A DNA stretch of 64,000 nucleotides, taken from positions 4,092,001-4,156,000 of the forward strand of contig NZ_LT629772.1 of NCBI RefSeq assembly GCF_900105385.1, in the 5' to 3' direction. The stretch is from Microlunatus soli (GTDB taxonomy: Bacteria > Actinomycetota > Actinomycetes > Propionibacteriales > Propionibacteriaceae). Each line of letters starts with the position of its first letter. Position 1 is the stretch's first letter. Under the pieces are notes generated by a model that saw only the letters and a program-made list of their open reading frames with translations, had not been told where the DNA came from and made no database searches. Below are positions 1 through 64,000 of this stretch, piece by piece. The position numbers and the translations under genes are program-made.

Positions 1-1
1 T

Positions 2-964
2 GTGAACCAGGCGCTGAAGGGCATGATCCTCGCCTCTGATCCTCCCGAACACGATCGACTCCGGGCGGTGATGAACGAACGTCTGGCACCGCGTGTGTTG
101 GACGATTTTCGCGCGAACGTGCGCCGGCAGGCCGACACGATGGTTCGAGCCCTGGTTGGTCGCCGTTCCTTCGACGCGGTGGAGGAACTGGCCAAGGCTT
201 TTCCGGTCGCGGTGCTGCTGGACCTCATCGGGCTGCCCGATGATGGGCGGGACAAGGTGCTGGCCTGGGCCGATGGCACGTTCAACGCCTTCGGTCCTGA
301 CAACGAACTCTTCCGGGCGTCGCTGGCGTCACAACAAGACAAGATGGAGTATCTCGAATCCGTCGTGGCGTCCGACCGCCTCACTCCGGGAAGCATCGGT
401 CGCGGGATCTACGAGGCTGCCGACCGCGGTGAGATCGACCGAGCATCGTGTGTCAACCTGCTGGCGGCGCTGGTCGACGCTGGGCTCGACACGACGATCA
501 ACGCCATGTCGACCATCGCGTTGCTGTTCAGCACGTACCCCGACCAGTGGCAGCGGCTGCGCGCGGACCGTAGCCGCATCCCGGCCGCGTTCAACGAGAT
601 CCTGCGCCTGGAAAGCCCCGTGCAGTGGTTCGCGCGGGGCGTGACCACCGACTACGAGATGGACGGGGTGAAACTGCCGGCAGGGGCTCGGGTGCTCCTG
701 CTCTTCGGCTCAGCCAACCGCGACGAACGCGCATGGAGCGACCCGGACACGTTCGATATCGACCGGGATGCCTCTCGGCACCTTGCCTTCGGGCGGGGCG
801 TGCACGTGTGTGCCGGGCAGGGCATCGCCCGCCTGGAGGCACATGCACTGCTGGCGGCACTGGCCGAGCACGTGGCACGTTTCGAGACCGGTGAACCGCA
901 ACGACGCCTCAACAACACCGTCCGTGGGTTGACCCGACTCCCGACCTCGATCGAGCCTGCCTAG
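2..964 (+). CDS. Cytochrome P450, 5'-truncated by window edge
   Basis: Heme-thiolate monooxygenase; substrate unknown. The visible 320 residues are the C-terminal three quarters of a roughly 400-residue bacterial P450. They include the ASDPPEHDRLR segment (about residues 11-21), the I-helix oxygen-activation motif AGLDTT (160-165), the K-helix ExxR (E199-R202) and the heme loop FGRGVHVCAG with ligand Cys270. The GTG at base 2 is merely the first in-frame start after the window edge; the true start lies upstream. Ferredoxin and reductase partners are not visible. A convergent secreted-protein gene follows after 160 bp in which nothing else is recognised. Confidence 0.93.
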   Translation: MNQALKGMILASDPPEHDRLRAVMNERLAPRVLDDFRANVRRQADTMVRALVGRRSFDAVEELAKAFPVAVLLDLIGLPDDGRDKVLAWADGTFNAFGPDNELFRASLASQQDKMEYLESVVASDRLTPGSIGRGIYEAADRGEIDRASCVNLLAALVDAGLDTTINAMSTIALLFSTYPDQWQRLRADRSRIPAAFNEILRLESPVQWFARGVTTDYEMDGVKLPAGARVLLLFGSANRDERAWSDPDTFDIDRDASRHLAFGRGVHVCAGQGIARLEAHALLAALAEHVARFETGEPQRRLNNTVRGLTRLPTSIEPA

Positions 965-1124
965 CCAGCACGGGGCAACCGGGACAGCTCGGGATTCGGT
1001 GGATGGCTGGCCAGGAATTGTGGCCGAGTGTCCGAATTTCCTACCAGGGTGCCATCGACCGGCGCGCCGTCAGCCGCCGTGTACGACGGTCTGGTGGCGC
1101 GACGTCGGGGGTGCACGATGGGCG

Positions 1125-1766
1125 TCAGGCGGTCTGTGAGCAGTACGGGATCTTCTTGCTGGCATCGAGTGCCGAGGCACGGACCCAGCCTGACTCCGAC
1201 AGCAGCACCCAGCGCTGCCGGGACTGGCCGGTGGCTTCGGAGTCGACGTAGCAGACCGCTTCCATCCCCACGCCCTTGGGCAGGGTGTCTTCGCGGGTGT
1301 CACTCTTCGTCGGCCCCTCGAAGACGCCGGTCCGCTCGGTGGTGGTGACCGGCGCCGTCACCGCCAGCCCGCAGTATTCCGGTTCACCGTGAACGGTGAG
1401 GTAACGCCCGGACACCCAGGACGCGTCACCCTCGGCGGCGATCAGGTACCAGTCGTCGTTGCCCTTCACGGTGCTGCCGTCGATCTTGCAGTCCACCGAC
1501 AGCCGGGTGCCGTTGTCGAAGACGTAGCCCCGCGGCGACTCGGTGCTCGGTGACCGGTGCGAGATCAGCCCGCCGTCGGCATGCACCGTCGCCTTCGGGA
1601 AGTTCGCGGCATCGGCGGTCGCGGTATGCGCGACGCCCAGGCCGGCGGCGAGCGCGAGGGTAGCGCCGGCCAGTGCGGTCAGCCGCCGAACGCGACGACG
1701 CGCCGATCCGGCCCGCCGCGCCGCGGGGTGTACGTCGGTCATCGACGCGCTGCTGTGCGTTGTCAT
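1125..1766 (-). CDS. Secreted protein of unknown function
   Basis: Not recognised as a named family. The 213-residue product has an Arg-rich N-terminus (about residues 18-29), a hydrophobic stretch (30-45) and an Ala-rich cleavage region ending near ADAANF, so it is probably exported by Sec. The mature part is short and beta-rich with four Cys, giving two possible disulfides. Its spacing of W, G and R residues, including segments like WVSGRYL and WVRASAL, recalls SH3-like (SH3b) wall-binding domains. The ATG is preceded by GGGAGGA about 7 nt upstream. An internal Met9 is an alternative start. Confidence 0.75.
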   Translation of the reverse strand: MTTHSSASMTDVHPAARRAGSARRRVRRLTALAGATLALAAGLGVAHTATADAANFPKATVHADGGLISHRSPSTESPRGYVFDNGTRLSVDCKIDGSTVKGNDDWYLIAAEGDASWVSGRYLTVHGEPEYCGLAVTAPVTTTERTGVFEGPTKSDTREDTLPKGVGMEAVCYVDSEATGQSRQRWVLLSESGWVRASALDASKKIPYCSQTA

Positions 1767-1863
1767 CGGAGATCCTCCCGGTCGTGTTCGGTTCTGCGTT
1801 CACCCGGGAGGAGTCGGGTCGGGCGGGCTTTGTTGCACGAACTCGCAAAAAAGATGTGCCGGG

Positions 1864-2937
1864 TCAGCGGCCGAGCAGCAGCGACAGGGCCAACCAGGTG
1901 GCGACGGCGATCACCAGTGCGACCGCACCGGCGGCGGTGGCGCGGGGTGCCAGCGCCCGTGCACCACCGGCAACGACCGCGCCGCTGTCACGGCTGGGCA
2001 CCGTCTCGGCTGCTCGTGGATCGGTCGACCCCGCGTGCCGTAACTCGGTCGGACGGTACGGGCGATCCGGGTCGGCCCTTCGCTCCTGATCCGTCCGTCG
2101 CTGCGGTCCGGGTCCGCCGGCCGGATCGGAAGCGGGCGCGGTGAGGGCGTCCAACCGCGCCGCCAGCGCATCGGCGGACTCGGGACGCCGGTCGGGATCG
2201 GTCGCCAGCCCGTCGATCAGCAGCGCCGCCACACCGGCGGGCAGGCCACGGTCGTCGAGGGACACGGCCGGATGTCGGTCCGGTGGCCGGTTGGCGATCT
2301 CGGTCACCGACTCGCCCGGGTAGGGGACATCGCCGACGATCATTCGGTAGCAGACCGCGGCCACCCCGTAGACGTCGGTCCGTTCGTCCAGTCCGAGGCC
2401 CTTGGCCTGTTCGGGCGCCATGTAGGCCGGCGTGCCGGCGGTCAGTGTCAGACCGGACGCCTCGGCCAGCCGTTTCGCGGTGCCGAGATCGGCCAGCACC
2501 GGTCGGCGTTGCCCGTCCTTGCTGGCCAGCAGCACGTTCGCCGGCTTGAGATCGCGATGCAGGACACCGTTCTCGTGCAGTCGCCCGACCGCGTGCGCGA
2601 TGTCGGCGCCGAGCCGCAGCGCGGTGTCCACCGGCACCGGCTGCTCACACAGGTCGGCCACCGTGCCACCGTCGGCGTAGTCCATCACGAAGTAGTCCCG
2701 ACCATCGGCCAACCGACCGATGTCGTGCACGCCGATGATTCCGGGGTTGCTGATCCGGCGCAGCAGCCGAGCCTCGTCCAAGAACCGGGACCGGACGTCG
2801 GCGTGCTCGACCCAGTTGTCGCTCAGCAACTTGATCGCCACCGGGATGGCCAGCGCGTCGTCGTAGGCAAGCCAGACCGTACTGAACGCCCCGGCACCGA
2901 TCCGCCGCTCGACGCGGTAGCGGCCGACGACGTCCAT
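1864..2937 (-). CDS. Membrane-anchored Ser/Thr protein kinase (PknB type)
   Basis: Hanks-type kinase phosphorylating Ser/Thr on partner proteins. From Met at 2937: Gly-rich loop IGAGAFSTVW (13-22), ATP-orienting Lys36 in VAIK, catalytic loop HRDLKPAN (127-134), metal motif ADLG (149-152; DLG instead of the usual DFG), activation-loop end APEQ (174-177). A Pro/Arg-rich linker follows the catalytic domain. One C-terminal transmembrane helix ends in LSLLLGR with almost no extracellular tail, so there are no PASTA sensor domains. An in-frame ATG at 2961 is possible, but MDVVGRY is the usual kinase beginning. It is divergent from a membrane sensor-like protein and sigma factor gene pair, which may be its targets. 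Confidence 0.93.
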   Translation of the reverse strand: MDVVGRYRVERRIGAGAFSTVWLAYDDALAIPVAIKLLSDNWVEHADVRSRFLDEARLLRRISNPGIIGVHDIGRLADGRDYFVMDYADGGTVADLCEQPVPVDTALRLGADIAHAVGRLHENGVLHRDLKPANVLLASKDGQRRPVLADLGTAKRLAEASGLTLTAGTPAYMAPEQAKGLGLDERTDVYGVAAVCYRMIVGDVPYPGESVTEIANRPPDRHPAVSLDDRGLPAGVAALLIDGLATDPDRRPESADALAARLDALTAPASDPAGGPGPQRRTDQERRADPDRPYRPTELRHAGSTDPRAAETVPSRDSGAVVAGGARALAPRATAAGAVALVIAVATWLALSLLLGR

Positions 2938-3062
2938 GCACCCATGATGGCAGTCGATCATGACGGCGGTCGATCGAGGACGCGTCGTTCGGTAGGTTCC
3001 TCAATACTGTGGACGGCGATACTGACCAGTGACCAGAACCAGCCGGAGGTGGATCGCCCGCG

Positions 3063-3824
3063 ATGAGCTCGACGCCCCGATGGATCCGCACCGGCCCGGC
3101 GCTGTGGCTGATCGCAGTCGTGGTCGGTCTTGCCGTCGGCGTGACCGGCTTCCTGATCGCGCCGCTGCCGACGACCGGAGGTGGTCCCGGCACCGGCGGA
3201 ACCAGCCCCGGCCCCACGACCGGGGCGCCGAAGCCCTCGGCGAAGCCGTCGCCGTCCGACGGCGCAGCCTCGACGCCCGCCGGTGAGGATCCGCCGTTCA
3301 CCCGGGCAGCGCTGCTGCAGCCCGACGAGTTCCGTCGGTTCGGCTGGGGCAAGGCCGACCAGACCGCGCTGTACGACAGCGCGGCCAAAGACCTGCCAGC
3401 CCTGTGCGTGGCACCGAAGAAGCTCGGTGCCGAGGCGGAGGAGATTTACGCTGCCGAATACCAGGGACTGCAGACCCATGCCGTCGAACTCGTCCAGCGG
3501 CACGACTCGACGGCCGCCGCCGAGGAGCGTTTCGACGACCTGACCGAGACGGTCGCCGACTGCCAGACGGCCGGCTCCGAGCGGCAGGCCGAGCCGACCC
3601 AGCTGCATCAGCCGCGGCTCGGCGGCGTCGACGAGACGCGCTGGTGGCAGCTGAAGATTCCGCACGATTCGGTCGTGCCGGATCGCGCCGATCGGGGCAC
3701 GGTGGCCGTCGCCCGGGTCGACGATCGGGTGGTCTACCTGTTGCTGACCTCCCCGAGCAGCGACCCGGCGAGCACCGTCCAGTTCGAGCCGTTGCTGACC
3801 CAGGCAGCCAGGAGGATGGTCTGA
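3063..3824 (+). CDS. Single-pass membrane protein with extracytoplasmic sensor-like domain
   Basis: 253 residues: short cytoplasmic N-terminus, one helix (about residues 10-36), a Gly/Pro/Thr-rich linker (38-75), then a soluble outside domain with two widely spaced Cys. The outside domain (LLQPDEFRRFGW ... CQTAGSERQ) loosely resembles the extracellular sensor domains of actinobacterial kinases such as PknH. That is pattern recognition, not proof. GGAGGTGG lies about 11 nt before the ATG. Its TGA shares one base with the ATG of the sigma factor gene (TGATG), so the two are translationally coupled. This makes it a candidate sensor or regulator of that sigma factor. Confidence 0.7.
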   Translation: MSSTPRWIRTGPALWLIAVVVGLAVGVTGFLIAPLPTTGGGPGTGGTSPGPTTGAPKPSAKPSPSDGAASTPAGEDPPFTRAALLQPDEFRRFGWGKADQTALYDSAAKDLPALCVAPKKLGAEAEEIYAAEYQGLQTHAVELVQRHDSTAAAEERFDDLTETVADCQTAGSERQAEPTQLHQPRLGGVDETRWWQLKIPHDSVVPDRADRGTVAVARVDDRVVYLLLTSPSSDPASTVQFEPLLTQAARRMV

Positions 3825-4384
3825 TGGACACCGACCGGCCGGCCGAAGCTGACGAGCTGGAACGGCTGCGGGCGGCAGCCGTCGACGGCGACACCGCCGC
3901 TCTCGAACGCCTGCTGACCGCCGTCGAACCGCTGGTGACCAGGCGTTGTGCCCGGATGCTGCCCTGCCGCCAGGACGCCGAGGAAGCCGCTCAGGACGCG
4001 ATGCTCGCGATCACCGAGAACCTCGACGGCTATCGCGGCACCGGCTCCTTTCCCGGCTGGGTGTCGACGATCGCCGCGAACTCCGCCTGGAGCACCTACC
4101 GCCGCCTGAAACAACGGTCGGAGGCTGCGGCCGAGACGGTCCCGGAGCGGCCCGACCCGCGCACCACCAGCGTGATCGCCGGTTCCCGGCTGGACCTGTT
4201 GGAGGCGCTGGACGAACTCGAGCGGGATCACCCCGAGCAGGCCCGATCCTTTGTGCTGCGGGACCTCGCCGCGCTCAGCTACGCCGAGATCGCCGCCCGG
4301 GAGGAGGCCCCGCTCGGCACCGTCCAGGCGCGGATCCATCGCGCACGTCGCTTCCTGCAACCGCGGTTGACCACAACCGACTGA
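3824..4384 (+). CDS. ECF-type RNA polymerase sigma factor (sigma-70 family)
   Basis: 186-residue sigma factor with two domains. Sigma2-like: residues about 30-90, with DAEEAAQDAMLAI and GSFPGWVSTIA, the -10 recognition and melting region. Sigma4: about 125-180, with helix-turn-helix LSYAEIAAREEAPLGTVQAR for -35 recognition. The ATG overlaps the upstream TGA and has GGAGG 8 nt before it. No anti-sigma factor with a zinc-binding HxxxCxxC motif is encoded next to it. Its neighbours are a membrane sensor-like protein and a divergent Ser/Thr kinase, as in ECF groups controlled by kinase phosphorylation. That control is inference here. Confidence 0.88.
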   Translation: MDTDRPAEADELERLRAAAVDGDTAALERLLTAVEPLVTRRCARMLPCRQDAEEAAQDAMLAITENLDGYRGTGSFPGWVSTIAANSAWSTYRRLKQRSEAAAETVPERPDPRTTSVIAGSRLDLLEALDELERDHPEQARSFVLRDLAALSYAEIAAREEAPLGTVQARIHRARRFLQPRLTTTD

Positions 4385-4443
4385 ACGGCTCCCCGCCGGC
4401 AGGCACCCTGGTGAGCTCCCCGACCTGGCTACGCTGGCCGACC

Positions 4444-5631
4444 GTGGCCACCATTCACGCCTACGGACCGCTCGGTGCCGGTCATGTCAATCCGATGCTG
4501 GGGATCGTCGCCGAACTCGTCCGGCGCCACCATCGGGTCAGGTTCTGGGCTCCGGCCGAATTCGGTGACCGGATCGCCGAGACCGGTGCCCGCTTCGAGC
4601 CGGTGACTTCGACCTGGGAGCAACTGGGCGGACAACCACCGCAGATGCACGGACGGGAGTTCCTCCGGGCGATGGGCCTGCTGCTGGACGAGACCAAGGC
4701 GATGGTGTCGACGCTGGGGCAGGCACCGAAACCCGACCTGGTGCTGCACGACGGAACGCTCACCTGGTGGGGCAGGATCCTGGCCCACCGGTGGCAGCTG
4801 CCGGCGGTGGAGACGTTGCCCAACCTGGTCAGCAACCGGCACTGGTCGATGAACGCCTACACCAAGATCAATCCGGTCGACCCGCGATTCCTCTGGCAGA
4901 TGCTGCGGATCGGCCGTTACCTGCGCAGCCAGGGGATCGACCGGGTCGGCGACTTCATGCAGGGCACGACGGCCGCGGCCCGGATCGTCACCGTGCCACG
5001 AGCCTTCCAATATCGCGGCGACACGTTCGACGGCTGGGACTTCGTCGGTCCCTGCCTCACCGACCGCGCCTTCCAGGGCGACTGGCAGCCGGCCGGTGCT
5101 CATCACGAGGTGGGGGCCGAACACCCGGTGCTGTTGGTCTCGCTCGGCAGCTCCTACAACGCCCGACCCGACATCTACCGGATGATCATCGCATCCGCCG
5201 CCGACCGGCCGTGGCAGGTGGTGATGTCGATCGGCGACCGGGTCACCGCCGCTGACCTCGGCCCGATCCCGGACAACGTCGAGGTCCAGCCGCGACTCCC
5301 GCAGCTGGCAGTGCTCCGCCATGCCCGGGCCTTCGTCACCCACGCCGGGATGGGCGGCACCATGGAGGGCCTGAGGGCCGGGGTGCCGTTGATCGCCCTG
5401 CCGCAGATGGCCGAGCAGCGGGCCAACGCCGATCGGATCGCCGAACTCGGCCTCGGCGTCGCCCTCGATCCCGACCGACTGGACGCCCCCACCCTCTGGT
5501 CGGCCGTCGAGGCCACCGCCGACGACGACGGCATCCGCGATCGACTCGACTGGATGCGTGCCGAGATGGATGCCGCCGGCGGCGCGCCCGCTGCTGCCGA
5601 TGTGGTCGATCGGGTGCTCGCGGCGCAGTGA
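4444..5631 (+). CDS. Macrolide-type (MGT/GT1) glycosyltransferase
   Basis: GT-B fold transferase moving a sugar from a nucleotide donor to a small-molecule acceptor. 395 residues. The N-terminus ATIHAYGPLGAGHVNP is the acceptor-side signature. The C-terminal donor-binding segment contains LPQLAVLRHARAFVTHAGMGGTMEGL and PLIALPQMAEQ. GTG 4444 is chosen because the family starts this way and because a -10-like TACGCT ends 8 nt upstream, suggesting a leaderless mRNA. GTG 4411 is also in frame. No aglycone pathway is beside it. Its stop codon directly abuts the stop of the convergent ABC ATPase. A second family member lies at 14982-16187. Confidence 0.9.
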   Translation: MATIHAYGPLGAGHVNPMLGIVAELVRRHHRVRFWAPAEFGDRIAETGARFEPVTSTWEQLGGQPPQMHGREFLRAMGLLLDETKAMVSTLGQAPKPDLVLHDGTLTWWGRILAHRWQLPAVETLPNLVSNRHWSMNAYTKINPVDPRFLWQMLRIGRYLRSQGIDRVGDFMQGTTAAARIVTVPRAFQYRGDTFDGWDFVGPCLTDRAFQGDWQPAGAHHEVGAEHPVLLVSLGSSYNARPDIYRMIIASAADRPWQVVMSIGDRVTAADLGPIPDNVEVQPRLPQLAVLRHARAFVTHAGMGGTMEGLRAGVPLIALPQMAEQRANADRIAELGLGVALDPDRLDAPTLWSAVEATADDDGIRDRLDWMRAEMDAAGGAPAAADVVDRVLAAQ

Positions 5632-6420
5632 TCAGCCGGCCGACTGATCGGTCAGCCGCGGCACGTCGCTGAGCAGCCGCCGGGTGTATTCGTGTTGCGG
5701 ATCGAAGATCACCTGATCGGCCGCGCCCTGTTCGACCATCTCACCCTGCTCCATCACCAGCACCTGATCGGCGATGTAGCAGGCCTGACCGATGTCGTGG
5801 GTGATGAACAGGATCGTCATCCCGAGCTCGTCACGCAGGTCGGTCAATACGTTCAGGATGTTCACCCGCAGCGACGCGTCCAGCATCGAGGTCGCCTCGT
5901 CGGCGACCAACAGCTTCGGCCGCATCATCAGCGCCCGGGCGATCATCACCCGCTGCCGCTGACCGCCGGACAGCTGGTGCGGGAACCGGTCGAGGACGTC
6001 GGCGCCGGACAGCCCGACGTGGCCGAGTGCCTCTTCCATGCGGTCCCGGCCCGCCGCGGCGCTGCCGATCAGCCGGAACGACCGGCTGAGCAGCCGGCGG
6101 ACGGTGAAGAACTGATTGAACGAGCTGAACGGGTCCTGGAAGACCGCCTGCACGTCACGCCAGTACGCCGCCCGCTCCGGCCCGGTGATGGTGGTGACGT
6201 CCCTGCCGTCGAACTCCAGCAGCCCCTCGGTGGTCGGCAGCAGCCGCAGCACCATCCGGGCCAGCGTCGACTTGCCCGAGCCGCTCTCGCCGACGACGGT
6301 GGTGATCTGGCCCTGACCCAGGGAGAAATTGACCTTCTTGACCGCCTCCACCAGATGTTTCCCACGCCCGAAGTTGCGGGTCACACCGGTGCCGCGGAAG
6401 AGCACGGTCGGCTCGGTCAT
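5632..6420 (-). CDS. Oligopeptide ABC transporter ATP-binding protein (DppF-like)
   Basis: 262-residue ATPase powering a type I importer. Walker A GESGSGKST (44-52), signature LSGGQRQR, Walker B LLVADEAT, switch His in ITHD. It lacks the Cys-rich C-terminal tail of its partner, as expected for the F subunit. It is the last gene of the leftward five-gene operon. Its ATG overlaps the stop of the D subunit by 4 bp (ATGA). There is no spacer before the convergent glycosyltransferase and no visible terminator. Confidence 0.95.
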   Translation of the reverse strand: MTEPTVLFRGTGVTRNFGRGKHLVEAVKKVNFSLGQGQITTVVGESGSGKSTLARMVLRLLPTTEGLLEFDGRDVTTITGPERAAYWRDVQAVFQDPFSSFNQFFTVRRLLSRSFRLIGSAAAGRDRMEEALGHVGLSGADVLDRFPHQLSGGQRQRVMIARALMMRPKLLVADEATSMLDASLRVNILNVLTDLRDELGMTILFITHDIGQACYIADQVLVMEQGEMVEQGAADQVIFDPQHEYTRRLLSDVPRLTDQSAG

Positions 6421-7541
6421 CGTGCCACCCCCGAATCCGTGCTGAGCGACTCGGTGCCGAGCAGTCGATCATGATCATCGGGCTCCTGGCCTGCAGCGTG
6501 CTGGGGACTGATCATGGTCGGCTCCTCGATCGGGATCACCCGGTCGGTCGGCACGGTCTCGCCGGGATGTTCGGCCGACCAGAAGCAGGCCGAGAAGCGC
6601 AGTTCGTCGCCGACCTGCGGAGGCTGTTTCGTCCGGCAGGCGTCGGTGGCCAACCCGCACCGTGGGTGGAAGCGACAGCCGTCCGGTGGATGCAGCAGGT
6701 TCGGCGGTGACCCCGGGATCCCCTTGACCCGCTTGCGCCGGAACGACGGTTCGGGCACCAGCACCGAATTCAACAGGGCAGCGGAGTACGGATGTCGGGG
6801 AGCGGTCGCGATCTCCTCGGCATCGCCGATCTCGGCGATCTTGCCGGCATACATCACCGCGATCCGGTCCGACACCGTCCGCAGCACCGGCAGGTCATGG
6901 GTGATGAACACCACGCCGGACATGATCTTGTTCTCCAACATCTGCAGCAGCATGTCGATCAGGGCCTTCTGGCTGGACACGTCCAGCGCCGAGGTCGGCT
7001 CGTCGGCGATCAGCAGCCGCGGATTCAGCAGGGTGGACACCACCGTCACCACCCGCTGCTTCATGCCACCGGACAGCTGATGCGGGTAGGCGTCCAGCGC
7101 TCGGACCGGAAGGTCGAGTTCGGCGAACCGGTCGCGGGCGCGGTCCAGGGCGTCGGAGCGTTTGACGCCGCGATCGTGAGCCCGCATCACGTCGAAGACC
7201 AGGTCCCGGACCCGCATCGTCGGGCTGATCGAATTCATCGCGCCCTGCGGCAGCAACGACACCACCGAACCACGCCAGGTCCGCGGCACCCGGGACCGCG
7301 GTCCGAGCACCTGCTGCTGGCCGTCGACGATCAAGGTGCCCTGCTCGACCCGCAACGGATCCCGCGCGGTCAGCGACAGGATCGCGCCCAGGGTGGACTT
7401 GCCGCAGCCGGACTCGCCGGCGATGCCGAGCACCTCGCCGTCGTTGATCTCCAGCGAGACGTCGTCGACCGCGACCACTCGGCTGCCGTCGGGGGTGTAG
7501 TAGGCCGCCTCCAGCCCGCGGGCCTCCAACAGGCGGGTCAT
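6417..7541 (-). CDS. Oligopeptide ABC transporter ATP-binding protein (DppD-like)
   Basis: 374-residue ATPase. Walker A GESGCGKST (42-50), signature LSGGMKQR, Walker B LLIADEPT, ITHD switch. The C-terminal oligopeptide/dipeptide domain carries CRFHPRC and a further Cys (GLATDAC) that fits the Fe-S-like cluster motif of the D subunits. A 40-residue tail continues past the usual end. It overlaps the permease gene upstream by 4 bp and the F-subunit gene downstream by 4 bp, so all three are translationally coupled. Confidence 0.95.
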   Translation of the reverse strand: MTRLLEARGLEAAYYTPDGSRVVAVDDVSLEINDGEVLGIAGESGCGKSTLGAILSLTARDPLRVEQGTLIVDGQQQVLGPRSRVPRTWRGSVVSLLPQGAMNSISPTMRVRDLVFDVMRAHDRGVKRSDALDRARDRFAELDLPVRALDAYPHQLSGGMKQRVVTVVSTLLNPRLLIADEPTSALDVSSQKALIDMLLQMLENKIMSGVVFITHDLPVLRTVSDRIAVMYAGKIAEIGDAEEIATAPRHPYSAALLNSVLVPEPSFRRKRVKGIPGSPPNLLHPPDGCRFHPRCGLATDACRTKQPPQVGDELRFSACFWSAEHPGETVPTDRVIPIEEPTMISPQHAAGQEPDDHDRLLGTESLSTDSGVAR

Positions 7542-8458
7542 CCGCGATCACCTTCCAGTACGGGTTCGGTCGGGTTCACGATCGGGGCGGCGGCCCCGGC
7601 ACCGGACAGCCGACGCTTGGACCGGCCGCGGCGCAGCCGCGGATTGAACACCTCGTCGAGACTTGACTGCAGCAGCAACAGCGCGAACGCGATCAGGGTC
7701 AGCATGATCGTCGGCGGCAGGAACGCCCACCAGGCGCCGGTCCGGACCGAACCCCAGGCCAGCGACCAGTGCAGCATGATGCCGAGACTCACTGCGCCGG
7801 ACGGGCCGAGGCCGAGCATCGACAACGCAGCTTCGGCGAGGATCGCGCCGGAGACCTGCAGCACGAACGCCATCGCGACATAGCTGAGCAGGTAGGGCAG
7901 CACGTCCCAGCCCAGGATGCTGCCCCAGCGTGCGCCGGACAGTCGCGCGACGTCGATGTGCTCCCGGTTGCGGACGCTGGTGGCCTGGGCGCGGACGGCG
8001 CGGGCGGTCCACGGCCAGCCGGTGACACCGATCACCATCGCCAGCGTGAACGAGGTACTGCCGTTGACCGCGACCGCGAGCAGGATGACGACCACGATCG
8101 ACGGGATCGCCAACGCGATGTTGGTGACCCCCATCAGCACGTCGTCCACCCAGCCGCCCTGGAAGCCGGCGATCAGCCCGATCACCAGGCCGATCACGGT
8201 GGAGACCGCACCGGCGATCAGGCCGACCATCAGCGAAGTGCGGACACCGTTGGTCAGATTGGCGATCACGCTCTGACCCTCGTTGTCGGTGCCGAGCCAC
8301 ATCGCGACCGAGTCGAAGTTCGGCTTGTCGTACAGGCCGCCGATCACCGCATTCGGATCGGTACGGATCACCAACGGTCCGATCAGGCCGAGCAGCAGGG
8401 TGAAGGCGACCAGTGCCGCCGCGACCCAGAAGCGGGGAGTGAGATTGATCAACTTCAT
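7538..8458 (-). CDS. Oligopeptide ABC transporter permease (DppC-like)
   Basis: 306-residue inner membrane subunit with about six hydrophobic segments. The first helix is near residues 10-32, followed by the external N-terminal region typical of C-type permeases. The ATPase-contacting EAA-like loop is seen around AQATSVRNREHIDVARLSGARW. It ends in an Arg-rich cytoplasmic tail. It starts 12 nt after the stop of the B-type permease and forms a heterodimer with it by family precedent. It overlaps the DppD-like gene by 4 bp. Confidence 0.94.
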   Translation of the reverse strand: MKLINLTPRFWVAAALVAFTLLLGLIGPLVIRTDPNAVIGGLYDKPNFDSVAMWLGTDNEGQSVIANLTNGVRTSLMVGLIAGAVSTVIGLVIGLIAGFQGGWVDDVLMGVTNIALAIPSIVVVILLAVAVNGSTSFTLAMVIGVTGWPWTARAVRAQATSVRNREHIDVARLSGARWGSILGWDVLPYLLSYVAMAFVLQVSGAILAEAALSMLGLGPSGAVSLGIMLHWSLAWGSVRTGAWWAFLPPTIMLTLIAFALLLLQSSLDEVFNPRLRRGRSKRRLSGAGAAAPIVNPTEPVLEGDRG

Positions 8459-8470
8459 CTCCGGGCCTCC

Positions 8471-9481
8471 TTACCTTTCCCCGCTGTGAGCGGCTCGGAT
8501 CCGCGGATCGATGATCCCGTAGACCACCTCGACACAGAAGTTCGCGGCCAGCACCGCCAGCGTGATGATCAAGGTGATGGCCTGGATCACCGGATAGTCG
8601 CTGGTGTTGATCGCACTGAACAGCAACGACCCGACACCGGGATAGGAGAACACCAGCTCGGTGATCAACGCGCCGCCGACCAGGCCGCCGATCGACAGCG
8701 CGAGTCCGGTGACCTGCGGCAGCATCGCGTTCCGGAAGATGTAGCGGACGATCGTGTTGTCGCCCAGTCCCAGACCGCGGCCGTAGTTGACGTAGTCCGA
8801 GCCGAGCTCGTAGATCGCCATCGACCGCATGCCAACCGCCTGGCCGCCGATGAAGACGATCACCAGCGACCAGAACGGTAACCACCAGTAGGTGATCGCA
8901 TCACCGAAGAAGGCCAACGTCGGTTCCGGTACGAGCCCCAGGGTGTACGCCTGACCGACCGGCAGGATGCCCATCTTCACCCCGACGATGTAGAGCAGCA
9001 GGATCGCCAGGCAGTAGTACGGCATCGACGTCGCGAACACCGACCCGACGAACGCGCCGCGGTCGAACCAGCCGCCCCGGTAGGCGGCGACCGCGCCCAG
9101 CAGGTTGCCGACGATCCAGCCGATCAGGATGGCCGGCAGTTGGATCACGATGCTCCACGGCAACGCCTTGCCGACCAGTGAATTGACGCTGGCCGGGTAC
9201 TGCCCGAACGAGGTGCCGAGATCGCCGTGCGCCAGTTGGTTGAGATAGATGAAGAACTGCTGCCACATCGGTTTGTCCAGGCCGAACTGCTGCATGTAGT
9301 GGGCGTAGATCGTCTTCATCTGCTCGCCGCTCGCCCCGCCGCCCCGGGCCATCTGGCTGACGATCGCGTCAACCGGATTGCCCGGGATCAGCCGGGGCAG
9401 CAGGAAGTTCAGCAACAGGGCGACGACCAGGGCGATCAGATACCAGATCGCCTTCCGGCCGAGGTATTTGGCGAAGTCCAT
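8471..9481 (-). CDS. Oligopeptide ABC transporter permease (DppB-like)
   Basis: 336-residue permease: N-terminal helix (residues 10-30), large outside segment including PRLIPGNPVDAIV, then five more membrane spans. The EAA-like loop is near MRSMAIYELGSDYVNYGRGLG. ATG 9481 (MDFAKYLG) is preferred over an in-frame upstream codon at 9538: the family begins here, GGAAG lies upstream, and the longer form would overlap the substrate-binding protein gene. The gene follows the binding protein stop by 7 nt. Confidence 0.93.
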   Translation of the reverse strand: MDFAKYLGRKAIWYLIALVVALLLNFLLPRLIPGNPVDAIVSQMARGGGASGEQMKTIYAHYMQQFGLDKPMWQQFFIYLNQLAHGDLGTSFGQYPASVNSLVGKALPWSIVIQLPAILIGWIVGNLLGAVAAYRGGWFDRGAFVGSVFATSMPYYCLAILLLYIVGVKMGILPVGQAYTLGLVPEPTLAFFGDAITYWWLPFWSLVIVFIGGQAVGMRSMAIYELGSDYVNYGRGLGLGDNTIVRYIFRNAMLPQVTGLALSIGGLVGGALITELVFSYPGVGSLLFSAINTSDYPVIQAITLIITLAVLAANFCVEVVYGIIDPRIRAAHSGER

Positions 9482-9488
9482 CGGGCGA

Positions 9489-11342
9489 TCAGCTTCCGGC
9501 CTTCTTGATCTTGAACATCCAGGCGATCCCGGCGCCACCCCACTGCGGCGGTGCGTACGGGTTCTTCTCGGTCGGGAAGTTGGTCCAGGTGGACTCGTTG
9601 AACTCGTAGAACTCCAACGGGCGGTACATCAACGGGATCACCGGCACCTCCTGCCGGTAGATCTTCTCGATCCCGGCGTAGGCCTTCTTGCGAGCCTCGT
9701 CGTCGGCCGCTTCGGCCGCATCGTCCAGCAGGCCCGCGATGTCGGGATGGGAGAAGCGGGTGTAGTTGGCAAAGGCGGTCTTGCCGATCGCGGCGCCGAC
9801 CCGATCGTCCAGCACGTCGCGGAGTCGGCTCCAGGGACTGGCCGGGCTGACGCCGGACGCGCTCCAGCAGGCCATGTCGAAGTTGCCGTTCTGCACATTG
9901 GTGGTCACGTTGGCGGCCTGCGGGAACTGGGTCTTGACCTCGATGCCGACGGCCTTCAGGCTCTTGGCGGCGATCTCGCAGGCGGTGTTCCAGTCGGTCC
10001 AGCCGGTCGGCGTGATCAAGGTGTACGGGCCGAGCCGGGTGCCGTCCTTGAGCTTGTAGATCCCGTCGCTGCCCTTGGTGGCGCCAAGATCATCTTCCAG
10101 GATCGACTTCGCCTTCTCCGGGTCGTACTTCCAACCCTCGGCCTCCACACCGTCGTTGTCGAAATACTTCTCCTCGAAGCCGGTCGGCAGGATCAGGCTG
10201 GCCTTGGGGACATCGGAATAGGACGACATCGCGGTGGCCACGATGTTCGGGGTGTCGATGGCGTAGGCGATCGCCAGTCGGACCTTCGGGTCGCTCAGGC
10301 CCTTCTTCTTGACGTTGATCTGCAGCAGCGGGATGTTGCCGGGCAGGTAGTAGGGCTTCTCCTTCAGCCAGGTGCCGACCGGCTTCTTCTTGTCCTCCCA
10401 CATCTTCCAGATCTGCGCGGTGAACTGCTGGCTGGCGTCGATCTCACCGCTCTCCAGCTTCAGGTCGCCGTCCTGGTTGCTCTTGAAGATCGGGTGCGTG
10501 ATCGTCTTCATCGGCGGCGTACCGAAGACGGTCTTGCCCCAGTAGCCGTCGAACCGGGTCAGCACGACCTGGGTCTGATCGGCCAGCTTGACCTTGAACG
10601 GTCCGCTGCCGACCGGGTCCTCCAGGTAGGTCTCGGCGGCCGCCTTGCCCTTGGCGGCAGCTGCCTCGAACTTGTGCTGGGGCAGGATGGTGGTGCCGGC
10701 AATGGCGTTCTTGATCGCCAGCAGATTGAGCGGTTTGGCCTTGGCGATGAACTGCACGGTCCGGTCGTCGACGACCTTGACCTCCTGCAGGTACTCCCAG
10801 ACGTTGGAGTAGGAGACCGATTCCTTCTTGCCCAGGTCGAAGGTGAACTTGACGTCGTCGGCGGTGAGATCCTCACCGTCCTGCCACTTGGTGCCGTCCT
10901 GCAGCGGGACCTCCAAGGTCCGCTTGTCGACTTCCTTCAGTTCCTTGCCCAGGCCGGGCTGCAGGCTGCCGTCCAGCATGTTGAACCGGACCAGGGACTC
11001 GAAGATCAACTGACTCTGCCCCATCCCGGCCGGCCAGGTCGGCGACGGGTTGAGCGGGTTGAACGACTTCGGCGGATCCCACTGGAAGCCGGCGATGAAG
11101 AAGGTGTCACCGGCCGCACCCTTGCGCCCCGCCGCGCCGGCCGAGCCCTTGCCGCTGCTGTTGCCGGTCTGTGCTGTGCCACAACCGGCTGCGACCCCGG
11201 TCGTCATCACCGCGCCCACGGCCAGGCCGCCCAACGCGAGGAATCGGCGACGGTTCGTCGACGGTGTGCTGGCAGCGGTGACCTCGAACGGCGACGCGTT
11301 GTCGCCTTCCCCCGGATGGATCGGGTCGCTGGGTAACGTCAT
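9489..11342 (-). CDS. Lipoprotein substrate-binding protein of oligopeptide ABC transporter (SBP family 5)
   Basis: 617-residue extracellular binding protein that captures peptide-like solutes and delivers them to the DppBCDF-like complex. The N-terminus combines an Arg triplet (NRRRFLAL, residues 30-37), suggesting Tat export, with a lipobox GVAAGC (Cys54 lipidated). The remainder is a long two-lobed family 5 protein with FTFDLGKKESV-like and KPYYLPGNIPLLQINV segments. SD AAGGAGG stands 9 nt before the ATG. It is the first gene of the leftward operon, transcribed from a promoter at 11445-11472. Confidence 0.94.
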   Translation of the reverse strand: MTLPSDPIHPGEGDNASPFEVTAASTPSTNRRRFLALGGLAVGAVMTTGVAAGCGTAQTGNSSGKGSAGAAGRKGAAGDTFFIAGFQWDPPKSFNPLNPSPTWPAGMGQSQLIFESLVRFNMLDGSLQPGLGKELKEVDKRTLEVPLQDGTKWQDGEDLTADDVKFTFDLGKKESVSYSNVWEYLQEVKVVDDRTVQFIAKAKPLNLLAIKNAIAGTTILPQHKFEAAAAKGKAAAETYLEDPVGSGPFKVKLADQTQVVLTRFDGYWGKTVFGTPPMKTITHPIFKSNQDGDLKLESGEIDASQQFTAQIWKMWEDKKKPVGTWLKEKPYYLPGNIPLLQINVKKKGLSDPKVRLAIAYAIDTPNIVATAMSSYSDVPKASLILPTGFEEKYFDNDGVEAEGWKYDPEKAKSILEDDLGATKGSDGIYKLKDGTRLGPYTLITPTGWTDWNTACEIAAKSLKAVGIEVKTQFPQAANVTTNVQNGNFDMACWSASGVSPASPWSRLRDVLDDRVGAAIGKTAFANYTRFSHPDIAGLLDDAAEAADDEARKKAYAGIEKIYRQEVPVIPLMYRPLEFYEFNESTWTNFPTEKNPYAPPQWGGAGIAWMFKIKKAGS

Positions 11343-11444
11343 TGTTGTGTTCCTCCTTGAACACCGACCGGCGAGCGGCCGAGAACCCCGTAGTTCAGAT
11401 GTCTTCGGCCTGCCGGTCGCTGGACCGCACGCCGTCGTGGGTCC

Positions 11445-11472
11445 ATCATCACTGAAGCGGTTCGGTTGTCAA
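11445..11472 (-). promoter_or_regulatory. Promoter of the oligopeptide transporter operon
   Basis: On the minus strand: -35 TTGACA (11467-11472), 16-bp spacer, -10 GATGAT (11445-11450). The -35 is a perfect consensus match, rare in this GC-rich window. Transcription would begin near 11438 and leave a leader of about 95 nt before the binding-protein ATG. Confidence 0.6.
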
Positions 11473-11540
11473 CGTCATCTTGCGGATTCGTTACCAAGAA
11501 CTGCCGACGAACTGTCTGCGGCACCGGCAAGAATCGTTTC

Positions 11541-13157
11541 ATGAGTACCGGACCGGAGACGCCCCCAACCGTGTTGCCCCCGCCTGTGTTGCCGAGGGGC
11601 CCGGTGGCGCTGGACCGTCTGGTGACCGCCTGGCGGGACCTCGGCGCAACCCGGTCGCGCAACGCCAAGCGGGACATCATCGCCGGCGTGTTGACCGAGA
11701 CCGGGACCGACGACGTCCGGACGGTGGTGAGCTATCTGTCCGGCTCGCTGCGCCAGCGACGGACCGGCATCGGATGGCGGACCGTACAGCAGCTCCCGGA
11801 GCCGGCTGACACGCCGACGCTGACCGTGGCAGCGGTGGACGCCGAGCTGGCCGGGATCGCCGAGCTGTCCGGCCCCGGATCGGCGGGCCGGAGGCAGCAG
11901 CGGGTCGCCGCCCTGTTCGCTCGCGCGACGGCCCAGGAGCAGCAGTTGCTGCGCGGTCTGATCTTCGGCGAGCTGCGCCAGGGTGCGCTGGAGTCGGCGG
12001 TCCAGGACGGGTTGGCCGCGGCGTACGGGGTGCCGCGGCAGCTGGTGGCCCGGGCTGCGATGCTGCTCGGGTCGACCGCCGACGCCGCCGAACAGCTGTC
12101 GACCGGTGGCGAGAGCGCTTTGCGGGCGGTGCAGTTGGCCGTCGGGGTTGCGGTGCAGCCGATGCTGGCCGCCAGTGCGCCGGACACCGCTGCCGCGATC
12201 GGCAAGACCGGGCCGTCGGTCGTCGTCGATGCCAAGCTGGACGGGGTCCGGGTGCAGGTCCACAAGGACGGCCCGACCGTCAAGATCTACAGCCGCAGCC
12301 TGGACGAGATCACCGACCGGATGCCGCAGATCGTCGCCGCCGTCGCCGCGTTGCCGCATGATCAACTCGTGCTCGACGGAGAGGCGCTGGCGCTGCGTCC
12401 CGACGGCACTCCGGAGGCCTTCCAGGAGATCGCGTCCAGCGCGGCCACCAGAGCAGAGCAGGGACAGCAGCGGTTGCCGTTGCGGGCCTACTTCTTCGAC
12501 CTGCTCCGGATCGGTGATCATGATCTGTTGGACGAACCGCTGCAGCAGCGGGACGCCACCATGACCGAGATGCTGCCGGCCGAGCTGTTGGTGCCGCGGC
12601 TGCGGACCGAGCAGCCCGAGGAGGTCGAATCCTTCTACCGTGATGTCGTCGAGCAGGGCTTCGAAGGTGTGGTGATCAAGAACCCGACCTCGGGCTATGC
12701 CGCCGGCAGGCGGGACGCGGGCTGGATCAAGGTGAAGCCGCGGCACACCTTCGACCTGGTGGTCACCGCCGCCGAGTGGGGCCACGGCCGGCGCCGCGGC
12801 TGGCTGTCCAACTTGCATCTGGCCGCGCGTGACGAGCGGACCGGGGGACTGGTGATGCTCGGCAAGACGTTCAAGGGGCTGACCGATGAGATGTTGACCT
12901 GGCAGACCCAACGATTCCTGGAACTGGAGACCGGCCGGACCACCGGCGTCGTCTCACTGCGGCCGGAGGTGGTCGTCGAGATCGCCTGCGACGGACTGCA
13001 GACCTCGCCGCGCTACCCCGGTGGGGTGGCGCTGCGGTTCGCCCGGGTGTTGCGCTACCGGGAGGACAAGACCCCCGATCAGGCGGACACGATCGACACC
13101 GTGAAACGGCTGCTAGTGTCCAGCCCTCGAAATCCGTCACATAATTCGAACGCCTGA
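11541..13157 (+). CDS. ligB: ATP-dependent DNA ligase (LigB-type)
   Basis: 538-residue ligase joining nicked DNA through an enzyme-AMP intermediate; typically an accessory ligase beside NAD-dependent LigA. An N-terminal DNA-binding domain (about 20-210) is followed by the nucleotidyltransferase domain with motif I DAKLDGVR (nucleophile Lys232), motif IV FEGVVIKNP, motif V WIKVKPRH, and a C-terminal OB domain. ATG 11541 begins MSTGPETPP; a longer frame to 11466 has no domain support. The final 14 codons and the stop lie inside a palindromic MITE-like element starting at 13113, so the native C-terminus has apparently been replaced. Confidence 0.95.
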   Translation: MSTGPETPPTVLPPPVLPRGPVALDRLVTAWRDLGATRSRNAKRDIIAGVLTETGTDDVRTVVSYLSGSLRQRRTGIGWRTVQQLPEPADTPTLTVAAVDAELAGIAELSGPGSAGRRQQRVAALFARATAQEQQLLRGLIFGELRQGALESAVQDGLAAAYGVPRQLVARAAMLLGSTADAAEQLSTGGESALRAVQLAVGVAVQPMLAASAPDTAAAIGKTGPSVVVDAKLDGVRVQVHKDGPTVKIYSRSLDEITDRMPQIVAAVAALPHDQLVLDGEALALRPDGTPEAFQEIASSAATRAEQGQQRLPLRAYFFDLLRIGDHDLLDEPLQQRDATMTEMLPAELLVPRLRTEQPEEVESFYRDVVEQGFEGVVIKNPTSGYAAGRRDAGWIKVKPRHTFDLVVTAAEWGHGRRRGWLSNLHLAARDERTGGLVMLGKTFKGLTDEMLTWQTQRFLELETGRTTGVVSLRPEVVVEIACDGLQTSPRYPGGVALRFARVLRYREDKTPDQADTIDTVKRLLVSSPRNPSHNSNA

Positions 13158-13279
13158 AGCGACAATCTGCTGCGAAGCCAGGTGGCTTACATGCACCCGG
13201 CATGCGCACCTCCTCCGCCTTGCAGCTCACCACTTCAGCCGCCCGACTTCTGCAACGGATTTCGGGTGCAGGACACTAG
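13113..13279. mobile_element. MITE-like palindromic element 1 (CTAG-bounded)
   Basis: Imperfect inverted repeat of about 167 bp with CTAG at each end. The left arm from 13113 reads CTAGTGTCC..., with CGAAATCCGT at 13128-13137. The right arm (13255-13279) is its reverse complement with a few mismatches, and homology continues inward (TCG..CG.CTGAAG). It has no coding capacity. It resembles a miniature element mobilised in trans by an IS5-like transposase with CTAG target choice, which is inference. It overlaps the 3' end of the DNA ligase gene and shares its right CTAG with element 2. Confidence 0.7.
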
Positions 13280-13443
13280 TGGTGTGTTGCTGAAATAGGT
13301 TGACGTTTGGCGGTGTCCAGGTGCGTGCAGCGCAAGGCGGCGTCGCGAAGGCATACCGGGCGTATGTCGAGCGATCGCCAACGCCGCGATGTGCGTGCCT
13401 GGGCGCCGCGAAACGTCAACAAATTTCGGCAACGCGCCACTAG
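13276..13443. mobile_element. MITE-like palindromic element 2 (CTAG-bounded)
   Basis: Second imperfect palindrome, 168 bp. The left arm from 13276 begins CTAGTGGTGTGTTGCTGAAAT. The right arm, read on the minus strand from 13443, begins CTAGTGGCGCGTTGCCGAAAT. Similarity runs through GTTGACGTTT and GCGG(T/C)G(T/C)CCAGG to a small central hairpin (GCATAC ... GTATG). Both terminal sequences share the CTAGTG...CGAAAT plan with element 1, so the two are probably related. Together they fill the 298 bp between the ligase and transporter genes. Confidence 0.72.
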
Positions 13444-13455
13444 GACGAGCGACGG

Positions 13456-14736
13456 TCACTCCTGCAACGGACGCCGATGGGTCTCCGGCATGATCAGATA
13501 GACCACCAGCGAGACCACACAGAGCACCGCCACCCACCAGCCGAAGAGGCCGGCATGGCCGGCCTTGGCCATCGCGGTGCCGATCACCGGCGCGGTGCCG
13601 CCGAAGAGTGCGACGGTCAGCGAGTACGGGAAACCGATCCCTGCCGCGCGGACGTGACCGGGAATGATCTCGGCATTGACGGCGGCGCTGATCGACGTGA
13701 AGCCACTGAGCAGAATCATCCCGAGCAGGCTGATCGCGAGATAGCCGGCGAACGACGGTCCCGACCTGATCAACGCCAGCGCCGGGACGATTCCGAGCGC
13801 GAACGCGCCGGAAAAGATGATCAACAGCGGCTTGCGGCCGATCCGGTCGCTGAGCGCACCGGCCACCGGCTGCAGCAGGGTGAAGAAGGCCAGCGAGATC
13901 GTCGAGATGATCAACGCCTTGCCCGGGTCGAACTTGTTCTGCTCGGCGTAGTTGGGCAGGTAGGTCGTCCAGGTGTAGTAGCTGATGGTGCCGGCGACGG
14001 TGACGCCGATGATCATCAGCGACTGTTTCGGGTAGCGGACGATCGCCTCGAACAGACCCGGCCGGCGTTCGGCGCTGGGAGCGTGGGTCTCGACCGCGCT
14101 GCGGCGAATCCACAGGCCGACCAGGGCGATCAGGCCGCCGACCACGAAGCCGATCCGCCAGCCCCAACTGTTCATCGCGTCGTCGCTGAGGGTGCCGACC
14201 AGGATCGCCGACAACCCGGACGCGATCAGCTGCCCGATGGTGGTGGAGACGTACTGGAAGGAGGAGTAGAAGCCACGCCTGCCCTCCGGGGCCGACTCCA
14301 CCAGGAAGGTGGTGTTGGCCGCGAACTCGCCGCCGATCGACAACCCGGACACCAGCCGGGCGAAGACCAGGATGATCGGGGCTCCGATCCCGATCGAGGA
14401 ATAGGTCGGCACCACCGCGATGATCAGGCTGGCCGCACCCATCGCCAGGATCGTCAGGGTCAGCGTGTTCCGCCGGCCCCAGCGATCGGCCAGTGCCCCG
14501 ACGACCAGGCCGCCGATCGGGCGCAGGAAGAAGCCGACGGCGAACACCGCGAACGAACTCAGCGTCTGCGCCAACCGGTCGTGCCCGGGGAAGATCTGCG
14601 GGGCGAAGTAGGCGGTCAGGAAGCTGTAGACGTACCAGTCGTACCACTCGGCGAGGTTGCCGATGGACGCGGCGATGATCTGCCGCGGTCCCCGGGCCTG
14701 CGCCGGACGGACGCCGGCGGGATGGTCAACGCTCAT
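13456..14736 (-). CDS. MFS transporter, metabolite:H+ symporter (MHS) family
   Basis: 426-residue permease with about 12 membrane spans. The N-terminus IIAASIGNLAEWYDWYVYSFL is the MHS hallmark (ShiA/ProP/KgtP-like). The loop-2 motif appears as GALADRWGRRNTL and the second-half counterpart as GALSDRIGRKPLL. The substrate cannot be read from sequence; relatives carry organic acids, betaines or aromatic acids. ATG 14736 is chosen because AAGGTGG lies 6-7 nt upstream; ATG 14751 and a much longer frame to 14934 are also open. It is divergent from a glycosyltransferase gene, with a palindromic operator between them. Confidence 0.9.
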   Translation of the reverse strand: MSVDHPAGVRPAQARGPRQIIAASIGNLAEWYDWYVYSFLTAYFAPQIFPGHDRLAQTLSSFAVFAVGFFLRPIGGLVVGALADRWGRRNTLTLTILAMGAASLIIAVVPTYSSIGIGAPIILVFARLVSGLSIGGEFAANTTFLVESAPEGRRGFYSSFQYVSTTIGQLIASGLSAILVGTLSDDAMNSWGWRIGFVVGGLIALVGLWIRRSAVETHAPSAERRPGLFEAIVRYPKQSLMIIGVTVAGTISYYTWTTYLPNYAEQNKFDPGKALIISTISLAFFTLLQPVAGALSDRIGRKPLLIIFSGAFALGIVPALALIRSGPSFAGYLAISLLGMILLSGFTSISAAVNAEIIPGHVRAAGIGFPYSLTVALFGGTAPVIGTAMAKAGHAGLFGWWVAVLCVVSLVVYLIMPETHRRPLQE

Positions 14737-14910
14737 CAGTTCCACCTTCATCGGTGCCCACTCATCGAGGCCGGGCTGGGGCTGGCTACAGTCGGACCAG
14801 CCGAAGGTAGCAAGTGCACCCAGGTCGATGACCGACCGCTCGCTCCGTGGCACGGGGAGGCTCGCTCCGTGGCACGTGACGGCCGAAGCCTGAGCCCTCC
14901 CTGAAACCAG

Positions 14911-14939
14911 TTGAGTGAGTGAGTGCTCACTCATACTCT
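14911..14939 (+). promoter_or_regulatory. Promoter with TetR-type operator in its spacer
   Basis: -35 TTGAGT (14911-14916), 17-bp spacer, -10 TACTCT (14934-14939), reading toward the glycosyltransferase ATG at 14982. The spacer is filled by an 18-bp palindrome at 14916-14933, TGAGTGAGTGCTCACTCA (8-bp arms around TG). That layout would let a dimeric repressor block RNA polymerase. The arm sequence GAGTGAG/CTCACTC is of the type bound by TetR-family repressors. No tetR gene is present in the window. The same site may also control the divergent MFS gene. Confidence 0.65.
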
Positions 14940-14981
14940 GGTCCGCGTCTCATTCCCCCGACATGAAGACAAGGATCCCTC

Positions 14982-16187
14982 ATGCACATCGGCTTTCTGA
15001 GCTTCCCCGGACACGGCCACGTCAACCCCACCCTCCCCATCGTCGAGGAGTTGGTGCGCCGTGGCCATCGGGTCAGCTATGCCATCACCGAAGAATTCGT
15101 GGCCGCCGTCGAGGGAGCCGGCGCCACAGCTCTGACCATCCCGGGGAGCCCGATCCCGGCGATGCGTGGCACCGATCCGGCCCGGATGGCCGGTCGGATG
15201 CAGACCATGATCGACGATGCGTTGGCCGCCTTCGAACCGGTGGCCGCTGCCTGGTCGGCCGACCCGGTCGATGCCATCTGTTACGACAACATGTTCAGCA
15301 CCGCTCCGATGCTGATCGAAAAGCTGGACGTGCCCGGGATCGCCTACAACCCGTCGTACGCGTCCAACGAACGCTACTCGCCGCGGCAGGCGATGATGAG
15401 CGGCTTCGCCGGCCAGGACGGCGGCCCGGAACGCTTCGCCCGGATGCGTGAGCTCATCGGGGCGGCGTCCGGAAGGGTCGCGGCGTTCGCCGAACAGCAG
15501 GGGGTGACGCCGCCGGCGTTCTTCGACGCCACCCCGGAGGCGTTGAACCTGGTCTTCATCCCGAAGGCGTTCCAGCCGCAGGCCGACACCTTCGACGATC
15601 GATTCGTCTTCGTCGGCCCCGACCTGGGCAGCCGGGCCGACGACGACTGGCGTCCTGCGGAGTCGGACCGGCCGCTGCTGTTCATCTCGCTCGGTACGGC
15701 GTTCAACGATCGCCCGGAGTTCTTCCGGTCCTGCATCGAGGCCTTCGGCGGCGGGCGCTGGCAGGTGGCGATGGCGATCGGTCGGGCGACCGAGGTCGAC
15801 GATCTGGGCGAAATCCCGGACAATTTCGAGATCCGGCCCTACTTCCCCCAGCCGGCGGTCCTGCGGCACGCCGACGTCTTCGTCTCGCACACCGGGATGA
15901 ACTCCACGATGGAGGCGCTGGCTTCGGGTGTTCCGCTGGTCGCGGTGCCGCAGATGCCCGAGCAGCAGATGAACGCCCAGCAGGTCGACGACCTCGGCCT
16001 CGGCCGCCGGCTCGACACCGAAACCGTCACCGCCGAACAGCTCCGCGATGCGGTCACCGCGGTGGCCGACGATCCGCAGCTCCGCGCCCGGGTCGCCGAC
16101 TTCGCCACCGACCTGGCCCGGGCCGGTGGGGCGACCGCGGCGGTGGACGCGATCGAGACCCACCTCTCGGTGCCAGCACCGGTCTGA
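14982..16187 (+). CDS. Macrolide-type (MGT/GT1) glycosyltransferase
   Basis: 401-residue GT-B glycosyltransferase. The acceptor-side N-terminus is IGFLSFPGHGHVNPTLP. The donor site region includes PQPAVLRHADVFVSHTGMNSTMEAL and PLVAVPQMPEQ. A purine-rich AAGGAT precedes the ATG at 14982. It is a paralog of the enzyme at 4444-5631 but differs in the central acceptor region (ATPEALNLVFIPKAFQPQADTF). A divergent exporter-like MFS gene plus a repressor-type operator suggest a drug glycosylation/export or small-metabolite role; the substrate is unknown. REP repeats follow immediately. Confidence 0.9.
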   Translation: MHIGFLSFPGHGHVNPTLPIVEELVRRGHRVSYAITEEFVAAVEGAGATALTIPGSPIPAMRGTDPARMAGRMQTMIDDALAAFEPVAAAWSADPVDAICYDNMFSTAPMLIEKLDVPGIAYNPSYASNERYSPRQAMMSGFAGQDGGPERFARMRELIGAASGRVAAFAEQQGVTPPAFFDATPEALNLVFIPKAFQPQADTFDDRFVFVGPDLGSRADDDWRPAESDRPLLFISLGTAFNDRPEFFRSCIEAFGGGRWQVAMAIGRATEVDDLGEIPDNFEIRPYFPQPAVLRHADVFVSHTGMNSTMEALASGVPLVAVPQMPEQQMNAQQVDDLGLGRRLDTETVTAEQLRDAVTAVADDPQLRARVADFATDLARAGGATAAVDAIETHLSVPAPV

Positions 16188-16198
16188 GCGGACAAGCG

Positions 16199-16331
16199 CC
16201 CTGAGCCTGTCGAACGGCCGATGGCGCAAGAAAGGGCCCTGAGCGTGTCGGAGGGGTTGTGTCCGTGGTTCCGATCTGGTGGTCGGGACCACGGTCCTTC
16301 GACAGGCTCACGGCCCTTCGACAAGCTCGGG
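16199..16331. repeat. Cluster of four REP-like repeats between convergent genes
   Basis: Two units read forward (CCCTGAGCCTGTCGAAC at 16199-16215; a degenerate CCCTGAGCGTGTCGGAGG at 16237-16254) and two read in the opposite sense (CCTTCGACAGGCTCA at 16296-16310; CCTTCGACAAGCTCGGGGG at 16315-16333). The two pairs can fold on each other into a long stem. They sit between the convergent glycosyltransferase and superoxide dismutase genes and may serve as a bidirectional terminator. This dispersed repeat is common in actinobacterial genomes and recurs inside a gene at 47482-47498. Confidence 0.75.
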
Positions 16332-16346
16332 GGCCTCAGGTCGTGA

Positions 16347-16973
16347 TCAGTTGGGGATGATCAGGCCCTTGGTCTGTTGGGTGGCGCGGGTGAAGCGTTC
16401 TTGGGCGTCGGCCCAGTTGACCACGTTCCACCAGGCCTTGACGTAGTCGGGCTTGACGTTTTGGTAGTCCAGGTAGAAGGCGTGTTCCCACATGTCCAGC
16501 AGCACGATCGGGACCTGGGCGATGGGCAGGTTGCCCTGCTGGTCGTAGAGCTGGACGATGTTGAGTCGTTGGCCGAGGCTGTCCCAGGCCAGGATGGCCC
16601 AGCCCGATCCCATGATGGTGGTGGCGGTGGCTTCGAAGTGGGCGCGGAAGCCGTCGAAGGAGCCGAAGAACTCGTCGATGGCCTGGCCGAGTTCGCCGGT
16701 GGGCTTGTCGCCGCCGTCGGGGGAGAGGTTGGGCCAGAAGACGGAGTGGTTGACGTGGCCGCCGAGGTTGAAGGCCAGGGCCTTCTCCAGGCCGGCGACG
16801 GTGCCCAGACTGTTCTTGTCGCGGGCTTCGGCGAGTTGGTCCAGGGCGGTGTTGACCGCCTTCACGTAGGTGGCGTGGTGCTTGTCATGGTGGAGTTCCA
16901 TGATCTTGCCCGAGATATGGGGCTCGAGTGCTCCGTAGTCGTACGGCAGATCGGGAAGCTCGTAGGCAGCCAT
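16347..16973 (-). CDS. sodA: Superoxide dismutase, Fe/Mn family
   Basis: 208-residue enzyme dismutating superoxide in the cytosol. Metal ligands are all visible: His28 (in MELHHDKHH), His76 ([10 protein letters not shown]), Asp160 and His164 ([15 protein letters not shown]). The length is typical of the family. The SD-like AAGGACTGAAG precedes the ATG. Codon use is more G-ending and less C-ending than in neighbouring genes, which may reflect high expression. The 264 bp upstream to the divergent ABC gene hold its promoter; no clear -35/-10 pair stands out. Confidence 0.96.
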
Positions 16974-17239
16974 CTTCAGTCCTTGTCCCTTGCTCGTGAG
17001 TTGATTGCTCAGCGGTTGTGGACGCTTTTTCGCATCCTAACGCGCGCTCGCGACACGTCGGCAGGGCGGTCCGTACGCTGAATTGATCTTGATGCAGCCG
17101 AACGACGGCCGGGCGATCGGGGTCGGGGTCGGGGCGATCGTGGTTGAACGATCGTGGTTGAGCCGGGGATGAGAACGTCACGGCCGAATCAGGACAAATG
17201 TCTCGGGCGGTGACCCATCGCGGCAGGTTTGATGGTGAC

Positions 17240-18082
17240 ATGATCACAGAGCACGACCTGGGCCTGCCCGGCGAACACCCGAGCCCGTCACAAGGCGGCC
17301 CGCCGCACACCGACCCGGCGGCCCTCGATCTCCGCGGATTGGTGAAGACCTTCGGCAGCAAACGGGCCGTCGGCGGGCTCGACCTCCGAGTGCCGGCCGG
17401 TCGGCTCTTCGGCCTGGTCGGACCGAACGGCGCCGGCAAGACCACCACGCTCTCGATGGCCACCGGCCTGCTCCGGCCCGACGCCGGCCGGGCCCTGGTG
17501 CTCGGCCACGACGTCTGGAGCGATCCGCCGGCTGCCAAGGCGTTGATGGGCGTGCTGCCCGACGGGCTGCGGCTGTTCGACCGACTGAGCGGTCGGGAAC
17601 TGCTGCGCTACGTCGGTCGGCTGCGCGGGGTGTCGGAGGACGACATCGAGGTCCGGTCGACCGAACTGCTGGCCGCACTCGGGCTGACCGACGATGCCGG
17701 CCAACTCGTCGTCGACTATTCGGCCGGCATGACGAAGAAGATCGGATTGGCCTGTGCGCTGATCCATGCGCCACGGTTGTTGATCTTGGACGAACCGTTC
17801 GAGGCGGTCGACCCGGTTTCCGGCGAAGGGATCCGCGGGATCCTGCGCAACTACGTCCGCAGCGGCGGCACCGTCGTGCTGTCCAGCCACGTGATGGAAC
17901 TGGTGGAGAGCCTGTGCGACAGCCTCGCCGTCGTCGCCGGCGGTCAGGTGTTGGCTGCCGGGACCTTGGACGAGGTCCGCGCCGGATCCTCGCTGCAACA
18001 GCGGTTCCTCGAACTCGTCGGGGGACCGGCCCTGCAGGCCCAACGGACGAGTGGCTCCGAAGCCCTCTCCTGGCTGCGGTGA
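17240..18082 (+). CDS. ABC transporter ATP-binding protein
   Basis: 280-residue export-type ATPase. Walker A GPNGAGKTTT (61-70), signature YSAGMTKK, Walker B LLILDEPFE, switch LSSHVMEL. The DEPFEAVDP box is typical of drug or antimicrobial-peptide ABC exporters. ATG 17240 (MITEHDLG) is chosen; an upstream ATG at 17198 has AGGAC only 2 nt before it. A Pro/His-rich N-terminal extension of about 28 residues precedes the fold. The permease gene starts 4 nt after its stop. Confidence 0.9.
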   Translation: MITEHDLGLPGEHPSPSQGGPPHTDPAALDLRGLVKTFGSKRAVGGLDLRVPAGRLFGLVGPNGAGKTTTLSMATGLLRPDAGRALVLGHDVWSDPPAAKALMGVLPDGLRLFDRLSGRELLRYVGRLRGVSEDDIEVRSTELLAALGLTDDAGQLVVDYSAGMTKKIGLACALIHAPRLLILDEPFEAVDPVSGEGIRGILRNYVRSGGTVVLSSHVMELVESLCDSLAVVAGGQVLAAGTLDEVRAGSSLQQRFLELVGGPALQAQRTSGSEALSWLR

Positions 18083-18086
18083 CGTC

Positions 18087-19679
18087 ATGATCACCGTGAT
18101 CGTGAAACTGAAGCTGACCCTGCTCCGCAACGGCCTGCGGCGCAGCACCTGGCGAACCGTCGCGTTGATCATCGGGATGGCGTACGGCCTGATCCTGGTG
18201 GTCGGCGCGTGGATCGGACTGGTCGCGCTGAGGTCCGCTCCGGGCTGGCTGACCGCAGATCTGACGACGGTCGGCTTCGCGCTGCTGACCGTCGGCTGGC
18301 TGATGATGTCACTGCTGGTCTTCGGCTCGGACGAGACCGTCGACCCGGCCCGCTTCGCGCTGCTGCCGGTCCCGGCGAAGCGACTGCAGCCGGGTCTGCT
18401 GCTGGCCGGTCTGCTCGGCACGCCGGGGATCGCGACCACCCTGATCGCGCTTGGCACGGTGGCGGCCTGGGCCCGGGGTCCGTTGATGATCATGGCGGCG
18501 GTGATCACCGTACCGATCGGTGTCGCGACCTGTTTCCTGATCGCGCGGACGGCCACCGCGGCCTTCTCTCAAGCGCTGTCCTCCCGCCGATTCCGTGACT
18601 TCGCGGCCGTTGCGATGGCGCTGTTCGGCGCGACGATCGGGTTGGCGATCAACGCGATCACCCGGGCCACCAGCGACTTCAGCCTCGCCGCACTCCGGTC
18701 GTTGTTGGAGCGGGTCTCGACGGCACTGGGCTGGACGCCGTTCGGCTGGGCCTGGTCGATCCCGGGCGAACTCGCCCGCGGTGCCGTGCTGGTCGCGGTG
18801 ATCAAACTGGTGCTCGCGATCGCGTTGCTGGCTGCTCTGTGGCTCGGCTGGCGCTACTTCCTGACCAGGAGCCTGACCTCGCCGTTGGAGAGCGGCGGCG
18901 GCAGCCGGCGGGTCGCGGCGGGCAGCGGCATCGATCGACTGTTGCCGGCGAACGCCGCCGGAGCGATCGCCGGCCGCAGCCTGCGCTACTGGCGGCGGGA
19001 CCCACGCTATCTGGCGCAGATCAGCGGCATCTGCATCGCGCCGTTGATCATCATCGTCACGCAGCTGATCAGCCAGGACGGTGGCAACAAGCCCCTGATC
19101 GCGTTCGCTCCGGTGCTGATCTCGCTGCTGTTGGGCAGTGTGGTGACCACCGACATCTCCTACGACGGCAGCGCGCTGTGGACCCACATCAGCACCGGCG
19201 TCCGCGGCGCCGCCGACCGGTCCGGGCGGGCGATCGCATCGGCGGTGGTGCTGGGTCCGATCGTGGTGATCATGACCGTCGCGGCATCGATCTTCAGCGG
19301 CACGCCACAGCTGCTGCCGCAGGTGTTGGCCCTGGTCATCGGCCTCGGACTGATCGGCCTCGGGGTCGGCTGCTGGGCCGGATCGGTCTGGCAGGTGCCG
19401 GTGCCGCCACCCGGCGCCAACCCGTTTCAGCGTGGCAACAGCGGCGGCTTCGCCAATCTCGCCTCGACCGGTGCCAGCATCGGCCTGACTGCGGCCATCG
19501 GGCTGCCGACGATCGGCTTGGTGATCGCCTCCTACTGGATCGGCTGGCTGGGCTATCTCGCCATCGGAATCGGATTGATCAGCGGTCTGATCGCGCTCCG
19601 GGTCGGTATCGCCCGCGGCGGCGCGCGACTGGACCGTACCTGGCCCGAGGTGCTGGCCCGAGTCAGCGCGCAGGGTTGA
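18087..19679 (+). CDS. ABC transporter permease, polytopic
   Basis: 530-residue membrane protein with about 12 hydrophobic segments and two internal Arg-rich cytoplasmic stretches. It is the membrane partner of the ATPase 4 nt upstream. There are no conserved catalytic motifs and the substrate is unknown. The final codons overlap the beginning of a duplicated gene fragment at 19675: the stop codon TGA lies inside the segment homologous to the end of the next gene. The native C-terminus may therefore have been altered by the recombination that left the fragment. Confidence 0.85.
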   Translation: MITVIVKLKLTLLRNGLRRSTWRTVALIIGMAYGLILVVGAWIGLVALRSAPGWLTADLTTVGFALLTVGWLMMSLLVFGSDETVDPARFALLPVPAKRLQPGLLLAGLLGTPGIATTLIALGTVAAWARGPLMIMAAVITVPIGVATCFLIARTATAAFSQALSSRRFRDFAAVAMALFGATIGLAINAITRATSDFSLAALRSLLERVSTALGWTPFGWAWSIPGELARGAVLVAVIKLVLAIALLAALWLGWRYFLTRSLTSPLESGGGSRRVAAGSGIDRLLPANAAGAIAGRSLRYWRRDPRYLAQISGICIAPLIIIVTQLISQDGGNKPLIAFAPVLISLLLGSVVTTDISYDGSALWTHISTGVRGAADRSGRAIASAVVLGPIVVIMTVAASIFSGTPQLLPQVLALVIGLGLIGLGVGCWAGSVWQVPVPPPGANPFQRGNSGGFANLASTGASIGLTAAIGLPTIGLVIASYWIGWLGYLAIGIGLISGLIALRVGIARGGARLDRTWPEVLARVSAQG

Positions 19680-19758
19680 TCGGCGGCAGTGACGCCGACC
19701 GGGCCGACGATGGTCCGGCTGATGATCACCGCGAGGCGGAGAGCAAGGTTCGCTGCTG
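19675..19758 (+). pseudogene. Fossil of the 3' end of an RTX-like gene
   Basis: 84 bp colinear, without gaps, with 21199-21282, the last codons of the intact RTX-like gene downstream. About nine mismatches give close to 90% identity. The shared peptide is IGGSD.DRAD.GPADD...EAESKVRC. The intact gene's stop TGA is TGG here. It is the scar of a tandem duplication followed by deletion of the rest of one copy. No open frame or promoter belongs to it. Confidence 0.85.
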
Positions 19759-19898
19759 GCCCGTGACCGCCCACGTCCGGCGAGCTCGTCCGGTGACGGG
19801 GTGATCGGGATGAACGGGTGCAGGTTTCGACCCTGATCAAAGGCCGCTCCGTGGCGATCTCGCGTGTCTTATGCTGACGCGCAAACGCGAAGGGGAGC

Positions 19899-21284
19899 AT
19901 GATGCGTCGTCGGCCCGGATCCAGTGTCGGATCGGCCTTGGTAGTCGGCTTGTTGATCACCGTGCCGTACACGGCGATCACGATCGCCCCCGCCCAGGCC
20001 GCCGCAACCTGCAACGGCCAGACCGTGACCCAGACGGTGACCCGGGACGCGGGATCGACCGGCACCGACTACGGCACCGACGGAGATGACGTCGTCCTGC
20101 TGAACGGTACGGGGGAGCACGACTACGACGCCAAGGGCGGCGACGACACCATCTGTGCCGACGTCCAGGACTACAGCTGGATCCGCGGCGGCGACGGCGA
20201 CGACTGGATCTCGGCCCGGAACGCCGGTTCGATCGTCAACATGCTCGGCGAAGCCGGCGACGACGTCCTGAAGGGTTCCGACAGCCAGCTGCACGGACTC
20301 GGCGACTACCTGGTCGGCGGCGCAGGATCGGATCGGATCACCGGGGGCGACGGCCCGGACCGGATCCACGGCACCATCTCCGACACCAGCGACAAGGTCT
20401 GGGCCGGACCCGGCGATGACACCGTCCATGTCCCGATCGCCGCGGCGGCCGACTTCGACCTGAACGGCGAATCGGGTCACGACACGCTCGACCTCCGGGC
20501 CGTCGACGGCGCGACACCACGACTGGACCTGACGTCGAAGACCATCACCGACGGCAGCGGTTCCTTCTCCGGATTCCAGCACTACGAGGTGTCCGGACGA
20601 TTGGACGTCGACGGCAGTGAGAAGCCCGATCACCTGACCTTGGTGTGTACCGAGGAGCCGAGCACGATCAACGGCAACGGCGGAGACGACCGGATCGACG
20701 TGCTGAAGTACGGCGAGGGCGGCGATCCGACGCTCGACGACCAGTGCGGCGGCCATGTGATCAACGCCGGCAACGGCGACGATCTGGTCCGACTGCTGGC
20801 GGCAGCCAGCGACGTCAAGGTCACACTCGGGCCGGGAGCCGACACCGCAACCATCTACTCAGGGCGGAGGACCACCGTCGCCGGCGGCGCCGGCGACGAC
20901 CTGTTCAAGGTGCGGAGCAAGATCGACGGCGTCCCGGAGGCCGAACGGGCGGTGCCCATCGACACCACCCTGACCGGCGGTGCGGATGACGACACGCTGA
21001 GTTGGGATTGTGAGTCGCGGGCGAATGTGGCCGATCGGCGTTTGGCGTGCGTAGGCAACCCGGCCAAGGCGGGCTTCGGTGGGATGCAGATCTATCGGGC
21101 GAGTCGGCACGACGATGTGTTCCGCGGCGGGGAGAATCGCGACACCTTCTACGGTGGTGCCGGTGACGACATCATGTACGGCGAGCGGGGGCGGGATCGG
21201 TTGATCGGCGGCAGCGATACCGATCGGGCCGACGGTGGTCCGGCTGATGATTACTGTGAGGCGGAGAGCAAGGTCCGCTGCTGA
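19899..21284 (+). CDS. Secreted RTX-like calcium-binding repeat protein
   Basis: 461-residue exported protein: signal peptide (residues 1 to about 31, hydrophobic core ALVVGLLITVPYTAITIAPAQA). The mature region is rich in Asp/Gly nonapeptides such as GGDGDDWI, GGAGSDRI, GGAGDDLF and GGAGDDIMYG, which in hemolysin-type (RTX) proteins bind Ca2+ in a parallel beta-roll. Several Cys, including a C-terminal pair (DYCEAESKVRC), suggest disulfides, which are unusual for classic RTX proteins. No protease or lipase domain is visible, and export is by a standard signal rather than type I secretion. SD AGGGGAG lies before two successive ATGs (19899, 19902); the second is better spaced. Confidence 0.85.
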   Translation: MMRRRPGSSVGSALVVGLLITVPYTAITIAPAQAAATCNGQTVTQTVTRDAGSTGTDYGTDGDDVVLLNGTGEHDYDAKGGDDTICADVQDYSWIRGGDGDDWISARNAGSIVNMLGEAGDDVLKGSDSQLHGLGDYLVGGAGSDRITGGDGPDRIHGTISDTSDKVWAGPGDDTVHVPIAAAADFDLNGESGHDTLDLRAVDGATPRLDLTSKTITDGSGSFSGFQHYEVSGRLDVDGSEKPDHLTLVCTEEPSTINGNGGDDRIDVLKYGEGGDPTLDDQCGGHVINAGNGDDLVRLLAAASDVKVTLGPGADTATIYSGRRTTVAGGAGDDLFKVRSKIDGVPEAERAVPIDTTLTGGADDDTLSWDCESRANVADRRLACVGNPAKAGFGGMQIYRASRHDDVFRGGENRDTFYGGAGDDIMYGERGRDRLIGGSDTDRADGGPADDYCEAESKVRC

Positions 21285-21322
21285 CCGCTGGGCGACCACG
21301 GCAACTGCGCACCACGCGGCAA

Positions 21323-21357
21323 AATCTGGGCCCCGGTTCCGAACCGGGGCCCAGATT
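21323..21357. terminator. Strong bidirectional hairpin terminator
   Basis: Perfect 17-bp arms AATCTGGGCCCCGGTTC and its complement around a single C, in practice a 14-bp stem with loop TTCCGAA. It lies 39 nt after the RTX-like stop and before the convergent LuxR gene. A short T-rich run (ATTCTT) follows. Confidence 0.8.
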
Positions 21358-21440
21358 CTTGCGGTGACGGTACGTCACGTGCAATCGAGCCGCCGTGAGT
21401 CGGCGACTGTCACCCCCAACTCTGCACCGTCCGGAGCGGA

Positions 21441-21466
21441 TCGAATACACCCCTCAGGGTGGATTC
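21441..21466. promoter_or_regulatory. Palindromic site A (ACACCCCTCAGGGTGGATTC)
   Basis: Near-palindrome CACCC..GGGTG within TCGAATACACCCCTCAGGG, 17 nt past the LuxR gene stop. A close copy occurs at 22814-22839. The recurrence within one stress-gene group suggests a protein-binding site or short terminator; the function is unknown. Confidence 0.4.
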
Positions 21467-21482
21467 GGTTCGATCGACGTCG

Positions 21483-22130
21483 TCATCCGACATCCGGCTG
21501 CACGACCCGGACATGATCAGGTTCGAACCCGTGGCGAACACCCCAGCGAACGGCGTTGGCCCGATTGCTGACGTCGATCCGCCGGTAGCAACTCCGGATA
21601 TAGCTCTTGATCGAATTCGGTGACAGACCCGTCACATCGGCGATCTCGGCATTGCTCAGGCCGCGGGTGATCAGGGCGAGCATCTCGGCCTCCCGTTCGG
21701 TAAGACCTTCCTCTCGCCCCGGCCAGTCGGCGCTTCCGGCGGTCCTCCCGCCGACAGGTGTCGCGTCGACGACGACGGTACGGCCGTGGTGGATCTGGAT
21801 CAGTGAATCGACCAACTGAGCGGCCGGCAGCCGCTTGGACAGATAGCCGCTCGCACCCCGCCGGATCGCGTCCTTGGCCCGGATCGGACCGAAGTTCCAC
21901 ACGTAGACAGCGACTCGACGAACTGCTGGATTGGCCAGCAGGTCATTGATCTGACGGTGCCCGGCGATGTCGCCGAACGTGTCGTAGAGGACGATGTCGA
22001 CCGGGGTCGAGACCTCCCGGTTGGCGTCCAGCTCGACGATATCGATCTTGGACGTGTAGTTGCGCAGCATGTTTGCCAGTCCACGAACAATGACCTCATA
22101 GTCGTTGACCAGGGCGACCTTGATCGTCAT
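21483..22130 (-). CDS. LuxR/NarL-family response regulator
   Basis: 215 residues. A receiver-like domain (1 to about 120) carries the acidic pair N9-D10 (first position Asn rather than Asp), candidate phosphoacceptor Asp50 in LYDTFGD and conserved Lys99 in GYLSKR. The GerE/LuxR helix-turn-helix (about 145-205) has LTEREAEMLALITRGLSNAEIADVTG followed by a recognition helix. No cognate histidine kinase is adjacent. A -10-like TACTGT ends 6 nt before the ATG, so the mRNA is probably leaderless. CsbD and GlsB genes upstream point to an osmotic or envelope-stress role. Confidence 0.9.
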   Translation of the reverse strand: MTIKVALVNDYEVIVRGLANMLRNYTSKIDIVELDANREVSTPVDIVLYDTFGDIAGHRQINDLLANPAVRRVAVYVWNFGPIRAKDAIRRGASGYLSKRLPAAQLVDSLIQIHHGRTVVVDATPVGGRTAGSADWPGREEGLTEREAEMLALITRGLSNAEIADVTGLSPNSIKSYIRSCYRRIDVSNRANAVRWGVRHGFEPDHVRVVQPDVG

Positions 22131-22146
22131 GGCAGAACAGTAATCG

Positions 22147-22350
22147 TCAGTGAGCTTCTCGGTGGTCGTTCTCGAGGTCGTCGATCCGATCCTTGGCCTC
22201 GCCCTTGGCCTGCTGCGCCTTGCCCTTGACCTGATCCTGCAGACCGTCTGCCTGCAGGTCCCGGTTGTCGGTCTTGGAACCGAGGTTCTCCTTGACCTGA
22301 CCGATCTTCTCGGCGGCAGCTCCCTTGGCCTTGTCCATTGCTCCAGCCAT
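22147..22350 (-). CDS. CsbD family stress protein
   Basis: 67-residue, highly charged, Lys/Gln/Asp-rich protein of the CsbD-like family (KAKGAAAEKIGQVKENLGSK, then a second KGKAQQAKGEAKDR helix). It is predicted to be mostly helical and soluble. Relatives are general-stress proteins under sigma-B-type control in Bacillus; the molecular role is unclear. A strong SD GGGAGGAA precedes the ATG. It lies 62 nt downstream of the GlsB-family gene. Confidence 0.88.
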   Translation of the reverse strand: MAGAMDKAKGAAAEKIGQVKENLGSKTDNRDLQADGLQDQVKGKAQQAKGEAKDRIDDLENDHREAH

Positions 22351-22412
22351 GAATTCCTCCCGTGCGGTTGTGTTCTCTTGACCGTGCCGGGGTGTCCCGG
22401 GCGGTCAGGTTG

Positions 22413-22688
22413 CTATTCGGCCGCGCTCCGTCGCCGGATCACGCCGTAGATCAGCAGTACGACGATCGACCCGACGACGGCCGTCAGCAGAGACCAGATC
22501 CAGTTGCCACTCAGCGCGAAGCTCAGCTTCCCGTGGATGATCAGATTGCCGAGGAAGCCGCCAACCAGGGCGCCGATGATGCCGAGGATGATCGTGGCGA
22601 TGATGCCGCCGCCCTGCCGTCCGGGGAGGACCAGCTTGGCGATCGCCCCGGCGATCAGCCCGAGCACGATGTAGAAGACGATGGTCAC
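22413..22688 (-). CDS. GlsB/YeaQ/YmgE family membrane protein
   Basis: 91-residue protein with three hydrophobic segments. The family hallmark is FYIVLGLIAGAIAKLVLPG, then GGIIATIILGIIGALVGGFLG and a C-terminal helix ending in an Arg cluster. These are the so-called transglycosylase-associated proteins linked to stress; enzymatic activity is not established. The GTG at 22688 matches the usual family start (MTIV...); a GTG three codons earlier (22697) is also open. Confidence 0.87.
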   Translation of the reverse strand: MTIVFYIVLGLIAGAIAKLVLPGRQGGGIIATIILGIIGALVGGFLGNLIIHGKLSFALSGNWIWSLLTAVVGSIVVLLIYGVIRRRSAAE

Positions 22689-22813
22689 AGCGCACACCGT
22701 CCGGTCTGCGCAGGTGCCGTTGGGTGCGGAGTCGGCTCGTGGTGACCCCTGGAGCCGTTGTCAGTGGTGTAGCAACTGTTCACACAGGCAGTTGTAGTTG
22801 CTTCCGGTGTGCG

Positions 22814-22839
22814 TCGATACACCCCTAGGGGTGGGATTC
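22814..22839. promoter_or_regulatory. Palindromic site B (ACACCCCTAGGGGTG)
   Basis: Perfect palindrome CACCCCTAGGGGTG inside a 26-bp block closely matching site A at 21441-21466, including flanking TCG-ATAC and GGATTC. It touches the stop codon of the methyltransferase gene and lies about 125 bp upstream of the GlsB-family start, where it could act as an operator. Confidence 0.45.
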
Positions 22840-23446
22840 AGTGACGATCCGACCGGTGCGCGACGAGAACCCGGAAACCCTTGGCGCTGGCGACCCGTTC
22901 GCACGGGTAGCCCTGCTCGGTGAGCCAGGTCTGGAGCGAATCGGCGCCGAGATTCTTGCCGACCACCATCCGCATCACACCGTCCGGGACCAGCCGGGGG
23001 AGCCATTCCATCAGTAGCTCGTGCAGCGCCTGCTTGCCGATCCGGATCGGCGGATTGGACCAGATCTCGTCGTAGCGCGCATCGGGATCGGCTGCCTCGG
23101 GACGGAGGGGGACGACCCGGTCGGCGACACCGGCTGCGGCCGCATTCTCCTGGCACAGCGTCAAGGCGGCGTCGTTGACGTCGACCGCGTCGACCGTCGC
23201 CCGAGGGCAGTGGTCGGCCAAGGCGATGGCGATCGGACCGTAGCCGCAGCCGACGTCGGCCAGCCGGCTCGCATCGGTCGGCGGGTCGCAGGACCGCAAC
23301 AGGACGGCGGTGGCAATGTCCAACCCATGGCGGGCGAAGACGCCGCTGGCGGTGATCAACGCGTAGTCGGTACCCCAGATCGTCGCCTCGGTGGTCTGCC
23401 GGTTCTTGCCGGCGCCAGGGGAATTGGTGAAGTAATGGTCGGCCAT
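22838..23446 (-). CDS. Class I SAM-dependent methyltransferase (RsmC-like)
   Basis: 202-residue Rossmann methyltransferase. Motif I DVGCGYGPIAIAL binds SAM, DAVDVNDAAL follows, and the catalytic SNPPI motif marks enzymes methylating an exocyclic amino group of a base in nucleic acid. RsmC relatives make m2G in 16S rRNA; this short form lacks the duplicated N-terminal half of E. coli RsmC. ATG 23446 follows the truA stop by 2 nt (TGATCATG); an upstream in-frame TTG (23452) is less likely. It is the last gene of the tRNA-modification operon. Confidence 0.88.
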   Translation of the reverse strand: MADHYFTNSPGAGKNRQTTEATIWGTDYALITASGVFARHGLDIATAVLLRSCDPPTDASRLADVGCGYGPIAIALADHCPRATVDAVDVNDAALTLCQENAAAAGVADRVVPLRPEAADPDARYDEIWSNPPIRIGKQALHELLMEWLPRLVPDGVMRMVVGKNLGADSLQTWLTEQGYPCERVASAKGFRVLVAHRSDRH

Positions 23447-23448
23447 GA

Positions 23449-24342
23449 TCAACTCGCCTGTTCCGGGTCGGGGTCGGGACCAGGTGCTGCAAGGTCGGCC
23501 GAGCTGCGCCGGTTGCGGGACCGCGTGGCCCGCTCGGCCAGCTCCTCGTCCGGCGGATAGCCGACCTCTTCCAGGGTGAGTCCCGCGGCGGCCATCACCG
23601 GCACGCTGCTGTCCCGCACCGCAGCGGACTGGATCTCGGCGATCCAGGGGGTCGACCGCGCGCCCTCGCCGACGCGGACCAGGGCACCGATCAGGGACCG
23701 CACCATCGAATGACAGAACGCGTCCGCGACAACGGTGAACTCGATCGTGCCCGCCTGTGGACCATGATCAACACGGGTGCCGGCGAGCTTCAGCAGAGTG
23801 CGGATGGTGCTCGCGCCGTCCCGGCGCTTGCAGAAGGCGGCGAAGTCACGCAGCCCGAGCAGCTGTCGGGCGGCTTCGTTCATCGCTGCCAGATCCAGCT
23901 CCCGGGGCCATCGGGCGATCTGGTCGCGGAGCAACGGATCGGGCGGTACCACGCCGTCGCCGATCCGGTAGCAGTAGCGCCGCCAACTCGCGGAGAAGCG
24001 GGCATCGAAGCCGGCCGGAGCGCGGCCGACCCGGCGGACCACGAGATCGTCGGGCAGCACTCGGGCCAGCCGACGCAGCAGGCGGCTGCCGTCATCGGTG
24101 ATCAGCCCGGGAGCAAGATCAAGATGACAGACCTGGCCGCGCGCGTGCACACCGGCATCCGTCCGCCCGGCACAGGTCAACGCAACCGGTGAATCGGTGC
24201 GCAGCAGCCGCGGCAGCCAGAGCTCCAGTTCCCCTTGGACGGTTCGCAATCCGGGCTGCGCGGCCCAGCCGGAGAAGTCGGTCCCGCGGTAGCTGACGTC
24301 GAGCCGCCAGCGGATCGGGTCGGTGGTCGTACCGCTAGTCAT
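23449..24342 (-). CDS. truA: tRNA pseudouridine(38-40) synthase
   Basis: 297-residue TruA isomerising uridines 38-40 of the anticodon stem-loop. The catalytic Asp62 lies in AGRTDAGVHARGQV. The N-terminal RWRLDVSYRGTDFSGWAAQ and C-terminal CHSMVRSLIGALVRVG segments are both typical. An approximately 30-residue polar tail (RNRRSSADLAAPGPDPDPEQ) extends past the domain. ATG overlaps the trmB stop by 4 bp. Confidence 0.96.
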   Translation of the reverse strand: MTSGTTTDPIRWRLDVSYRGTDFSGWAAQPGLRTVQGELELWLPRLLRTDSPVALTCAGRTDAGVHARGQVCHLDLAPGLITDDGSRLLRRLARVLPDDLVVRRVGRAPAGFDARFSASWRRYCYRIGDGVVPPDPLLRDQIARWPRELDLAAMNEAARQLLGLRDFAAFCKRRDGASTIRTLLKLAGTRVDHGPQAGTIEFTVVADAFCHSMVRSLIGALVRVGEGARSTPWIAEIQSAAVRDSSVPVMAAAGLTLEEVGYPPDEELAERATRSRNRRSSADLAAPGPDPDPEQAS

Positions 24343-25130
24343 CGGCGCCGATAGGCCAGGTCGAAGATCTCTCGGCCGGCGTCGATACCGCGTTGTTCGA
24401 ATTTGGTCACCGGACGGGCATCCCAGCGGGGGGCGAAGTCGCCGGGATACAACGACTCGAAGGCGTCATGATCATCAAGGACGGCCCTCATCTGATGGGC
24501 GTAGTCGGCCCAGTCGGTGGCCAGCCGCCAGACGCCGCCGGGCCGTAGCCGGGAGGCGACCAGATCGGCGAAATCGTGGTTCAGCAGCCGTCGCTTGCGG
24601 TGCTTGCTCTTGTGCCACGGGTCGGGGAAGAACATCCACAGCTCCGCGACACCGGCCTCGGGTGCGAGCAGTTGCAGACCTTCGACGGCGTTGGCCTGGA
24701 TCACCCGGACGTTGCCGACCTGCTGCTTGTCCAGCTTGGCCAGGATTCTCGCGACCGCCGGACGATAGACCTCGAACGCCAACACGTTCGCTTCCGGCCG
24801 GGCCTTGGCCATCGGGGCCAGCGACTCGCCCATGCCGGGACCGATCTCGATGATCAGGTCGGCGTCGCGGCCGTACTCGGTTTTCAGGTCGATGCCATGG
24901 TCGGGCCGGATCGAGGTCTTCGCTTCGTCTCGCGGCACCTCGATCAGCCACCGGCCGGCGAACCGGTCCCACAGCTTCTGTTGTTGCGGCGTCAGCCGCG
25001 GGCTGCGGCTGACGAAGGAGACCACGCCCCGTCGGGACCGGCCCTCGACCAGGCTCAGCGCGGTCGGACGGTCGGTCGGTCCCGGTGTGTGGTCCGGCGA
25101 CGGGTCGGTGTCGGGAGTTGATTCGGTCAC
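24339..25130 (-). CDS. trmB: tRNA (guanine-N7)-methyltransferase
   Basis: 263-residue SAM-dependent enzyme producing m7G46 in tRNA. SAM site EIGPGMGESL; catalytic/tRNA-binding signature FFPDPWHKSKHRKRRL; C-terminal TKFEQRG. GTG 25130 overlaps the stop of the upstream gene as GTGA. The N-terminus has a disordered, Pro/Thr/Asp-rich extension of about 45 residues. Part of it (TALSLVEGRSRRG, bases 25042-25060) resembles a degenerate REP repeat translated in frame. Confidence 0.95.
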   Translation of the reverse strand: MTESTPDTDPSPDHTPGPTDRPTALSLVEGRSRRGVVSFVSRSPRLTPQQQKLWDRFAGRWLIEVPRDEAKTSIRPDHGIDLKTEYGRDADLIIEIGPGMGESLAPMAKARPEANVLAFEVYRPAVARILAKLDKQQVGNVRVIQANAVEGLQLLAPEAGVAELWMFFPDPWHKSKHRKRRLLNHDFADLVASRLRPGGVWRLATDWADYAHQMRAVLDDHDAFESLYPGDFAPRWDARPVTKFEQRGIDAGREIFDLAYRRR

Positions 25131-25492
25131 TGCTGCTTCCGCTTCTCGTACAGGTGGATCCCAAATCCCAGCACAATCACCACCGCGAGGAAAACCGCGG
25201 CACCGGCGAGGTAGCTGTCGGTGAGCCAGACCACGACGGCACCGGGAACGGCACCGCACAGCGAGACGATCCACAACCGGGCGGTCTGTGCAGGGGTCCG
25301 CTGCGGCATCTCGCGTCGGCCGGGTTGATTACGGCCCGGGTAACGCCCCTTCGGTGCGGTAGCCGGCGGCCGCTGACCGGGCTGGGCGGGCTGCCGGTTG
25401 CGCCCGGACTGCCGGTTGTGCGCAGGCTGCCGGTTGTGCGCAGGCTGCCGGTTCTGCGTCGGTCCGGAGGGCCGCCGATTGTTCTTCGCCAC
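25127..25492 (-). CDS. Small membrane protein with NRQPAH repeats
   Basis: 121 residues, not recognised. The N-terminal half is polar with tandem hexapeptides NRQPAH/NRQSGR (residues about 14-37). The C-terminal half has two membrane spans (about 73-90 and 95-112) and ends in a basic KRKQQ tail. The repeat is an 18-bp tandem in DNA at about 25387-25460. GTG 25492 has TAGGTT ending 6 nt upstream, so it is probably leaderless. It is the first gene of the operon leading into trmB-truA-methyltransferase, overlapping trmB by 4 bp. Confidence 0.75.
   Translation of the reverse strand: MAKNNRRPSGPTQNRQPAHNRQPAHNRQSGRNRQPAQPGQRPPATAPKGRYPGRNQPGRREMPQRTPAQTARLWIVSLCGAVPGAVVVWLTDSYLAGAAVFLAVVIVLGFGIHLYEKRKQQ
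25387..25460. repeat. 18-bp tandem repeat encoding NRQPAH units
   Basis: About four copies of an 18-bp unit around TGCCGGTTGTGCGCAGGC, two of them nearly identical. Copy changes would keep the reading frame and only lengthen or shorten the polar N-terminal region of the overlapping membrane protein. Confidence 0.7.
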
Positions 25493-25568
25493 CCCTCGAA
25501 CCTACCGTCTACCGGCGAAACGGCCGTTGCGATGCTCCCGCCGACGATAGAGGCTTACGCTGAGCCCC

Positions 25569-26444
25569 ATGACCTTCCAGGGTGATGGCCCGCTGGACAC
25601 CGGCGGCGTGTCCGGCGGTGGCGGTGGCCGAGGCGGCCGGGTCGCGATCGGCGGCGGAGCCGGGTTGGTGGTCGTCGTGATCGCCGCTCTGGTGTTCGGC
25701 ATCAACCCGGCCGACATCCTCGGCGGTGGTGGCGGGGACTACTCGACCGGTGACGTCGGTGCGGAAGGCTCCGGAGCAGGTCAGATCGACGACCAGATCA
25801 AGAGCTGCACGATCGAGAAGGCGAACACCGACACCGTCTGCCGGATCGTCGCGACGACCAACAGCCTGGGCGACGTGTGGCCGCAGCTGATGTCCGACTA
25901 CACCGAGCCGCAGACGGTGATCTTCTCCGGCTCGGTCGACACCGGTTGCGGGTCGGCGACCTCCGCGGTCGGACCGTTCTACTGCCCGAGCGACCAGACC
26001 GCCTACTTCGATCCCAGCTTCTTCGACACCCTGGAACGGCAGCTCGGTGGAAGTGACGGACCGTTGGCCCAGGAGTACGTCGTCGCCCACGAGTTCGGGC
26101 ATCACGTCCAGCATGTTCAAGGGCTGGACGAGAAGGCCCAGCAGATGGGGTCGAAGGGCGCCAAGTCCGGATCGGTCCGGTTGGAGCTGCAGGCCGACTG
26201 CTATGCCGGTGTCTGGGCCAATCGGGCCGACGACGGCAAGGACGCGATGCTGGAGCCGATCACCGATCAACAGATCTCCGACGTGATCACCACGGCTCGG
26301 GCGATCGGCGACGACAAGCTGTCCGGTGGCAGCTCCGACGGCTGGACCCACGGCTCCAGTTCGCAGCGGGTCCGCTGGTTCAGCATCGGCTATCAGTCCG
26401 GCGAGGTGAAGCGCTGCGACACGTTCTCCACCGACGATCTCTGA
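25569..26444 (+). CDS. Membrane-anchored neutral zinc metallopeptidase (YpfJ family)
   Basis: 291 residues: Gly-rich cytoplasmic N-terminus, one transmembrane segment (24-46), then a catalytic domain outside the cell. The zinc motif is HEFGHH (174-179, Glu175 catalytic). The third ligand probably lies in ELQADCYAGVWA. Four Cys are spread over the outside domain. A -10-like TACGCT ends 7 nt before the ATG with no SD, consistent with leaderless expression. Physiological substrates of this family are not established. Confidence 0.9.
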   Translation: MTFQGDGPLDTGGVSGGGGGRGGRVAIGGGAGLVVVVIAALVFGINPADILGGGGGDYSTGDVGAEGSGAGQIDDQIKSCTIEKANTDTVCRIVATTNSLGDVWPQLMSDYTEPQTVIFSGSVDTGCGSATSAVGPFYCPSDQTAYFDPSFFDTLERQLGGSDGPLAQEYVVAHEFGHHVQHVQGLDEKAQQMGSKGAKSGSVRLELQADCYAGVWANRADDGKDAMLEPITDQQISDVITTARAIGDDKLSGGSSDGWTHGSSSQRVRWFSIGYQSGEVKRCDTFSTDDL

Positions 26445-26512
26445 CCCCGACTACCGATCCGTGACCTGACGGCGGCCGAACTGGCCCACCCGACCGCTAC
26501 CGTAGTCGGACG

Positions 26513-26527
26513 ACAAGATGATCTTGT
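26513..26527. promoter_or_regulatory. Candidate operator palindrome upstream of biosynthetic operon
   Basis: Perfect inverted repeat ACAAGATGATCTTGT (7-bp arms around G), 59 bp before the ATG of the adenylate-forming enzyme gene. It is AT-rich compared with its surroundings. No regulator gene adjoins it. Confidence 0.45.
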
Positions 26528-26585
26528 GTCCCGCGTCCGGTGCTGTCCGGCGCGCGATCGCTATCGGGTGCGAAATGGGGGAACG

Positions 26586-28169
26586 ATGGCGCGCCGGCAT
26601 CATGGCCCGGGCCCGGCAGGTCTGCACGGTCCGGTGTCCGCGCTGCGACAATCGATCTTGAGAACGTCGGCCCGGGCGATCACCAACCTGTACGAGCTCT
26701 ATCGTGTGCATCCGGTCGTGTGGCGCTGGACCGCCCGGCATTTCCATCCCGGGTTGGCCCGGTTCGCCCGATTGAACGCCTGGATGATGTGCCAGCTCGC
26801 CAACCTCGATGTCCCTGCCTACCAAGAGCATCTGAGGGAGCACGGCTTCCGGTTCCGCTGGTTCAGCCTGGACAGCTTCCCCGAGACCGACAAGCACGGC
26901 TACGTCAGTCGATACTCAGAACCGGACCGGTGTTGGAACGGCCGGATCGAGACCGTCGGGACGGTCGTCGACGAGTCGTCCGGGTCGTCCGGCACGCCGT
27001 TCAACTGGATGCGTGGCCGGGACGAGCTGAAGGCGATCCACAACAACGTCGCCGGCTATGTGACCCTGTTGTTCGGCTCCAAGAGGCTGTTCTGCATCAA
27101 CGCGTTCTCGATGGGCGCCTGGGCGACCGGGACCAACACCGGCCATGCGATGTCCAAGATCGCGATGGTCAAGAACACCGGACCGGATCTGGACAAGATC
27201 ATCGACACGATCCGGCATTTCGGACCGCGGTTCGTGTACCTGATCAGTGCCTACCCGCCGTTCCTCAAACATCTGCGTGATCGGCTGGACAACGAGAGCT
27301 GGTTCTCCTGGTCGGACTATCAGCTGAACGGTTTCGTCGGCGGTGAGGCGATGACGGAGGGGCTGCGGGACTATGTCGAGGCCCGCTTCGGTCGGGTCTA
27401 CTCCGGCTACGGTGCCAGTGATCTGACGATCGGGATGGGTGGCGAGTCCGACGTCGCGGTCTGGCTGCGGCGTTCGATGTACGCCGACGATCGGGTCCGG
27501 GAGCGGCTGCTCGGGCCGGACGAGACGCGGATCCCGATGGTCTTCCAGTACAACCCGTTGGAGACCTATCTGGAGGTCAACGAGCACAGTGAACTGGTCG
27601 TCACTCTCAACTCGACCGCCGTGATGAGCCCTCGGCTGCGGTACAACATCGGCGATGAGGCGCGGCTGATGAGCTTGGCCGACGTGACTGCCGCGCTGGA
27701 CTTCGATCCCGAGCTGCAACGCGCCTTCCACCGGGCCTTCGCGGTGCAACGGATGCGGCTGCCGTTGCTGTTCCTGTTCGGTCGGAAGGATTCGACGATC
27801 TCCTACATGGGTGCGAACCTGTATCCGATCGATGTCGAGAACGGGCTCTACCAGGACAACCCGTACGCCGCCGCGATCGAGTCCTTCAAGCTCGCCTTGC
27901 TCGAGGGTGATGATCATGAACTGCGGCCGTTGGTCCACGTCCAGTTGCGCGCCGATGCCGAGCTGACCGACGTCCAACGAGCCGATCTCGGCCGAGCCGC
28001 CGGGCACGGCATCGTGGCACATCTTGCGTCGGTGTCGCGGGACTTCGAGCAGTCGTTGACCGAAGACCCGACGGCCGGCGACATCAGGGTCCGGGTGCAC
28101 GGCTTCGGCGAGGGACCGTTCGGCGGCCAGCGGTCCAAGATCAAGAACGTCTACCTGGTGGAGGACTGA
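26586..28169 (+). CDS. Adenylate-forming enzyme, PaaK/CapK (coenzyme F390 synthetase-like) family
   Basis: 527 residues. It should activate a carboxylate with ATP to an acyl-adenylate and pass it to a thiol, amine or hydroxyl. Visible motifs: phosphate loop VDESSGSSGTPF, the adenine/Tyr-Gly region VYSGYGASDLTIG, and YNIGDEARL with the conserved Asp that contacts ribose. Length and N-terminal helical part (LYELYRVHPVVWRWTARHF) exceed the roughly 440 residues of PaaK. The SD GGGGGAAC sits directly before ATG 26586; an in-frame GTG at 26526 lies inside the candidate operator region. It is the first gene of a three-gene operon, with 1 nt before the next start. Confidence 0.85.
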   Translation: MARRHHGPGPAGLHGPVSALRQSILRTSARAITNLYELYRVHPVVWRWTARHFHPGLARFARLNAWMMCQLANLDVPAYQEHLREHGFRFRWFSLDSFPETDKHGYVSRYSEPDRCWNGRIETVGTVVDESSGSSGTPFNWMRGRDELKAIHNNVAGYVTLLFGSKRLFCINAFSMGAWATGTNTGHAMSKIAMVKNTGPDLDKIIDTIRHFGPRFVYLISAYPPFLKHLRDRLDNESWFSWSDYQLNGFVGGEAMTEGLRDYVEARFGRVYSGYGASDLTIGMGGESDVAVWLRRSMYADDRVRERLLGPDETRIPMVFQYNPLETYLEVNEHSELVVTLNSTAVMSPRLRYNIGDEARLMSLADVTAALDFDPELQRAFHRAFAVQRMRLPLLFLFGRKDSTISYMGANLYPIDVENGLYQDNPYAAAIESFKLALLEGDDHELRPLVHVQLRADAELTDVQRADLGRAAGHGIVAHLASVSRDFEQSLTEDPTAGDIRVRVHGFGEGPFGGQRSKIKNVYLVED

Positions 28170-28170
28170 G

Positions 28171-30051
28171 GTGTACACCACGGACTTCTCCCGCACTCCG
28201 CCGGCCGGTCGCGGGCGGGCGATGATCATCGCCGAGGGGCGATCGGACGCGCGTCGTCGGGACGGCGTCGTCTGGCGTCATCGCGTCCGCGACGACGCGA
28301 TCCGTGCCGAACTGGTCGTTTTCGACACCGCCGAGCAGGCTCGCCGGGCGGCGGCCGCCCATCGTGGCCGGACCCGGCTGTTGATCGCGGAGGACCGTGG
28401 ATACTCCAACGGTGGTTGGCGTGCCGAGGACGGGACCCACGGTCTGAACGAGCGCTTCCATCCGGTCCGGACCGAGCTCCGCGACGGCCGGGAACCACCG
28501 CCGACCGGCGAGCCGGCCCGGCTCACCCGACGCCCCGTGGCCGAGCCCGCACCCCGGCAGTGGACGATCTTCGACAGCGAGTCGTTGTTTCTCGGCGCGA
28601 ACAGGTTCCGGCACCCGATCGCCTGGCTGCACACCGCCCGCTACTGGTGGGCGATGCTGCGGTCTATGTATCGGATGCCCGGCACCGTCTGGCACGGCGT
28701 CTACTGGCAGTTCCCGTTCACCCTCGGGACGGTGGCGACGTTCCGGTCCACCGACGACATGATGCGCTTCGCCCGCGTCCCCGAACATCGCTACCTGATG
28801 CAGTGGATCGCGCGAGACACCCGCAACGCGACTGCAGGCTTCATCAGGATCCACTCCGCCGCCGACCAGGACGCCGCGCAGCAGCAACCGGCCGGATTGG
28901 AGTTGCAGCGGGTCCAGACCGAGACCCAGCTGCGGGAGTTCCTCGCCGTGTCCCGCCGGGGCGACCCGGCCACGCTCGCCGTACCGCTGCTCACCGACAC
29001 CGTACGGTCCTGGTTCGCCGGTCGCGCGGCGGCGCCGGTGCAGCCGGAGCTCTATCTGGCCCGCCGCGGCGACCGCACCGTCGGCAGGACCACGATCCAC
29101 GCCGACCCGACGCTGGACGCCAAGCTCGGCACCCGAGCCACCCTGTTCGGCGCGACCTGGGCCGCGACCCGTGCCGACTACGCCGAGCTGCTGGACGCCA
29201 TCGCCGACCGTGGTCGGCGCGCCGGCCACACCGAGGCCATCGGGCCGATGTCGCTGCTGCCCAACCAGACCGGCGGGGTGATCACCTCCGGCTTCGAGCA
29301 GCCGGGCTTCTTCGACAGCCCGTGGAATCCCTCCTGGGTGCCGCAGGCCTACGCCGACGCCGGCTTCCAGGCCTGGAACGAGTCCGACACCTGGCAGCTG
29401 GACGTTGCGGCGCTACGCAGCACCGCGGACCGGATCGAGGCGCCGGCCGAGGACGAGCTGGCTGCAGCAGGGATCCGGCTGCGACCGGCCTCCCGCCTGC
29501 GATTCCGCCGTGACGTGGAGCAGGTCCGCGGCCTGCTGAACGCCTGCTTCGCGCAGTTGCCTTACTACACCGAGATCTCGCCGGCCCAGATGCGGGCGGC
29601 AACCAGTGGCCTGATCGCCCTGATGGATCCCGGCCTGTGGGTGATGGCGGAGGACCGTGACAGTGGCGCGCCGGTGGGGTTCACGCTGATGATGCCCGAC
29701 CCGGTCGACGTGCTGCGGGGATCCGGCGGCCGGATCGGTCCGCGCGAGCTCGTCCGGCTGCTCCGCGGTCGGACCGGGTCGCGCGATGTGGTCGCGATCA
29801 TCCAGGGTGTGCTTCCCGAGCAGCAGGGCCGGGGCATCTCCGGGTTGATGTGGCGACGGGTGGCCCGGCATCTGATCGACGCCGGCTACCGCACCGTACG
29901 GGCGACCTACATCGGACGGGACAACCCGGCCTCGGCGCGTTCCATCCAGCGGCTCGGTGGCCGGCCGTTGCACGGCCTGTCCTTCTATCGCCGCAATCTC
30001 GGTGATCATGCACTCGGTGATCATGGTCCCGATGATCGGACGGCGCGATGA
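28171..30051 (+). CDS. Two-part protein: monooxygenase-like N-terminus plus YghO-like GNAT acyltransferase
   Basis: 626 residues with no close named family. Residues about 1-230 hold a half with FLGANRFRHPIAW, WHGVYWQFPFTLGTVATFRS and MMRFARVPEHRYLMQW. These recall dimeric alpha-beta barrel / spheroidene-monooxygenase-like proteins, a weak resemblance. Residues about 240-615 resemble YghO-type N-acyltransferases: PELYLARRGDRTVGR, IGPMSLLPNQTGGVITSGFEQPG with SPWNPSWVPQAYADAGF, then a GNAT acetyl-CoA fold with VLPEQQGRGISGLMWR and DNPASARSIQRLGGRPL. GTG start 1 nt after the previous stop. The last codons overlap the nitroreductase ATG (ATGA). Probable role: transfer of the acyl group activated by the upstream ligase. 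Confidence 0.75.
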   Translation: MYTTDFSRTPPAGRGRAMIIAEGRSDARRRDGVVWRHRVRDDAIRAELVVFDTAEQARRAAAAHRGRTRLLIAEDRGYSNGGWRAEDGTHGLNERFHPVRTELRDGREPPPTGEPARLTRRPVAEPAPRQWTIFDSESLFLGANRFRHPIAWLHTARYWWAMLRSMYRMPGTVWHGVYWQFPFTLGTVATFRSTDDMMRFARVPEHRYLMQWIARDTRNATAGFIRIHSAADQDAAQQQPAGLELQRVQTETQLREFLAVSRRGDPATLAVPLLTDTVRSWFAGRAAAPVQPELYLARRGDRTVGRTTIHADPTLDAKLGTRATLFGATWAATRADYAELLDAIADRGRRAGHTEAIGPMSLLPNQTGGVITSGFEQPGFFDSPWNPSWVPQAYADAGFQAWNESDTWQLDVAALRSTADRIEAPAEDELAAAGIRLRPASRLRFRRDVEQVRGLLNACFAQLPYYTEISPAQMRAATSGLIALMDPGLWVMAEDRDSGAPVGFTLMMPDPVDVLRGSGGRIGPRELVRLLRGRTGSRDVVAIIQGVLPEQQGRGISGLMWRRVARHLIDAGYRTVRATYIGRDNPASARSIQRLGGRPLHGLSFYRRNLGDHALGDHGPDDRTAR

Positions 30052-31181
30052 CGACCGACCGACGGACCGCCGGCCGGTCGTCGGGGCCGGACGAGTCGCT
30101 GCTCGCCGAGCTGATCACGGTCGCTGCCTCGGCGCCGTCGGCGCACAACACCCAGCCGTGGGATCCACGGATCAGTGCCGGCGGTATCGAACTCGGCGTT
30201 GCCGAGGGGCGGACGCTGCCGGTGGGGGACGGGACCGGACGGGACACGCTGCTGGCGCTCGGAGCCTGGACCGAGGCGGCAGCGATCGCCGCCCGGCGGG
30301 CCGGCCGCGAGCTGATCGTCGACACGCTGCCGACGTTGGGCGATCCGGAGCTGATCGTCTCCGCTCGGCGCCGTGATCCGGTGGCCCGGCTGACCCTCGG
30401 CGGTGCACCCCGGCCCACCGACGATCCCGCCCGTCTCCTCGACGCCGACCTCCTCGCCGCCCGGCTCACCTACCGCGGTCCGGTCCGCCGTGCCGACGGC
30501 TTCCTGACCGCGGCAGCGACGGTCCTCCCGGACTGGGCCGGCCTGGTCCCGATCACCGCCCGGGATCTGAATCGGATGGCACTGCTCGGCACCGCCGACA
30601 CCCTCACCCGCCCCGGGGCAGTGGAGGAACTCGCCAGCTGGCTACGGCTCTCACCACGCCATCCGCAGTATGCGGTGGACGGCCTGACCGATCGGGTGCT
30701 CCGGCTGCCGCGTCCGGTGGCTGCCGTCGCCGCGCCGTTCACCCGACCGGATCGACCGCGCCGTGCCGCGGCCTGGGCCGCGCGTCGTGGCGGCGACCTG
30801 TTGCGACGACTGCTGCTCGAGGTCCCCATCGAGGCAGCCGGGGATGCCGCCGACGCGGATCATTTCACCCTCGTCGTGCGGTCCAACGAGCTGGCCATCG
30901 GGACCGGGGTCGAGCTCACCCGGGTGTTGAACTCGCCGCTCGGCCTGCCGCCGGAGGTGGTGTTCGAGACCGGCCGGGTGCTGCTGCGGGTGTGGTTGTG
31001 CGCGGCACGGATGGGTGCTGCCTTCTCGCCGCATTCGGAAGTGCTGGACTCGGCGCTGGCGCAGGGTGAACTGCAACACCGACTGGGACTCGGGCGCCGT
31101 ACGGTTCCGCTGTTCGTGGCCTCGGTCGGACGGCCGGCGGAACGTCATCCGGCTCGTTCGCCGCGCCGTCGGCTCGCTTGA
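30048..31181 (+). CDS. Nitroreductase family (Acg-like) flavin oxidoreductase
   Basis: 377 residues, the long Acg-like branch of FMN-dependent nitroreductases. The FMN-binding N-terminus is AASAPSAHNTQPWDPR. A Pro/Arg-rich middle precedes a second half with [47 protein letters not shown]. Such enzymes reduce or oxidise small molecules with NAD(P)H, and some act in peptide or heterocycle maturation. The ATG overlaps the preceding stop by 4 bp. As the third gene of the operon it is the likely redox-tailoring step. It converges on an ABC permease gene 9 bp downstream. Confidence 0.85.
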   Translation: MTTDRRTAGRSSGPDESLLAELITVAASAPSAHNTQPWDPRISAGGIELGVAEGRTLPVGDGTGRDTLLALGAWTEAAAIAARRAGRELIVDTLPTLGDPELIVSARRRDPVARLTLGGAPRPTDDPARLLDADLLAARLTYRGPVRRADGFLTAAATVLPDWAGLVPITARDLNRMALLGTADTLTRPGAVEELASWLRLSPRHPQYAVDGLTDRVLRLPRPVAAVAAPFTRPDRPRRAAAWAARRGGDLLRRLLLEVPIEAAGDAADADHFTLVVRSNELAIGTGVELTRVLNSPLGLPPEVVFETGRVLLRVWLCAARMGAAFSPHSEVLDSALAQGELQHRLGLGRRTVPLFVASVGRPAERHPARSPRRRLA

Positions 31182-31190
31182 CGCCCAGAG

Positions 31191-32084
31191 TCAGCTGGTG
31201 ACGTCCTTGCTGGTGAAACGGGCCCAGGCGGCCAGCCAGAAGACGACCGCGTACGCCGCCGCGGTGACCAGGCCGCGTTCGATGTTGCCGGTGTAGATCG
31301 GGTCCCGCAGCACGTCGGCGAAGGCCGACCACCAATGCGTCAACAGGTAGGGATGCAGCCAGTCCAGTTGATTGATCGTCTCGGCGATGAACATCCCGAC
31401 CGTCAGCAGGACGGTCGCCACCATCGCCCCGATCGGCTGTTCGGTGAGCGTGGAGATGAACAATCCGATCGCGCCGACGGCGGCGAATCCGGCCGCCAGG
31501 TAGCAGCAGGCCAACAGCATCCTGACCAAGCCGGCTCCGAAGCTGATCTGCACACCGGAGAGCAGCGGCATCGGCCCGCCGCCGAACAGGATCAGCCCGA
31601 TCACCAGGCCGGTGCCGGCGACCAGGCAGGTGGCCAGCAGCGAGAAGATCACGATGCTGGCGTACTTGACGGTCAGCAATCGGGTCCGGCCGGCCGGCAC
31701 GGTCAGCAGATAGCGCAGGGTGCCGATGTTGGCCTCGCCGGCGATCGAATCACCGGAGATGGTGGCGATCGCCAGCGGCAGGAACAGCGGCAGTTCGACG
31801 GCCAGCGCGGTCAGTCCGACGAAGAGCCCGTTGCCGACGATGTTGTCGATGAACACCGGGCCACCGCCACCGCCGACACCCCAGATCTTGACCGCGACGG
31901 CGATCAGGATCGGCACCGCCGCCAGCGTGGCCAGCCCGGCGATGTTGCGCCGCCGGGTGAGGACCAGACGCAGCTCCGAGGCCAGCAGCCGGAACCAGGA
32001 GGTGAGCTGCCGCCCGAGCGAGGGCCGGTCCCACGGCCCGGCGCTGCTCGGATGATCATCGGTGAGCTGCTCAACCGCTGACAT
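31191..32084 (-). CDS. ABC-2 type transporter permease
   Basis: 297 residues: polar N-terminus, then six membrane spans with the large first periplasmic segment (VGGGGGPVFIDNIVGNG) usual for ABC-2 permeases. ATG 32084 (MSAVEQLTDD) is chosen; the open frame upstream to 32240 runs antiparallel to nothing useful and overlaps the ATPase. It overlaps the end of the ATPase gene by 14 bp. With it, it forms an exporter of unknown substrate. Confidence 0.88.
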   Translation of the reverse strand: MSAVEQLTDDHPSSAGPWDRPSLGRQLTSWFRLLASELRLVLTRRRNIAGLATLAAVPILIAVAVKIWGVGGGGGPVFIDNIVGNGLFVGLTALAVELPLFLPLAIATISGDSIAGEANIGTLRYLLTVPAGRTRLLTVKYASIVIFSLLATCLVAGTGLVIGLILFGGGPMPLLSGVQISFGAGLVRMLLACCYLAAGFAAVGAIGLFISTLTEQPIGAMVATVLLTVGMFIAETINQLDWLHPYLLTHWWSAFADVLRDPIYTGNIERGLVTAAAYAVVFWLAAWARFTSKDVTS

Positions 32085-32940
32085 CGAAGCCCTCCCCGGT
32101 GAGCTGGACGAACATGTCCTCCAGGCTGGGGGACTCGACGGTGAAGCCGTAGACCGTGACGCGGTCGGCGAGGGCAGGGATGATCGACGCCGGATCGACC
32201 TCGCCGAGCAGGCCGGTGATCGTCTGCCGGTGTTGATCACCGCGGACCGGGACGGCGTCGAGCTCGCCGATTCCCAGCCGCTTCAAGATCATCATCGCCG
32301 GGTCGGGGTCGGTGGTCACGACCCGGACCGACGGTGCGGTCCGGTTGCGGACCTCGGTGATGGTGCCCTGGGTGAGCAGTTTGCCGGCATGCATCACCCC
32401 GACATGACTGCAGATCTGCTCGACCTCGCTGAGCAGGTGTGAGGAGATCAACACCGTGGCGCCGTCGCCGGCCAGATCGGCGACCAGATGTCGTACTTCC
32501 CTTGTCCCTTGGGGATCCAGTCCGTTGGTCGGCTCGTCCAGGACCAGCAGCTCACGCGGCTGCAACAGGGCGCCGGCGATCGCCAGTCGTTGCCGCATCC
32601 CGAGCGAGTAGGCACGAAATCGTTTGGTCGCCGCTGCGAGCAGTCCGACCCGGTCCAGCGCGGCGTCGACACGCCGGGTCGCGGTCCTGGGATCGGCGTA
32701 GGGATCCGCGGCGTCCAGCCGGGCCAGATTGCGTCGTCCGCTGAGGTAGGGGTGGAAGGCCGGCCCTTCGACCAGCGCACCGACCCGGGGCAACGCCGTC
32801 CGGGCTCCCTCCGGCATCGGGCTGCCGAGCAGGATCGGTCGCCCCGAGGTGGCCGCGACGAGCCCGAGCAGCATCCGGATCGTCGTGGTCTTGCCCGAAC
32901 CGTTGGGGCCGAGGAAGCCGTAGACCGCGCCGGTCGGCAC
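32071..32940 (-). CDS. ABC exporter ATP-binding protein; true start probably upstream without canonical codon
   Basis: Walker A GPNGSGKTTT, signature YSLGMRQRL, Walker B LLVLDEPTNGLD, switch ISSHLLSEVE, then a C-terminal region typical of ABC-2 exporters. The first ATG/GTG/TTG in frame is GTG 32940. However, conserved N-terminal sequence (RLTKRFGKQTAVDSIDLLV) continues in frame upstream to the TAG at 33076-33078, and no standard start occurs there. GGAGAAG then a CTG at 33067-33069 could serve, giving about 333 residues. The coordinates given are the minimal canonical frame. Confidence 0.85.
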   Translation of the reverse strand: MPTGAVYGFLGPNGSGKTTTIRMLLGLVAATSGRPILLGSPMPEGARTALPRVGALVEGPAFHPYLSGRRNLARLDAADPYADPRTATRRVDAALDRVGLLAAATKRFRAYSLGMRQRLAIAGALLQPRELLVLDEPTNGLDPQGTREVRHLVADLAGDGATVLISSHLLSEVEQICSHVGVMHAGKLLTQGTITEVRNRTAPSVRVVTTDPDPAMMILKRLGIGELDAVPVRGDQHRQTITGLLGEVDPASIIPALADRVTVYGFTVESPSLEDMFVQLTGEGFDVSG

Positions 32941-33075
32941 CAGCAGATCGATGCTGTCGACCGCGGTCTGCTTGCCGAACCGTTTGGTCAGGCGTTCGCT
33001 GCGGACGGCCGCCTCGAGTTCCGCCCTGTCGGCGGAATCAGCCGTCGCCGGCGCCGAAACGGCAGACAGCGTGGC

Positions 33076-34188
33076 CTACTTCTCCAGCGCCGAGTACAGC
33101 AGGGCCGGCTTGACCGCACCGACCGCGACCCGACCGTCGTCGGTGAGCACGGCCGAGAACAGCGAACCGGTCAGCAGCCGCCCCGAGCCCCAGGATCCGG
33201 ACACCTTCGGCAGCGAGTTGAGCATCTGGCCTGCCTCCGACCCGCCCTGGGACCGGCCGTGCGGACCGGCCTGATCCGAACCGGCCCGATCCGAACCTGC
33301 CTTGCCCAGCTGGTCGGCAAACGACTTGTCGGTCACCAGCACCGAGGTCCAGCCGTCACCGACGACCTTGCCCGGAGCCGCATCGGCCTTGTCGGCCGTG
33401 CCGTGCTCCTTCGGCTCGACCTTCTTCTCGGTGACCGAGGTGTCCTCGGAGGGGGTGAAGGTGAAGTTCTTCGCTGCCGGGACGGAGAAGTCGACGTCGG
33501 TGAAACCGACCGAGAAGGCGGGATCCTTGGCGCCGTCGGCGGACACCTCGACACGCAGCGGGACCGAGGTCTGGGCGTCGACGGCGATCGCGACCTCGCC
33601 CACCAACGAGCGGTCGTCCTTCGGCGTCAGTACCAGCTCGTACGCGGGCCGATCGGCGACGGTGACGTTGCGGGCGACCTTCGTGCTGGTGCTCGGATCG
33701 ATGGCGTCGAGGGCCTTCTTCGCCGCTTCCTGCGGGGTCGCCGGCATCTCGGAGGAGTGCCGCTGCGCCATCGCCTTGCCGGCGTAGGTCGTGTGCACGG
33801 CCTTCTTCTCCTTGCTCGACCACAACCAGGCCTGATTGCCGTTGCGGATCAGCGACGATTCGCCGTAGGTACCGAGCAGCGAGACCCGGGACTTGTCCTC
33901 ACCGGAGGTCCACACCTTCAGCGTGTGTGTCCCGCTGGCCAGGGAGCCGAAGTCGGACTCCTCGGTCGGGCCGTTGGACGGCATCGACGGCAGGCCCAGC
34001 TCGGCGGTCTCGGTGACCGTCCCGGACAGTCCGTCGACCTTGGCTCCGGCCACCGCGGTCAACAGCTCCTGCGGTGACTTCTTCGGCAGATTCGGATCGG
34101 CGGAAGCGGTGGTGGCGGCCAGTCCGCCGCCGATCGCCAGCGCGGCGGCGGCGATCGGAGCGAGCCAGCGGACAGCTGTACGCGACAT
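33076..34188 (-). CDS. Exported LolA-like protein (outer-membrane-lipoprotein carrier fold)
   Basis: 370 residues: signal peptide 1 to about 30 (RWLAPIAAAALAIGGGLAATTASA) then a LolA/MucB-type half-barrel domain with GLSGTVTETAELGLP, GNQAWLWSSKEKKAVHT and PAYELVLTPKDDRSLVGEVAIAVDAQTSVPLRVEV. In Gram-positives such proteins are thought to act in lipoprotein or envelope quality control. A low-complexity loop (AGSDRAGSDQAGPHGRSQGGSE) precedes the C-terminus. ATG 34188 has AACAAT ending 6 nt upstream (possibly leaderless); a longer open frame to 35169 is spurious. Its stop codon is the upstream limit of the ABC ATPase frame. Confidence 0.85.
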   Translation of the reverse strand: MSRTAVRWLAPIAAAALAIGGGLAATTASADPNLPKKSPQELLTAVAGAKVDGLSGTVTETAELGLPSMPSNGPTEESDFGSLASGTHTLKVWTSGEDKSRVSLLGTYGESSLIRNGNQAWLWSSKEKKAVHTTYAGKAMAQRHSSEMPATPQEAAKKALDAIDPSTSTKVARNVTVADRPAYELVLTPKDDRSLVGEVAIAVDAQTSVPLRVEVSADGAKDPAFSVGFTDVDFSVPAAKNFTFTPSEDTSVTEKKVEPKEHGTADKADAAPGKVVGDGWTSVLVTDKSFADQLGKAGSDRAGSDQAGPHGRSQGGSEAGQMLNSLPKVSGSWGSGRLLTGSLFSAVLTDDGRVAVGAVKPALLYSALEK

Positions 34189-34350
34189 GGAGCCATTGTT
34201 ACTCGCCGACAGCCGGGATGAAAGGTTTGCCGCCGGCCGGCGGCTGGGACCCCTGCGATCGGTTCGACGATCAGGTTGCCGTCGGGTGACACCACCCGGC
34301 GGCGAAAAACCGGAGGTCCGCGACCGGACGGCTCTTCTACAGTGGGACCC

Positions 34351-36033
34351 ATGGGACACGTGGAATTGACCGGGGTGTCGTTCCACCTCCCGGACGGCCG
34401 CCCGCTGCTCAGTGATGTCACGTTCCGGGTCGGCGACGGCGCGGTGATCGCGCTGGTCGGGCCCAACGGTGCCGGCAAGACCACGCTGCTGCGGATCGTC
34501 GCCGGCGACCTGCAACCGACCGACGGCGGCATCTCCCGCAGCGGTGGGCTCGGAGTGATGCGGCAGTTCATCGGCAGCATCCGGGACTCCTCGACGGTGC
34601 GGGATCTGCTGTTCTCCCTGGCGCCGCAACGGCTGCAGCAGGCGGTCGCCGACGTCGACCGGCTGGAGTTGCAGCTGATGACCGACGACAGCGAACCGAC
34701 CCAGCTCGGCTACGCCGCGGCGCTGGCCGAGTATGCCGATGCCGGCGGGTACGACGCCGAGGTCACCTTCGACGCCTGTTGCACCGCGGCGATCGGGATC
34801 GACTACGACCGAGCCAAGTGGCGTGAGGTGAACACGCTGTCCGGCGGTGAGCAGAAGCGGCTGGCCCTGGAGGCGCTGCTCCGCGGTCCGGACGAGGTGC
34901 TGCTGCTCGACGAGCCGGACAACTACCTGGACGTGCCGGGCAAACGCTGGCTGGAAGATCAACTCCGGTCGACCAAGAAGACTGTGTTGTTGATCAGCCA
35001 CGACCGCGAGCTGCTGGCCAACGCCGCGACCGGGATCGCCGCGCTGGAGCTGGGGTCGGCGGGCAACACGCTGTGGGTACACGGCGGCGGCTTCGGCACC
35101 TTCGCCGCCGCCCGGCAGGCCCGCTTCGAACGGTTCGAGGAGCTGCGCAAGCGGTGGGACGAGGAGCACGCCAAGCTCAAGGCGCTGGTGATCATGTACA
35201 AGCAGAAGGCTGCGTACAACTCCGACATGGCCAGCCGCTACCAGGCCGCCAAGACCCGGCTGGCCAAGTTCACCGACGCCGGTCCGCCGCAGGAGCTGCC
35301 CCGGGAGCAGAACGTGACGATGCGGCTACGCGGTGGCCGCACCGCCAAGCGGGCGGTGATCGTCGACGATCTGGAACTGACCGGGCTGATGAAACCGTTC
35401 AGCACGGAGATCTGGTTCGGCGATCGGGTCGGCGTGCTCGGTTCGAACGGGTCCGGCAAGTCGCATTTCCTACGACTGCTGGCGTTGGGCGGAACGCTGC
35501 CGGCATCCGATCTTGATCCGATCGGCGGAGTTGATCTTGCTCCGGTGGCGCACACCGGGATCGCCCGACTCGGCTCCCGGGTCAAGCCGGGACTGTTCGC
35601 CCAGACCCATCACCATCCCGAGCTGGTCGGCAGGACGCTGCTGGAGATCCTGCACCGCGGCGATGATCATCGAGACGGACTCGATCGGGAGTACGCCGCC
35701 CGCCGGCTGGATCGCTACGAGCTGGCCAAGGCCGCCGAGGTCCGCTTCGACCTGCTTTCCGGAGGTCAGCAGGCCCGCTTCCAGATCCTGCTGCTGGAGC
35801 TGTCCGGTGTCACCTGCCTGCTGTTGGACGAGCCGACCGACAACCTGGACATCGAGTCGGCCGATGCATTGGAGAGCGGCCTGCAGGCCTTCGAGGGAAC
35901 GGTGATCGCCGTCACCCACGACCGGTGGTTCGCCCGCGGACTGGACAGCTTCCTGATCTTCGGAGCCGACGGCGGGGTGTACGCCTCCGACGAACCGGTC
36001 TGGGACGAGGGCCGCGTTCAGCGCGCCCGCTGA
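34351..36033 (+). CDS. ABC-F family ATPase
   Basis: 560 residues with two ATP-binding domains in one chain and no membrane spans. Domain 1: GPNGAGKTTLL (37-47), LSGGEQKRLALEALL, LLLDEPDNYLD. Domain 2: GSNGSGKSHFL, LSGGQQARFQILLL, LLLDEPTDNLD. The interdomain linker (about 250-320, Lys/Arg-rich helices) is the ribosome-reaching element of ABC-F translation factors. This one is of the Uup/EttA/antibiotic-protection superfamily; the exact role is not assignable. -10-like TACAGT ends 7 nt before the ATG (leaderless). Confidence 0.92.
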   Translation: MGHVELTGVSFHLPDGRPLLSDVTFRVGDGAVIALVGPNGAGKTTLLRIVAGDLQPTDGGISRSGGLGVMRQFIGSIRDSSTVRDLLFSLAPQRLQQAVADVDRLELQLMTDDSEPTQLGYAAALAEYADAGGYDAEVTFDACCTAAIGIDYDRAKWREVNTLSGGEQKRLALEALLRGPDEVLLLDEPDNYLDVPGKRWLEDQLRSTKKTVLLISHDRELLANAATGIAALELGSAGNTLWVHGGGFGTFAAARQARFERFEELRKRWDEEHAKLKALVIMYKQKAAYNSDMASRYQAAKTRLAKFTDAGPPQELPREQNVTMRLRGGRTAKRAVIVDDLELTGLMKPFSTEIWFGDRVGVLGSNGSGKSHFLRLLALGGTLPASDLDPIGGVDLAPVAHTGIARLGSRVKPGLFAQTHHHPELVGRTLLEILHRGDDHRDGLDREYAARRLDRYELAKAAEVRFDLLSGGQQARFQILLLELSGVTCLLLDEPTDNLDIESADALESGLQAFEGTVIAVTHDRWFARGLDSFLIFGADGGVYASDEPVWDEGRVQRAR

Positions 36034-36041
36034 TCGGGTTG

Positions 36042-36974
36042 TCAGGTGGCATCGACCGGGTGCCGGCCCGGCAGGTGTCGTGCGGCGTCGATCATCGTGG
36101 TCGCGATCGTGCCGAACTGCCGGACCAGGGGCCTGTCGTCCTCGGCCCGGGTGGCCAGTTGGACGGTGCTGCGGGCGTCGGTGCCGGTCAGCGGGATCGC
36201 CACCGTCCCCGCCGGCAGCGGCCGCGCCGCGCTGCGCGGAGCGATGGTGACTCCGAGCCGGGCCGAGACCAGGTGCAGGATCGTGTTCCATTCCGAACCC
36301 TCGAAGGCGATGTCGGGTTCCAGTGCCGCTTCTCGGAACGGTTGCAGATTGACAGCATGAGCGTGTGCGCCGGCCCGGGCAGGGAACAGGACCAGCGGCG
36401 ACCCGGCCAGTTGCGCAGCCTCGACCGCCGGCCGGGCCGCCGACGGATGGGTGATCGGTAGCACCGCGACGAACGGTTCGGCGAGCAGCGTGGTGAGCGA
36501 GATACCGTTCCGCTCCTCGGCATCCCGGACGAACCCGACGTCGGCGGCAGCTCGCTGCAAGCGGTCCAACGTCGTGCTGGTGAAGCCCTCCTGGAGGCGA
36601 ATCCGCACCTCGGGCCGGTCAGCGGTGAAGGCCAGCAGCGCCGAGCTCATCGGACCAGCGGCGGAGGAGATGAAGGCGATGTCCAGCCGGCCGGCCTCGC
36701 CGCGGGCGATCCGACCGGTCTCGGCGACGTCGGCCGACAACCGACCCAACAGCGCGTCGGCCCGCGGCAGGAACGCCTCGCCGGCTGCGGTCAGCCGTAC
36801 CGATCGGGAGGTCCGCTCGAACAACGCTGCGCCGATGAAACCTTCGAGCCGGCGGATCTGCTGGGACAGTGCCGGTTGGGCGATCCGCAGCCGCCGAGCC
36901 GCCCGGCCGAAATGCAACTCCTCGGCCACGGCGACGAAGTAGCGCAGATGACGGAGCTCGATCCTGCTATCCAT
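36042..36974 (-). CDS. LysR family transcriptional regulator
   Basis: 310 residues. The N-terminal winged helix-turn-helix (RHLRYFVAVAEELHFGRAARRLRIAQPALSQQIRRLE) is followed by a periplasmic-binding-like effector domain. Effector unknown. It is divergent from a GNAT gene 70 bp away, with a T-N11-A box overlapping its own start codon, so it may autoregulate and control the GNAT gene. Confidence 0.93.
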   Translation of the reverse strand: MDSRIELRHLRYFVAVAEELHFGRAARRLRIAQPALSQQIRRLEGFIGAALFERTSRSVRLTAAGEAFLPRADALLGRLSADVAETGRIARGEAGRLDIAFISSAAGPMSSALLAFTADRPEVRIRLQEGFTSTTLDRLQRAAADVGFVRDAEERNGISLTTLLAEPFVAVLPITHPSAARPAVEAAQLAGSPLVLFPARAGAHAHAVNLQPFREAALEPDIAFEGSEWNTILHLVSARLGVTIAPRSAARPLPAGTVAIPLTGTDARSTVQLATRAEDDRPLVRQFGTIATTMIDAARHLPGRHPVDAT

Positions 36975-36987
36975 AGCTGCAACTTAT
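36973..36987. promoter_or_regulatory. Candidate LysR box
   Basis: ATAGCTGCAACTTAT: outer arms ATA/TAT and inner T/A pair, giving the T-N11-A layout of LysR targets. It overlaps the LysR start codon and lies in the 70-bp divergent intergenic region. Confidence 0.35.
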
Positions 36988-37044
36988 CGATCGGGCGAAG
37001 TAGAGGTATTGGAGTTCTTGATCGGGTCGCAGCAGACTGATCCC

Positions 37045-37659
37045 ATGGCATCGTCGACCAACGCCGCGCCCCTGGCCGTACCCCGGATCGAGTCGTTGGG
37101 CTCCGACGACGACGCCGAGGCCTTCCGTCGGATCAACACCGAGTGGATCAGCCGGCTCTTCACCCTCACCGACGAGGACCGAGCACTGCTCAACGATCCA
37201 CGCGGACGGATCATCGACCCGGGCGGCGACGTGCTGCTGGCTCGTGCCGACGACGGGTCGGTCGTCGGTTGCGTGGCGCTGGTGCGCTACCCCGACGACG
37301 TTCTCGAGCTGTCCAAGATGGGCGTCACCCCGGCAGCTCAGGGTCGCGGCGTCGGGCGGCTGCTGGTGGCGGGCGCGATCGGCCGGGCCCGTGAGCTGGG
37401 TGCCCGTCGGCTGTTCCTCGGCACCAACTCCGCACTCACTCCGGCCATCCACCTCTATCGGGAGGCGGGCTTCGTGCCGATCGGTCGCGAGCACCTGCCG
37501 GTGACCGACTACTACGCCCGAGCCGACGTGCTGATGGAGCTGCCGGGCTCTGCCGGCGCTGATCCGACGGTCGGCACCGGCATCGGGTCCGTCGCGGCGA
37601 CACCGAACACCCGCGACGGCGGATCGGCTACCGATGGCCGTCGTGGTCGGTCCCGGTGA
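37045..37659 (+). CDS. GNAT family N-acetyltransferase
   Basis: 204 residues. The acetyl-CoA-binding motif A is VTPAAQGRGVGRLLVAGAI, followed by LFLGTNSALTPAIHLYREAGF, the family's C-terminal strand-helix. Similar short GNATs acetylate amines or amino acids; the substrate is unknown. ATG 37045 is preferred; an in-frame TTG at 37009 is also open. Its 3' end overlaps the convergent monooxygenase gene by 32 bp. A 50-residue Gly/Thr/Arg-rich tail after the domain falls partly in that overlap. Confidence 0.88.
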   Translation: MASSTNAAPLAVPRIESLGSDDDAEAFRRINTEWISRLFTLTDEDRALLNDPRGRIIDPGGDVLLARADDGSVVGCVALVRYPDDVLELSKMGVTPAAQGRGVGRLLVAGAIGRARELGARRLFLGTNSALTPAIHLYREAGFVPIGREHLPVTDYYARADVLMELPGSAGADPTVGTGIGSVAATPNTRDGGSATDGRRGRSR

Positions 37660-38917
37660 TGCTGCGGTCCGACCCGGCGACGTCGACGGCCGGTCTGGCG
37701 AAATCGGGGGCGTGTTCGGCGCCGGGCCCGATGGCGATCAGTCGGCCGAGCGGGATGCTCATCCAGGGGAGCAGTCGCATCATGATCACGAAGAGTTCGA
37801 AGCCACCCCGATGGCCGGCCATCGCAGGTTCGTAGATCGTCTTGTGCAGAACCCGTTGCCCGGTCTGCAGGAAGACGGTCGGGAAAAGCCGCCGACGCCG
37901 GACCCGATCAAGATCATCGCCGGTCGGTGTCCGTCCTTCGGACAGGATCGGGGCCAGCACCCGGGCAGCGGCGACCGCGTCCTGGATGGCGAGGTTGACC
38001 CCGACGCCACCGGACGGGGACATCGCATGGGCGGCGTCACCGATGCACAGCAGACCCGGACGATGCCAGCGGCGGAGCCGGTTGAGCTTGACCTGCAGCA
38101 GCGGGAGTTCGGCCATCGACCGCAGCTCGTCCAGTCGGTCGGCCAGGTCGGGTCGGAGCTTGGCGATCCGGCGGCGGAAGGAGTCGATCCCTTCGGCCCG
38201 CAGCCGATCGGCCGACCCGGTCGGGGCGAGGTAGGCGAGCTGGTAGTAGTCCTGGTGCGCCATCGTCAGCAGGATGTCGGGATGGCTGATCTTCGGCATC
38301 AGCGTGGGCTGCTGAGCGCGCCGCTCGGCCGCGGTGCGGGACAGCCGGAACCACCAGACGTCGTACGGGACCCGGTACTCCTTCGGCGTCAGGCCGGCGC
38401 CGTCCCGCAGCGGTGAGTCCCGACCCTCGCAGGCGACGGTCAGATCGGCCCGGAGCACCTGCTCGGTGCCGTCCCTGAGCCTGACCCGGGCACCGATCAC
38501 CCGGCCGCTGTCGACCACCGGACCGAGGGTCGCGGTGTTCATGATCAATCGGAAGTTGGGCTCGCTGCGTGCCGCGTCGGCCAGCATCGACAGCAGGTCC
38601 CATTGCGGCGCCATCGCGATGTGATCGTACGGCTTGCCGATCTTGGAGAAATCGCCGAGCACGATCGTGCGATGATCATCGATCGGCAGCCGGTAGTCGG
38701 ACAGGTCGGTGTGCGGGATCTCGGCGAACCGTTCACCGAGACCGAGCTCGTCCAACAGCCGCAGGGTCGAGGCGTGCACGGTGTCGCCCCGGAAGTCGCG
38801 CAGGAAATCGCCGTGTTTCTCCACGACGGTGACGTCGATCCCGGCGCGGGCCAGCAGCAGCCCGAGCATGATCCCCGCCGGTCCGCCGCCGCCGATCAGG
38901 CACGTCGTCCGGTCCAC
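37628..38917 (-). CDS. FAD-dependent monooxygenase (PHBH-like)
   Basis: 429 residues. FAD-binding Rossmann motif LIGGGGPAGIMLG near the N-terminus, VVEKHGDF at the end of strand 2, second FAD motif LLCIGDAAHAMSPSGGVGVNLAIQDA. This is the group A flavoprotein hydroxylase type acting on aromatic or polyketide-like substrates. GTG 38917 is chosen because it directly precedes the Rossmann strand and has CATGAT ending 6 nt upstream; ATG 38941 lies within a tandem repeat. Confidence 0.9.
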   Translation of the reverse strand: MDRTTCLIGGGGPAGIMLGLLLARAGIDVTVVEKHGDFLRDFRGDTVHASTLRLLDELGLGERFAEIPHTDLSDYRLPIDDHRTIVLGDFSKIGKPYDHIAMAPQWDLLSMLADAARSEPNFRLIMNTATLGPVVDSGRVIGARVRLRDGTEQVLRADLTVACEGRDSPLRDGAGLTPKEYRVPYDVWWFRLSRTAAERRAQQPTLMPKISHPDILLTMAHQDYYQLAYLAPTGSADRLRAEGIDSFRRRIAKLRPDLADRLDELRSMAELPLLQVKLNRLRRWHRPGLLCIGDAAHAMSPSGGVGVNLAIQDAVAAARVLAPILSEGRTPTGDDLDRVRRRRLFPTVFLQTGQRVLHKTIYEPAMAGHRGGFELFVIMMRLLPWMSIPLGRLIAIGPGAEHAPDFARPAVDVAGSDRSITGTDHDGHR

Positions 38918-38926
38918 GGCTCCATC

Positions 38927-38977
38927 ATGCCCCAGCTCCATCACGCTCCAGCTCCACACGCTCCAGCTCCATCACGC
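38927..38977. repeat. Approximately 15-bp tandem repeat in the monooxygenase upstream region
   Basis: Three near-identical units around CTCCAGCTCCATCACG (38931-38946, 38947-38961, 38962-38977), with a decayed fourth toward 38920. On the minus strand each unit contains GTGATGGAGCTGGAG, offering repeated start-codon and SD-like sequence just before the monooxygenase start. Confidence 0.75.
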
Positions 38978-38988
38978 GCCCGGGGTTG

Positions 38989-39801
38989 TCAGCGCCAACC
39001 GGTCAGTGGTTCCCAGCCGATGATCGATTGCGCCCGGGAGCAGTCCCAGGCGCCCTGGCTGCCCAGCAAGGGTCGACGTACCTCGGTGCCCGGGGCGTAC
39101 TCGGCGAGCAGTTCCTCGATCGGACGCCGTGACCGGGTGTCGGCGGCCGTGATCGACAGCACGTGGTAGCGGCCGTCGGAGGTGTCGGGGTGCAGGGCGA
39201 GCAAGCAGGCGCGCGCGGCGTCGGTCAGTTCGACGTAGCCCCACAGATTGCGGGCGTCGGTGCGTTCGTCGGTCTGGCCGTCCAGCTCGTGCAACTCCTG
39301 GACGGTCAGGATCCAGTGGAACCGCAGCGCGGTGACCGTCATCCCGCGCCGGGCGTACATCCGGCCGATCCGTTCGGCGAAATCCTTGGTCAGTGCGTAC
39401 GGATCGACGTAGTCCAGCGGGCTGTCCTCGGTGACCGGGACGTACGGTGCGACCGTCGGCTCCGGCGACCAGGCGGTGCCGTAGATCGAACCACTGGAGG
39501 CCAGCACCGCCGTCGAGATGCCCGCCCGCCAGGCCTCCTGCAGCACGTTGAACGTCGACAGTGTGTTGTTGTGCACCAGGTCGGCGGGCTCGACGTTCTC
39601 CGGGCTCGGGATCGCCGCGCAGTGGATCACCGCATCGCAGCCGGTCAGCGACCGACGGACGGCGTCCGGATCGGTGAGATCGACCTGATGATCACCGGGG
39701 CCGGCGACATCGGCACCGACCACGGTGATGCCGTCGCGCTCCAGCTGCCGGACGACTTCGCTGCCGAGCTTTCCCGCCGAGCCGCTCACCCAGACTGTCA
39801 T
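38989..39801 (-). CDS. NAD(P)-dependent epimerase/dehydratase (extended SDR)
   Basis: 270 residues. Nucleotide-binding GSAGKLGS (7-14), Asp after strand 2 (ADVAG), catalytic YALTK (Tyr-x3-Lys), and SSGSIYG supplying the catalytic Ser/Thr position. It resembles sugar-nucleotide or uronate epimerase/dehydrogenases. A TATCGT hexamer ends 6 nt before the ATG with no SD (leaderless). Its stop lies about 70 nt before the monooxygenase start on the same strand. Confidence 0.9.
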   Translation of the reverse strand: MTVWVSGSAGKLGSEVVRQLERDGITVVGADVAGPGDHQVDLTDPDAVRRSLTGCDAVIHCAAIPSPENVEPADLVHNNTLSTFNVLQEAWRAGISTAVLASSGSIYGTAWSPEPTVAPYVPVTEDSPLDYVDPYALTKDFAERIGRMYARRGMTVTALRFHWILTVQELHELDGQTDERTDARNLWGYVELTDAARACLLALHPDTSDGRYHVLSITAADTRSRRPIEELLAEYAPGTEVRRPLLGSQGAWDCSRAQSIIGWEPLTGWR

Positions 39802-39831
39802 TCGAACACGATAGTCATCGCGATGGCGTCC

Positions 39832-40572
39832 TCAGCGGCTCCGCCGGGTCGGGCGACGCCTCCGGTGCAGCCACCACTCGGCGATCAACAGGTTGACCAC
39901 CCAGCTGAGCCAGGTCGAGAGCCCGATCGCGGCGGTCATCGCCGGGCCCTCCCCGGTGGGGGCGAAGACGACGACGCAGAGCACCAGCCAGAACCGGTTG
40001 GCCACGATCGAGAAGGCCAGCGCGAAGCTGCGGATCATCCACTCTCGGTGATCACCGAACCGGCGTTGCCGCACGGCCCGGTAGCCCATCGCGGTGCACA
40101 GACCGAAGAGCAGTGCCAGCATCGTGTTGCCGACCTGCTGGACCGGTCCGCCGGGCGGGAACTGAGCGACGATCAGACTCCCGACGGTCACCGGAATCGC
40201 TGCCAGGACATAGATCCGGCCGCTCCAGCGATGGACGGCGATGTGCTTGCGGCGCAACCACGGCCACAGCTGCATGGCGGCACAGCAGAGCATGATCGAC
40301 CCGGCGAAGATGTGAATCACCAGGGCGGGGTAGAAGATCGCCGAGTGCGGGACCGGCACTCGCGAGGTGTCCGGGTCGAGCGACAGGTAGGGCGGCAGCG
40401 CGTAGATCAGGAACGCCGCGGTGATCACTGCCAGCGGAACGATGCCACGCAGCATCCTGAACCAGGTCCGTCGTCTGGTCGTCCGGTGCCGGTCCGGGGT
40501 GGAATCACTGGTGCTGGTGCTGGTGCTGGTGCTGGTGCTGGGCTCGGCGGTCCGCGGGTCGGTGATCGTCAT
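39832..40572 (-). CDS. DUF2306 family membrane protein
   Basis: 246 residues. A Ser-Thr repeat (ST x5) sits near the N-terminus, then an Arg cluster and seven or so membrane spans. Conserved His/Arg positions (HIFAGSIML, RRKHIAVHRWSGRIYVLAAIPV, FGDHREWMIRSFAL) give the DUF2306 pattern. The paired His residues suggest heme or metal binding, as in cytochrome b561-like folds; this is inference. ATG 40572 has AGGAT 8 nt upstream. Confidence 0.83.
   Translation of the reverse strand: MTITDPRTAEPSTSTSTSTSTSDSTPDRHRTTRRRTWFRMLRGIVPLAVITAAFLIYALPPYLSLDPDTSRVPVPHSAIFYPALVIHIFAGSIMLCCAAMQLWPWLRRKHIAVHRWSGRIYVLAAIPVTVGSLIVAQFPPGGPVQQVGNTMLALLFGLCTAMGYRAVRQRRFGDHREWMIRSFALAFSIVANRFWLVLCVVVFAPTGEGPAMTAAIGLSTWLSWVVNLLIAEWWLHRRRRPTRRSR
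40508..40543. repeat. Hexanucleotide CTGGTG tandem repeat
   Basis: Five to six copies of CTGGTG, encoding Ser-Thr repeats near the N-terminus of the DUF2306 protein on the minus strand. It is an in-frame microsatellite liable to length change. Confidence 0.85.
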
Positions 40573-40723
40573 GATCAACATCCTGGTCAGCGCCGGCTGC
40601 CGGCGACATGAGGCGGACCGGCCGACCGCCGCGGGGGATAACCCGACACTCCGACTCGGTCGCGGGCGGTCGCGGGCGATTCCTCAGCACGTGATGCCGA
40701 ATCGCCCTTGATCAGCAACGAAC

Positions 40724-40761
40724 GGGGGTCATTTCGCATCAGGTGATACGAAATGACCCCC
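40724..40761 (-). terminator. Hairpin downstream of the DedA gene
   Basis: GGGGGTCATTTCG (40724-40736) pairs with CGAAATGACCCCC (40749-40761); a smaller ATC/GAT pair lies inside. The stem of 13 bp is 22 bp past the DedA stop. The rest of the 210-bp gap to the DUF2306 gene shows nothing recognisable. Confidence 0.7.
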
Positions 40762-40782
40762 GGAGGGTGGGTGTGAGGGGCG

Positions 40783-41442
40783 TCAGCCGACCGGGGTCGG
40801 CTCACGGTCCGCGGCGCGGGTCAGCTCGGCACGTTCGATGCGAGCTGCCCGCCGACGGCGGATCAGGGCCAGGATCTGGTCCACGGCGAAGCCGACGATC
40901 ATGCCCAGGCCGATGGCGAGCCCGACGCCGAGGACGGGATGTGCGGCCACCCAGGCGCCGCCGATGGTGCCGATCACCAGGGAGTAGATCGCCCACAGCG
41001 TGGAGGAGGCGACGGTCAGCGGGCGGTAGACCCGGCGCGGGATCCGGGTGGCGCCGGCGACCAGGCTGATCGCGACCCGGCCGCCGGGGATGAAGCGGCC
41101 GGCCAGCACCGCCGAGGACACCCGACGGTCCAGGGCTGCGGCCGCCTTCGTCATCGCCTTGGTGAACCAGGGTCTGTGCATCCAGCGGAATCGGGTGATC
41201 CCGATACCGCGGCCGATCTCGTACGCGAGATTGTCGCCGACCCAGGCTGCTGCGGCGGCCACGATGCCGAGGATCAGCAGCGACGGATGACCGGTGCCGA
41301 CACCGATCGCGGCCAGTCCGATCACGATCGATTCGCTGGGCACCAGCGGAAAGATCCCGTCGATGATGATCAGAGCGGCGACCGCGAGCAACACCCACGG
41401 TGATCCGGCGGCGGCCAGGATGAACTGGCTGAGGACGTCCAT
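40783..41442 (-). CDS. DedA (SNARE-associated) family membrane protein
   Basis: 219 residues. Several hydrophobic segments with the family motif FIPGGRVAISLVAGATRIP and the N-terminal IDGIFPLVPSESIV. DedA proteins are half-proton-coupled phospholipid-carrier flippases (UptA/PopT group) or related membrane-homeostasis proteins. The basic C-terminal tail is cytoplasmic. The upstream 152 bp contain the citrate synthase terminator-like repeat. Confidence 0.9.
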   Translation of the reverse strand: MDVLSQFILAAAGSPWVLLAVAALIIIDGIFPLVPSESIVIGLAAIGVGTGHPSLLILGIVAAAAAWVGDNLAYEIGRGIGITRFRWMHRPWFTKAMTKAAAALDRRVSSAVLAGRFIPGGRVAISLVAGATRIPRRVYRPLTVASSTLWAIYSLVIGTIGGAWVAAHPVLGVGLAIGLGMIVGFAVDQILALIRRRRAARIERAELTRAADREPTPVG

Positions 41443-41523
41443 GCATCAAGTCCACCGGATCCGGCCGTCCCAGGCGATGGGGCAGAGCCCCGGACCCAAC
41501 CTCCGGTTAACCCCCGCACCCAA

Positions 41524-41590
41524 CCCGCCGACCCGTCACTTCCTCCTCGAAACGCGCCGAAAACCGGGGAGCAATTGGCGGGTCGGCGGG
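41524..41590. terminator. Inverted repeat downstream of citrate synthase gene
   Basis: CCCGCCGACCCG (41524-41535) and its exact complement (41579-41590) flank a 43-nt loop, ending 4 bp before the gltA stop. Possible transcription end for gltA; there is no U-run. Confidence 0.5.
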
Positions 41591-41594
41591 GTGG

Positions 41595-42875
41595 TCAGCG
41601 CTTGTCGATCGGGACGAAGTCGCGGGTCCGGGCGCCGGTGTAGACCTGCTTCGGGCGGGCGATCTTCTGCTCCTTGTCGCCGCTCAGCTCTTCCCATTGG
41701 GCCAGCCAGCCGGGCATCCGGCCGATCGCGAACAGCACGGTGAACATCTCCGGCGGGAACTGCAGGGCCTCATAGATCAGACCGGAGTAGAAGTCCACGT
41801 TCGGGTAGAGCTTGCGGGAGACGAAGTACTCGTCCTCCAGGGCGATCTTCTCCAGCTCCAGGGCGATCTTCAGCAGCGGGTTGACCCCGGTGACCTCGAA
41901 GACCCCGTCGGCGGCCTGCTTGATGATCTTGGCCCGCGGGTCGTAGTTCTTGTAGACCCGGTGTCCGAAGCCCATCAGCCGTTCGTTGCCGGCCTTCACA
42001 CCCTCGATGAACTCCGGAATGTTGGACACGTCGCCGATCCGACGCAGCATCCGCAGCACGGCCTCGTTCGCGCCACCGTGCAGCGGCCCGTAGAGGGCAC
42101 CGACCCCGGCCGCGATCGCCGAGTACGGGTCGACACCGGAGGAGCCGACCGAGCGGACCGCGTTGGCCGAGCAGTTCTGCTCATGATCGGCGTGCAGGAT
42201 GAACAGGATCTCCAGCGCCCGGGACAGCCGCGGATCGGCGTCGTACTTGCGCTCGCTCATCTTGAACAGCATGGCCAGGAAGTTGTCGACGTAGGACAGC
42301 TCGTTGTCCGGATAGACGTACGGCTTGCCCTGGCCGTGCCGGAAGGCGAACGCACCCAGGGTCGGCATCTTCGCGATCAGCCGGGTCGCCTGCAGCTTGC
42401 GGTTGTCCGGATCGCCGATGTCGCGGGCGTCGGGGTAGAACGTGGACAGCGCGGCGATCGCGGCCATCGTCATGCCCATCGGGTGGGCGTCGTACCGGAA
42501 ACCCTCGATGAAGGTCTTGATGTTCTCGTGCAGGAACGTGTGGAAGGTGATGTCGTGCGTCCACTGCTCCAGCTGCGCGCTGTTGGGCAGTTCGCCGTTC
42601 AGCAGCAGATAGGCGACCTCGAGGAAGGTCGAGGACTCGGCCAGCTGCTCGATCGGGTAGCCGCGATACTCCAGAATCCCGGCGTCGCCGTCGATGTAGG
42701 TGATCGCGCTCCGGCAGGAGGCGGTGTTCACGAAGCCCGGGTCGTAGGTGGCCAGCCCCGGCTCACCATCAACGGCGATCTGCTTCAGATCTGCGGCGCG
42801 GATCGTGCCGTCAGTGATGGCGACCTCGTAATCCCGTCCGGTCCGGTTGTCGCGAATGGTGAGGGTTTCGGTCAT
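41595..42875 (-). CDS. gltA: Citrate synthase
   Basis: 426-residue type II (hexameric-length) citrate synthase condensing acetyl-CoA and oxaloacetate at the entry of the TCA cycle. Active-site regions: LHADHEQNCSANAVRSVGSSG, GPLHGGANEAVLRML and MGFGHRVYKNYDPRA. The N-terminal beta region (LTIRDNRTGRDYEVAI) is present. ATG 42875 has TAGGTT ending 6 nt upstream, indicating leaderless transcription. Confidence 0.97.
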   Translation of the reverse strand: MTETLTIRDNRTGRDYEVAITDGTIRAADLKQIAVDGEPGLATYDPGFVNTASCRSAITYIDGDAGILEYRGYPIEQLAESSTFLEVAYLLLNGELPNSAQLEQWTHDITFHTFLHENIKTFIEGFRYDAHPMGMTMAAIAALSTFYPDARDIGDPDNRKLQATRLIAKMPTLGAFAFRHGQGKPYVYPDNELSYVDNFLAMLFKMSERKYDADPRLSRALEILFILHADHEQNCSANAVRSVGSSGVDPYSAIAAGVGALYGPLHGGANEAVLRMLRRIGDVSNIPEFIEGVKAGNERLMGFGHRVYKNYDPRAKIIKQAADGVFEVTGVNPLLKIALELEKIALEDEYFVSRKLYPNVDFYSGLIYEALQFPPEMFTVLFAIGRMPGWLAQWEELSGDKEQKIARPKQVYTGARTRDFVPIDKR

Positions 42876-43204
42876 GGGCTCAACCTACGCGCGCGGCGTT
42901 CGAACCGGCCACTCCGGGTCGTGAACAACCGGTATGATCTGGGCCACCTGGCAGCCGCCGCTTCGGCGTGTCGACTGGCCTCGGGTGCACTCGACCCTCT
43001 CGTTTTGACCAGGAGTGTTTCCGGCAGGTAATCTTGCACGCTGTTGCGCTCAGCGCACCGTGGGTCAGTCGTGCCGCCGTATCCGGTGGTGGCCCAGTCG
43101 GTGCCCGGTCCTCGGGTCGGATTGAGCGTCAGCCCTGTGCACAGCAAGCTCGGTGCACAGCCGAAGCCCAGTACATCAGTAGCGAAGAAAGATGGTCTGC
43201 GACC
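42876..43204 (+). other. Gene-free region carrying the rplM leader
   Basis: 329 bp between the divergent gltA and rplM genes. It contains the gltA -10 region (42882-42887), a TATGAT hexamer (42933-42938) without a clear -35, and the strong rplM promoter at 43005-43034. About 164 nt of untranslated leader follow to the rplM GTG. Short GC-rich inverted segments occur, but no known L13 leader structure could be recognised by eye. Confidence 0.55.
43005..43034 (+). promoter_or_regulatory. Promoter of the rplM-rpsI operon
   Basis: -35 TTGACC (43005-43010), 18-bp spacer, -10 TAATCT (43029-43034). One of the two best sigma-70-like promoters in the window, as expected for ribosomal protein genes. 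Start of transcription near 43041. Confidence 0.65.
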
Positions 43205-43648
43205 GTGTCCACGTACAGCCCGAAGCCCGGTGACATCACCCGGGAATGGCATGTCATTGATGCCTCCGACGTCGTCCTGGGTCGTCTCGCCGTCACCGTG
43301 GCGGGCCTGCTGCGCGGCAAGCACAAGCCGACCTTCGCTCCGCATGTCGACGGCGGCGATTTCGTCGTCATCGTCAACGCCTCCAAGATCGCGCTGACCG
43401 GCAACAAGCGCACCGACAAGCTGGCCTACCGGCACTCCGGTCGGCCCGGTGGCCTGAAGTCCATCAGCTACGGCGAACTGCTCGACACCGATCCGCGCAA
43501 GGCCGTGGAGAAGGCGGTCTGGGGCATGCTGCCGAAGAACCGGCTGAGCCGGAAGCTGATCAGCAAGCTCAAGGTGTATGCCGGTCCGGAACACCCGCAC
43601 ACCGCGCAGCAGCCGAAGGCCTACGAGATCACCCAGCTCGCCCAGTAA
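43205..43648 (+). CDS. rplM: 50S ribosomal protein L13
   Basis: 147 residues, a standard L13. [20 protein letters not shown] at the N-terminus, [18 protein letters not shown] and [25 protein letters not shown] are all diagnostic. It binds 23S rRNA early in 50S assembly. GTG 43205 ([10 protein letters not shown]) gives the usual length; no strong SD lies before it. rpsI follows after 31 nt. Confidence 0.97.
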
Positions 43649-43679
43649 CACCCGCAGATTCCCAGGAGACTCACCGACC

Positions 43680-44234
43680 GTGACTGAGAACGTAACCGAG
43701 GCCCAGGCGCCCGAGGCGGCTCAGGCCGACACCCTCGAGGCGACCGAGGAGGCCACCACCTTCACCGAAGGTGACAAGGAGATCGCCTACCGCAGCGAGG
43801 CCGCCGAGAGCCGTGGCGCGACCCCGGGCAGCCGGGCCGCCGTGATCGCTCCGGCCGCTGCCACCGGCCGCCGCAAGGAGGCCATCGCTCGGGTCCGGAT
43901 CGTTCCGGGCACCGGCAACTGGACCATCAACGGTCGCACCCTGGATCAGTACTTCCCGAACAAGGTGCACCAGCAGATCGCCTCCGAGCCGTTCAGCACG
44001 GCCGCGGTCGAGGGCTCCTACGACGTCATCGCCCGGATCAACGGTGGCGGCATCAGCGGCCAGGCCGGTGCGCTGCGACTCGGTGTCGCCCGCGCACTGA
44101 ACGAGGTCGACGCCGAGGCCAGCCGGCCGAGCCTGAAGAAGGCCGGCATGCTGACTCGGGACGCCCGGATCAAGGAACGGAAGAAGGCCGGCCTGAAGAA
44201 GGCTCGCAAGGCTCCGCAGTACAGCAAGCGCTGA
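43680..44234 (+). CDS. rpsI: 30S ribosomal protein S9
   Basis: 184 residues. The S9 core ([24 protein letters not shown] ... QYSKR) occupies the last 130 residues; the C-terminal SKR tail reaches the P-site tRNA. The first 55 residues are an acidic extension ([19 protein letters not shown]) common in actinobacteria. GTG start with AGGAG about 12 nt upstream. It is followed by a terminator-like hairpin and glmM. Confidence 0.97.
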
Positions 44235-44240
44235 TCAATA

Positions 44241-44302
44241 CCGGCCTGTCGGCCCCCTGGGACATCGCGATGTCCTGGGCGGTCGGTGGGCCGGTTTTCT
44301 TT
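44241..44302 (+). terminator. Rho-independent terminator or attenuator between rpsI and glmM
   Basis: Outer stem CCGGCC (44241-44246) with GGCCGG (44289-44294), inner stem GGACATCGCGATGTCC (44260-44275), then TTTTCTTT (44295-44302). The U-run runs directly into the glmM SD (GGAGGGGG, 44303-44310). It may end most rplM-rpsI transcripts while allowing some readthrough. Confidence 0.7.
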
Positions 44303-44316
44303 GGAGGGGGCGTTAC

Positions 44317-45681
44317 GTGGGGCGGTTGTTCGGTACCGATGGCGTACGCGGGGTCGCGAACGTCGATCTGACGGCGGGCCTCGCGCTCGACCTCTCGGTC
44401 GCGGCGGCGCATGTGCTCGGTGAGGCAGGCGAGCTGGACCGAAGTCCGGTAGCCGTCGTCGGCCGGGACCCGCGGGCTTCCGGGGAATTCCTCGAAGCCG
44501 CCGTCGTCGCCGGACTCGCCAGCGCCGGGATCAATGCCGTACGGCTCGGCGTGCTGCCCACCCCGGCGGTGGCCCATCTGACCGGCGCGACCGCCGCCGA
44601 TTTCGGCGTGATGATCTCCGCCAGCCACAACCCGATGCCGGACAACGGCATCAAGTTCTTCGCCCGCGGCGGCGCCAAACTGGACGACGCCTTGGAAGAC
44701 GCCATCGAACGCCGACTCGGCGAGGCCTGGCCGCGGCCGACCGGCGCCGGCGTCGGCCGGGTCACCGATCAGCCCGGCAAGGTCGAGGACTACATCGATC
44801 ACCTGGTCCGAACCGTCGGCTCTGCTGCCGACGCACCAGGCGGTTCGCTGTCCGGCATCCACGTCGTCGTCGACTGCGCCAACGGTGCCGCGTACGCCAC
44901 CGCCGAGCAGACCTACCGGCGACTGGGCGCGACGGTGACCGCGATCAATGCCGAGCCGAACGGTCTGAACATCAACGACGGTTGCGGCTCCACCCATGTC
45001 GACGGCCTGCAGAAGGCCGTCGTCCAGCTCGGTGCCGATCTCGGCATCGCGCTGGACGGCGACGCGGACCGCTGCCTGGCCGTCGATGCCGACGGTCAGC
45101 TGATCGACGGTGATCAGATCCTGGCCATCCTCGCCCTGGGGCTGCAGCAGGTCGGCCAGCTGCCCGGCGACACCCTGGTCGCCACCGTGATGAGCAATCT
45201 CGGCCTGACCCAGGCGATGAATCGGCACGGGATCCGGGTCGAGCAGACCAAGGTCGGTGACCGCTACGTCCTGGAGTCGATGCGGGCCGGCGGCTTCGCG
45301 ATCGGCGGCGAACAGTCCGGTCACGTGGTGCTCGCCGAGCACGCCACCACCGGCGACGGCGTGCTGACCGGGCTGCACCTGATGAACCGGATGGCCCGGA
45401 CCGGCAGTTCGTTGGCCGAGCTGGCCGCGGTGATGGAGCGGCTGCCGCAGGTCCTGGTGAACGTCACCGACGTGGACAAGAGTCGCACCGAGACCGCACC
45501 CGCGCTGCGCGATGCCGTCGCCGCTGCCAGCGCCGAACTCGGCGAGACCGGTCGAGTGCTGCTGCGCCCGTCCGGCACCGAATCCCTGGTCCGGGTGATG
45601 GTCGAGGCCCCGTCGGTCGATCTCGCCCAGACCGTCGCCGAGCGCCTCGCCGCGGTCGTCCGCACCTCGCTCGCGATCTGA
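44317..45681 (+). CDS. glmM: Phosphoglucosamine mutase
   Basis: 454 residues. Converts glucosamine-6-P to glucosamine-1-P for UDP-GlcNAc and peptidoglycan synthesis. Phosphoserine loop ISASHNP (Ser103), metal-binding DGDADRC, sugar-binding [10 protein letters not shown], phosphate-binding [15 protein letters not shown] start with a perfect-spacing SD GGAGGGGG 6 nt upstream. The preceding step enzyme GlmS is encoded at 58037-59881. Confidence 0.97.
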
Positions 45682-45733
45682 CTCCTCGACGAGAAAGCGG
45701 GAACCTGCGGCTGGATACTCCCAGCTCGGCGAC

Positions 45734-45779
45734 AGTGGGTGGTTTGAAGCCGCATACTCGCGGCACGAATCCACCCACT
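45734..45779. terminator. Bidirectional hairpin between glmM and the glycosidase gene
   Basis: AGTGGGTGG (45734-45742) pairs with CCACCCACT (45771-45779). A nested GCCGC/GCGGC stem (45749-45763) lies inside. It overlaps the stop of the convergent glycosidase gene. Confidence 0.6.
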
Positions 45780-48006
45780 AACGCGGCGGGTCCTGCTGTC
45801 GGGTGACGGTGCCGTCGGCGTGGACGTCGACCGAGGTGTCGCCGATCCGGAGATTGCGCAGCACCGCCTGCGGGTCGAGGCGGGCGACACAACCGGCCGG
45901 GTGCAGGGTGCCGTCGGCGGCCGGCCCGGCACCGAACAGCGACTCGATGATCATGCCGGTCCAGGCTCCGGCCGAGGAACAGGCCCAGTCGATGATGTAG
46001 GGCAGTTGCGGTGGCGCTTTGCGTGCGCCGCCGTTGATCGGCGGCATCGCCTCCTCGACGAAGTGTGCCTGACCGGGTGGTCCTTGGTTGGCGCTGCGGG
46101 CCAGCCCGGGCAGCCAGTCCAGAGCGACGTCGGCACCGCCGAGGGCGACCAGCGCCCGGGCGGCATCCGCCGGCCAGGCGGGGTAGGCGCCGTTCCATTG
46201 GTGGTCGGGCCGGACGCTGAAGCTGGCGTCCGGGTCCCAGGGTGACAACGCGTGCAGCCAGCTCGGGCTGCGTAGTTCGTCGCCGAAGAAGGTGATCATC
46301 TCGGCCCGGATCGGCTCCGGCAGGTCGCCGCCGATGGTGGATCCGACCACGCTGAAGTCGTAGCAGTGCCGCACACCGAGCCGGGTACCGTCGGGTTGCC
46401 GGGCGGCGAAGTAGCCGGTGCCGTCCTGGTAGAGCTCCAGCACTGCCGGCAGCAGCCGGTCGGCATCCGCGCGCAGGGTCGCGGCGTTCTGATGATCACC
46501 GGCGATCTCGAGGAGTGCTGCGGTGGTCCGCAGGTTCCAGACGTTGGCGGCGTTCAGACCCGCCACTTCGTGGGTGTAGGAACTGACACATTCCAGCAGG
46601 TTGTCGATCTCGCCGTAGTCGGCCAGGGCGACGCCGGCAGCCGGGCTCGACGAGCCGTACAGCCGTTGCCAGGCGTACGCCCAGTCCTGAAGATGATCAA
46701 GGACCCGGCCACCGTCCGGCCGTGGACGGCTGGTCAGGAAGTCCCGATCAGCGGTGAACCGGACGTAGTCGTTCACCAACCGGGTCAACGCGTAGTCGTT
46801 CACCGAATACCACTGACCGACCGGCCCGCCGGTCAGCGAGCTGGTCCCGAACAGGCTGTGGATGTCGGCCGCGATCCAGTGCTCCAGTTGCCGCCGCATC
46901 GGCTCCGGATCGAGCAGTGCGTGCACGATCGAGCTCAGGCTGAAGTCCCAGATGAAGGTGGTCGTCGCCCAGTAGTTCGGCATCAAGGTGTCGTAGCTGC
47001 GCCCGAGGACGTTGCCGGGATAGTCGCGGCGGAACCAGATCACCCCGAGCGCACCCCACCAGTAGAGCCGGCGCAGTGCCGCGTCGTCGGTCTCCAATAC
47101 CGGCAGATGACCGGAGAATTCGTCGTTGCCCGGCGTGAACGCCGACCGCAGCTGATGGTCCCAGAACCCTTCGGCGGCAGCGATCGCGGCCGGTACGTCG
47201 GCCGCGATCCGGTCGAACGCCGCCGTAACGGCTGCACGGTCGGTGCCGACGGTCTGGACATAGCCCAGTCGTCGCGTTGCGCCGGCCGCGATCGACAACA
47301 ATGCGCGGACGCTGCCGCCCCGGGCAGCGCCGCCGAAGCCGGACTCCCATTGTTCGGAGCTGTTCACGGCCACCCCGCTGAGCCGGACCTCGGCGTCGAC
47401 GTCCACCCCCTGCACGCTGATCGCTCCCGAGGCCCCTGAGTCTGTCGACGGGCCGGTACTGCTGCCGGGTTGCGATCGCGGACCTTCGACGGGCTCAGGA
47501 CCCTTGCCGGTGAAGATCAACTTCGGGCCGTCGCGTTCGACGCTGTTGCGGGCGCTCGGCGCTTCGGCCGACAGCCAGCTGTCGGTGGTCGTGGCGACCC
47601 GCGCGTTCAGTGCCAGTCCGATCGCCACGTCGCGATCCTCGGTGCCGGTGTTGGTGACTCGGATGTCGATCGCGACGGCCTGCTCGCCGGGGACGCAGAC
47701 GGTGCTGGTCTCCAACCGCAGGCCGGGCAGTTCGACGCTGCGCAGCACCCGGTCCGGCCGCCACTGATGGCTGACCTGGACCCCGTAGGAGGCGAACACC
47801 CGGTCGTCGACGAAGAGCGTCGCGGTCGGCGCCAGGCCCTGGCCGACCGGCGGAAAGGTGACCGCGCTGAGCTGGGTCGGATCATGATCAACACGGACGG
47901 TGCCGAGGAAGTTGGTCAGCCCGGCCGGTGCGATCAGGTCGTCGTAGTGATGACGAACCGGATCGGCGGCAAGATCATCGACGGTCGGGATACCCGGCAG
48001 CGTCAC
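45778..48006 (-). CDS. (alpha/alpha)6-barrel glycoside hydrolase, MGH1/GH63-like
   Basis: 742 residues. The N-terminal beta-sandwich (about 30-260) is followed by an (alpha/alpha)6 toroid (about 280-700). WFRRDYPGNVLGRSYDTLMPNYWATTTFIWDFSLSS and PDHQWNGAYPAWPADAARAL resemble mannosylglycerate-hydrolase-type and GH63-type catalytic barrels, so it probably releases sugar from a small glycoside. No signal peptide, so it acts inside the cell. An in-frame REP repeat adds GPEPVEGPRS around residue 170, in a loop of the sandwich. It starts 3 nt after the isomerase stop, downstream of a ROK kinase, under LacI-type control. Confidence 0.82.
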   Translation of the reverse strand: MTLPGIPTVDDLAADPVRHHYDDLIAPAGLTNFLGTVRVDHDPTQLSAVTFPPVGQGLAPTATLFVDDRVFASYGVQVSHQWRPDRVLRSVELPGLRLETSTVCVPGEQAVAIDIRVTNTGTEDRDVAIGLALNARVATTTDSWLSAEAPSARNSVERDGPKLIFTGKGPEPVEGPRSQPGSSTGPSTDSGASGAISVQGVDVDAEVRLSGVAVNSSEQWESGFGGAARGGSVRALLSIAAGATRRLGYVQTVGTDRAAVTAAFDRIAADVPAAIAAAEGFWDHQLRSAFTPGNDEFSGHLPVLETDDAALRRLYWWGALGVIWFRRDYPGNVLGRSYDTLMPNYWATTTFIWDFSLSSIVHALLDPEPMRRQLEHWIAADIHSLFGTSSLTGGPVGQWYSVNDYALTRLVNDYVRFTADRDFLTSRPRPDGGRVLDHLQDWAYAWQRLYGSSSPAAGVALADYGEIDNLLECVSSYTHEVAGLNAANVWNLRTTAALLEIAGDHQNAATLRADADRLLPAVLELYQDGTGYFAARQPDGTRLGVRHCYDFSVVGSTIGGDLPEPIRAEMITFFGDELRSPSWLHALSPWDPDASFSVRPDHQWNGAYPAWPADAARALVALGGADVALDWLPGLARSANQGPPGQAHFVEEAMPPINGGARKAPPQLPYIIDWACSSAGAWTGMIIESLFGAGPAADGTLHPAGCVARLDPQAVLRNLRIGDTSVDVHADGTVTRQQDPPR
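47482..47502. repeat. REP repeat inside a coding region (PEPVEG)
   Basis: CCTTCGACGGGCTCAGG (47482-47498) matches the REP units at 16296-16331. Read on the minus strand in the glycosidase frame it gives PEPVEG, without breaking the frame. Confidence 0.8.
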
Positions 48007-48009
48007 CCG

Positions 48010-49848
48010 TCAGGCCCCTTCGCCGTCGCTGGTGCCGCGGACGTAGGCCTTGACCGTGGCGAACTGCTCGCTGCGCGACCGAGCTGTCCGGCGGATCTGG
48101 TAGCGCCCGACCGCGGCGGGCACGATGAAGGTCTCGGCGTAGTGCACGACGAACGGCTCGAAGGACCCGTCGACACTGACCACCTCGACCTCGTCGCCTT
48201 CCACCAGGTTGAGCACGTTCACCGTACCGGCGGTGTCGTGGTCGACCCGGTCGGCGAACCAGTGCCGCCGGACCTCGATGAACTCCAGTTCATGCAGGCC
48301 GGTCCGCTCCTCGCGGACGCCGTCGGCGGCGCTGATCAACTCCGGACCTGCGGCCAGATTCTTCTGCACCCACGCGGTGTCCCGGTCCCACTGGATGTTG
48401 GCGGCACCATGATCAAGATGGACCGGTCGCGGCACACCGTCCAGCCCGACCCGTCCCCAGTCCCACAGTTTGAAGGTGAAGATGAACGGCGTCGCCGAGA
48501 TCTCCAGCACCATCGAATCGGCGCCGGAGCAGTGCACGGTGCCGGCCGGGATCGCAAAATGATCATGCTTGCGGGCCGGGAAGGCGTTGATGTAGGCGTC
48601 GGTGTCGAACGGTCGCTCCGCCCGTTGCGCGGCACGAAGATCATCGAGCATCGCCTGCCGATCGATCCCGGTCTTCAGCCCGAGATAGACCTTCGCGTCA
48701 TCCGAGGCGTCCAACAGGTAGTAGCTCTCGTCCTGGGTGTAGTGCATCCCGAAGGTGTTCTGGATGTAGTCGGTCAGCGGATGCACCTGCAGTGACAGAT
48801 TGCCGCCGCCGACGGTGTCCAGGAAGTCGAACCGGATCGGGAATTCGGCACCGAACCGGGCGAAGGTCTTGGCTCCCAGCAGTTCTCGGGGCTGCAGCAG
48901 CACCAGGTCCAGGGCAGGGATCTCGACGACCCTGCCGTCGGCCTCCAGCAGCAGTGAATTCTCCTCCGGTACGCAGTCGAAGCACCAGGCGAAGTTGGCT
49001 GCTGCCGGATCCAGGCCGAGGTTCTGCTGCATCCAGTGGCCGCCCCAGACGCCGGGATCGAAGAACGGCACCACCCGAAGCGGTGCCTTGGCCGCGTCCG
49101 CCAGTCCGGTCCGGAACGCGTCGCCGGTGATCATCCCGGCCGGGTGCCCGGCACCGGAGCTGTGCCCGATCGCGTTCCCGTCCAGCACGAAGTCGATCTT
49201 TTCGAAGAGCGTGCGCTTGTGTCGATCGGCGACCCGCCACTCGACGAAGAAGCCCCGCTTGTACTTGCGCAGGTTGTCCTCGGCACCGTTGTCGCAGCGC
49301 CAGTTCGGCGCACCGGCACGGTGTCGTTGCTGCAGTTCCCAGCGGGCCATGTCCACCAGCACCAAGGCGTCGGCGTCGGGTGCTGCCAGTGCCGCGCCCC
49401 AGCCGACCAGGACGACCGGCTCGGCGCGACCGTCGAGATCGGTTGCCAGAGCGGCGAGCCGATCGGCGTCGTAGAAGATGTCGATCGTGGCGTGGCTGAG
49501 CACTCCGAAGACCCGGTCGTCGGTCAGGTTGTCGGCGATCCGGGCGTCGATGTCGGCGATCGGCCGGGCAGCCGCTTCCTCGACGTCGATCACGTCGGCG
49601 TCGGGCAGGGCGGCGGCGATCTCGTTGATCACGGTCGCCAGATCGGTGCCGGGGTAGCAGTCGACGACGATCACCGGACCTCGATCACCGGCGCGTCCGC
49701 GCGCCGACTCCAGCACGGCACGCCAGGCGGCGTCGCCGGACTCGACCCTGGTGCCGGCCGGCAGCTTGATGGTCGGCTGTCGGACGTAATTGCTGGTGCC
49801 CGCAACGGGCCGGGTCGTGGTGGGAGAGGCTGATCGGGTGTCAGGCAC
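48010..49848 (-). CDS. Class I mannose-6-phosphate isomerase with N-terminal kinase-like domain
   Basis: 612 residues. Residues about 55-230 look like a nucleoside/uridine-kinase-type Rossmann domain in which the P-loop is degenerate (VVDCYPGTDLA where GxxGxGK would be); the body (FFVEWRVADRHKRTLFEKIDFVLDGN) still fits. Residues about 260-612 are a cupin isomerase with GNLSLQVHPL, DESYYLLDA and HDHFAIPAGTVHCSG supplying zinc ligands. It interconverts mannose-6-P and fructose-6-P. GTG 49848 overlaps the end of the ROK gene by 8 bp. Confidence 0.85.
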   Translation of the reverse strand: MPDTRSASPTTTRPVAGTSNYVRQPTIKLPAGTRVESGDAAWRAVLESARGRAGDRGPVIVVDCYPGTDLATVINEIAAALPDADVIDVEEAAARPIADIDARIADNLTDDRVFGVLSHATIDIFYDADRLAALATDLDGRAEPVVLVGWGAALAAPDADALVLVDMARWELQQRHRAGAPNWRCDNGAEDNLRKYKRGFFVEWRVADRHKRTLFEKIDFVLDGNAIGHSSGAGHPAGMITGDAFRTGLADAAKAPLRVVPFFDPGVWGGHWMQQNLGLDPAAANFAWCFDCVPEENSLLLEADGRVVEIPALDLVLLQPRELLGAKTFARFGAEFPIRFDFLDTVGGGNLSLQVHPLTDYIQNTFGMHYTQDESYYLLDASDDAKVYLGLKTGIDRQAMLDDLRAAQRAERPFDTDAYINAFPARKHDHFAIPAGTVHCSGADSMVLEISATPFIFTFKLWDWGRVGLDGVPRPVHLDHGAANIQWDRDTAWVQKNLAAGPELISAADGVREERTGLHELEFIEVRRHWFADRVDHDTAGTVNVLNLVEGDEVEVVSVDGSFEPFVVHYAETFIVPAAVGRYQIRRTARSRSEQFATVKAYVRGTSDGEGA

Positions 49849-50770
49849 GTACGGTCCTCGTCTGGTCGGGCTGCTGGAGATGGTCGGCTTGTTCGATCCG
49901 GTCGGCAAGTGCTCCGAGGCCGCGCAGCACCGACCATTCGGGGCGTTCGGGGGAGATCAGCGGCGGTCGGTGGCTGGAGGACCACAGCCGCTGGTGGACG
50001 TAGTGGGTCAGGGCGGGCAGCACCCGGTCGACCGACCGCAGCACGGCACCGGTGACGATCACCACCTCCGGGTCGTAGGCGTGACAGAGGTTGACGATCG
50101 CAGCGCCCCAGACCTGCAACACCCGGTCGCGGTCGCTGCGGGTGGGCTCATCGATCTGCTCGGGTGCAGTGTCGAAGAGATCTCGGAGACCGCCGGGGTA
50201 GCGGTCACGCAGTGCCCAGGTGCTGGCGACGGCTTCGGCGCAGCCGCGATTGCCGCAGTTGCAGATCGGGCCGTCCAGCTCGACGGTGGAATGCCCGCCG
50301 AGGATGCCGGCGTGATCATGGCGACCGCGGAGCAGCACGCCGTCGATGATGGCCGCGCTGCCGATCCCGGTGCCGAGGGTGACGATCACCGCATCCCGGG
50401 CGCCGACGGCGCAGCCGTAGCTGAGCTCGCCGAGCAACGCTGCGCGACCGTCGTTCTCGATCACCGCAGGGAGTCCGATGGTCTGTCGCGCCCAGACCCG
50501 CAGATCGCGGTCGCCGAGATAGCCGTACTTGCCGTGCGCGCGGACCAGGCGGCCGGCGTCCCGGTCGACGACTCCGGGCAGCGCGAGACCGGCGCCGGTG
50601 ACGGCGGTGCCGGAGGAACGCCGGATCAGGTCGGTCGCGGTGCGAGCGGCTCGGTCCAGGTCGCTCGCATCACCGGTGACGGTCAGCTGTGCGGTCTCGA
50701 CGATGGTGCCTGCGTCGAGAATGCCGAGCTTGACGGCGCTACCGCCGAAGTCGATTGCCAGGCCGGCCAT
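49841..50770 (-). CDS. ROK family sugar kinase
   Basis: 309 residues. ATP-binding LAIDFGGSAVKLGIL at the N-terminus, catalytic ENDGRAALLGE, phosphate loop LGTGIGSA, and the ROK zinc motif GPICNCGNRGCAEA (CxCGxxGCxE). It phosphorylates a hexose, probably mannose, fructose or glucose given the isomerase encoded next. SD GGAGGAGGG before the ATG. First gene of a leftward operon (ROK, isomerase, glycosidase) with a LacI-type operator 26 bp upstream. Confidence 0.92.
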   Translation of the reverse strand: MAGLAIDFGGSAVKLGILDAGTIVETAQLTVTGDASDLDRAARTATDLIRRSSGTAVTGAGLALPGVVDRDAGRLVRAHGKYGYLGDRDLRVWARQTIGLPAVIENDGRAALLGELSYGCAVGARDAVIVTLGTGIGSAAIIDGVLLRGRHDHAGILGGHSTVELDGPICNCGNRGCAEAVASTWALRDRYPGGLRDLFDTAPEQIDEPTRSDRDRVLQVWGAAIVNLCHAYDPEVVIVTGAVLRSVDRVLPALTHYVHQRLWSSSHRPPLISPERPEWSVLRGLGALADRIEQADHLQQPDQTRTVRA

Positions 50771-50795
50771 GGTCCCTCCTCCCGATTCATCCTTG

Positions 50796-50807
50796 GTAAC
50801 GTTACCT
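50796..50807. promoter_or_regulatory. LacI-family operator 1 (ROK operon)
   Basis: Perfect palindrome GGTAACGTTACC, 26 bp before the ROK start codon; an extra half-site AACGTT follows at 50812-50817. The same 12-mer recurs at 52004-52015. Confidence 0.8.
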
Positions 50808-50841
50808 AGAACGTTTCGAGGATAGCAAGGGCAGGGTCGCG

Positions 50842-51903
50842 CTACTGCCGGATGACTCGCAACGTCACCGGCAGCTCGACGGTGCGCGGAGCCTCCGGTT
50901 GTACCCCGCCGGGCAGCCGATCGAACAGCAGTCGCGCAGCCTCCGCGCCGAGTTGGCGGGCGTCATGATCGATCACGGTCAGCGGGACCGGGGTCAGGTC
51001 GGCGAGCTCGAAGCTGTCGAATCCCACCAGAGCGGGAAAGTCACCCGGACCGGTGCCCGTACGCAGTCGCCTGCTGATCTCCTGCAGGGCGCCGATGGTG
51101 TTGCGGTTGTTGGCGCTGAAGATCGCCGTCGGGGAATCGGGCTGGTCGAGCAGGTCGGCCGTCGCAGCCCGGGCCGACTCGACGTCCTGCTGGTCGCGTT
51201 GCACCAGCGCGGGATCGGCGGCCAGGCCGTGCTCGGCCAGTGCCTGTTCGAAGCCGCGATAGCGACGCTGCCCGGTGAACACCGACACGGCATTGCCCAG
51301 ATACCCGATCCGCCGATGGCCGGCGGTCAGCAGTCGCTCGGTGCCCTGTCGGGCGCCACCGATGTCGTCCAGGACGACGGTGTCGGCACCGATCCCGGGA
51401 ACCTGCCGGGAGGCCAGCACCAGCGGCACCCGACCGAGGTGCTCCCCGCTCAGCTGATCCCCCTTCGGAGAATCATCATCGGATTCCTCGGTGTCGCGTC
51501 CGGACGGCACCACCACGAGCCCCTCGACCTGGCGTCCGATGAAGTCGGCGACCAGTTGTCGCTCGCGAGCCTGATCCTCGCCGGTGTTGCCCAGGATGAT
51601 CCGCCGACCGTGCTGGGTGGCCACCTCCTCCACCCCGAGGCAAAAGGTGCCGTAGTACGGGTTGGCCAGGTTGGTGATCGCGACGCCGATCAGACCGCTG
51701 GCCTGCCCCGGGCGCAGGCTGCGGGCGTTCTCGTTGCGGTGATAACCCAGCTCGCGAACCGCCGCCAGCACCCGTTCCTGCAGGTCGGGCCGGACGCCGG
51801 AGCCGCCGGCCAGCGTCCTCGACACCGTCATCGGGCTGACCTCCGCACGCCGCGCAACCTCCTTGATCGTCGGTTGACGACCGGCGGGCGGCGGCAATGA
51901 CAC
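50842..51903 (-). CDS. LacI family transcriptional repressor
   Basis: 353 residues. N-terminal helix-turn-helix and hinge (TIKEVARRAEVSPMTVSRTLAG ... NARSLRPG) followed by a sugar-binding periplasmic-like domain. GTG 51903 with GAGGAG about 9 nt upstream. It lies between two copies of the operator GGTAACGTTACC. By family precedent, a sugar or sugar phosphate releases it from DNA. Confidence 0.93.
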   Translation of the reverse strand: MSLPPPAGRQPTIKEVARRAEVSPMTVSRTLAGGSGVRPDLQERVLAAVRELGYHRNENARSLRPGQASGLIGVAITNLANPYYGTFCLGVEEVATQHGRRIILGNTGEDQARERQLVADFIGRQVEGLVVVPSGRDTEESDDDSPKGDQLSGEHLGRVPLVLASRQVPGIGADTVVLDDIGGARQGTERLLTAGHRRIGYLGNAVSVFTGQRRYRGFEQALAEHGLAADPALVQRDQQDVESARAATADLLDQPDSPTAIFSANNRNTIGALQEISRRLRTGTGPGDFPALVGFDSFELADLTPVPLTVIDHDARQLGAEAARLLFDRLPGGVQPEAPRTVELPVTLRVIRQ

Positions 51904-52003
51904 GGTGGTGCTCCTCTCGCGGAGTGCTGATCGCTGGCAGCCTAGAGAACCACAGTTCAGTACGGGCTGCTGCGGCCATGTCGATCAGTGCTCCCGTTGT
52001 GTT

Positions 52004-52015
52004 GGTAACGTTACC
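52004..52015. promoter_or_regulatory. LacI-family operator 2 (secreted protein gene)
   Basis: Identical GGTAACGTTACC palindrome 34 bp upstream of the ATG at 52050 and 100 bp upstream of the divergent LacI gene, so it may serve both promoters. Confidence 0.8.
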
Positions 52016-52049
52016 GATCCTGGCGCTCGACGACGAGGGGACATCGGAG

Positions 52050-53174
52050 ATGACCGACCATCGAAGCCCGCGGCCCGCAGCGGCTGGACTGTCCCGCCGT
52101 GGCGTACTGACCGCGACGGCGATCGGGTTCGCCGGACTCGCCGTCGGTACCCGCGCGACGCCGGCAGCGGCCGGTCCGGATCGGGCGGTGATCGACGCCG
52201 AGCTGACCCGACTGTTCGGCGATTACGGTGACACCGCCGGGCGATGGACCGGTGCCGACTCCGCCTACAGCGTGCCGTTGCCCGACGGCCGCATCGCCTG
52301 GCTCTACTCCGACACGTTCCTCGGCACCGTCAACGCCGACCACTCCCGGCCCACGGACTCTCCGTTCATCCACAACTCGATCATCATCGATGATCATGGT
52401 GAGCTGACCACCTACACCGGCGGCACCCCGGACGCGCCACGTTCGCTGGTCGCACCGGAGGGGTCGGGGGACGAGACCGGCAGTTGGTACTGGTTCGGTG
52501 ACGGCACCGTCGAGGGTGATCAGCTGCGGGTGTTGGTGCTCGAGTTCGAGAAGACCGGTGACGGCGTCTTCGATTTCGCGTTCGTCGCGACCGCGGTCGC
52601 GTCGTTCCGGCTGCCGGATCTCGCCGTCACCGTGCGGTCATTGCCGGACAGCCCGATCAGCTGGGCCTCGGCCGTCCTGGAGTGCGGCCGCTACAGCTAC
52701 GTGTACGGCGTGGAGGATCTCCAGTCGACCAAGTACGCGCACCTGGCCCGGGTGCCCCGGGGCCGGTTGACCGAGTCGCCGTGGCAGTACTACGACGGCG
52801 CCGGCTGGTCCGCGGACCCGACAGCATCGGCCCGGATCCTGACCGGTGTCTCCAACGAGTTCAGCGTGCAGCGCCTCGGCGGGGTCGACGGCGGCGGATT
52901 CGGGCTGGTCACCGGTGACGCCCGGGAGTCGTTGAGCCCGGACATCCTGCTCTATCGCAGCAGCACCCCGACCGGACCGTTCACCGATCCGGTCCGGCTC
53001 TACAGCACGCCGGAAACCTCCGGAAACATCTTCACCTACAACGCGAAGTCCCATCCCGAACTCGCCGGTGACGGCGAGCTCCTGGTCACCTACAACGTCA
53101 ACAGCTTCGACACCGCGGATGTCTACGCCGAGGTCGACAACTACCGGCCGCGCTACCTGCGCGTCCTCCGGTAG
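52050..53174 (+). CDS. Secreted DUF5005/DUF4185-like beta-propeller protein
   Basis: 374 residues with a Tat signal (LSRRGVLTATAIGFAGLAVG, residues 14-33). The mature part has repeated W-x-D and D-x-F blades: DGRIAWLYSDTFLGTV, GDGVFDFAFVATAVASF, SPDILLYRSSTPTGPFTDPVRLYS. It resembles DUF5005/DUF4185 proteins of five-bladed glycosidase-like fold; activity is unproven. GAGGGG precedes the ATG. Shared operator with the ROK operon suggests it harvests or senses the same glycan outside the cell. Confidence 0.82.
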   Translation: MTDHRSPRPAAAGLSRRGVLTATAIGFAGLAVGTRATPAAAGPDRAVIDAELTRLFGDYGDTAGRWTGADSAYSVPLPDGRIAWLYSDTFLGTVNADHSRPTDSPFIHNSIIIDDHGELTTYTGGTPDAPRSLVAPEGSGDETGSWYWFGDGTVEGDQLRVLVLEFEKTGDGVFDFAFVATAVASFRLPDLAVTVRSLPDSPISWASAVLECGRYSYVYGVEDLQSTKYAHLARVPRGRLTESPWQYYDGAGWSADPTASARILTGVSNEFSVQRLGGVDGGGFGLVTGDARESLSPDILLYRSSTPTGPFTDPVRLYSTPETSGNIFTYNAKSHPELAGDGELLVTYNVNSFDTADVYAEVDNYRPRYLRVLR

Positions 53175-53208
53175 GGACCCGACAACGGCGTCCGACGCCG
53201 CAGAGCGG

Positions 53209-53409
53209 TCAGCGGCCGAAGAGGTTCTGGATGTCGGGCAGCAGGCTGATCCCGAGCACCAGCGCCAGGACCCCGAGCACCGCCGAGATCAGGATGCTGA
53301 ACAGCGTCGCGCCGAGAGCGAAGAAGAAGCCGGCCTTGAGGGCCGTGCCGGCGCCGATGAGGACCTTGGTCTCCTGCGGGCGGTAGGCGGGAATTTCTTG
53401 GGTCGTCAT
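53209..53409 (-). CDS. Small membrane protein of unknown function
   Basis: 66 residues, not recognised. Polar N-terminus (MTTQEIPAYRPQETK) then one long or two short hydrophobic segments (about 22-58) ending in DIQNLFGR. It lies 6 bp downstream of nothing on its strand except the histidine kinase gene, whose start is distant. The kinase's stop lies 7 bp upstream, so it is the distal gene of the kinase transcription unit and could interact with it. Confidence 0.7.
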   Translation of the reverse strand: MTTQEIPAYRPQETKVLIGAGTALKAGFFFALGATLFSILISAVLGVLALVLGISLLPDIQNLFGR

Positions 53410-53415
53410 AGTCGC

Positions 53416-55788
53416 TCAACCTACCGGTTCGGTCGTCGTTCCCGGCTCATCGACGCCACTCTCGTCCGGGTCGGGGTCGTCGTGATCGCCGCGGACCTCG
53501 GGCAGCGTGAAACGGAAGACGGCGCCGCCCTCGGCCGGGCTGTCGGCCCAGATGCTGCCGCCGTGACGTTCGACGATGCTCCGGCAGATCGCCAGCCCCA
53601 GACCACTGCCGCCCATCTCCCGGCCGTCGGAGCTGTCGACCTGTTCGAAGCGCTCGAACACCTGCTCCAGCTTGTCCTCCGGGATGCCGCGGCCCCGGTC
53701 GGCCACCCGGAAGATGATCATGCCGGTGGTCTCGTGCCGGCGGCTGTCCGGCGGACCCGGCCGGTCGTCGGCGGCTGCCCGGGGATCGTGCTCGGCCGGA
53801 GCGGCGGCGCGTGTTGCGCCGACCCGGACGACGCTTCCCTCGGGGGAGAACTTGATCGCATTACCGACCAGATTGACCAGTGTCTGCACGATCCGGTCGG
53901 CGTCGGCGTACACCATCCCGACGCTGGGCTCGATGCTCACCCGGACGCCGGCCTCGGCGGCGATCGGACGGAGTTGGGTGACGGCGGTCTCGACCAGCTC
54001 GGCCGCTCGTTGATCATGGAAATCCATCGGCATCGAGTCGGACTCCATCCGGTCGATGTCGAGGATGTCGTTGACCAGCCGGCCGAGTCGTTCGCTGCTG
54101 TTCAGGGCGATGTTGATCATGCGGCGGGCCTGCGGCGGGATCTCGCCGAGCCGCGGATCGGCCAACAGGCCAAGAGATCCGCGGATCGCGGTCAGCGGTG
54201 TCCGGAGTTCGTGGCTGACCACCGAGACGAACTCCCGCTTCATCCGATCGACCTCCCGGCGCTGGGTGATGTCGCGGAAGACGATCACCGCACCGGGGGA
54301 GTCGGTGCCGCTGTGCAACGGACTGGAAGTCACCTCGACCGGGATCACTCGTCCGTCCGCGGCCAGATAACTGTCCTCCTCGCCCCTGGTGGTGTATCCG
54401 CTGACGATGGACTCGGCGATGTAGCAGTCGCGATAGTCGTACGGTGTGTTGTCGGCCTGGGCAGCATGGAAATGATCATGGGCGTGCCGCCCGATCAACT
54501 CTTCGGCGGAATAGCCGAGGATCTTGGCTGCCGACGGATTGGCGAAGGTGACGACGCCGCGGGCGTCGACGCCGTAGATGCCGTCGCCGACCGAGTTCAG
54601 CAGCAACTCGCTCTGCCGGGTCATCGACACCAGCTCCCGGGTCCTGGTGTGGACCCGGCGTTCCAACGTCCGGCGGAGCATCTCGTTGTCGGCGATCAGG
54701 ATCACCTGCCGGATCACCACTGCGGCGATCAGCAGCAGCCACAGCGCGCCGATCCATGGGCTGAGCACCGCCGGCGGACTCGGCGCATTGGCCCCGGCGG
54801 CAACCAGCAACAGGCCGAAGGTGATCACCGTGTCGGCGACCGGAGAGGCCTGGTTCTCCGGCGTCGGGTGGGTCGGACGGCGGGTCCGGCCGGGCATCCG
54901 GCCGGCGATCGCGATCGCTGCGTAGCCGCCGACCCAGCCCAATGGCACCGGTGAGGTGAAGACCGCGATGTCGTGCATCGCCAGCACCCAGCGGGCCAGA
55001 TCGGTGCACGCCCAGCTGAGGAATCCCAGTGCCAGCATCGACAGCATCGGCCGATCCGAGCGATCGCCCCGGATCAGCAGGAAGCCGGCGACAACGGCCA
55101 GGATGGTGTCGTTGGTGACCAGGACGATCGCGTCCACCCGGGCGAACGGGTTCTCACCCGAGGCGATCACCGACGGCAGCGCCAGTACGGCGACGGTCAA
55201 CAACACCGAACCGGCGACCACCACCCCGTCCATGATGATCCGCAGCAGCTCCAGGCCCCGCTGTCGGACTGCCGGGATGCTGCTCATGCCGGCGACGGAC
55301 AGCACACCACCGATCACGAAGCCGATATCGCCGAAGCGGCCCAGGTCATCACGGCCCAGCGAACTCGTCACCGTGTGCCAGGCGTTGGTCAGGGCGGCCG
55401 CGATGCCGGCGCCGCAGAGCAGCGCCCAGGCCTTCCGCACCCGTCGCGGCCCGCGGAAGGCGGTGACCGCGGCGCTGACGATGAACGCGATCCCGCCGGC
55501 CAGTAGCCCGATCCCGTTGATCCACAGCATCGTCCGGTCGCTGAATGCTCCGGTCGCCTCCAGGATGCCGATCGCGAGCAGGACGGCGAAGACGACGGCG
55601 GCGGCGAGCACCGGACCGGTCAGCTGTGAGCGGCGTCGTGTGACCCTGCCGGCCGGTTGGTCGACCGAGACGTCGTGGCCGCGCACCTGTCCTACCCGAC
55701 TGCTCAAACCTGCTGGCTTCTCCCGCTCGGGCCGCGCACGGCGGCGCGGCACATGCCCTGACTGCCTGCCCTGACTGGACCCGGTCAT
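53416..55788 (-). CDS. Membrane sensor histidine kinase (MASE-like, PAS, HisKA, HATPase)
   Basis: 790 residues. Basic N-terminus, then an integral membrane sensor region of about nine hydrophobic segments (about 58-365), a linker coiled coil (366-390), a PAS domain (about 392-508) and HisKA with phospho-His526 in SVVSHELRTPL. The HATPase domain has N-box NLVGNAIKFSPEG, G1 DRGRGIPEDKLEQVF, F-box FERFEQ and G2 GSGLGLAI. An insert of about 35 disordered residues interrupts it before the G1 box. ATG 55788 lies in a palindrome; a longer frame to 55977 overlaps the divergent regulator. Partner receiver and HPt genes are divergent. Confidence 0.93.
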   Translation of the reverse strand: MTGSSQGRQSGHVPRRRARPEREKPAGLSSRVGQVRGHDVSVDQPAGRVTRRRSQLTGPVLAAAVVFAVLLAIGILEATGAFSDRTMLWINGIGLLAGGIAFIVSAAVTAFRGPRRVRKAWALLCGAGIAAALTNAWHTVTSSLGRDDLGRFGDIGFVIGGVLSVAGMSSIPAVRQRGLELLRIIMDGVVVAGSVLLTVAVLALPSVIASGENPFARVDAIVLVTNDTILAVVAGFLLIRGDRSDRPMLSMLALGFLSWACTDLARWVLAMHDIAVFTSPVPLGWVGGYAAIAIAGRMPGRTRRPTHPTPENQASPVADTVITFGLLLVAAGANAPSPPAVLSPWIGALWLLLIAAVVIRQVILIADNEMLRRTLERRVHTRTRELVSMTRQSELLLNSVGDGIYGVDARGVVTFANPSAAKILGYSAEELIGRHAHDHFHAAQADNTPYDYRDCYIAESIVSGYTTRGEEDSYLAADGRVIPVEVTSSPLHSGTDSPGAVIVFRDITQRREVDRMKREFVSVVSHELRTPLTAIRGSLGLLADPRLGEIPPQARRMINIALNSSERLGRLVNDILDIDRMESDSMPMDFHDQRAAELVETAVTQLRPIAAEAGVRVSIEPSVGMVYADADRIVQTLVNLVGNAIKFSPEGSVVRVGATRAAAPAEHDPRAAADDRPGPPDSRRHETTGMIIFRVADRGRGIPEDKLEQVFERFEQVDSSDGREMGGSGLGLAICRSIVERHGGSIWADSPAEGGAVFRFTLPEVRGDHDDPDPDESGVDEPGTTTEPVG

Positions 55789-55803
55789 CGTAGCGACTAC
55801 GAT
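55787..55803. promoter_or_regulatory. Palindrome over the histidine kinase start codon
   Basis: ATCGTAGCGACTACGAT, 7-bp perfect arms around CGA. It overlaps the kinase ATG and sits in the divergent intergenic region. Possible binding site of a regulator, or a secondary structure that modulates translation. Confidence 0.35.
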
Positions 55804-55962
55804 GTCGGGTGCTATCCGGCTCGATCGGGGGATCAGGGCTGCTCGCGTAGGAGGTCTCGGTTCTGTCCGCTGTGGCAGGCCGCCGGGAGGTGACACTGCT
55901 ACGGGATGCGACGGGCACTTTGCTCGGGTCGGAACCGGGAAACAAGATGCGGCGGTGGAAGC

Positions 55963-56346
55963 ATGACGCAAAAACACGTGCTGCTCGTCGATGATGACGC
56001 CTCAATCCGTGAAGTGATCCAACTGACCCTCGAGGTCGTTGGCGGCTGGGACGTGCAATTGGCCGCCAGCGGCGCCGAGGCATTGGAGCAGGTCCGCGAC
56101 CGGCAGCCGGACGCGATCCTGCTGGACATGATGATGCCGGGGATGGATGGACCGACAACACTCAGCAAGATCCGACAGGCAGCAACCGGCGGGACCGTGC
56201 CGGTGATCCTGCTGTCGGCAAAACTCTCCCAGCGCCGCGACGACCAGCAACTGGCCGGACTCGGTGTCGCCGGCGTGATCGGCAAGCCGTTCGACCCGAT
56301 CACGCTGCCGGAGCGGATCTCCAGCATCCTGGGGTGGGCGGCGTGA
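55963..56346 (+). CDS. Stand-alone receiver domain response regulator
   Basis: 127 residues, receiver only (CheY-like). Acid residues DDD (10-12), phosphoacceptor Asp55 in LLDMMMPGMDG, Ser/Thr switch LLSAKLS and Lys in GVIGKPFDP. No output domain, so it passes phosphate on or binds a target. SD GGAAG just before ATG 55963. Its stop overlaps the GTG of the HPt gene (GTGA). Confidence 0.93.
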   Translation: MTQKHVLLVDDDASIREVIQLTLEVVGGWDVQLAASGAEALEQVRDRQPDAILLDMMMPGMDGPTTLSKIRQAATGGTVPVILLSAKLSQRRDDQQLAGLGVAGVIGKPFDPITLPERISSILGWAA

Positions 56347-56861
56347 ACGACTTCAAACCCGGCACCGGGCCGGTGGCGCCGTCGCCCGGCGACCCGATCG
56401 ACTCCGACCCGGTGGAGACGTCGCCGCTGGGTGTGAAACCGCTGTGGCCAGGCCATTCGGCGCATCCGGATCGCCCCGCGCGGTCGGAAGACGCCGAACC
56501 TTCCCCGACGGCGGCGCATGGTCTGCTCGGCACCGACGACGCGGGGGGCCGGGTCGCCGACATCATGGACCGGGCCCGCGAACGCAATCTGGGCCGGGCC
56601 GAGGAACTCGCCGGCTGGGTGAAGGCCGCCGAGCAGGGCGAGCTGACCCATGACGGCCGGCTGGTCGCTGCCGAGGTCGCCCATCAGCTGGCCGGGTCGG
56701 CCGGTACGTTCGGTTACCAGGCGGCGACCGATCGGGCCCGCGAGATCGAAGGCATCTTCGCCGAGGAACAACCCGCCGAGGCCTGGGAACGGGCCGCCGA
56801 TTGCGTCCAGGATCTGGTCCGCCGGCTGCACGAACCGCCCGAGGGCGGCTCGGTCCGATAG
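56343..56861 (+). CDS. Histidine phosphotransfer (HPt) domain protein
   Basis: 172 residues. Pro/Asp-rich disordered N-terminus (1-65) then a four-helix HPt domain with AHQLAGSAGTFG, matching the HxxxGSxGxxG phosphotransfer motif (His114). GTG 56343 overlaps the receiver stop by 4 bp; a GTG at 56334 is also in frame. Together with the divergent kinase and the receiver it can form a split phosphorelay. No DNA-binding output is encoded nearby. Confidence 0.85.
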   Translation: MNDFKPGTGPVAPSPGDPIDSDPVETSPLGVKPLWPGHSAHPDRPARSEDAEPSPTAAHGLLGTDDAGGRVADIMDRARERNLGRAEELAGWVKAAEQGELTHDGRLVAAEVAHQLAGSAGTFGYQAATDRAREIEGIFAEEQPAEAWERAADCVQDLVRRLHEPPEGGSVR

Positions 56862-56882
56862 CGCTCCGGCCGGGCGACCGGA

Positions 56883-57839
56883 TCAGAGCTTGCGGATCCG
56901 TACCCAGTCGACGCGATGGTGATCGCCCTTCCGCAACACCGCGGTCGCCCGTCCCCTGGTCGGCAGCACGTTGGTGACCAGATTCGGGCCGTTGATCGAG
57001 TCCCAGATCGACTCCGCGGTCCGGACCGCTTCGTCGTCGCTGAGCGCCGCGAACCGGGTGAAGTAGGACCGCGGATCACGAAACGCCGTCCGGCGCAGTT
57101 CCAGGAAACGCTGCACGTACCACTGCCGGATCGCCTCGGTCCGGGCATCGATGTAGACCGAGAAGTCGAAGAAGTCGCTCAACGCCAGCCCGGTGGTGCC
57201 GTCCGGCCGCGGCCGGGCAGGCTGCAGCACGTTCAGGCCCTCGATGATCAGGATGTCCGGCCGCCGGACGACGATCCGCCGGTCCGGCACGATGTCGTAG
57301 CTCAGATGGTCGTAGACCGGTGCACTGACGTCGTCCTTGCCCGACTTCAGGTCCATCACGAAGCGCAGCAACGCCCGCCGGTCGTAGGACTCCGGGAACC
57401 CCTTGCGTTCCATGATCCCGCGACGCTGCAGTTCGGCATTGGGAAACAGGAAACCGTCGGTGGTGACCAGCTCCACCCGCGGATGTTCCGGCCAGCCGGC
57501 CAGCAGCGCCTGCAGCAGCCGGGCCGTGGTCGACTTGCCGACCGCGACCGAGCCGGCCACACCGATCACGAACGGTGTCCGGCCCACCGACAGCCGCAGG
57601 AAGTCGTTGCTGGCCTGATGCAGGTCACCGGTGTGCCGGACGTATTCGGCCAGCAGTCGGGTCAGCGGCAGGTACACGTCCCGGACGTCGTCCAGGCTGG
57701 TCGGATCCTGCATGCCACGCAGCGACGCCAGCGTGTCGGCGGTCAGCGTCAGCGGCGTCGAACTGGCCAGTTCGGCCCAGTCTGCGCGGCTGCGTTCGAC
57801 GTACGGACTCGCGGTCTCGGTGTCGTGGTGATTCGGCAC
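56883..57839 (-). CDS. coaA: Pantothenate kinase, type I
   Basis: 318 residues. First committed step of CoA synthesis. Walker [13 protein letters not shown] (93-104), followed by TTDGFLFPN and [13 protein letters not shown], and the C-terminal [17 protein letters not shown] 57839 (MPNHHDTE) gives the normal family length; GATAAT ends 7 nt upstream, so it is leaderless. A longer open frame to 57986 is not supported. Confidence 0.96.
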
Positions 57840-58036
57840 GCGCTCGATTATCGCCGCTGCGGCGGGCCGCGCCGCAACCTGCCCCGACCCCAGCGCTGTC
57901 GGATCATCAGCGGCCCCGCTGCGAAATCCCGCCTCACCGATGCCGTTGCGGTGCAAGTTTCTACCCCTCCATCGGTTCGGCATCAAGCGGCGTCGGCCGT
58001 CAGGAACGGCGGTCGCGAACGGTTATCCTGCCTCGC

Positions 58037-59881
58037 ATGTGCGGGATCGTCGGATACGTGGGTGCGGGTCGAGCCGCAGAGATCATCATGGCCGGGCTGA
58101 AGCGGCTGGAGTACCGCGGTTATGACTCCGCCGGTGTGGCGGTGGTCACCGACCGGACGATCGCGTCGGCGAAGAAGGCCGGCAAGCTCGGTAACCTCGG
58201 CCAGCAGTTGGCCGAGTCCCCGTTGCCGTTCGACGGCATCGGCATCGGACACACCCGGTGGGCGACCCATGGCGTACCGAACGACAGCAACGCCCACCCG
58301 CACCTGTCCTTCGACGGTCGGGTCGCCGTGGTGCACAACGGCATCATCGAGAATTTCGCGGTGCTCCGCGCCGAGCTCACAGCGGCTGGCATCGCGCTGG
58401 CTTCCGACACCGACACCGAAGTGGTCGCGCACCTGCTGGCACAGCAACTGGCCGGCGGTGCCGGGCTGGCCGACGCGATGCGTACGGTGTGCAACCGGCT
58501 GGACGGCGCCTTCACCCTGGTCGCGGTCGAGCGGGACGATCCGGAGCTGGTGGTCGGCGCTCGCCGCAACTCCCCGCTGGTGGTGGGGGTCGGCAAGGGT
58601 GAGAACTATCTGGCCTCCGATGTTGCCGCCTTCATCGACCACACCCGGGACGCGATCGAGCTGGGCCAGGACCAAGTGGTCGAGATCCGCGCCGACTCGG
58701 TCACGGTGACCGGTTTCGACGGCGCACCGGCCCAGGTGCATCCGTACCACGTGGACTGGGATCTGTCGGCCGCCCAGAAGGACGGCTTCGACTGGTTCAT
58801 GCGCAAGGAGATCTACGAACAGCCGAAGGCCGTCGGCGACACCCTGCTCGGACGCTACGACGCCGACGGATCGCTGACCCTGGACGAGCTGCGGATCTCC
58901 AAGGCCGACCTGCGCCGGATCGACAAGATCATCATCGTCGCCTGCGGCACGGCCTCCTACGCCGGGCTGGTCGCCAAGTATGCGATCGAGCACTGGACCC
59001 GGATCGCCTGCGAGGTCGAACTGGCGCACGAGTTCCGCTACCGGGATCCGATCGTCACCTCGAACACGCTGGTGGTCTGCATCAGTCAGTCCGGCGAGAC
59101 CGCCGACTCACTGATGGCGATCCGGCACGCCAGCGAACAGGGCGCCAAGGTGCTCGCCATCTGCAACACCAACGGTTCGACGATCCCGCGGGAATCCGAT
59201 GCGGTGATCTACACCCACGCCGGACCCGAGATCGGGGTCGCCTCGACCAAGGGCTTCACCACCCAGCTGGTGGCCTGCTACCTGCTGGGGCTCTATCTGG
59301 CCCAGGTCCGCGGCACCCTGTTCGGCGACGAGATCGGCAGGCTGATGGGCGAGCTGGAGCAGATGCCGCAGACCCTGGAACGGGTGCTGGAGAATGCCGA
59401 CCCGGTGCTCAAGTTGGCCGCCGACTTCGCCGACGCGCCGTCGGTGCTCTTCCTCGGCCGGCATGTCGGCTACCCGGTGGCGCTGGAGGGTGCGCTGAAG
59501 CTCAAGGAGCTGGCCTACATCCACGCCGAGGGCTTCGCCGCCGGTGAGCTCAAGCACGGCCCGATCGCGCTGATCCAGGACCGGCTGCCGGTCTTCGTCG
59601 TGGTGCCGCCGCAGGGCCGCGACATGCTGCACGACAAGGTGGTGTCCAACATCGCCGAGATCCGGGCCCGGGGCGCCCTGACCGTGGTGCTGGCCGAGGA
59701 CGACGACACCGAGATCGAGTCGCTGGCCGACGTCTGGATCCGACTGCCCAAGGTGTCCACCTTGTTGCAGCCGCTGGTGGCCACCATTCCGCTGCAACTG
59801 TTCGCCTGCGAGCTGGCGACCAAGAAGGGTCACGACGTGGATCAGCCGCGCAATCTGGCCAAGTCGGTCACAGTGGAATGA
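58037..59881 (+). CDS. glmS: Glutamine-fructose-6-phosphate aminotransferase (isomerizing)
   Basis: 614 residues. Makes glucosamine-6-P. N-terminal glutaminase with nucleophile Cys2 (MCGIVGYVG), HTRWATHG and HNGIIENF. Two SIS isomerase domains follow ([25 protein letters not shown]), with the C-terminal [17 protein letters not shown] ends 7 nt before the ATG (leaderless); no riboswitch-like structure is seen upstream. acpS starts 10 nt downstream. Confidence 0.97.
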
Positions 59882-59891
59882 GCCGCCGACC

Positions 59892-60242
59892 ATGATCATC
59901 GGGGTCGGCATCGACGTCTGCGATGTGTCCCGGTTCGCCCTGACCATCCAGCGACGGCCCGGTCTGGTCAAGCGGCTGTTCACCAGCCGTGAGGCGGAGC
60001 GGCCGACGGCATCGCTGGCTGCCCGGTTCGCGGCCAAGGAGGCCCTGGCCAAGGCGCTGGGCGCGCCGAGCGGACTGTCCTGGCTGGACGCCGAGATCGA
60101 GACCGACGAGGTCGGCAAACCGTCGCTGCGGATCACCGGCACGGTCGCCGATCGGGCCGCGGCGCTGGGTGTCGCACGGATCCACGTCTCACTGAGCCAT
60201 GATGCCGGGATAGCCTCGGCTTTTGTGATCTGCGAGGACTGA
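59892..60242 (+). CDS. acpS: Holo-[acyl-carrier-protein] synthase
   Basis: 116 residues. Attaches 4'-phosphopantetheine from CoA to ACP. Mg-binding [13 protein letters not shown] (Asp8) and [13 protein letters not shown] (Glu) are the family signatures; C-terminal [16 protein letters not shown]. It follows glmS by 10 nt and precedes the NAD(P)H-repair gene by 54 nt in the same direction. Confidence 0.96.
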
Positions 60243-60296
60243 ACGGCTCGCAGCGGATCGACGACCGGCACCGGTGGGAGGAGCGAGGCGACGACG

Positions 60297-61772
60297 ATGC
60301 AGACGGCCTATCCGGTGCACGACATCCGACGCCTGGAAGAGGCGGCGATCGCCGCCGACCCGCGGCACGATCTGATGCAGGCCGCCGCCGGCGCGCTCGC
60401 CGCCGTCGTCGCCGGCGAACTCGTCGAACGCCGCGGAGCTGTCTACGGTGCCAGGGTCCTGCTGCTGATCGGCGGCGGCAACAACGGCGGCGACGCGCTC
60501 TTCGCCGGGGCGCTGCTGGCACGACGAGGGGTCGCGGTCCGTGCGCTGCCGGTGCTCGGTACGCCGCATCCGGCGGGACTCGCGGCATTGCGCCGGGCCG
60601 GTGGCCGGATCCTCGAACCCTTGGCGGTGGACGAGCAGGCCGAGACCGTCCCACAGGGCTGCGATCTCGCCGTCGACGGCGTCCTCGGCATTGGCGGGCG
60701 GCCCGGGCTTCCCGATCGGGTCGCCGCCGTGCTGGACCGGCTGAACGACCTGCGGGTGCCGATCGTCGCGGTCGATCTACCGTCCGGGGTCGACGCCGAC
60801 ACCGGTGCCGTTCCCGGCGCCGCGGTGACGGCCGCAGTCACGGTCAGCTTCGGCGCCGCCAAACCCTGCCAGCTGATCGAGCCGGCGCGCAGCCGGTGCG
60901 GTCGGGTCGTCGATGTCGATCTTGGTTTCGGCCATGACGATCGGCTGACCCGGATCAGCGCGCTGGACGAAGATGATCTTGCGCGGGATTGGCCCTACCC
61001 GGGCGTGACCAGCAGCAAGTACACCCGTGGTGTGGTCGGTATCGACGCCGGTTCGGACAGCTATCCCGGCGCGGGCATCCTGGCCGCCCACGGCGCGGTG
61101 TATGCCGGCGCCGGGATGGTGCGCTTCCACGGAGCCGAGGAATCCCGACGGGTGCTGACCGGCGCGCTGCCCAACATCGTCTACGGCGACGGCCGGGTGC
61201 AGGCGATGCTGTACGGCTCCGGCTGGGGTGATCGGCCCGACGGCGCCGACGTGATCGCGCACGGCTTGGAGACCGGCCTGCCTGCCGTGGTGGACGCCGA
61301 CGGCCTGCAACGGTTGCCGGCCGGCGGACTCTCCCCGGAGTGGTTGATCACGCCGCATGCCGGTGAGCTGGCCCGACTGCTCGGCTGCGACCGGGGCGAG
61401 GTCGAGAGCGACCCGGTCGGCGCCGCACATCGTGGCGCGGACCGGACCCATGCCACCGTGCTGCTCAAGGGCGCGACCCAGGTCGTCGCCCGCCCGGGAC
61501 GGCGCTCGGTGCTGATCGCCGTACCGGGGCCGGCGTGGACCGCGCAGGCAGGGTCGGGTGATGTGTTGGCCGGTATCTGCGCGACTCTGTTGGCGGCCGG
61601 TGTCCCGGCAGCCCGGGCAGGAGCGCTCGGCGCGTCACTGCAGGCGGTGACCGCCGCGGAGTTCCCCGGACCGGTGCCGCCGCATCGGCTGGCCGAACAC
61701 GCGGCCACTGTCCTCGGACGACTCGGACAACGGGCCGCCGGCGCGGCCGATCGGGAAGGAAGCCGATCATGA
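60297..61772 (+). CDS. nnr: Bifunctional NAD(P)H-hydrate epimerase/ADP-dependent dehydratase
   Basis: 491 residues. Repairs damaged (hydrated) NAD(P)H. N-terminal YjeF_N epimerase (1 to about 215) with LIGGGNNGGDAL and VDGVLGIGGRPGLPD. C-terminal ribokinase-like dehydratase (about 225-485) with DADGLQRLP, ITPHAGELARLLG and AGSGDVLAGICATLLA. ATG follows a GGGAGGAGCGAGG purine tract. Its stop overlaps the alr ATG (ATGA). Confidence 0.95.
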   Translation: MQTAYPVHDIRRLEEAAIAADPRHDLMQAAAGALAAVVAGELVERRGAVYGARVLLLIGGGNNGGDALFAGALLARRGVAVRALPVLGTPHPAGLAALRRAGGRILEPLAVDEQAETVPQGCDLAVDGVLGIGGRPGLPDRVAAVLDRLNDLRVPIVAVDLPSGVDADTGAVPGAAVTAAVTVSFGAAKPCQLIEPARSRCGRVVDVDLGFGHDDRLTRISALDEDDLARDWPYPGVTSSKYTRGVVGIDAGSDSYPGAGILAAHGAVYAGAGMVRFHGAEESRRVLTGALPNIVYGDGRVQAMLYGSGWGDRPDGADVIAHGLETGLPAVVDADGLQRLPAGGLSPEWLITPHAGELARLLGCDRGEVESDPVGAAHRGADRTHATVLLKGATQVVARPGRRSVLIAVPGPAWTAQAGSGDVLAGICATLLAAGVPAARAGALGASLQAVTAAEFPGPVPPHRLAEHAATVLGRLGQRAAGAADREGSRS

Positions 61773-62935
61773 TCGACGAATCGATCTTCCCCGGTCCGGG
61801 GGCCGTCGGGATCGCACCGCAGACGGCCTCGGCCGTTGTTGATCTTGGTGCGTTCAGTCGGAATCTCACCCGACTGCGCGAGCATGTCGGCAGCACGCCG
61901 GTGATGGTGGTGGTGAAGGCCGACGGCTACGGGCACGGCATGATCAACTGTTCCCGTGCCGCCCGACAGGCCGGCGCAGACTGGCTCGGCGCCGCAACAC
62001 CGACCGAGGCCCTGCAGCTTCGCGAATCCGGCGATCAGGGTCGACTGCTGTGCTGGCTCTACGGCCCGGACGAGGATCTGGAACCGGTGGTCGCCGCCGA
62101 CATCGACATCGCCGCCCATTCGGCCGAACAGATCTCCATGATCACCGCGGCGGCCGGTGCGGTGGAGCGGACCGCCCGGGTCCATCTCAAGATCGACACC
62201 GGGCTGTCCCGCAACGGTGCGGCGGCGGACCGCTGGCCCGAGCTGTGCGCGATCGCGGCCGAGGCGGAGCAGGCGGGTGCGGTGCGGATTGCCGGGATCT
62301 GGTCGCATTTCGCGGCTGCCGACGAACCCGGCCACCCGTCGATCGCCCGCCAGCAGGAAGCGTTCAGCGCGGCGCTGACCTCGGCAGAGGAGTTCGGACT
62401 GTCCCCGGAGGTCAGGCACCTGGCCAACTCCGCGGCCGGCCTCACCCTGCCGGACACCCACTACGACCTGGTCCGGTTGGGGATCGCCTGCTACGGCATC
62501 GAACCCGCGCCCGGTCTGGCTGCCGGTGTCGGAGTTGATCTTGAACCGGTGATGACGCTGCGCGCGCAGCTGGCGGCGGTGAAACCGATCGCGGCCGGGG
62601 AAGGCGTCTCCTACGGTCACACCTGGACCGCGGACACCGACACCGTGGTCGGCCTGGTCCCGCTGGGCTACGGTGACGGCATCCCGGTAGCTGCCAGCAA
62701 TCGAGCCGAGGTGCAGGTCGGTGGCCGGCGGGCTCCGATCCGTGGCCGGGTGTGCATGGACCAGTTCGTGGTCGACCTCGGCCCCGGCGCCACCGAAGCG
62801 ATGGGCGACGAGGTGATCATCTTCTCCGGCCGTGATCGCGGGCCGACCGCCGAGGACTGGGCGGACGTCTGCGGCACCATCGGATATGAGATCGTCACCC
62901 GGATCGGTGTCCGGGTGCCGCGGGAATATCGCTGA
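61769..62935 (+). CDS. alr: Alanine racemase
   Basis: 388 residues. PLP enzyme making D-alanine for peptidoglycan. PLP-binding Lys50 in VVVKADGYGHG. The catalytic Tyr lies in GEGVSYGHTW, the substrate-binding segment is HLANSAAGL, and VCMDQFVVDLG forms the second-subunit contribution. It is translationally coupled to the preceding gene by a 4-bp overlap. Confidence 0.96.
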   Translation: MIDESIFPGPGAVGIAPQTASAVVDLGAFSRNLTRLREHVGSTPVMVVVKADGYGHGMINCSRAARQAGADWLGAATPTEALQLRESGDQGRLLCWLYGPDEDLEPVVAADIDIAAHSAEQISMITAAAGAVERTARVHLKIDTGLSRNGAAADRWPELCAIAAEAEQAGAVRIAGIWSHFAAADEPGHPSIARQQEAFSAALTSAEEFGLSPEVRHLANSAAGLTLPDTHYDLVRLGIACYGIEPAPGLAAGVGVDLEPVMTLRAQLAAVKPIAAGEGVSYGHTWTADTDTVVGLVPLGYGDGIPVAASNRAEVQVGGRRAPIRGRVCMDQFVVDLGPGATEAMGDEVIIFSGRDRGPTAEDWADVCGTIGYEIVTRIGVRVPREYR

Positions 62936-62946
62936 GGGGCAGGGGA

Positions 62947-64000
62947 GTGGCGAACGTGGGCAGAGGCGAGGGGATCGGACTGGTCGCCGGCGTTGCCGCA
63001 TTGGCGCTCGGCGGGATCGCCGCCGGTTTCAAGCTGGAGCGCGAACTGGTCGGCCGCCGTCTCCGCCCGCAGTTGGCCGAGGCCGGCTCCGAACCGTTCT
63101 TCAGCCTCCGCTCCAGCGGCCCGACGGTGGAGACCCTGGACGGTGTTCGGCTGCACGTCGAGGTCGACGAACTCCGATCCGAGCCCAACTCGCCGACGCG
63201 GACCGCCGAGCCGGTCGAGGGGCAGCGGCCGACTCTCGTCTTCGTGCACGGCTACGCGCTGAGCCTCGACTGCTGGCATTTCCAGCGCAAACACTTCCGC
63301 GATCGCTATCGGATGATCTTCTACGACCAGCGATCGCACGGTCGGTCGGACCGATCGGCGGCCAAGCTGTGCCGGATCCCGCAGCTGGCCACCGATCTGG
63401 CTCAGATCCTGCAGGAGGTCGCCGGATCGGGGCCGGTGATCCTGATCGGCCACTCGATGGGTGGCATGACGATCATGGAACTGGCCCGGCAGCATCCGGA
63501 ATGGTTCGGCCGGTACCGGCCGGGCAGTACTGACCGAACGGTGGACGGGGTCGGCCCGATCATCGGCGTCGGGCTGGTCTGCACCTCCGCAGACGACCTG
63601 CTCGACCGGCACCCGGTCCGAGGATTCCCCGGCCGGGTCGCCAGTCGGCTCGCCGAACCGGCAATGGCGGTCCTGAACCGGATCCCGACCGCGGTCGAGC
63701 AGACCCGGAAGGCCGGATCGGACCTGGCCTATCTGATCACTCGGGAGATGTCCTACCCGTCCCCGGTACCGCCGTCCTACGTCAAGTTTCTCGGCGAGAT
63801 GCTGTCGGTCACGCCGTTGGACGTGATCGCCGACTTCTATCCGGCGTTCGCCGACCTGGACGAGGTGGACGGTCTGAAAGTGATCAACACCGTTCCCACC
63901 ACGGTGATCGGCGGCAAGCAGGATCTGGTGCTCCCGTTCCGGCACACCGAGGCGATCCTGGACGAGCTGCCCGACGCGGCCCGATTGGTCCTGGATCCGT
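62947..64000 (+). CDS. Alpha/beta hydrolase, 3'-truncated by window edge
   Basis: The frame is open from GTG 62947 to the last base (351 codons), with no stop in the window. N-terminal Ala/Gly-rich hydrophobic stretch (about 9-25), then the alpha/beta hydrolase fold: oxyanion region LVFVHGYALSLDCWHFQ, YDQRSHGRSDRS, nucleophile elbow GHSMGG. The GGKQDLVLP segment near the end is where the acid residue is expected; the catalytic His would lie beyond the window. GGGGCAGGGGA precedes the GTG, 11 nt after the alr stop. Substrate unknown. Confidence 0.9.
   Translation, partial: MANVGRGEGIGLVAGVAALALGGIAAGFKLERELVGRRLRPQLAEAGSEPFFSLRSSGPTVETLDGVRLHVEVDELRSEPNSPTRTAEPVEGQRPTLVFVHGYALSLDCWHFQRKHFRDRYRMIFYDQRSHGRSDRSAAKLCRIPQLATDLAQILQEVAGSGPVILIGHSMGGMTIMELARQHPEWFGRYRPGSTDRTVDGVGPIIGVGLVCTSADDLLDRHPVRGFPGRVASRLAEPAMAVLNRIPTAVEQTRKAGSDLAYLITREMSYPSPVPPSYVKFLGEMLSVTPLDVIADFYPAFADLDEVDGLKVINTVPTTVIGGKQDLVLPFRHTEAILDELPDAARLVLDP

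Follow-up and report, generated by a model that had tools for sequence, protein, structure and literature searches.

The window, the whole stretch of 64,000 nucleotides from Microlunatus soli analysed here, contains three intact open reading frames arranged in tandem on the + strand. The first, capK (26586–28169), encodes a predicted CapK/PaaK-like carboxylate-adenylating enzyme of 527 residues; gene 2 (28171–30051) encodes a putative fusion of an ABM-like mono-oxygenase and a tandem GNAT acyltransferase (626 residues); and gene 3, NTR (30048–31181), encodes a 377-residue FDO-like protein that belongs to the nitroreductase superfamily. The capK stop codon ends at 28169, leaving a 1-nt gap before the GTG of gene 2 at 28171, while the NTR ATG at 30048 produces a 4-nt overlap with the end of gene 2 at 30051. 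These coordinates confirm the two junctions given in a preliminary description of the locus, and the gene layout supports its view that the three genes act as one unit. The gene upstream of capK is also on the + strand and ends 141 nt ahead of it, and the gene downstream of NTR lies in the opposite orientation, so the transcription unit is probably limited to capK, gene 2 and NTR. A promoter scan detected no promoter, and terminator-like sites occurred at a frequency near chance. In a Pfam search, CapK gave no match, and the GNAT, af470-like and nitroreductase matches were weak and all below the cut-offs, indicating that the operon proteins are all divergent.

The longest open reading frame of capK begins with a GTG at 26526, and the preliminary description had drawn the gene from 26513. 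The alignment with the nearest full-length CapK relatives (P0102 and P0104) instead begins at the ATG at 26586, which has GGGGGAA a little ahead of it and is probably the true start. Across 81 CapKs (80 related loci, hereafter cassettes, and the window), the motifs DESSGS[ST]GxP and SGYGASDL were each present in 80, GRxDSTxSxMG in 79 and a C-terminal lysine pattern in 77; K520 is invariant in all 26 aligned CapKs. We take these to be the ATP-binding and adenylation motifs of PaaK-type ANL enzymes. Together with the PaaK fold of the protein, they suggest that CapK is a PaaK-type ANL adenylating enzyme, in agreement with the activity originally proposed for it. Against TIGR02155, the PaaK equivalog, CapK scored 31.2 bits and did not reach the curated cut-off of 646.3. 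Source names given to its relatives include phenylacetate-CoA ligase family and CoF synthetase. A single CapK of the cassette type was found in the 6.73-Mb genome that holds the window. NatL2 (nataxazole), ClxA and AjiA1 are structurally near CapK, with 16–18% identity in structural alignments. NatL2 is reported to be a PaaK-family AMP-ligase that uses an acyl-AMP, and no CoA, in forming an ester on the path to a benzoxazole ring (PMC7204872). Its substrates are aryl acids and its partner is the amidohydrolase NatAM, not an FDO.

Gene 2 had been described as an acyltransferase fusion. The tandem GNAT N-acyltransferase is indeed present (residues ~239–612, 28885–30006, + strand), but an N-terminal af470/ABM-like mono-oxygenase domain (residues ~135–232, 28573–28866, + strand) had been overlooked, and this domain appears to provide a fourth function distinct from the acyltransferase. 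The three-function pathway thus stands as to its three genes and falls short by the function carried inside gene 2. Residues 144–220 matched PF13826 with an E-value of 0.0025 and 18.6 bits, under the cut-off of 25; the scores of the L059 and L070 proteins (20.3 and 23.5 bits, respectively) were also below this cut-off, and all 21 standalone ABM relatives scanned matched the family at E ≤ 0.1. In most of the fetched relatives the ABM is a gene of its own, as in L059 (148 aa), whose product is 47% identical to the gene 2 domain. His54 and His85 are invariant in the standalone ABMs (21/21), and an ABM sequence profile found no solved structure among its relatives. The AlphaFold2 model of gene 2 was built on an alignment of 50 sequences (mean pLDDT 90.3, pTM 0.89). 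Fold searches gave a tandem GNAT fold, the 50 matches listed for each search all being of GNAT or N-acyltransferase type, and among these the GNAT of gene 2 agreed best with tandem GNATs such as MshD. Further upstream, residues ~15–85 (28213–28425, + strand) show a strand-helix pattern in the model and, by eye, termini resembling those of standalone ABMs (TTDFS.., GYSNG.WRAE) around a shortened middle; this segment may represent a degenerate first ABM-like copy.

The product of the third gene matched NF047509, the Acg/Rv3131 family (FDO-B), with an E-value of 3.7e-31 and 108.8 bits, below the cut-off of 199, and a profile built from 30 NTR relatives identified Acg (2ymv) as the nearest solved structure by profile (E-value 1.8e-18). 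Its earlier assignment to the nitroreductase family is upheld. Nitroreductase is also the source name of some relatives. Cassette NTRs share an N-terminal PSxHNTQPW-type motif with Acg, whereas the window NTR differs from Acg/Rv3131-type FDO-B proteins in its sub-cut-off NF047509 score and in belonging to a separate clade. For the NTR tree, 36 of the 81 cassette sequences were taken (that of the window and those of 35 loci), and three split or short ones (L005, L018 and L066) were dropped; the remaining 33 were combined with 4 domains from CapK–NTR pairs, 10 ThiF-fused (A4) and 24 Rv3131-like (B) domains, without the Gemmatirosa NTR or TyzC-type A23 sequences. The CapK-linked NTRs, cassette and pair alike, formed their own clade (UFboot 99), outside the ThiF-fused A4 clade of Rv1355c/TrzS-type FDO-A desaturases (UFboot 100), and the B domains formed another (UFboot 99); all cassette NTRs were found via CapK, so their linkage to it is no independent observation. 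The CapK-linked NTRs thus appear to constitute a third clade beside the ThiF-fused and Acg-like flavin-dependent oxidases.

The mean identity of cassette NTRs was 22% to A4 and 23% to B, and the cassette NTR profile scored FDO-B domains (63–120 bits) above A4 domains (41–53 bits). At the residue level, Trp316 is present in 32 of 33 cassette NTRs and 10 of 10 FDO-A4 sequences and in none of 24 FDO-B sequences, and Arg200 in all 33 cassette and all 10 A4 sequences, though also in 8 of 24 B sequences. The equivalent of TrzS Arg540, loss of which impairs desaturation, is an arginine in 10/10 A4 sequences but in 0/33 cassette and 0/2 pair NTRs, the column being placed by the R–Q spacing in one A4 homologue. 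The missing Arg540 and the preference of the cassette profile for B over A4 argue against assuming that the FDO-A reaction carries over unchanged to the cassette NTRs.

Relatives of the locus were collected with an alignment of 26 CapKs, which yielded 202 confirmed stretches in named genomes; the best 80 of these were fetched and, having been picked by closeness to the window CapK, are a biased sample. The profiles of the four families took sequences from the window, from the database and, in part, from these very loci (11 ABMs and 5 NTRs), which therefore match partly by construction, and L001 and L002 were excluded from the four-profile gene-order scan. CapK, ABM and NTR occur in the same order on one strand in all of the best 80 of 202 loci and in the window, with GNAT in its place in 78; it is missing from the Streptacidiphilus loci L070 and L079. 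The recurrence of this order goes beyond chance, and a scattering of the genes among relatives, which would have counted against the preliminary description, was not seen in the fetched loci. Among these best 80 of the 202 loci, 58 have four separate frames, 8 (and the window) join ABM and GNAT in one open frame and 11 join GNAT and NTR; in L082, ABM, GNAT and NTR all share a single open frame. Such fusions between cassette genes support their joint action. Neighboring matched stretches lie a median of 8 to 23 nt apart.

The best 80 loci span 24 named genera. Within the class, 4 of 394 genomes, counting the window's own, encode a CapK scoring above 500 bits, and exactly these four encode the ABM. 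GNAT was found in the same four and in two more, one solitary (G375, a standalone GNAT at 46%, with no CapK, ABM or NTR within 19 kb) and one weak (G057, 30%); the link between this GNAT family and the cassette is thus not a strict one. At lower ranks, matches were found in 3 of 198 genomes of the window's family (the window's own, the same-genus G499 and a 39% relative), in 26 of 57 genomes of the genus of G221, and in 22 of 121 genomes of the G095 family. These 22 include two relatives at 37 and 43%, and in one or more of them (G701) the cassette is incomplete. The cassette is thus found across many actinobacterial genera, yet is patchy. When genes of at least 110 aa were compared across the window and 31 loci, no clusters other than the cassette genes and generic ABC ATPases recurred in five or more; the cassette is self-contained and its flanking genes are not conserved. 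An ordinary NRPS/PKS cluster was rejected, as it had been at the outset, since no conserved carrier-protein, condensation or ketosynthase neighbour occurs among these same genes, a size range that small carrier proteins may escape. A plasmid search returned two records, a 1.1-Mb replicon with a CapK–NTR pair and one of 11.85 Mb in which the complete cassette is present, giving no sign of spread on small plasmids.

More distant CapKs (35–43% identity) had an NTR neighbour on the same strand in 5 of 5 cases, in both gene orders. NTR is adjacent downstream in L095 (CapK 41% identical to that of the window) and L162 (43% to the L059 CapK), and adjacent upstream in L096 (39% to the window), L161 (37% to the L059 CapK) and L165 from the gemmatimonadote Gemmatirosa kalamazoonensis (35% to the window). 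No significant ABM or GNAT match lay beside any of these five within 9–19.5 kb. Having kept only NTR as a neighbour in 5/5 cases, the distant CapKs suggest that CapK and NTR look like the core of the system. The six CapK homologues L087–L092, at ~30% identity, were placed outside this system: neither the 11.7–19.5 kb around five of these (L097–L101) nor the 4.3 kb around the sixth (L088) contained a match to NTR, ABM or GNAT.

The closest parallels lie in compact gene clusters for oxazolones. Grigg et al, 2023 (PMC10404671) showed that TyzA N-acylates Tyr or Phe, that TyzC, an NTR-superfamily protein of the FDO subgroup, uses O2 to desaturate N-acyl-Tyr, and that TyzB, a ThiF protein, carries out an ATP-driven cyclization; the same kinds of step were shown for TrzA–TrzS by Kleetz et al, 2025 (PMC12856293). 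As these sources present them, the tyz, trz and oxz loci (TyzA–TyzC–TyzB, TrzA–TrzS and OxzA–OxzB) share with the cassette a compact set of N-acyltransferase, FDO-type nitroreductase and carboxylate-adenylating enzyme. In the oxazolone loci that they describe, ThiF sits next to the FDO or is fused with it (PMC10404671, PMC12856293), an arrangement similar to the CapK–NTR adjacency of the distant pairs. The cassette differs in having a PaaK/CapK-type enzyme where these loci have ThiF, in the clade of its NTR, and in its MshD-like tandem GNAT, set apart by description from TyzA, which is reported as FeeM/BjaI-like; the ABM-like protein is an addition relative to the tyz, trz and oxz sets. Three TrzS-type ThiF queries gave no match in 80 loci and the window, a search that more distant ThiF types could escape; in control loci, these queries detected ThiF every time (12 of 12). 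The idea that the cassette is itself one of the ThiF-type oxazolone clusters was accordingly rejected, and only a likeness in the way of working is retained. Ligase, GNAT, monooxygenase and CapK are not mentioned in the main text of PMC10404671, nor is ligase in that of PMC12856293. A related pathway has been proposed for N-acyl dehydrotyrosines (Sauer et al, 2025, PMC12479983), where the stieleriacine, thalassotalic and kyonggic acid clusters combine an N-acyl amino acid synthase and a nitroreductase, the latter put forward as the desaturase, akin to the cassette. These clusters carry ThiF, and “CoA ligase” is absent from the main text of that source. A description of the cassette was not found among the titles and abstract openings listed in searches of the CC-licensed PMC literature, consistent with the earlier statement that no named pathway with exactly this trio was known.

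Our tentative reading, which we favor without holding it to be probable, is that the cassette encodes a self-contained, Tyz/Trz/Oxz-like route to a small N-acylated, oxidized metabolite, with a PaaK-type enzyme replacing ThiF. We infer the following reactions, substrates and order. The tandem GNAT would transfer an acyl group from acyl-CoA onto an amine, most likely an amino acid; the FDO-like NTR would desaturate the N-acyl product, consuming O2; CapK would adenylate a carboxylate, most likely that of the N-acyl product, leading to an oxazolone-like ring closure or to its transfer onto another group; and the small ABM-like protein would oxygenate the substrate or product. The product would, on the best reading, be an N-acyl dehydro-amino-acid or an oxazolone-like metabolite. 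Such a product is proposed because the same three kinds of activity are present, CapK stays with NTR, and NatL2 sets the precedent of a PaaK-family enzyme able to condense an acyl-AMP, with no CoA involved, en route to a ring. Retention of CapK with NTR when GNAT is missing is as expected of a ThiF stand-in. The points for this explanation are cassette co-inheritance, the CapK–NTR pairs, Trp316, the absence of TrzS-type ThiF, the fusions and NatL2; the points against are the separate NTR clade, the nearly equal mean identities to A4 and B, the higher B than A4 scores, the lack of Arg540, the occurrence of Arg200 in some B sequences, the MshD-like GNAT and the two GNAT-less Streptacidiphilus loci, to which may be added that “monooxygenase” is absent from the main text of the Tyz paper (PMC10404671) and that CapK may simply produce acyl-CoA.

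This last point leads to a possible alternative, nearly as likely as the oxazolone-like route, in which CapK loads the acyl donor: it would make an acyl-CoA or acyl-AMP from a free aryl or fatty acid, GNAT would attach the acyl group to an amine, and ABM and NTR would oxidize the product. The activate–attach–oxidize order of the preliminary description thus survives as one option. Set against early activation, CapK occurs with NTR but without GNAT in 5/5 distant relatives and in 2 of 80 cassettes (best 80 of 202), so the constant partner of CapK is NTR and not GNAT, a pattern that fits CapK acting on the substrate of the oxidase at least as well.

NTR-superfamily enzymes have varied roles, which, with the source name CoF synthetase given to relatives, would suit a modifying system of another kind. 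Here a cofactor, peptide or lipid would be the target of CapK and NTR, through adenylylation or azoline-type oxidation for instance, and would be decorated by GNAT and ABM. We regard this as improbable, given that no recurrent precursor, carrier or cofactor gene of at least 110 aa lies beside the cassette. Slightly less probable still is a catabolic or detoxifying operon, in which CapK would activate an aromatic acid like PaaK, ABM and NTR would modify it, and GNAT would acylate an amine by-product. The source names phenylacetate-CoA ligase family and, for some relatives, nitroreductase point this way, but CapK falls well short of the PaaK equivalog cut-off (31.2 versus 646.3 bits), and ordinary PaaK catabolism was rejected on the absence of conserved catabolic neighbors among genes of at least 110 aa in 31 loci and the window.

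The cassette itself is real, and it appears to be a variation on the theme of acyltransferase, oxidase and adenylating enzyme, with a predicted chemistry. If the oxazolone-like route is correct, a short and readily cloned operon, present in dozens of actinobacteria in culture (among them Brevibacterium, Micromonospora, Streptomyces and Cellulomonas), would yield a new class of small acylated metabolites, a PaaK-type enzyme would take the ThiF role known from the recently found mycobacterial oxazolone lipids, and the third clade of flavin-dependent oxidases would gain a testable role; the pathway would have been concealed behind the names phenylacetate-CoA ligase, nitroreductase and hypothetical protein. 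A more far-reaching proposal, which we consider rather unlikely, is that CapK shares its ancestry with PaaK and works as an oxazolone (azlactone)-type cyclase, so that FDO-dependent N-acyl amino acid pathways would have arrived independently at a second way of activating the carboxylate, and that the CapK–FDO pair founds a class of acyl-oxazolone or dehydro-amino-acid systems parallel to ThiF–FDO, with an oxygenated subclass carrying ABM and GNAT. The CapK–FDO pair itself was observed in Actinomycetota and also in a single genome of Gemmatimonadota.

The nitroreductase superfamily protein (NTR) paired with CapK at the Gemmatirosa kalamazoonensis locus (L165:4649-5830) carries an N-terminus that, judged by eye, resembles a twin-arginine (Tat) signal (SRRAF...). 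This Tat-like start, which is not present on the NTR of the window, suggests that the Gemmatirosa protein is an exported oxidase. In the genome holding the window, a second FDO-like NTR is encoded outside the window, apart from the operon (G000:C1:695960-696499), scoring 142.8 bits over part of its frame against the Acg/Rv3131 (FDO-B) family model NF047509 (cut-off 199 bits).

Profile matches to the cassette at L163:6207-8881 (genome G701) were limited to positions 15–326 of the CapK profile, 113–142 of the ABM profile and parts of the NTR profile; this cassette has probably decayed. Four of the 31 loci compared with the window (L011, L013, L023 and L055) share a gene near the cassette that by eye resembles an alpha/beta-hydrolase; at L011 (14709-15725) it directly follows the NTR.

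Relatives of the cassette GNAT were also observed elsewhere. L113:8809-9900 encodes a solitary member of its family (46%), with no CapK, ABM or NTR around it in the 19 kb covered; some 6 kb away lie genes that by eye resemble fabD, fabH and acyl-carrier genes. At L114:5898-16963, a 30% relative is located amid ORFs that by eye resemble genes for ketosynthase III, an acyl carrier, ketosynthase, an AMP-ligase and PKS.
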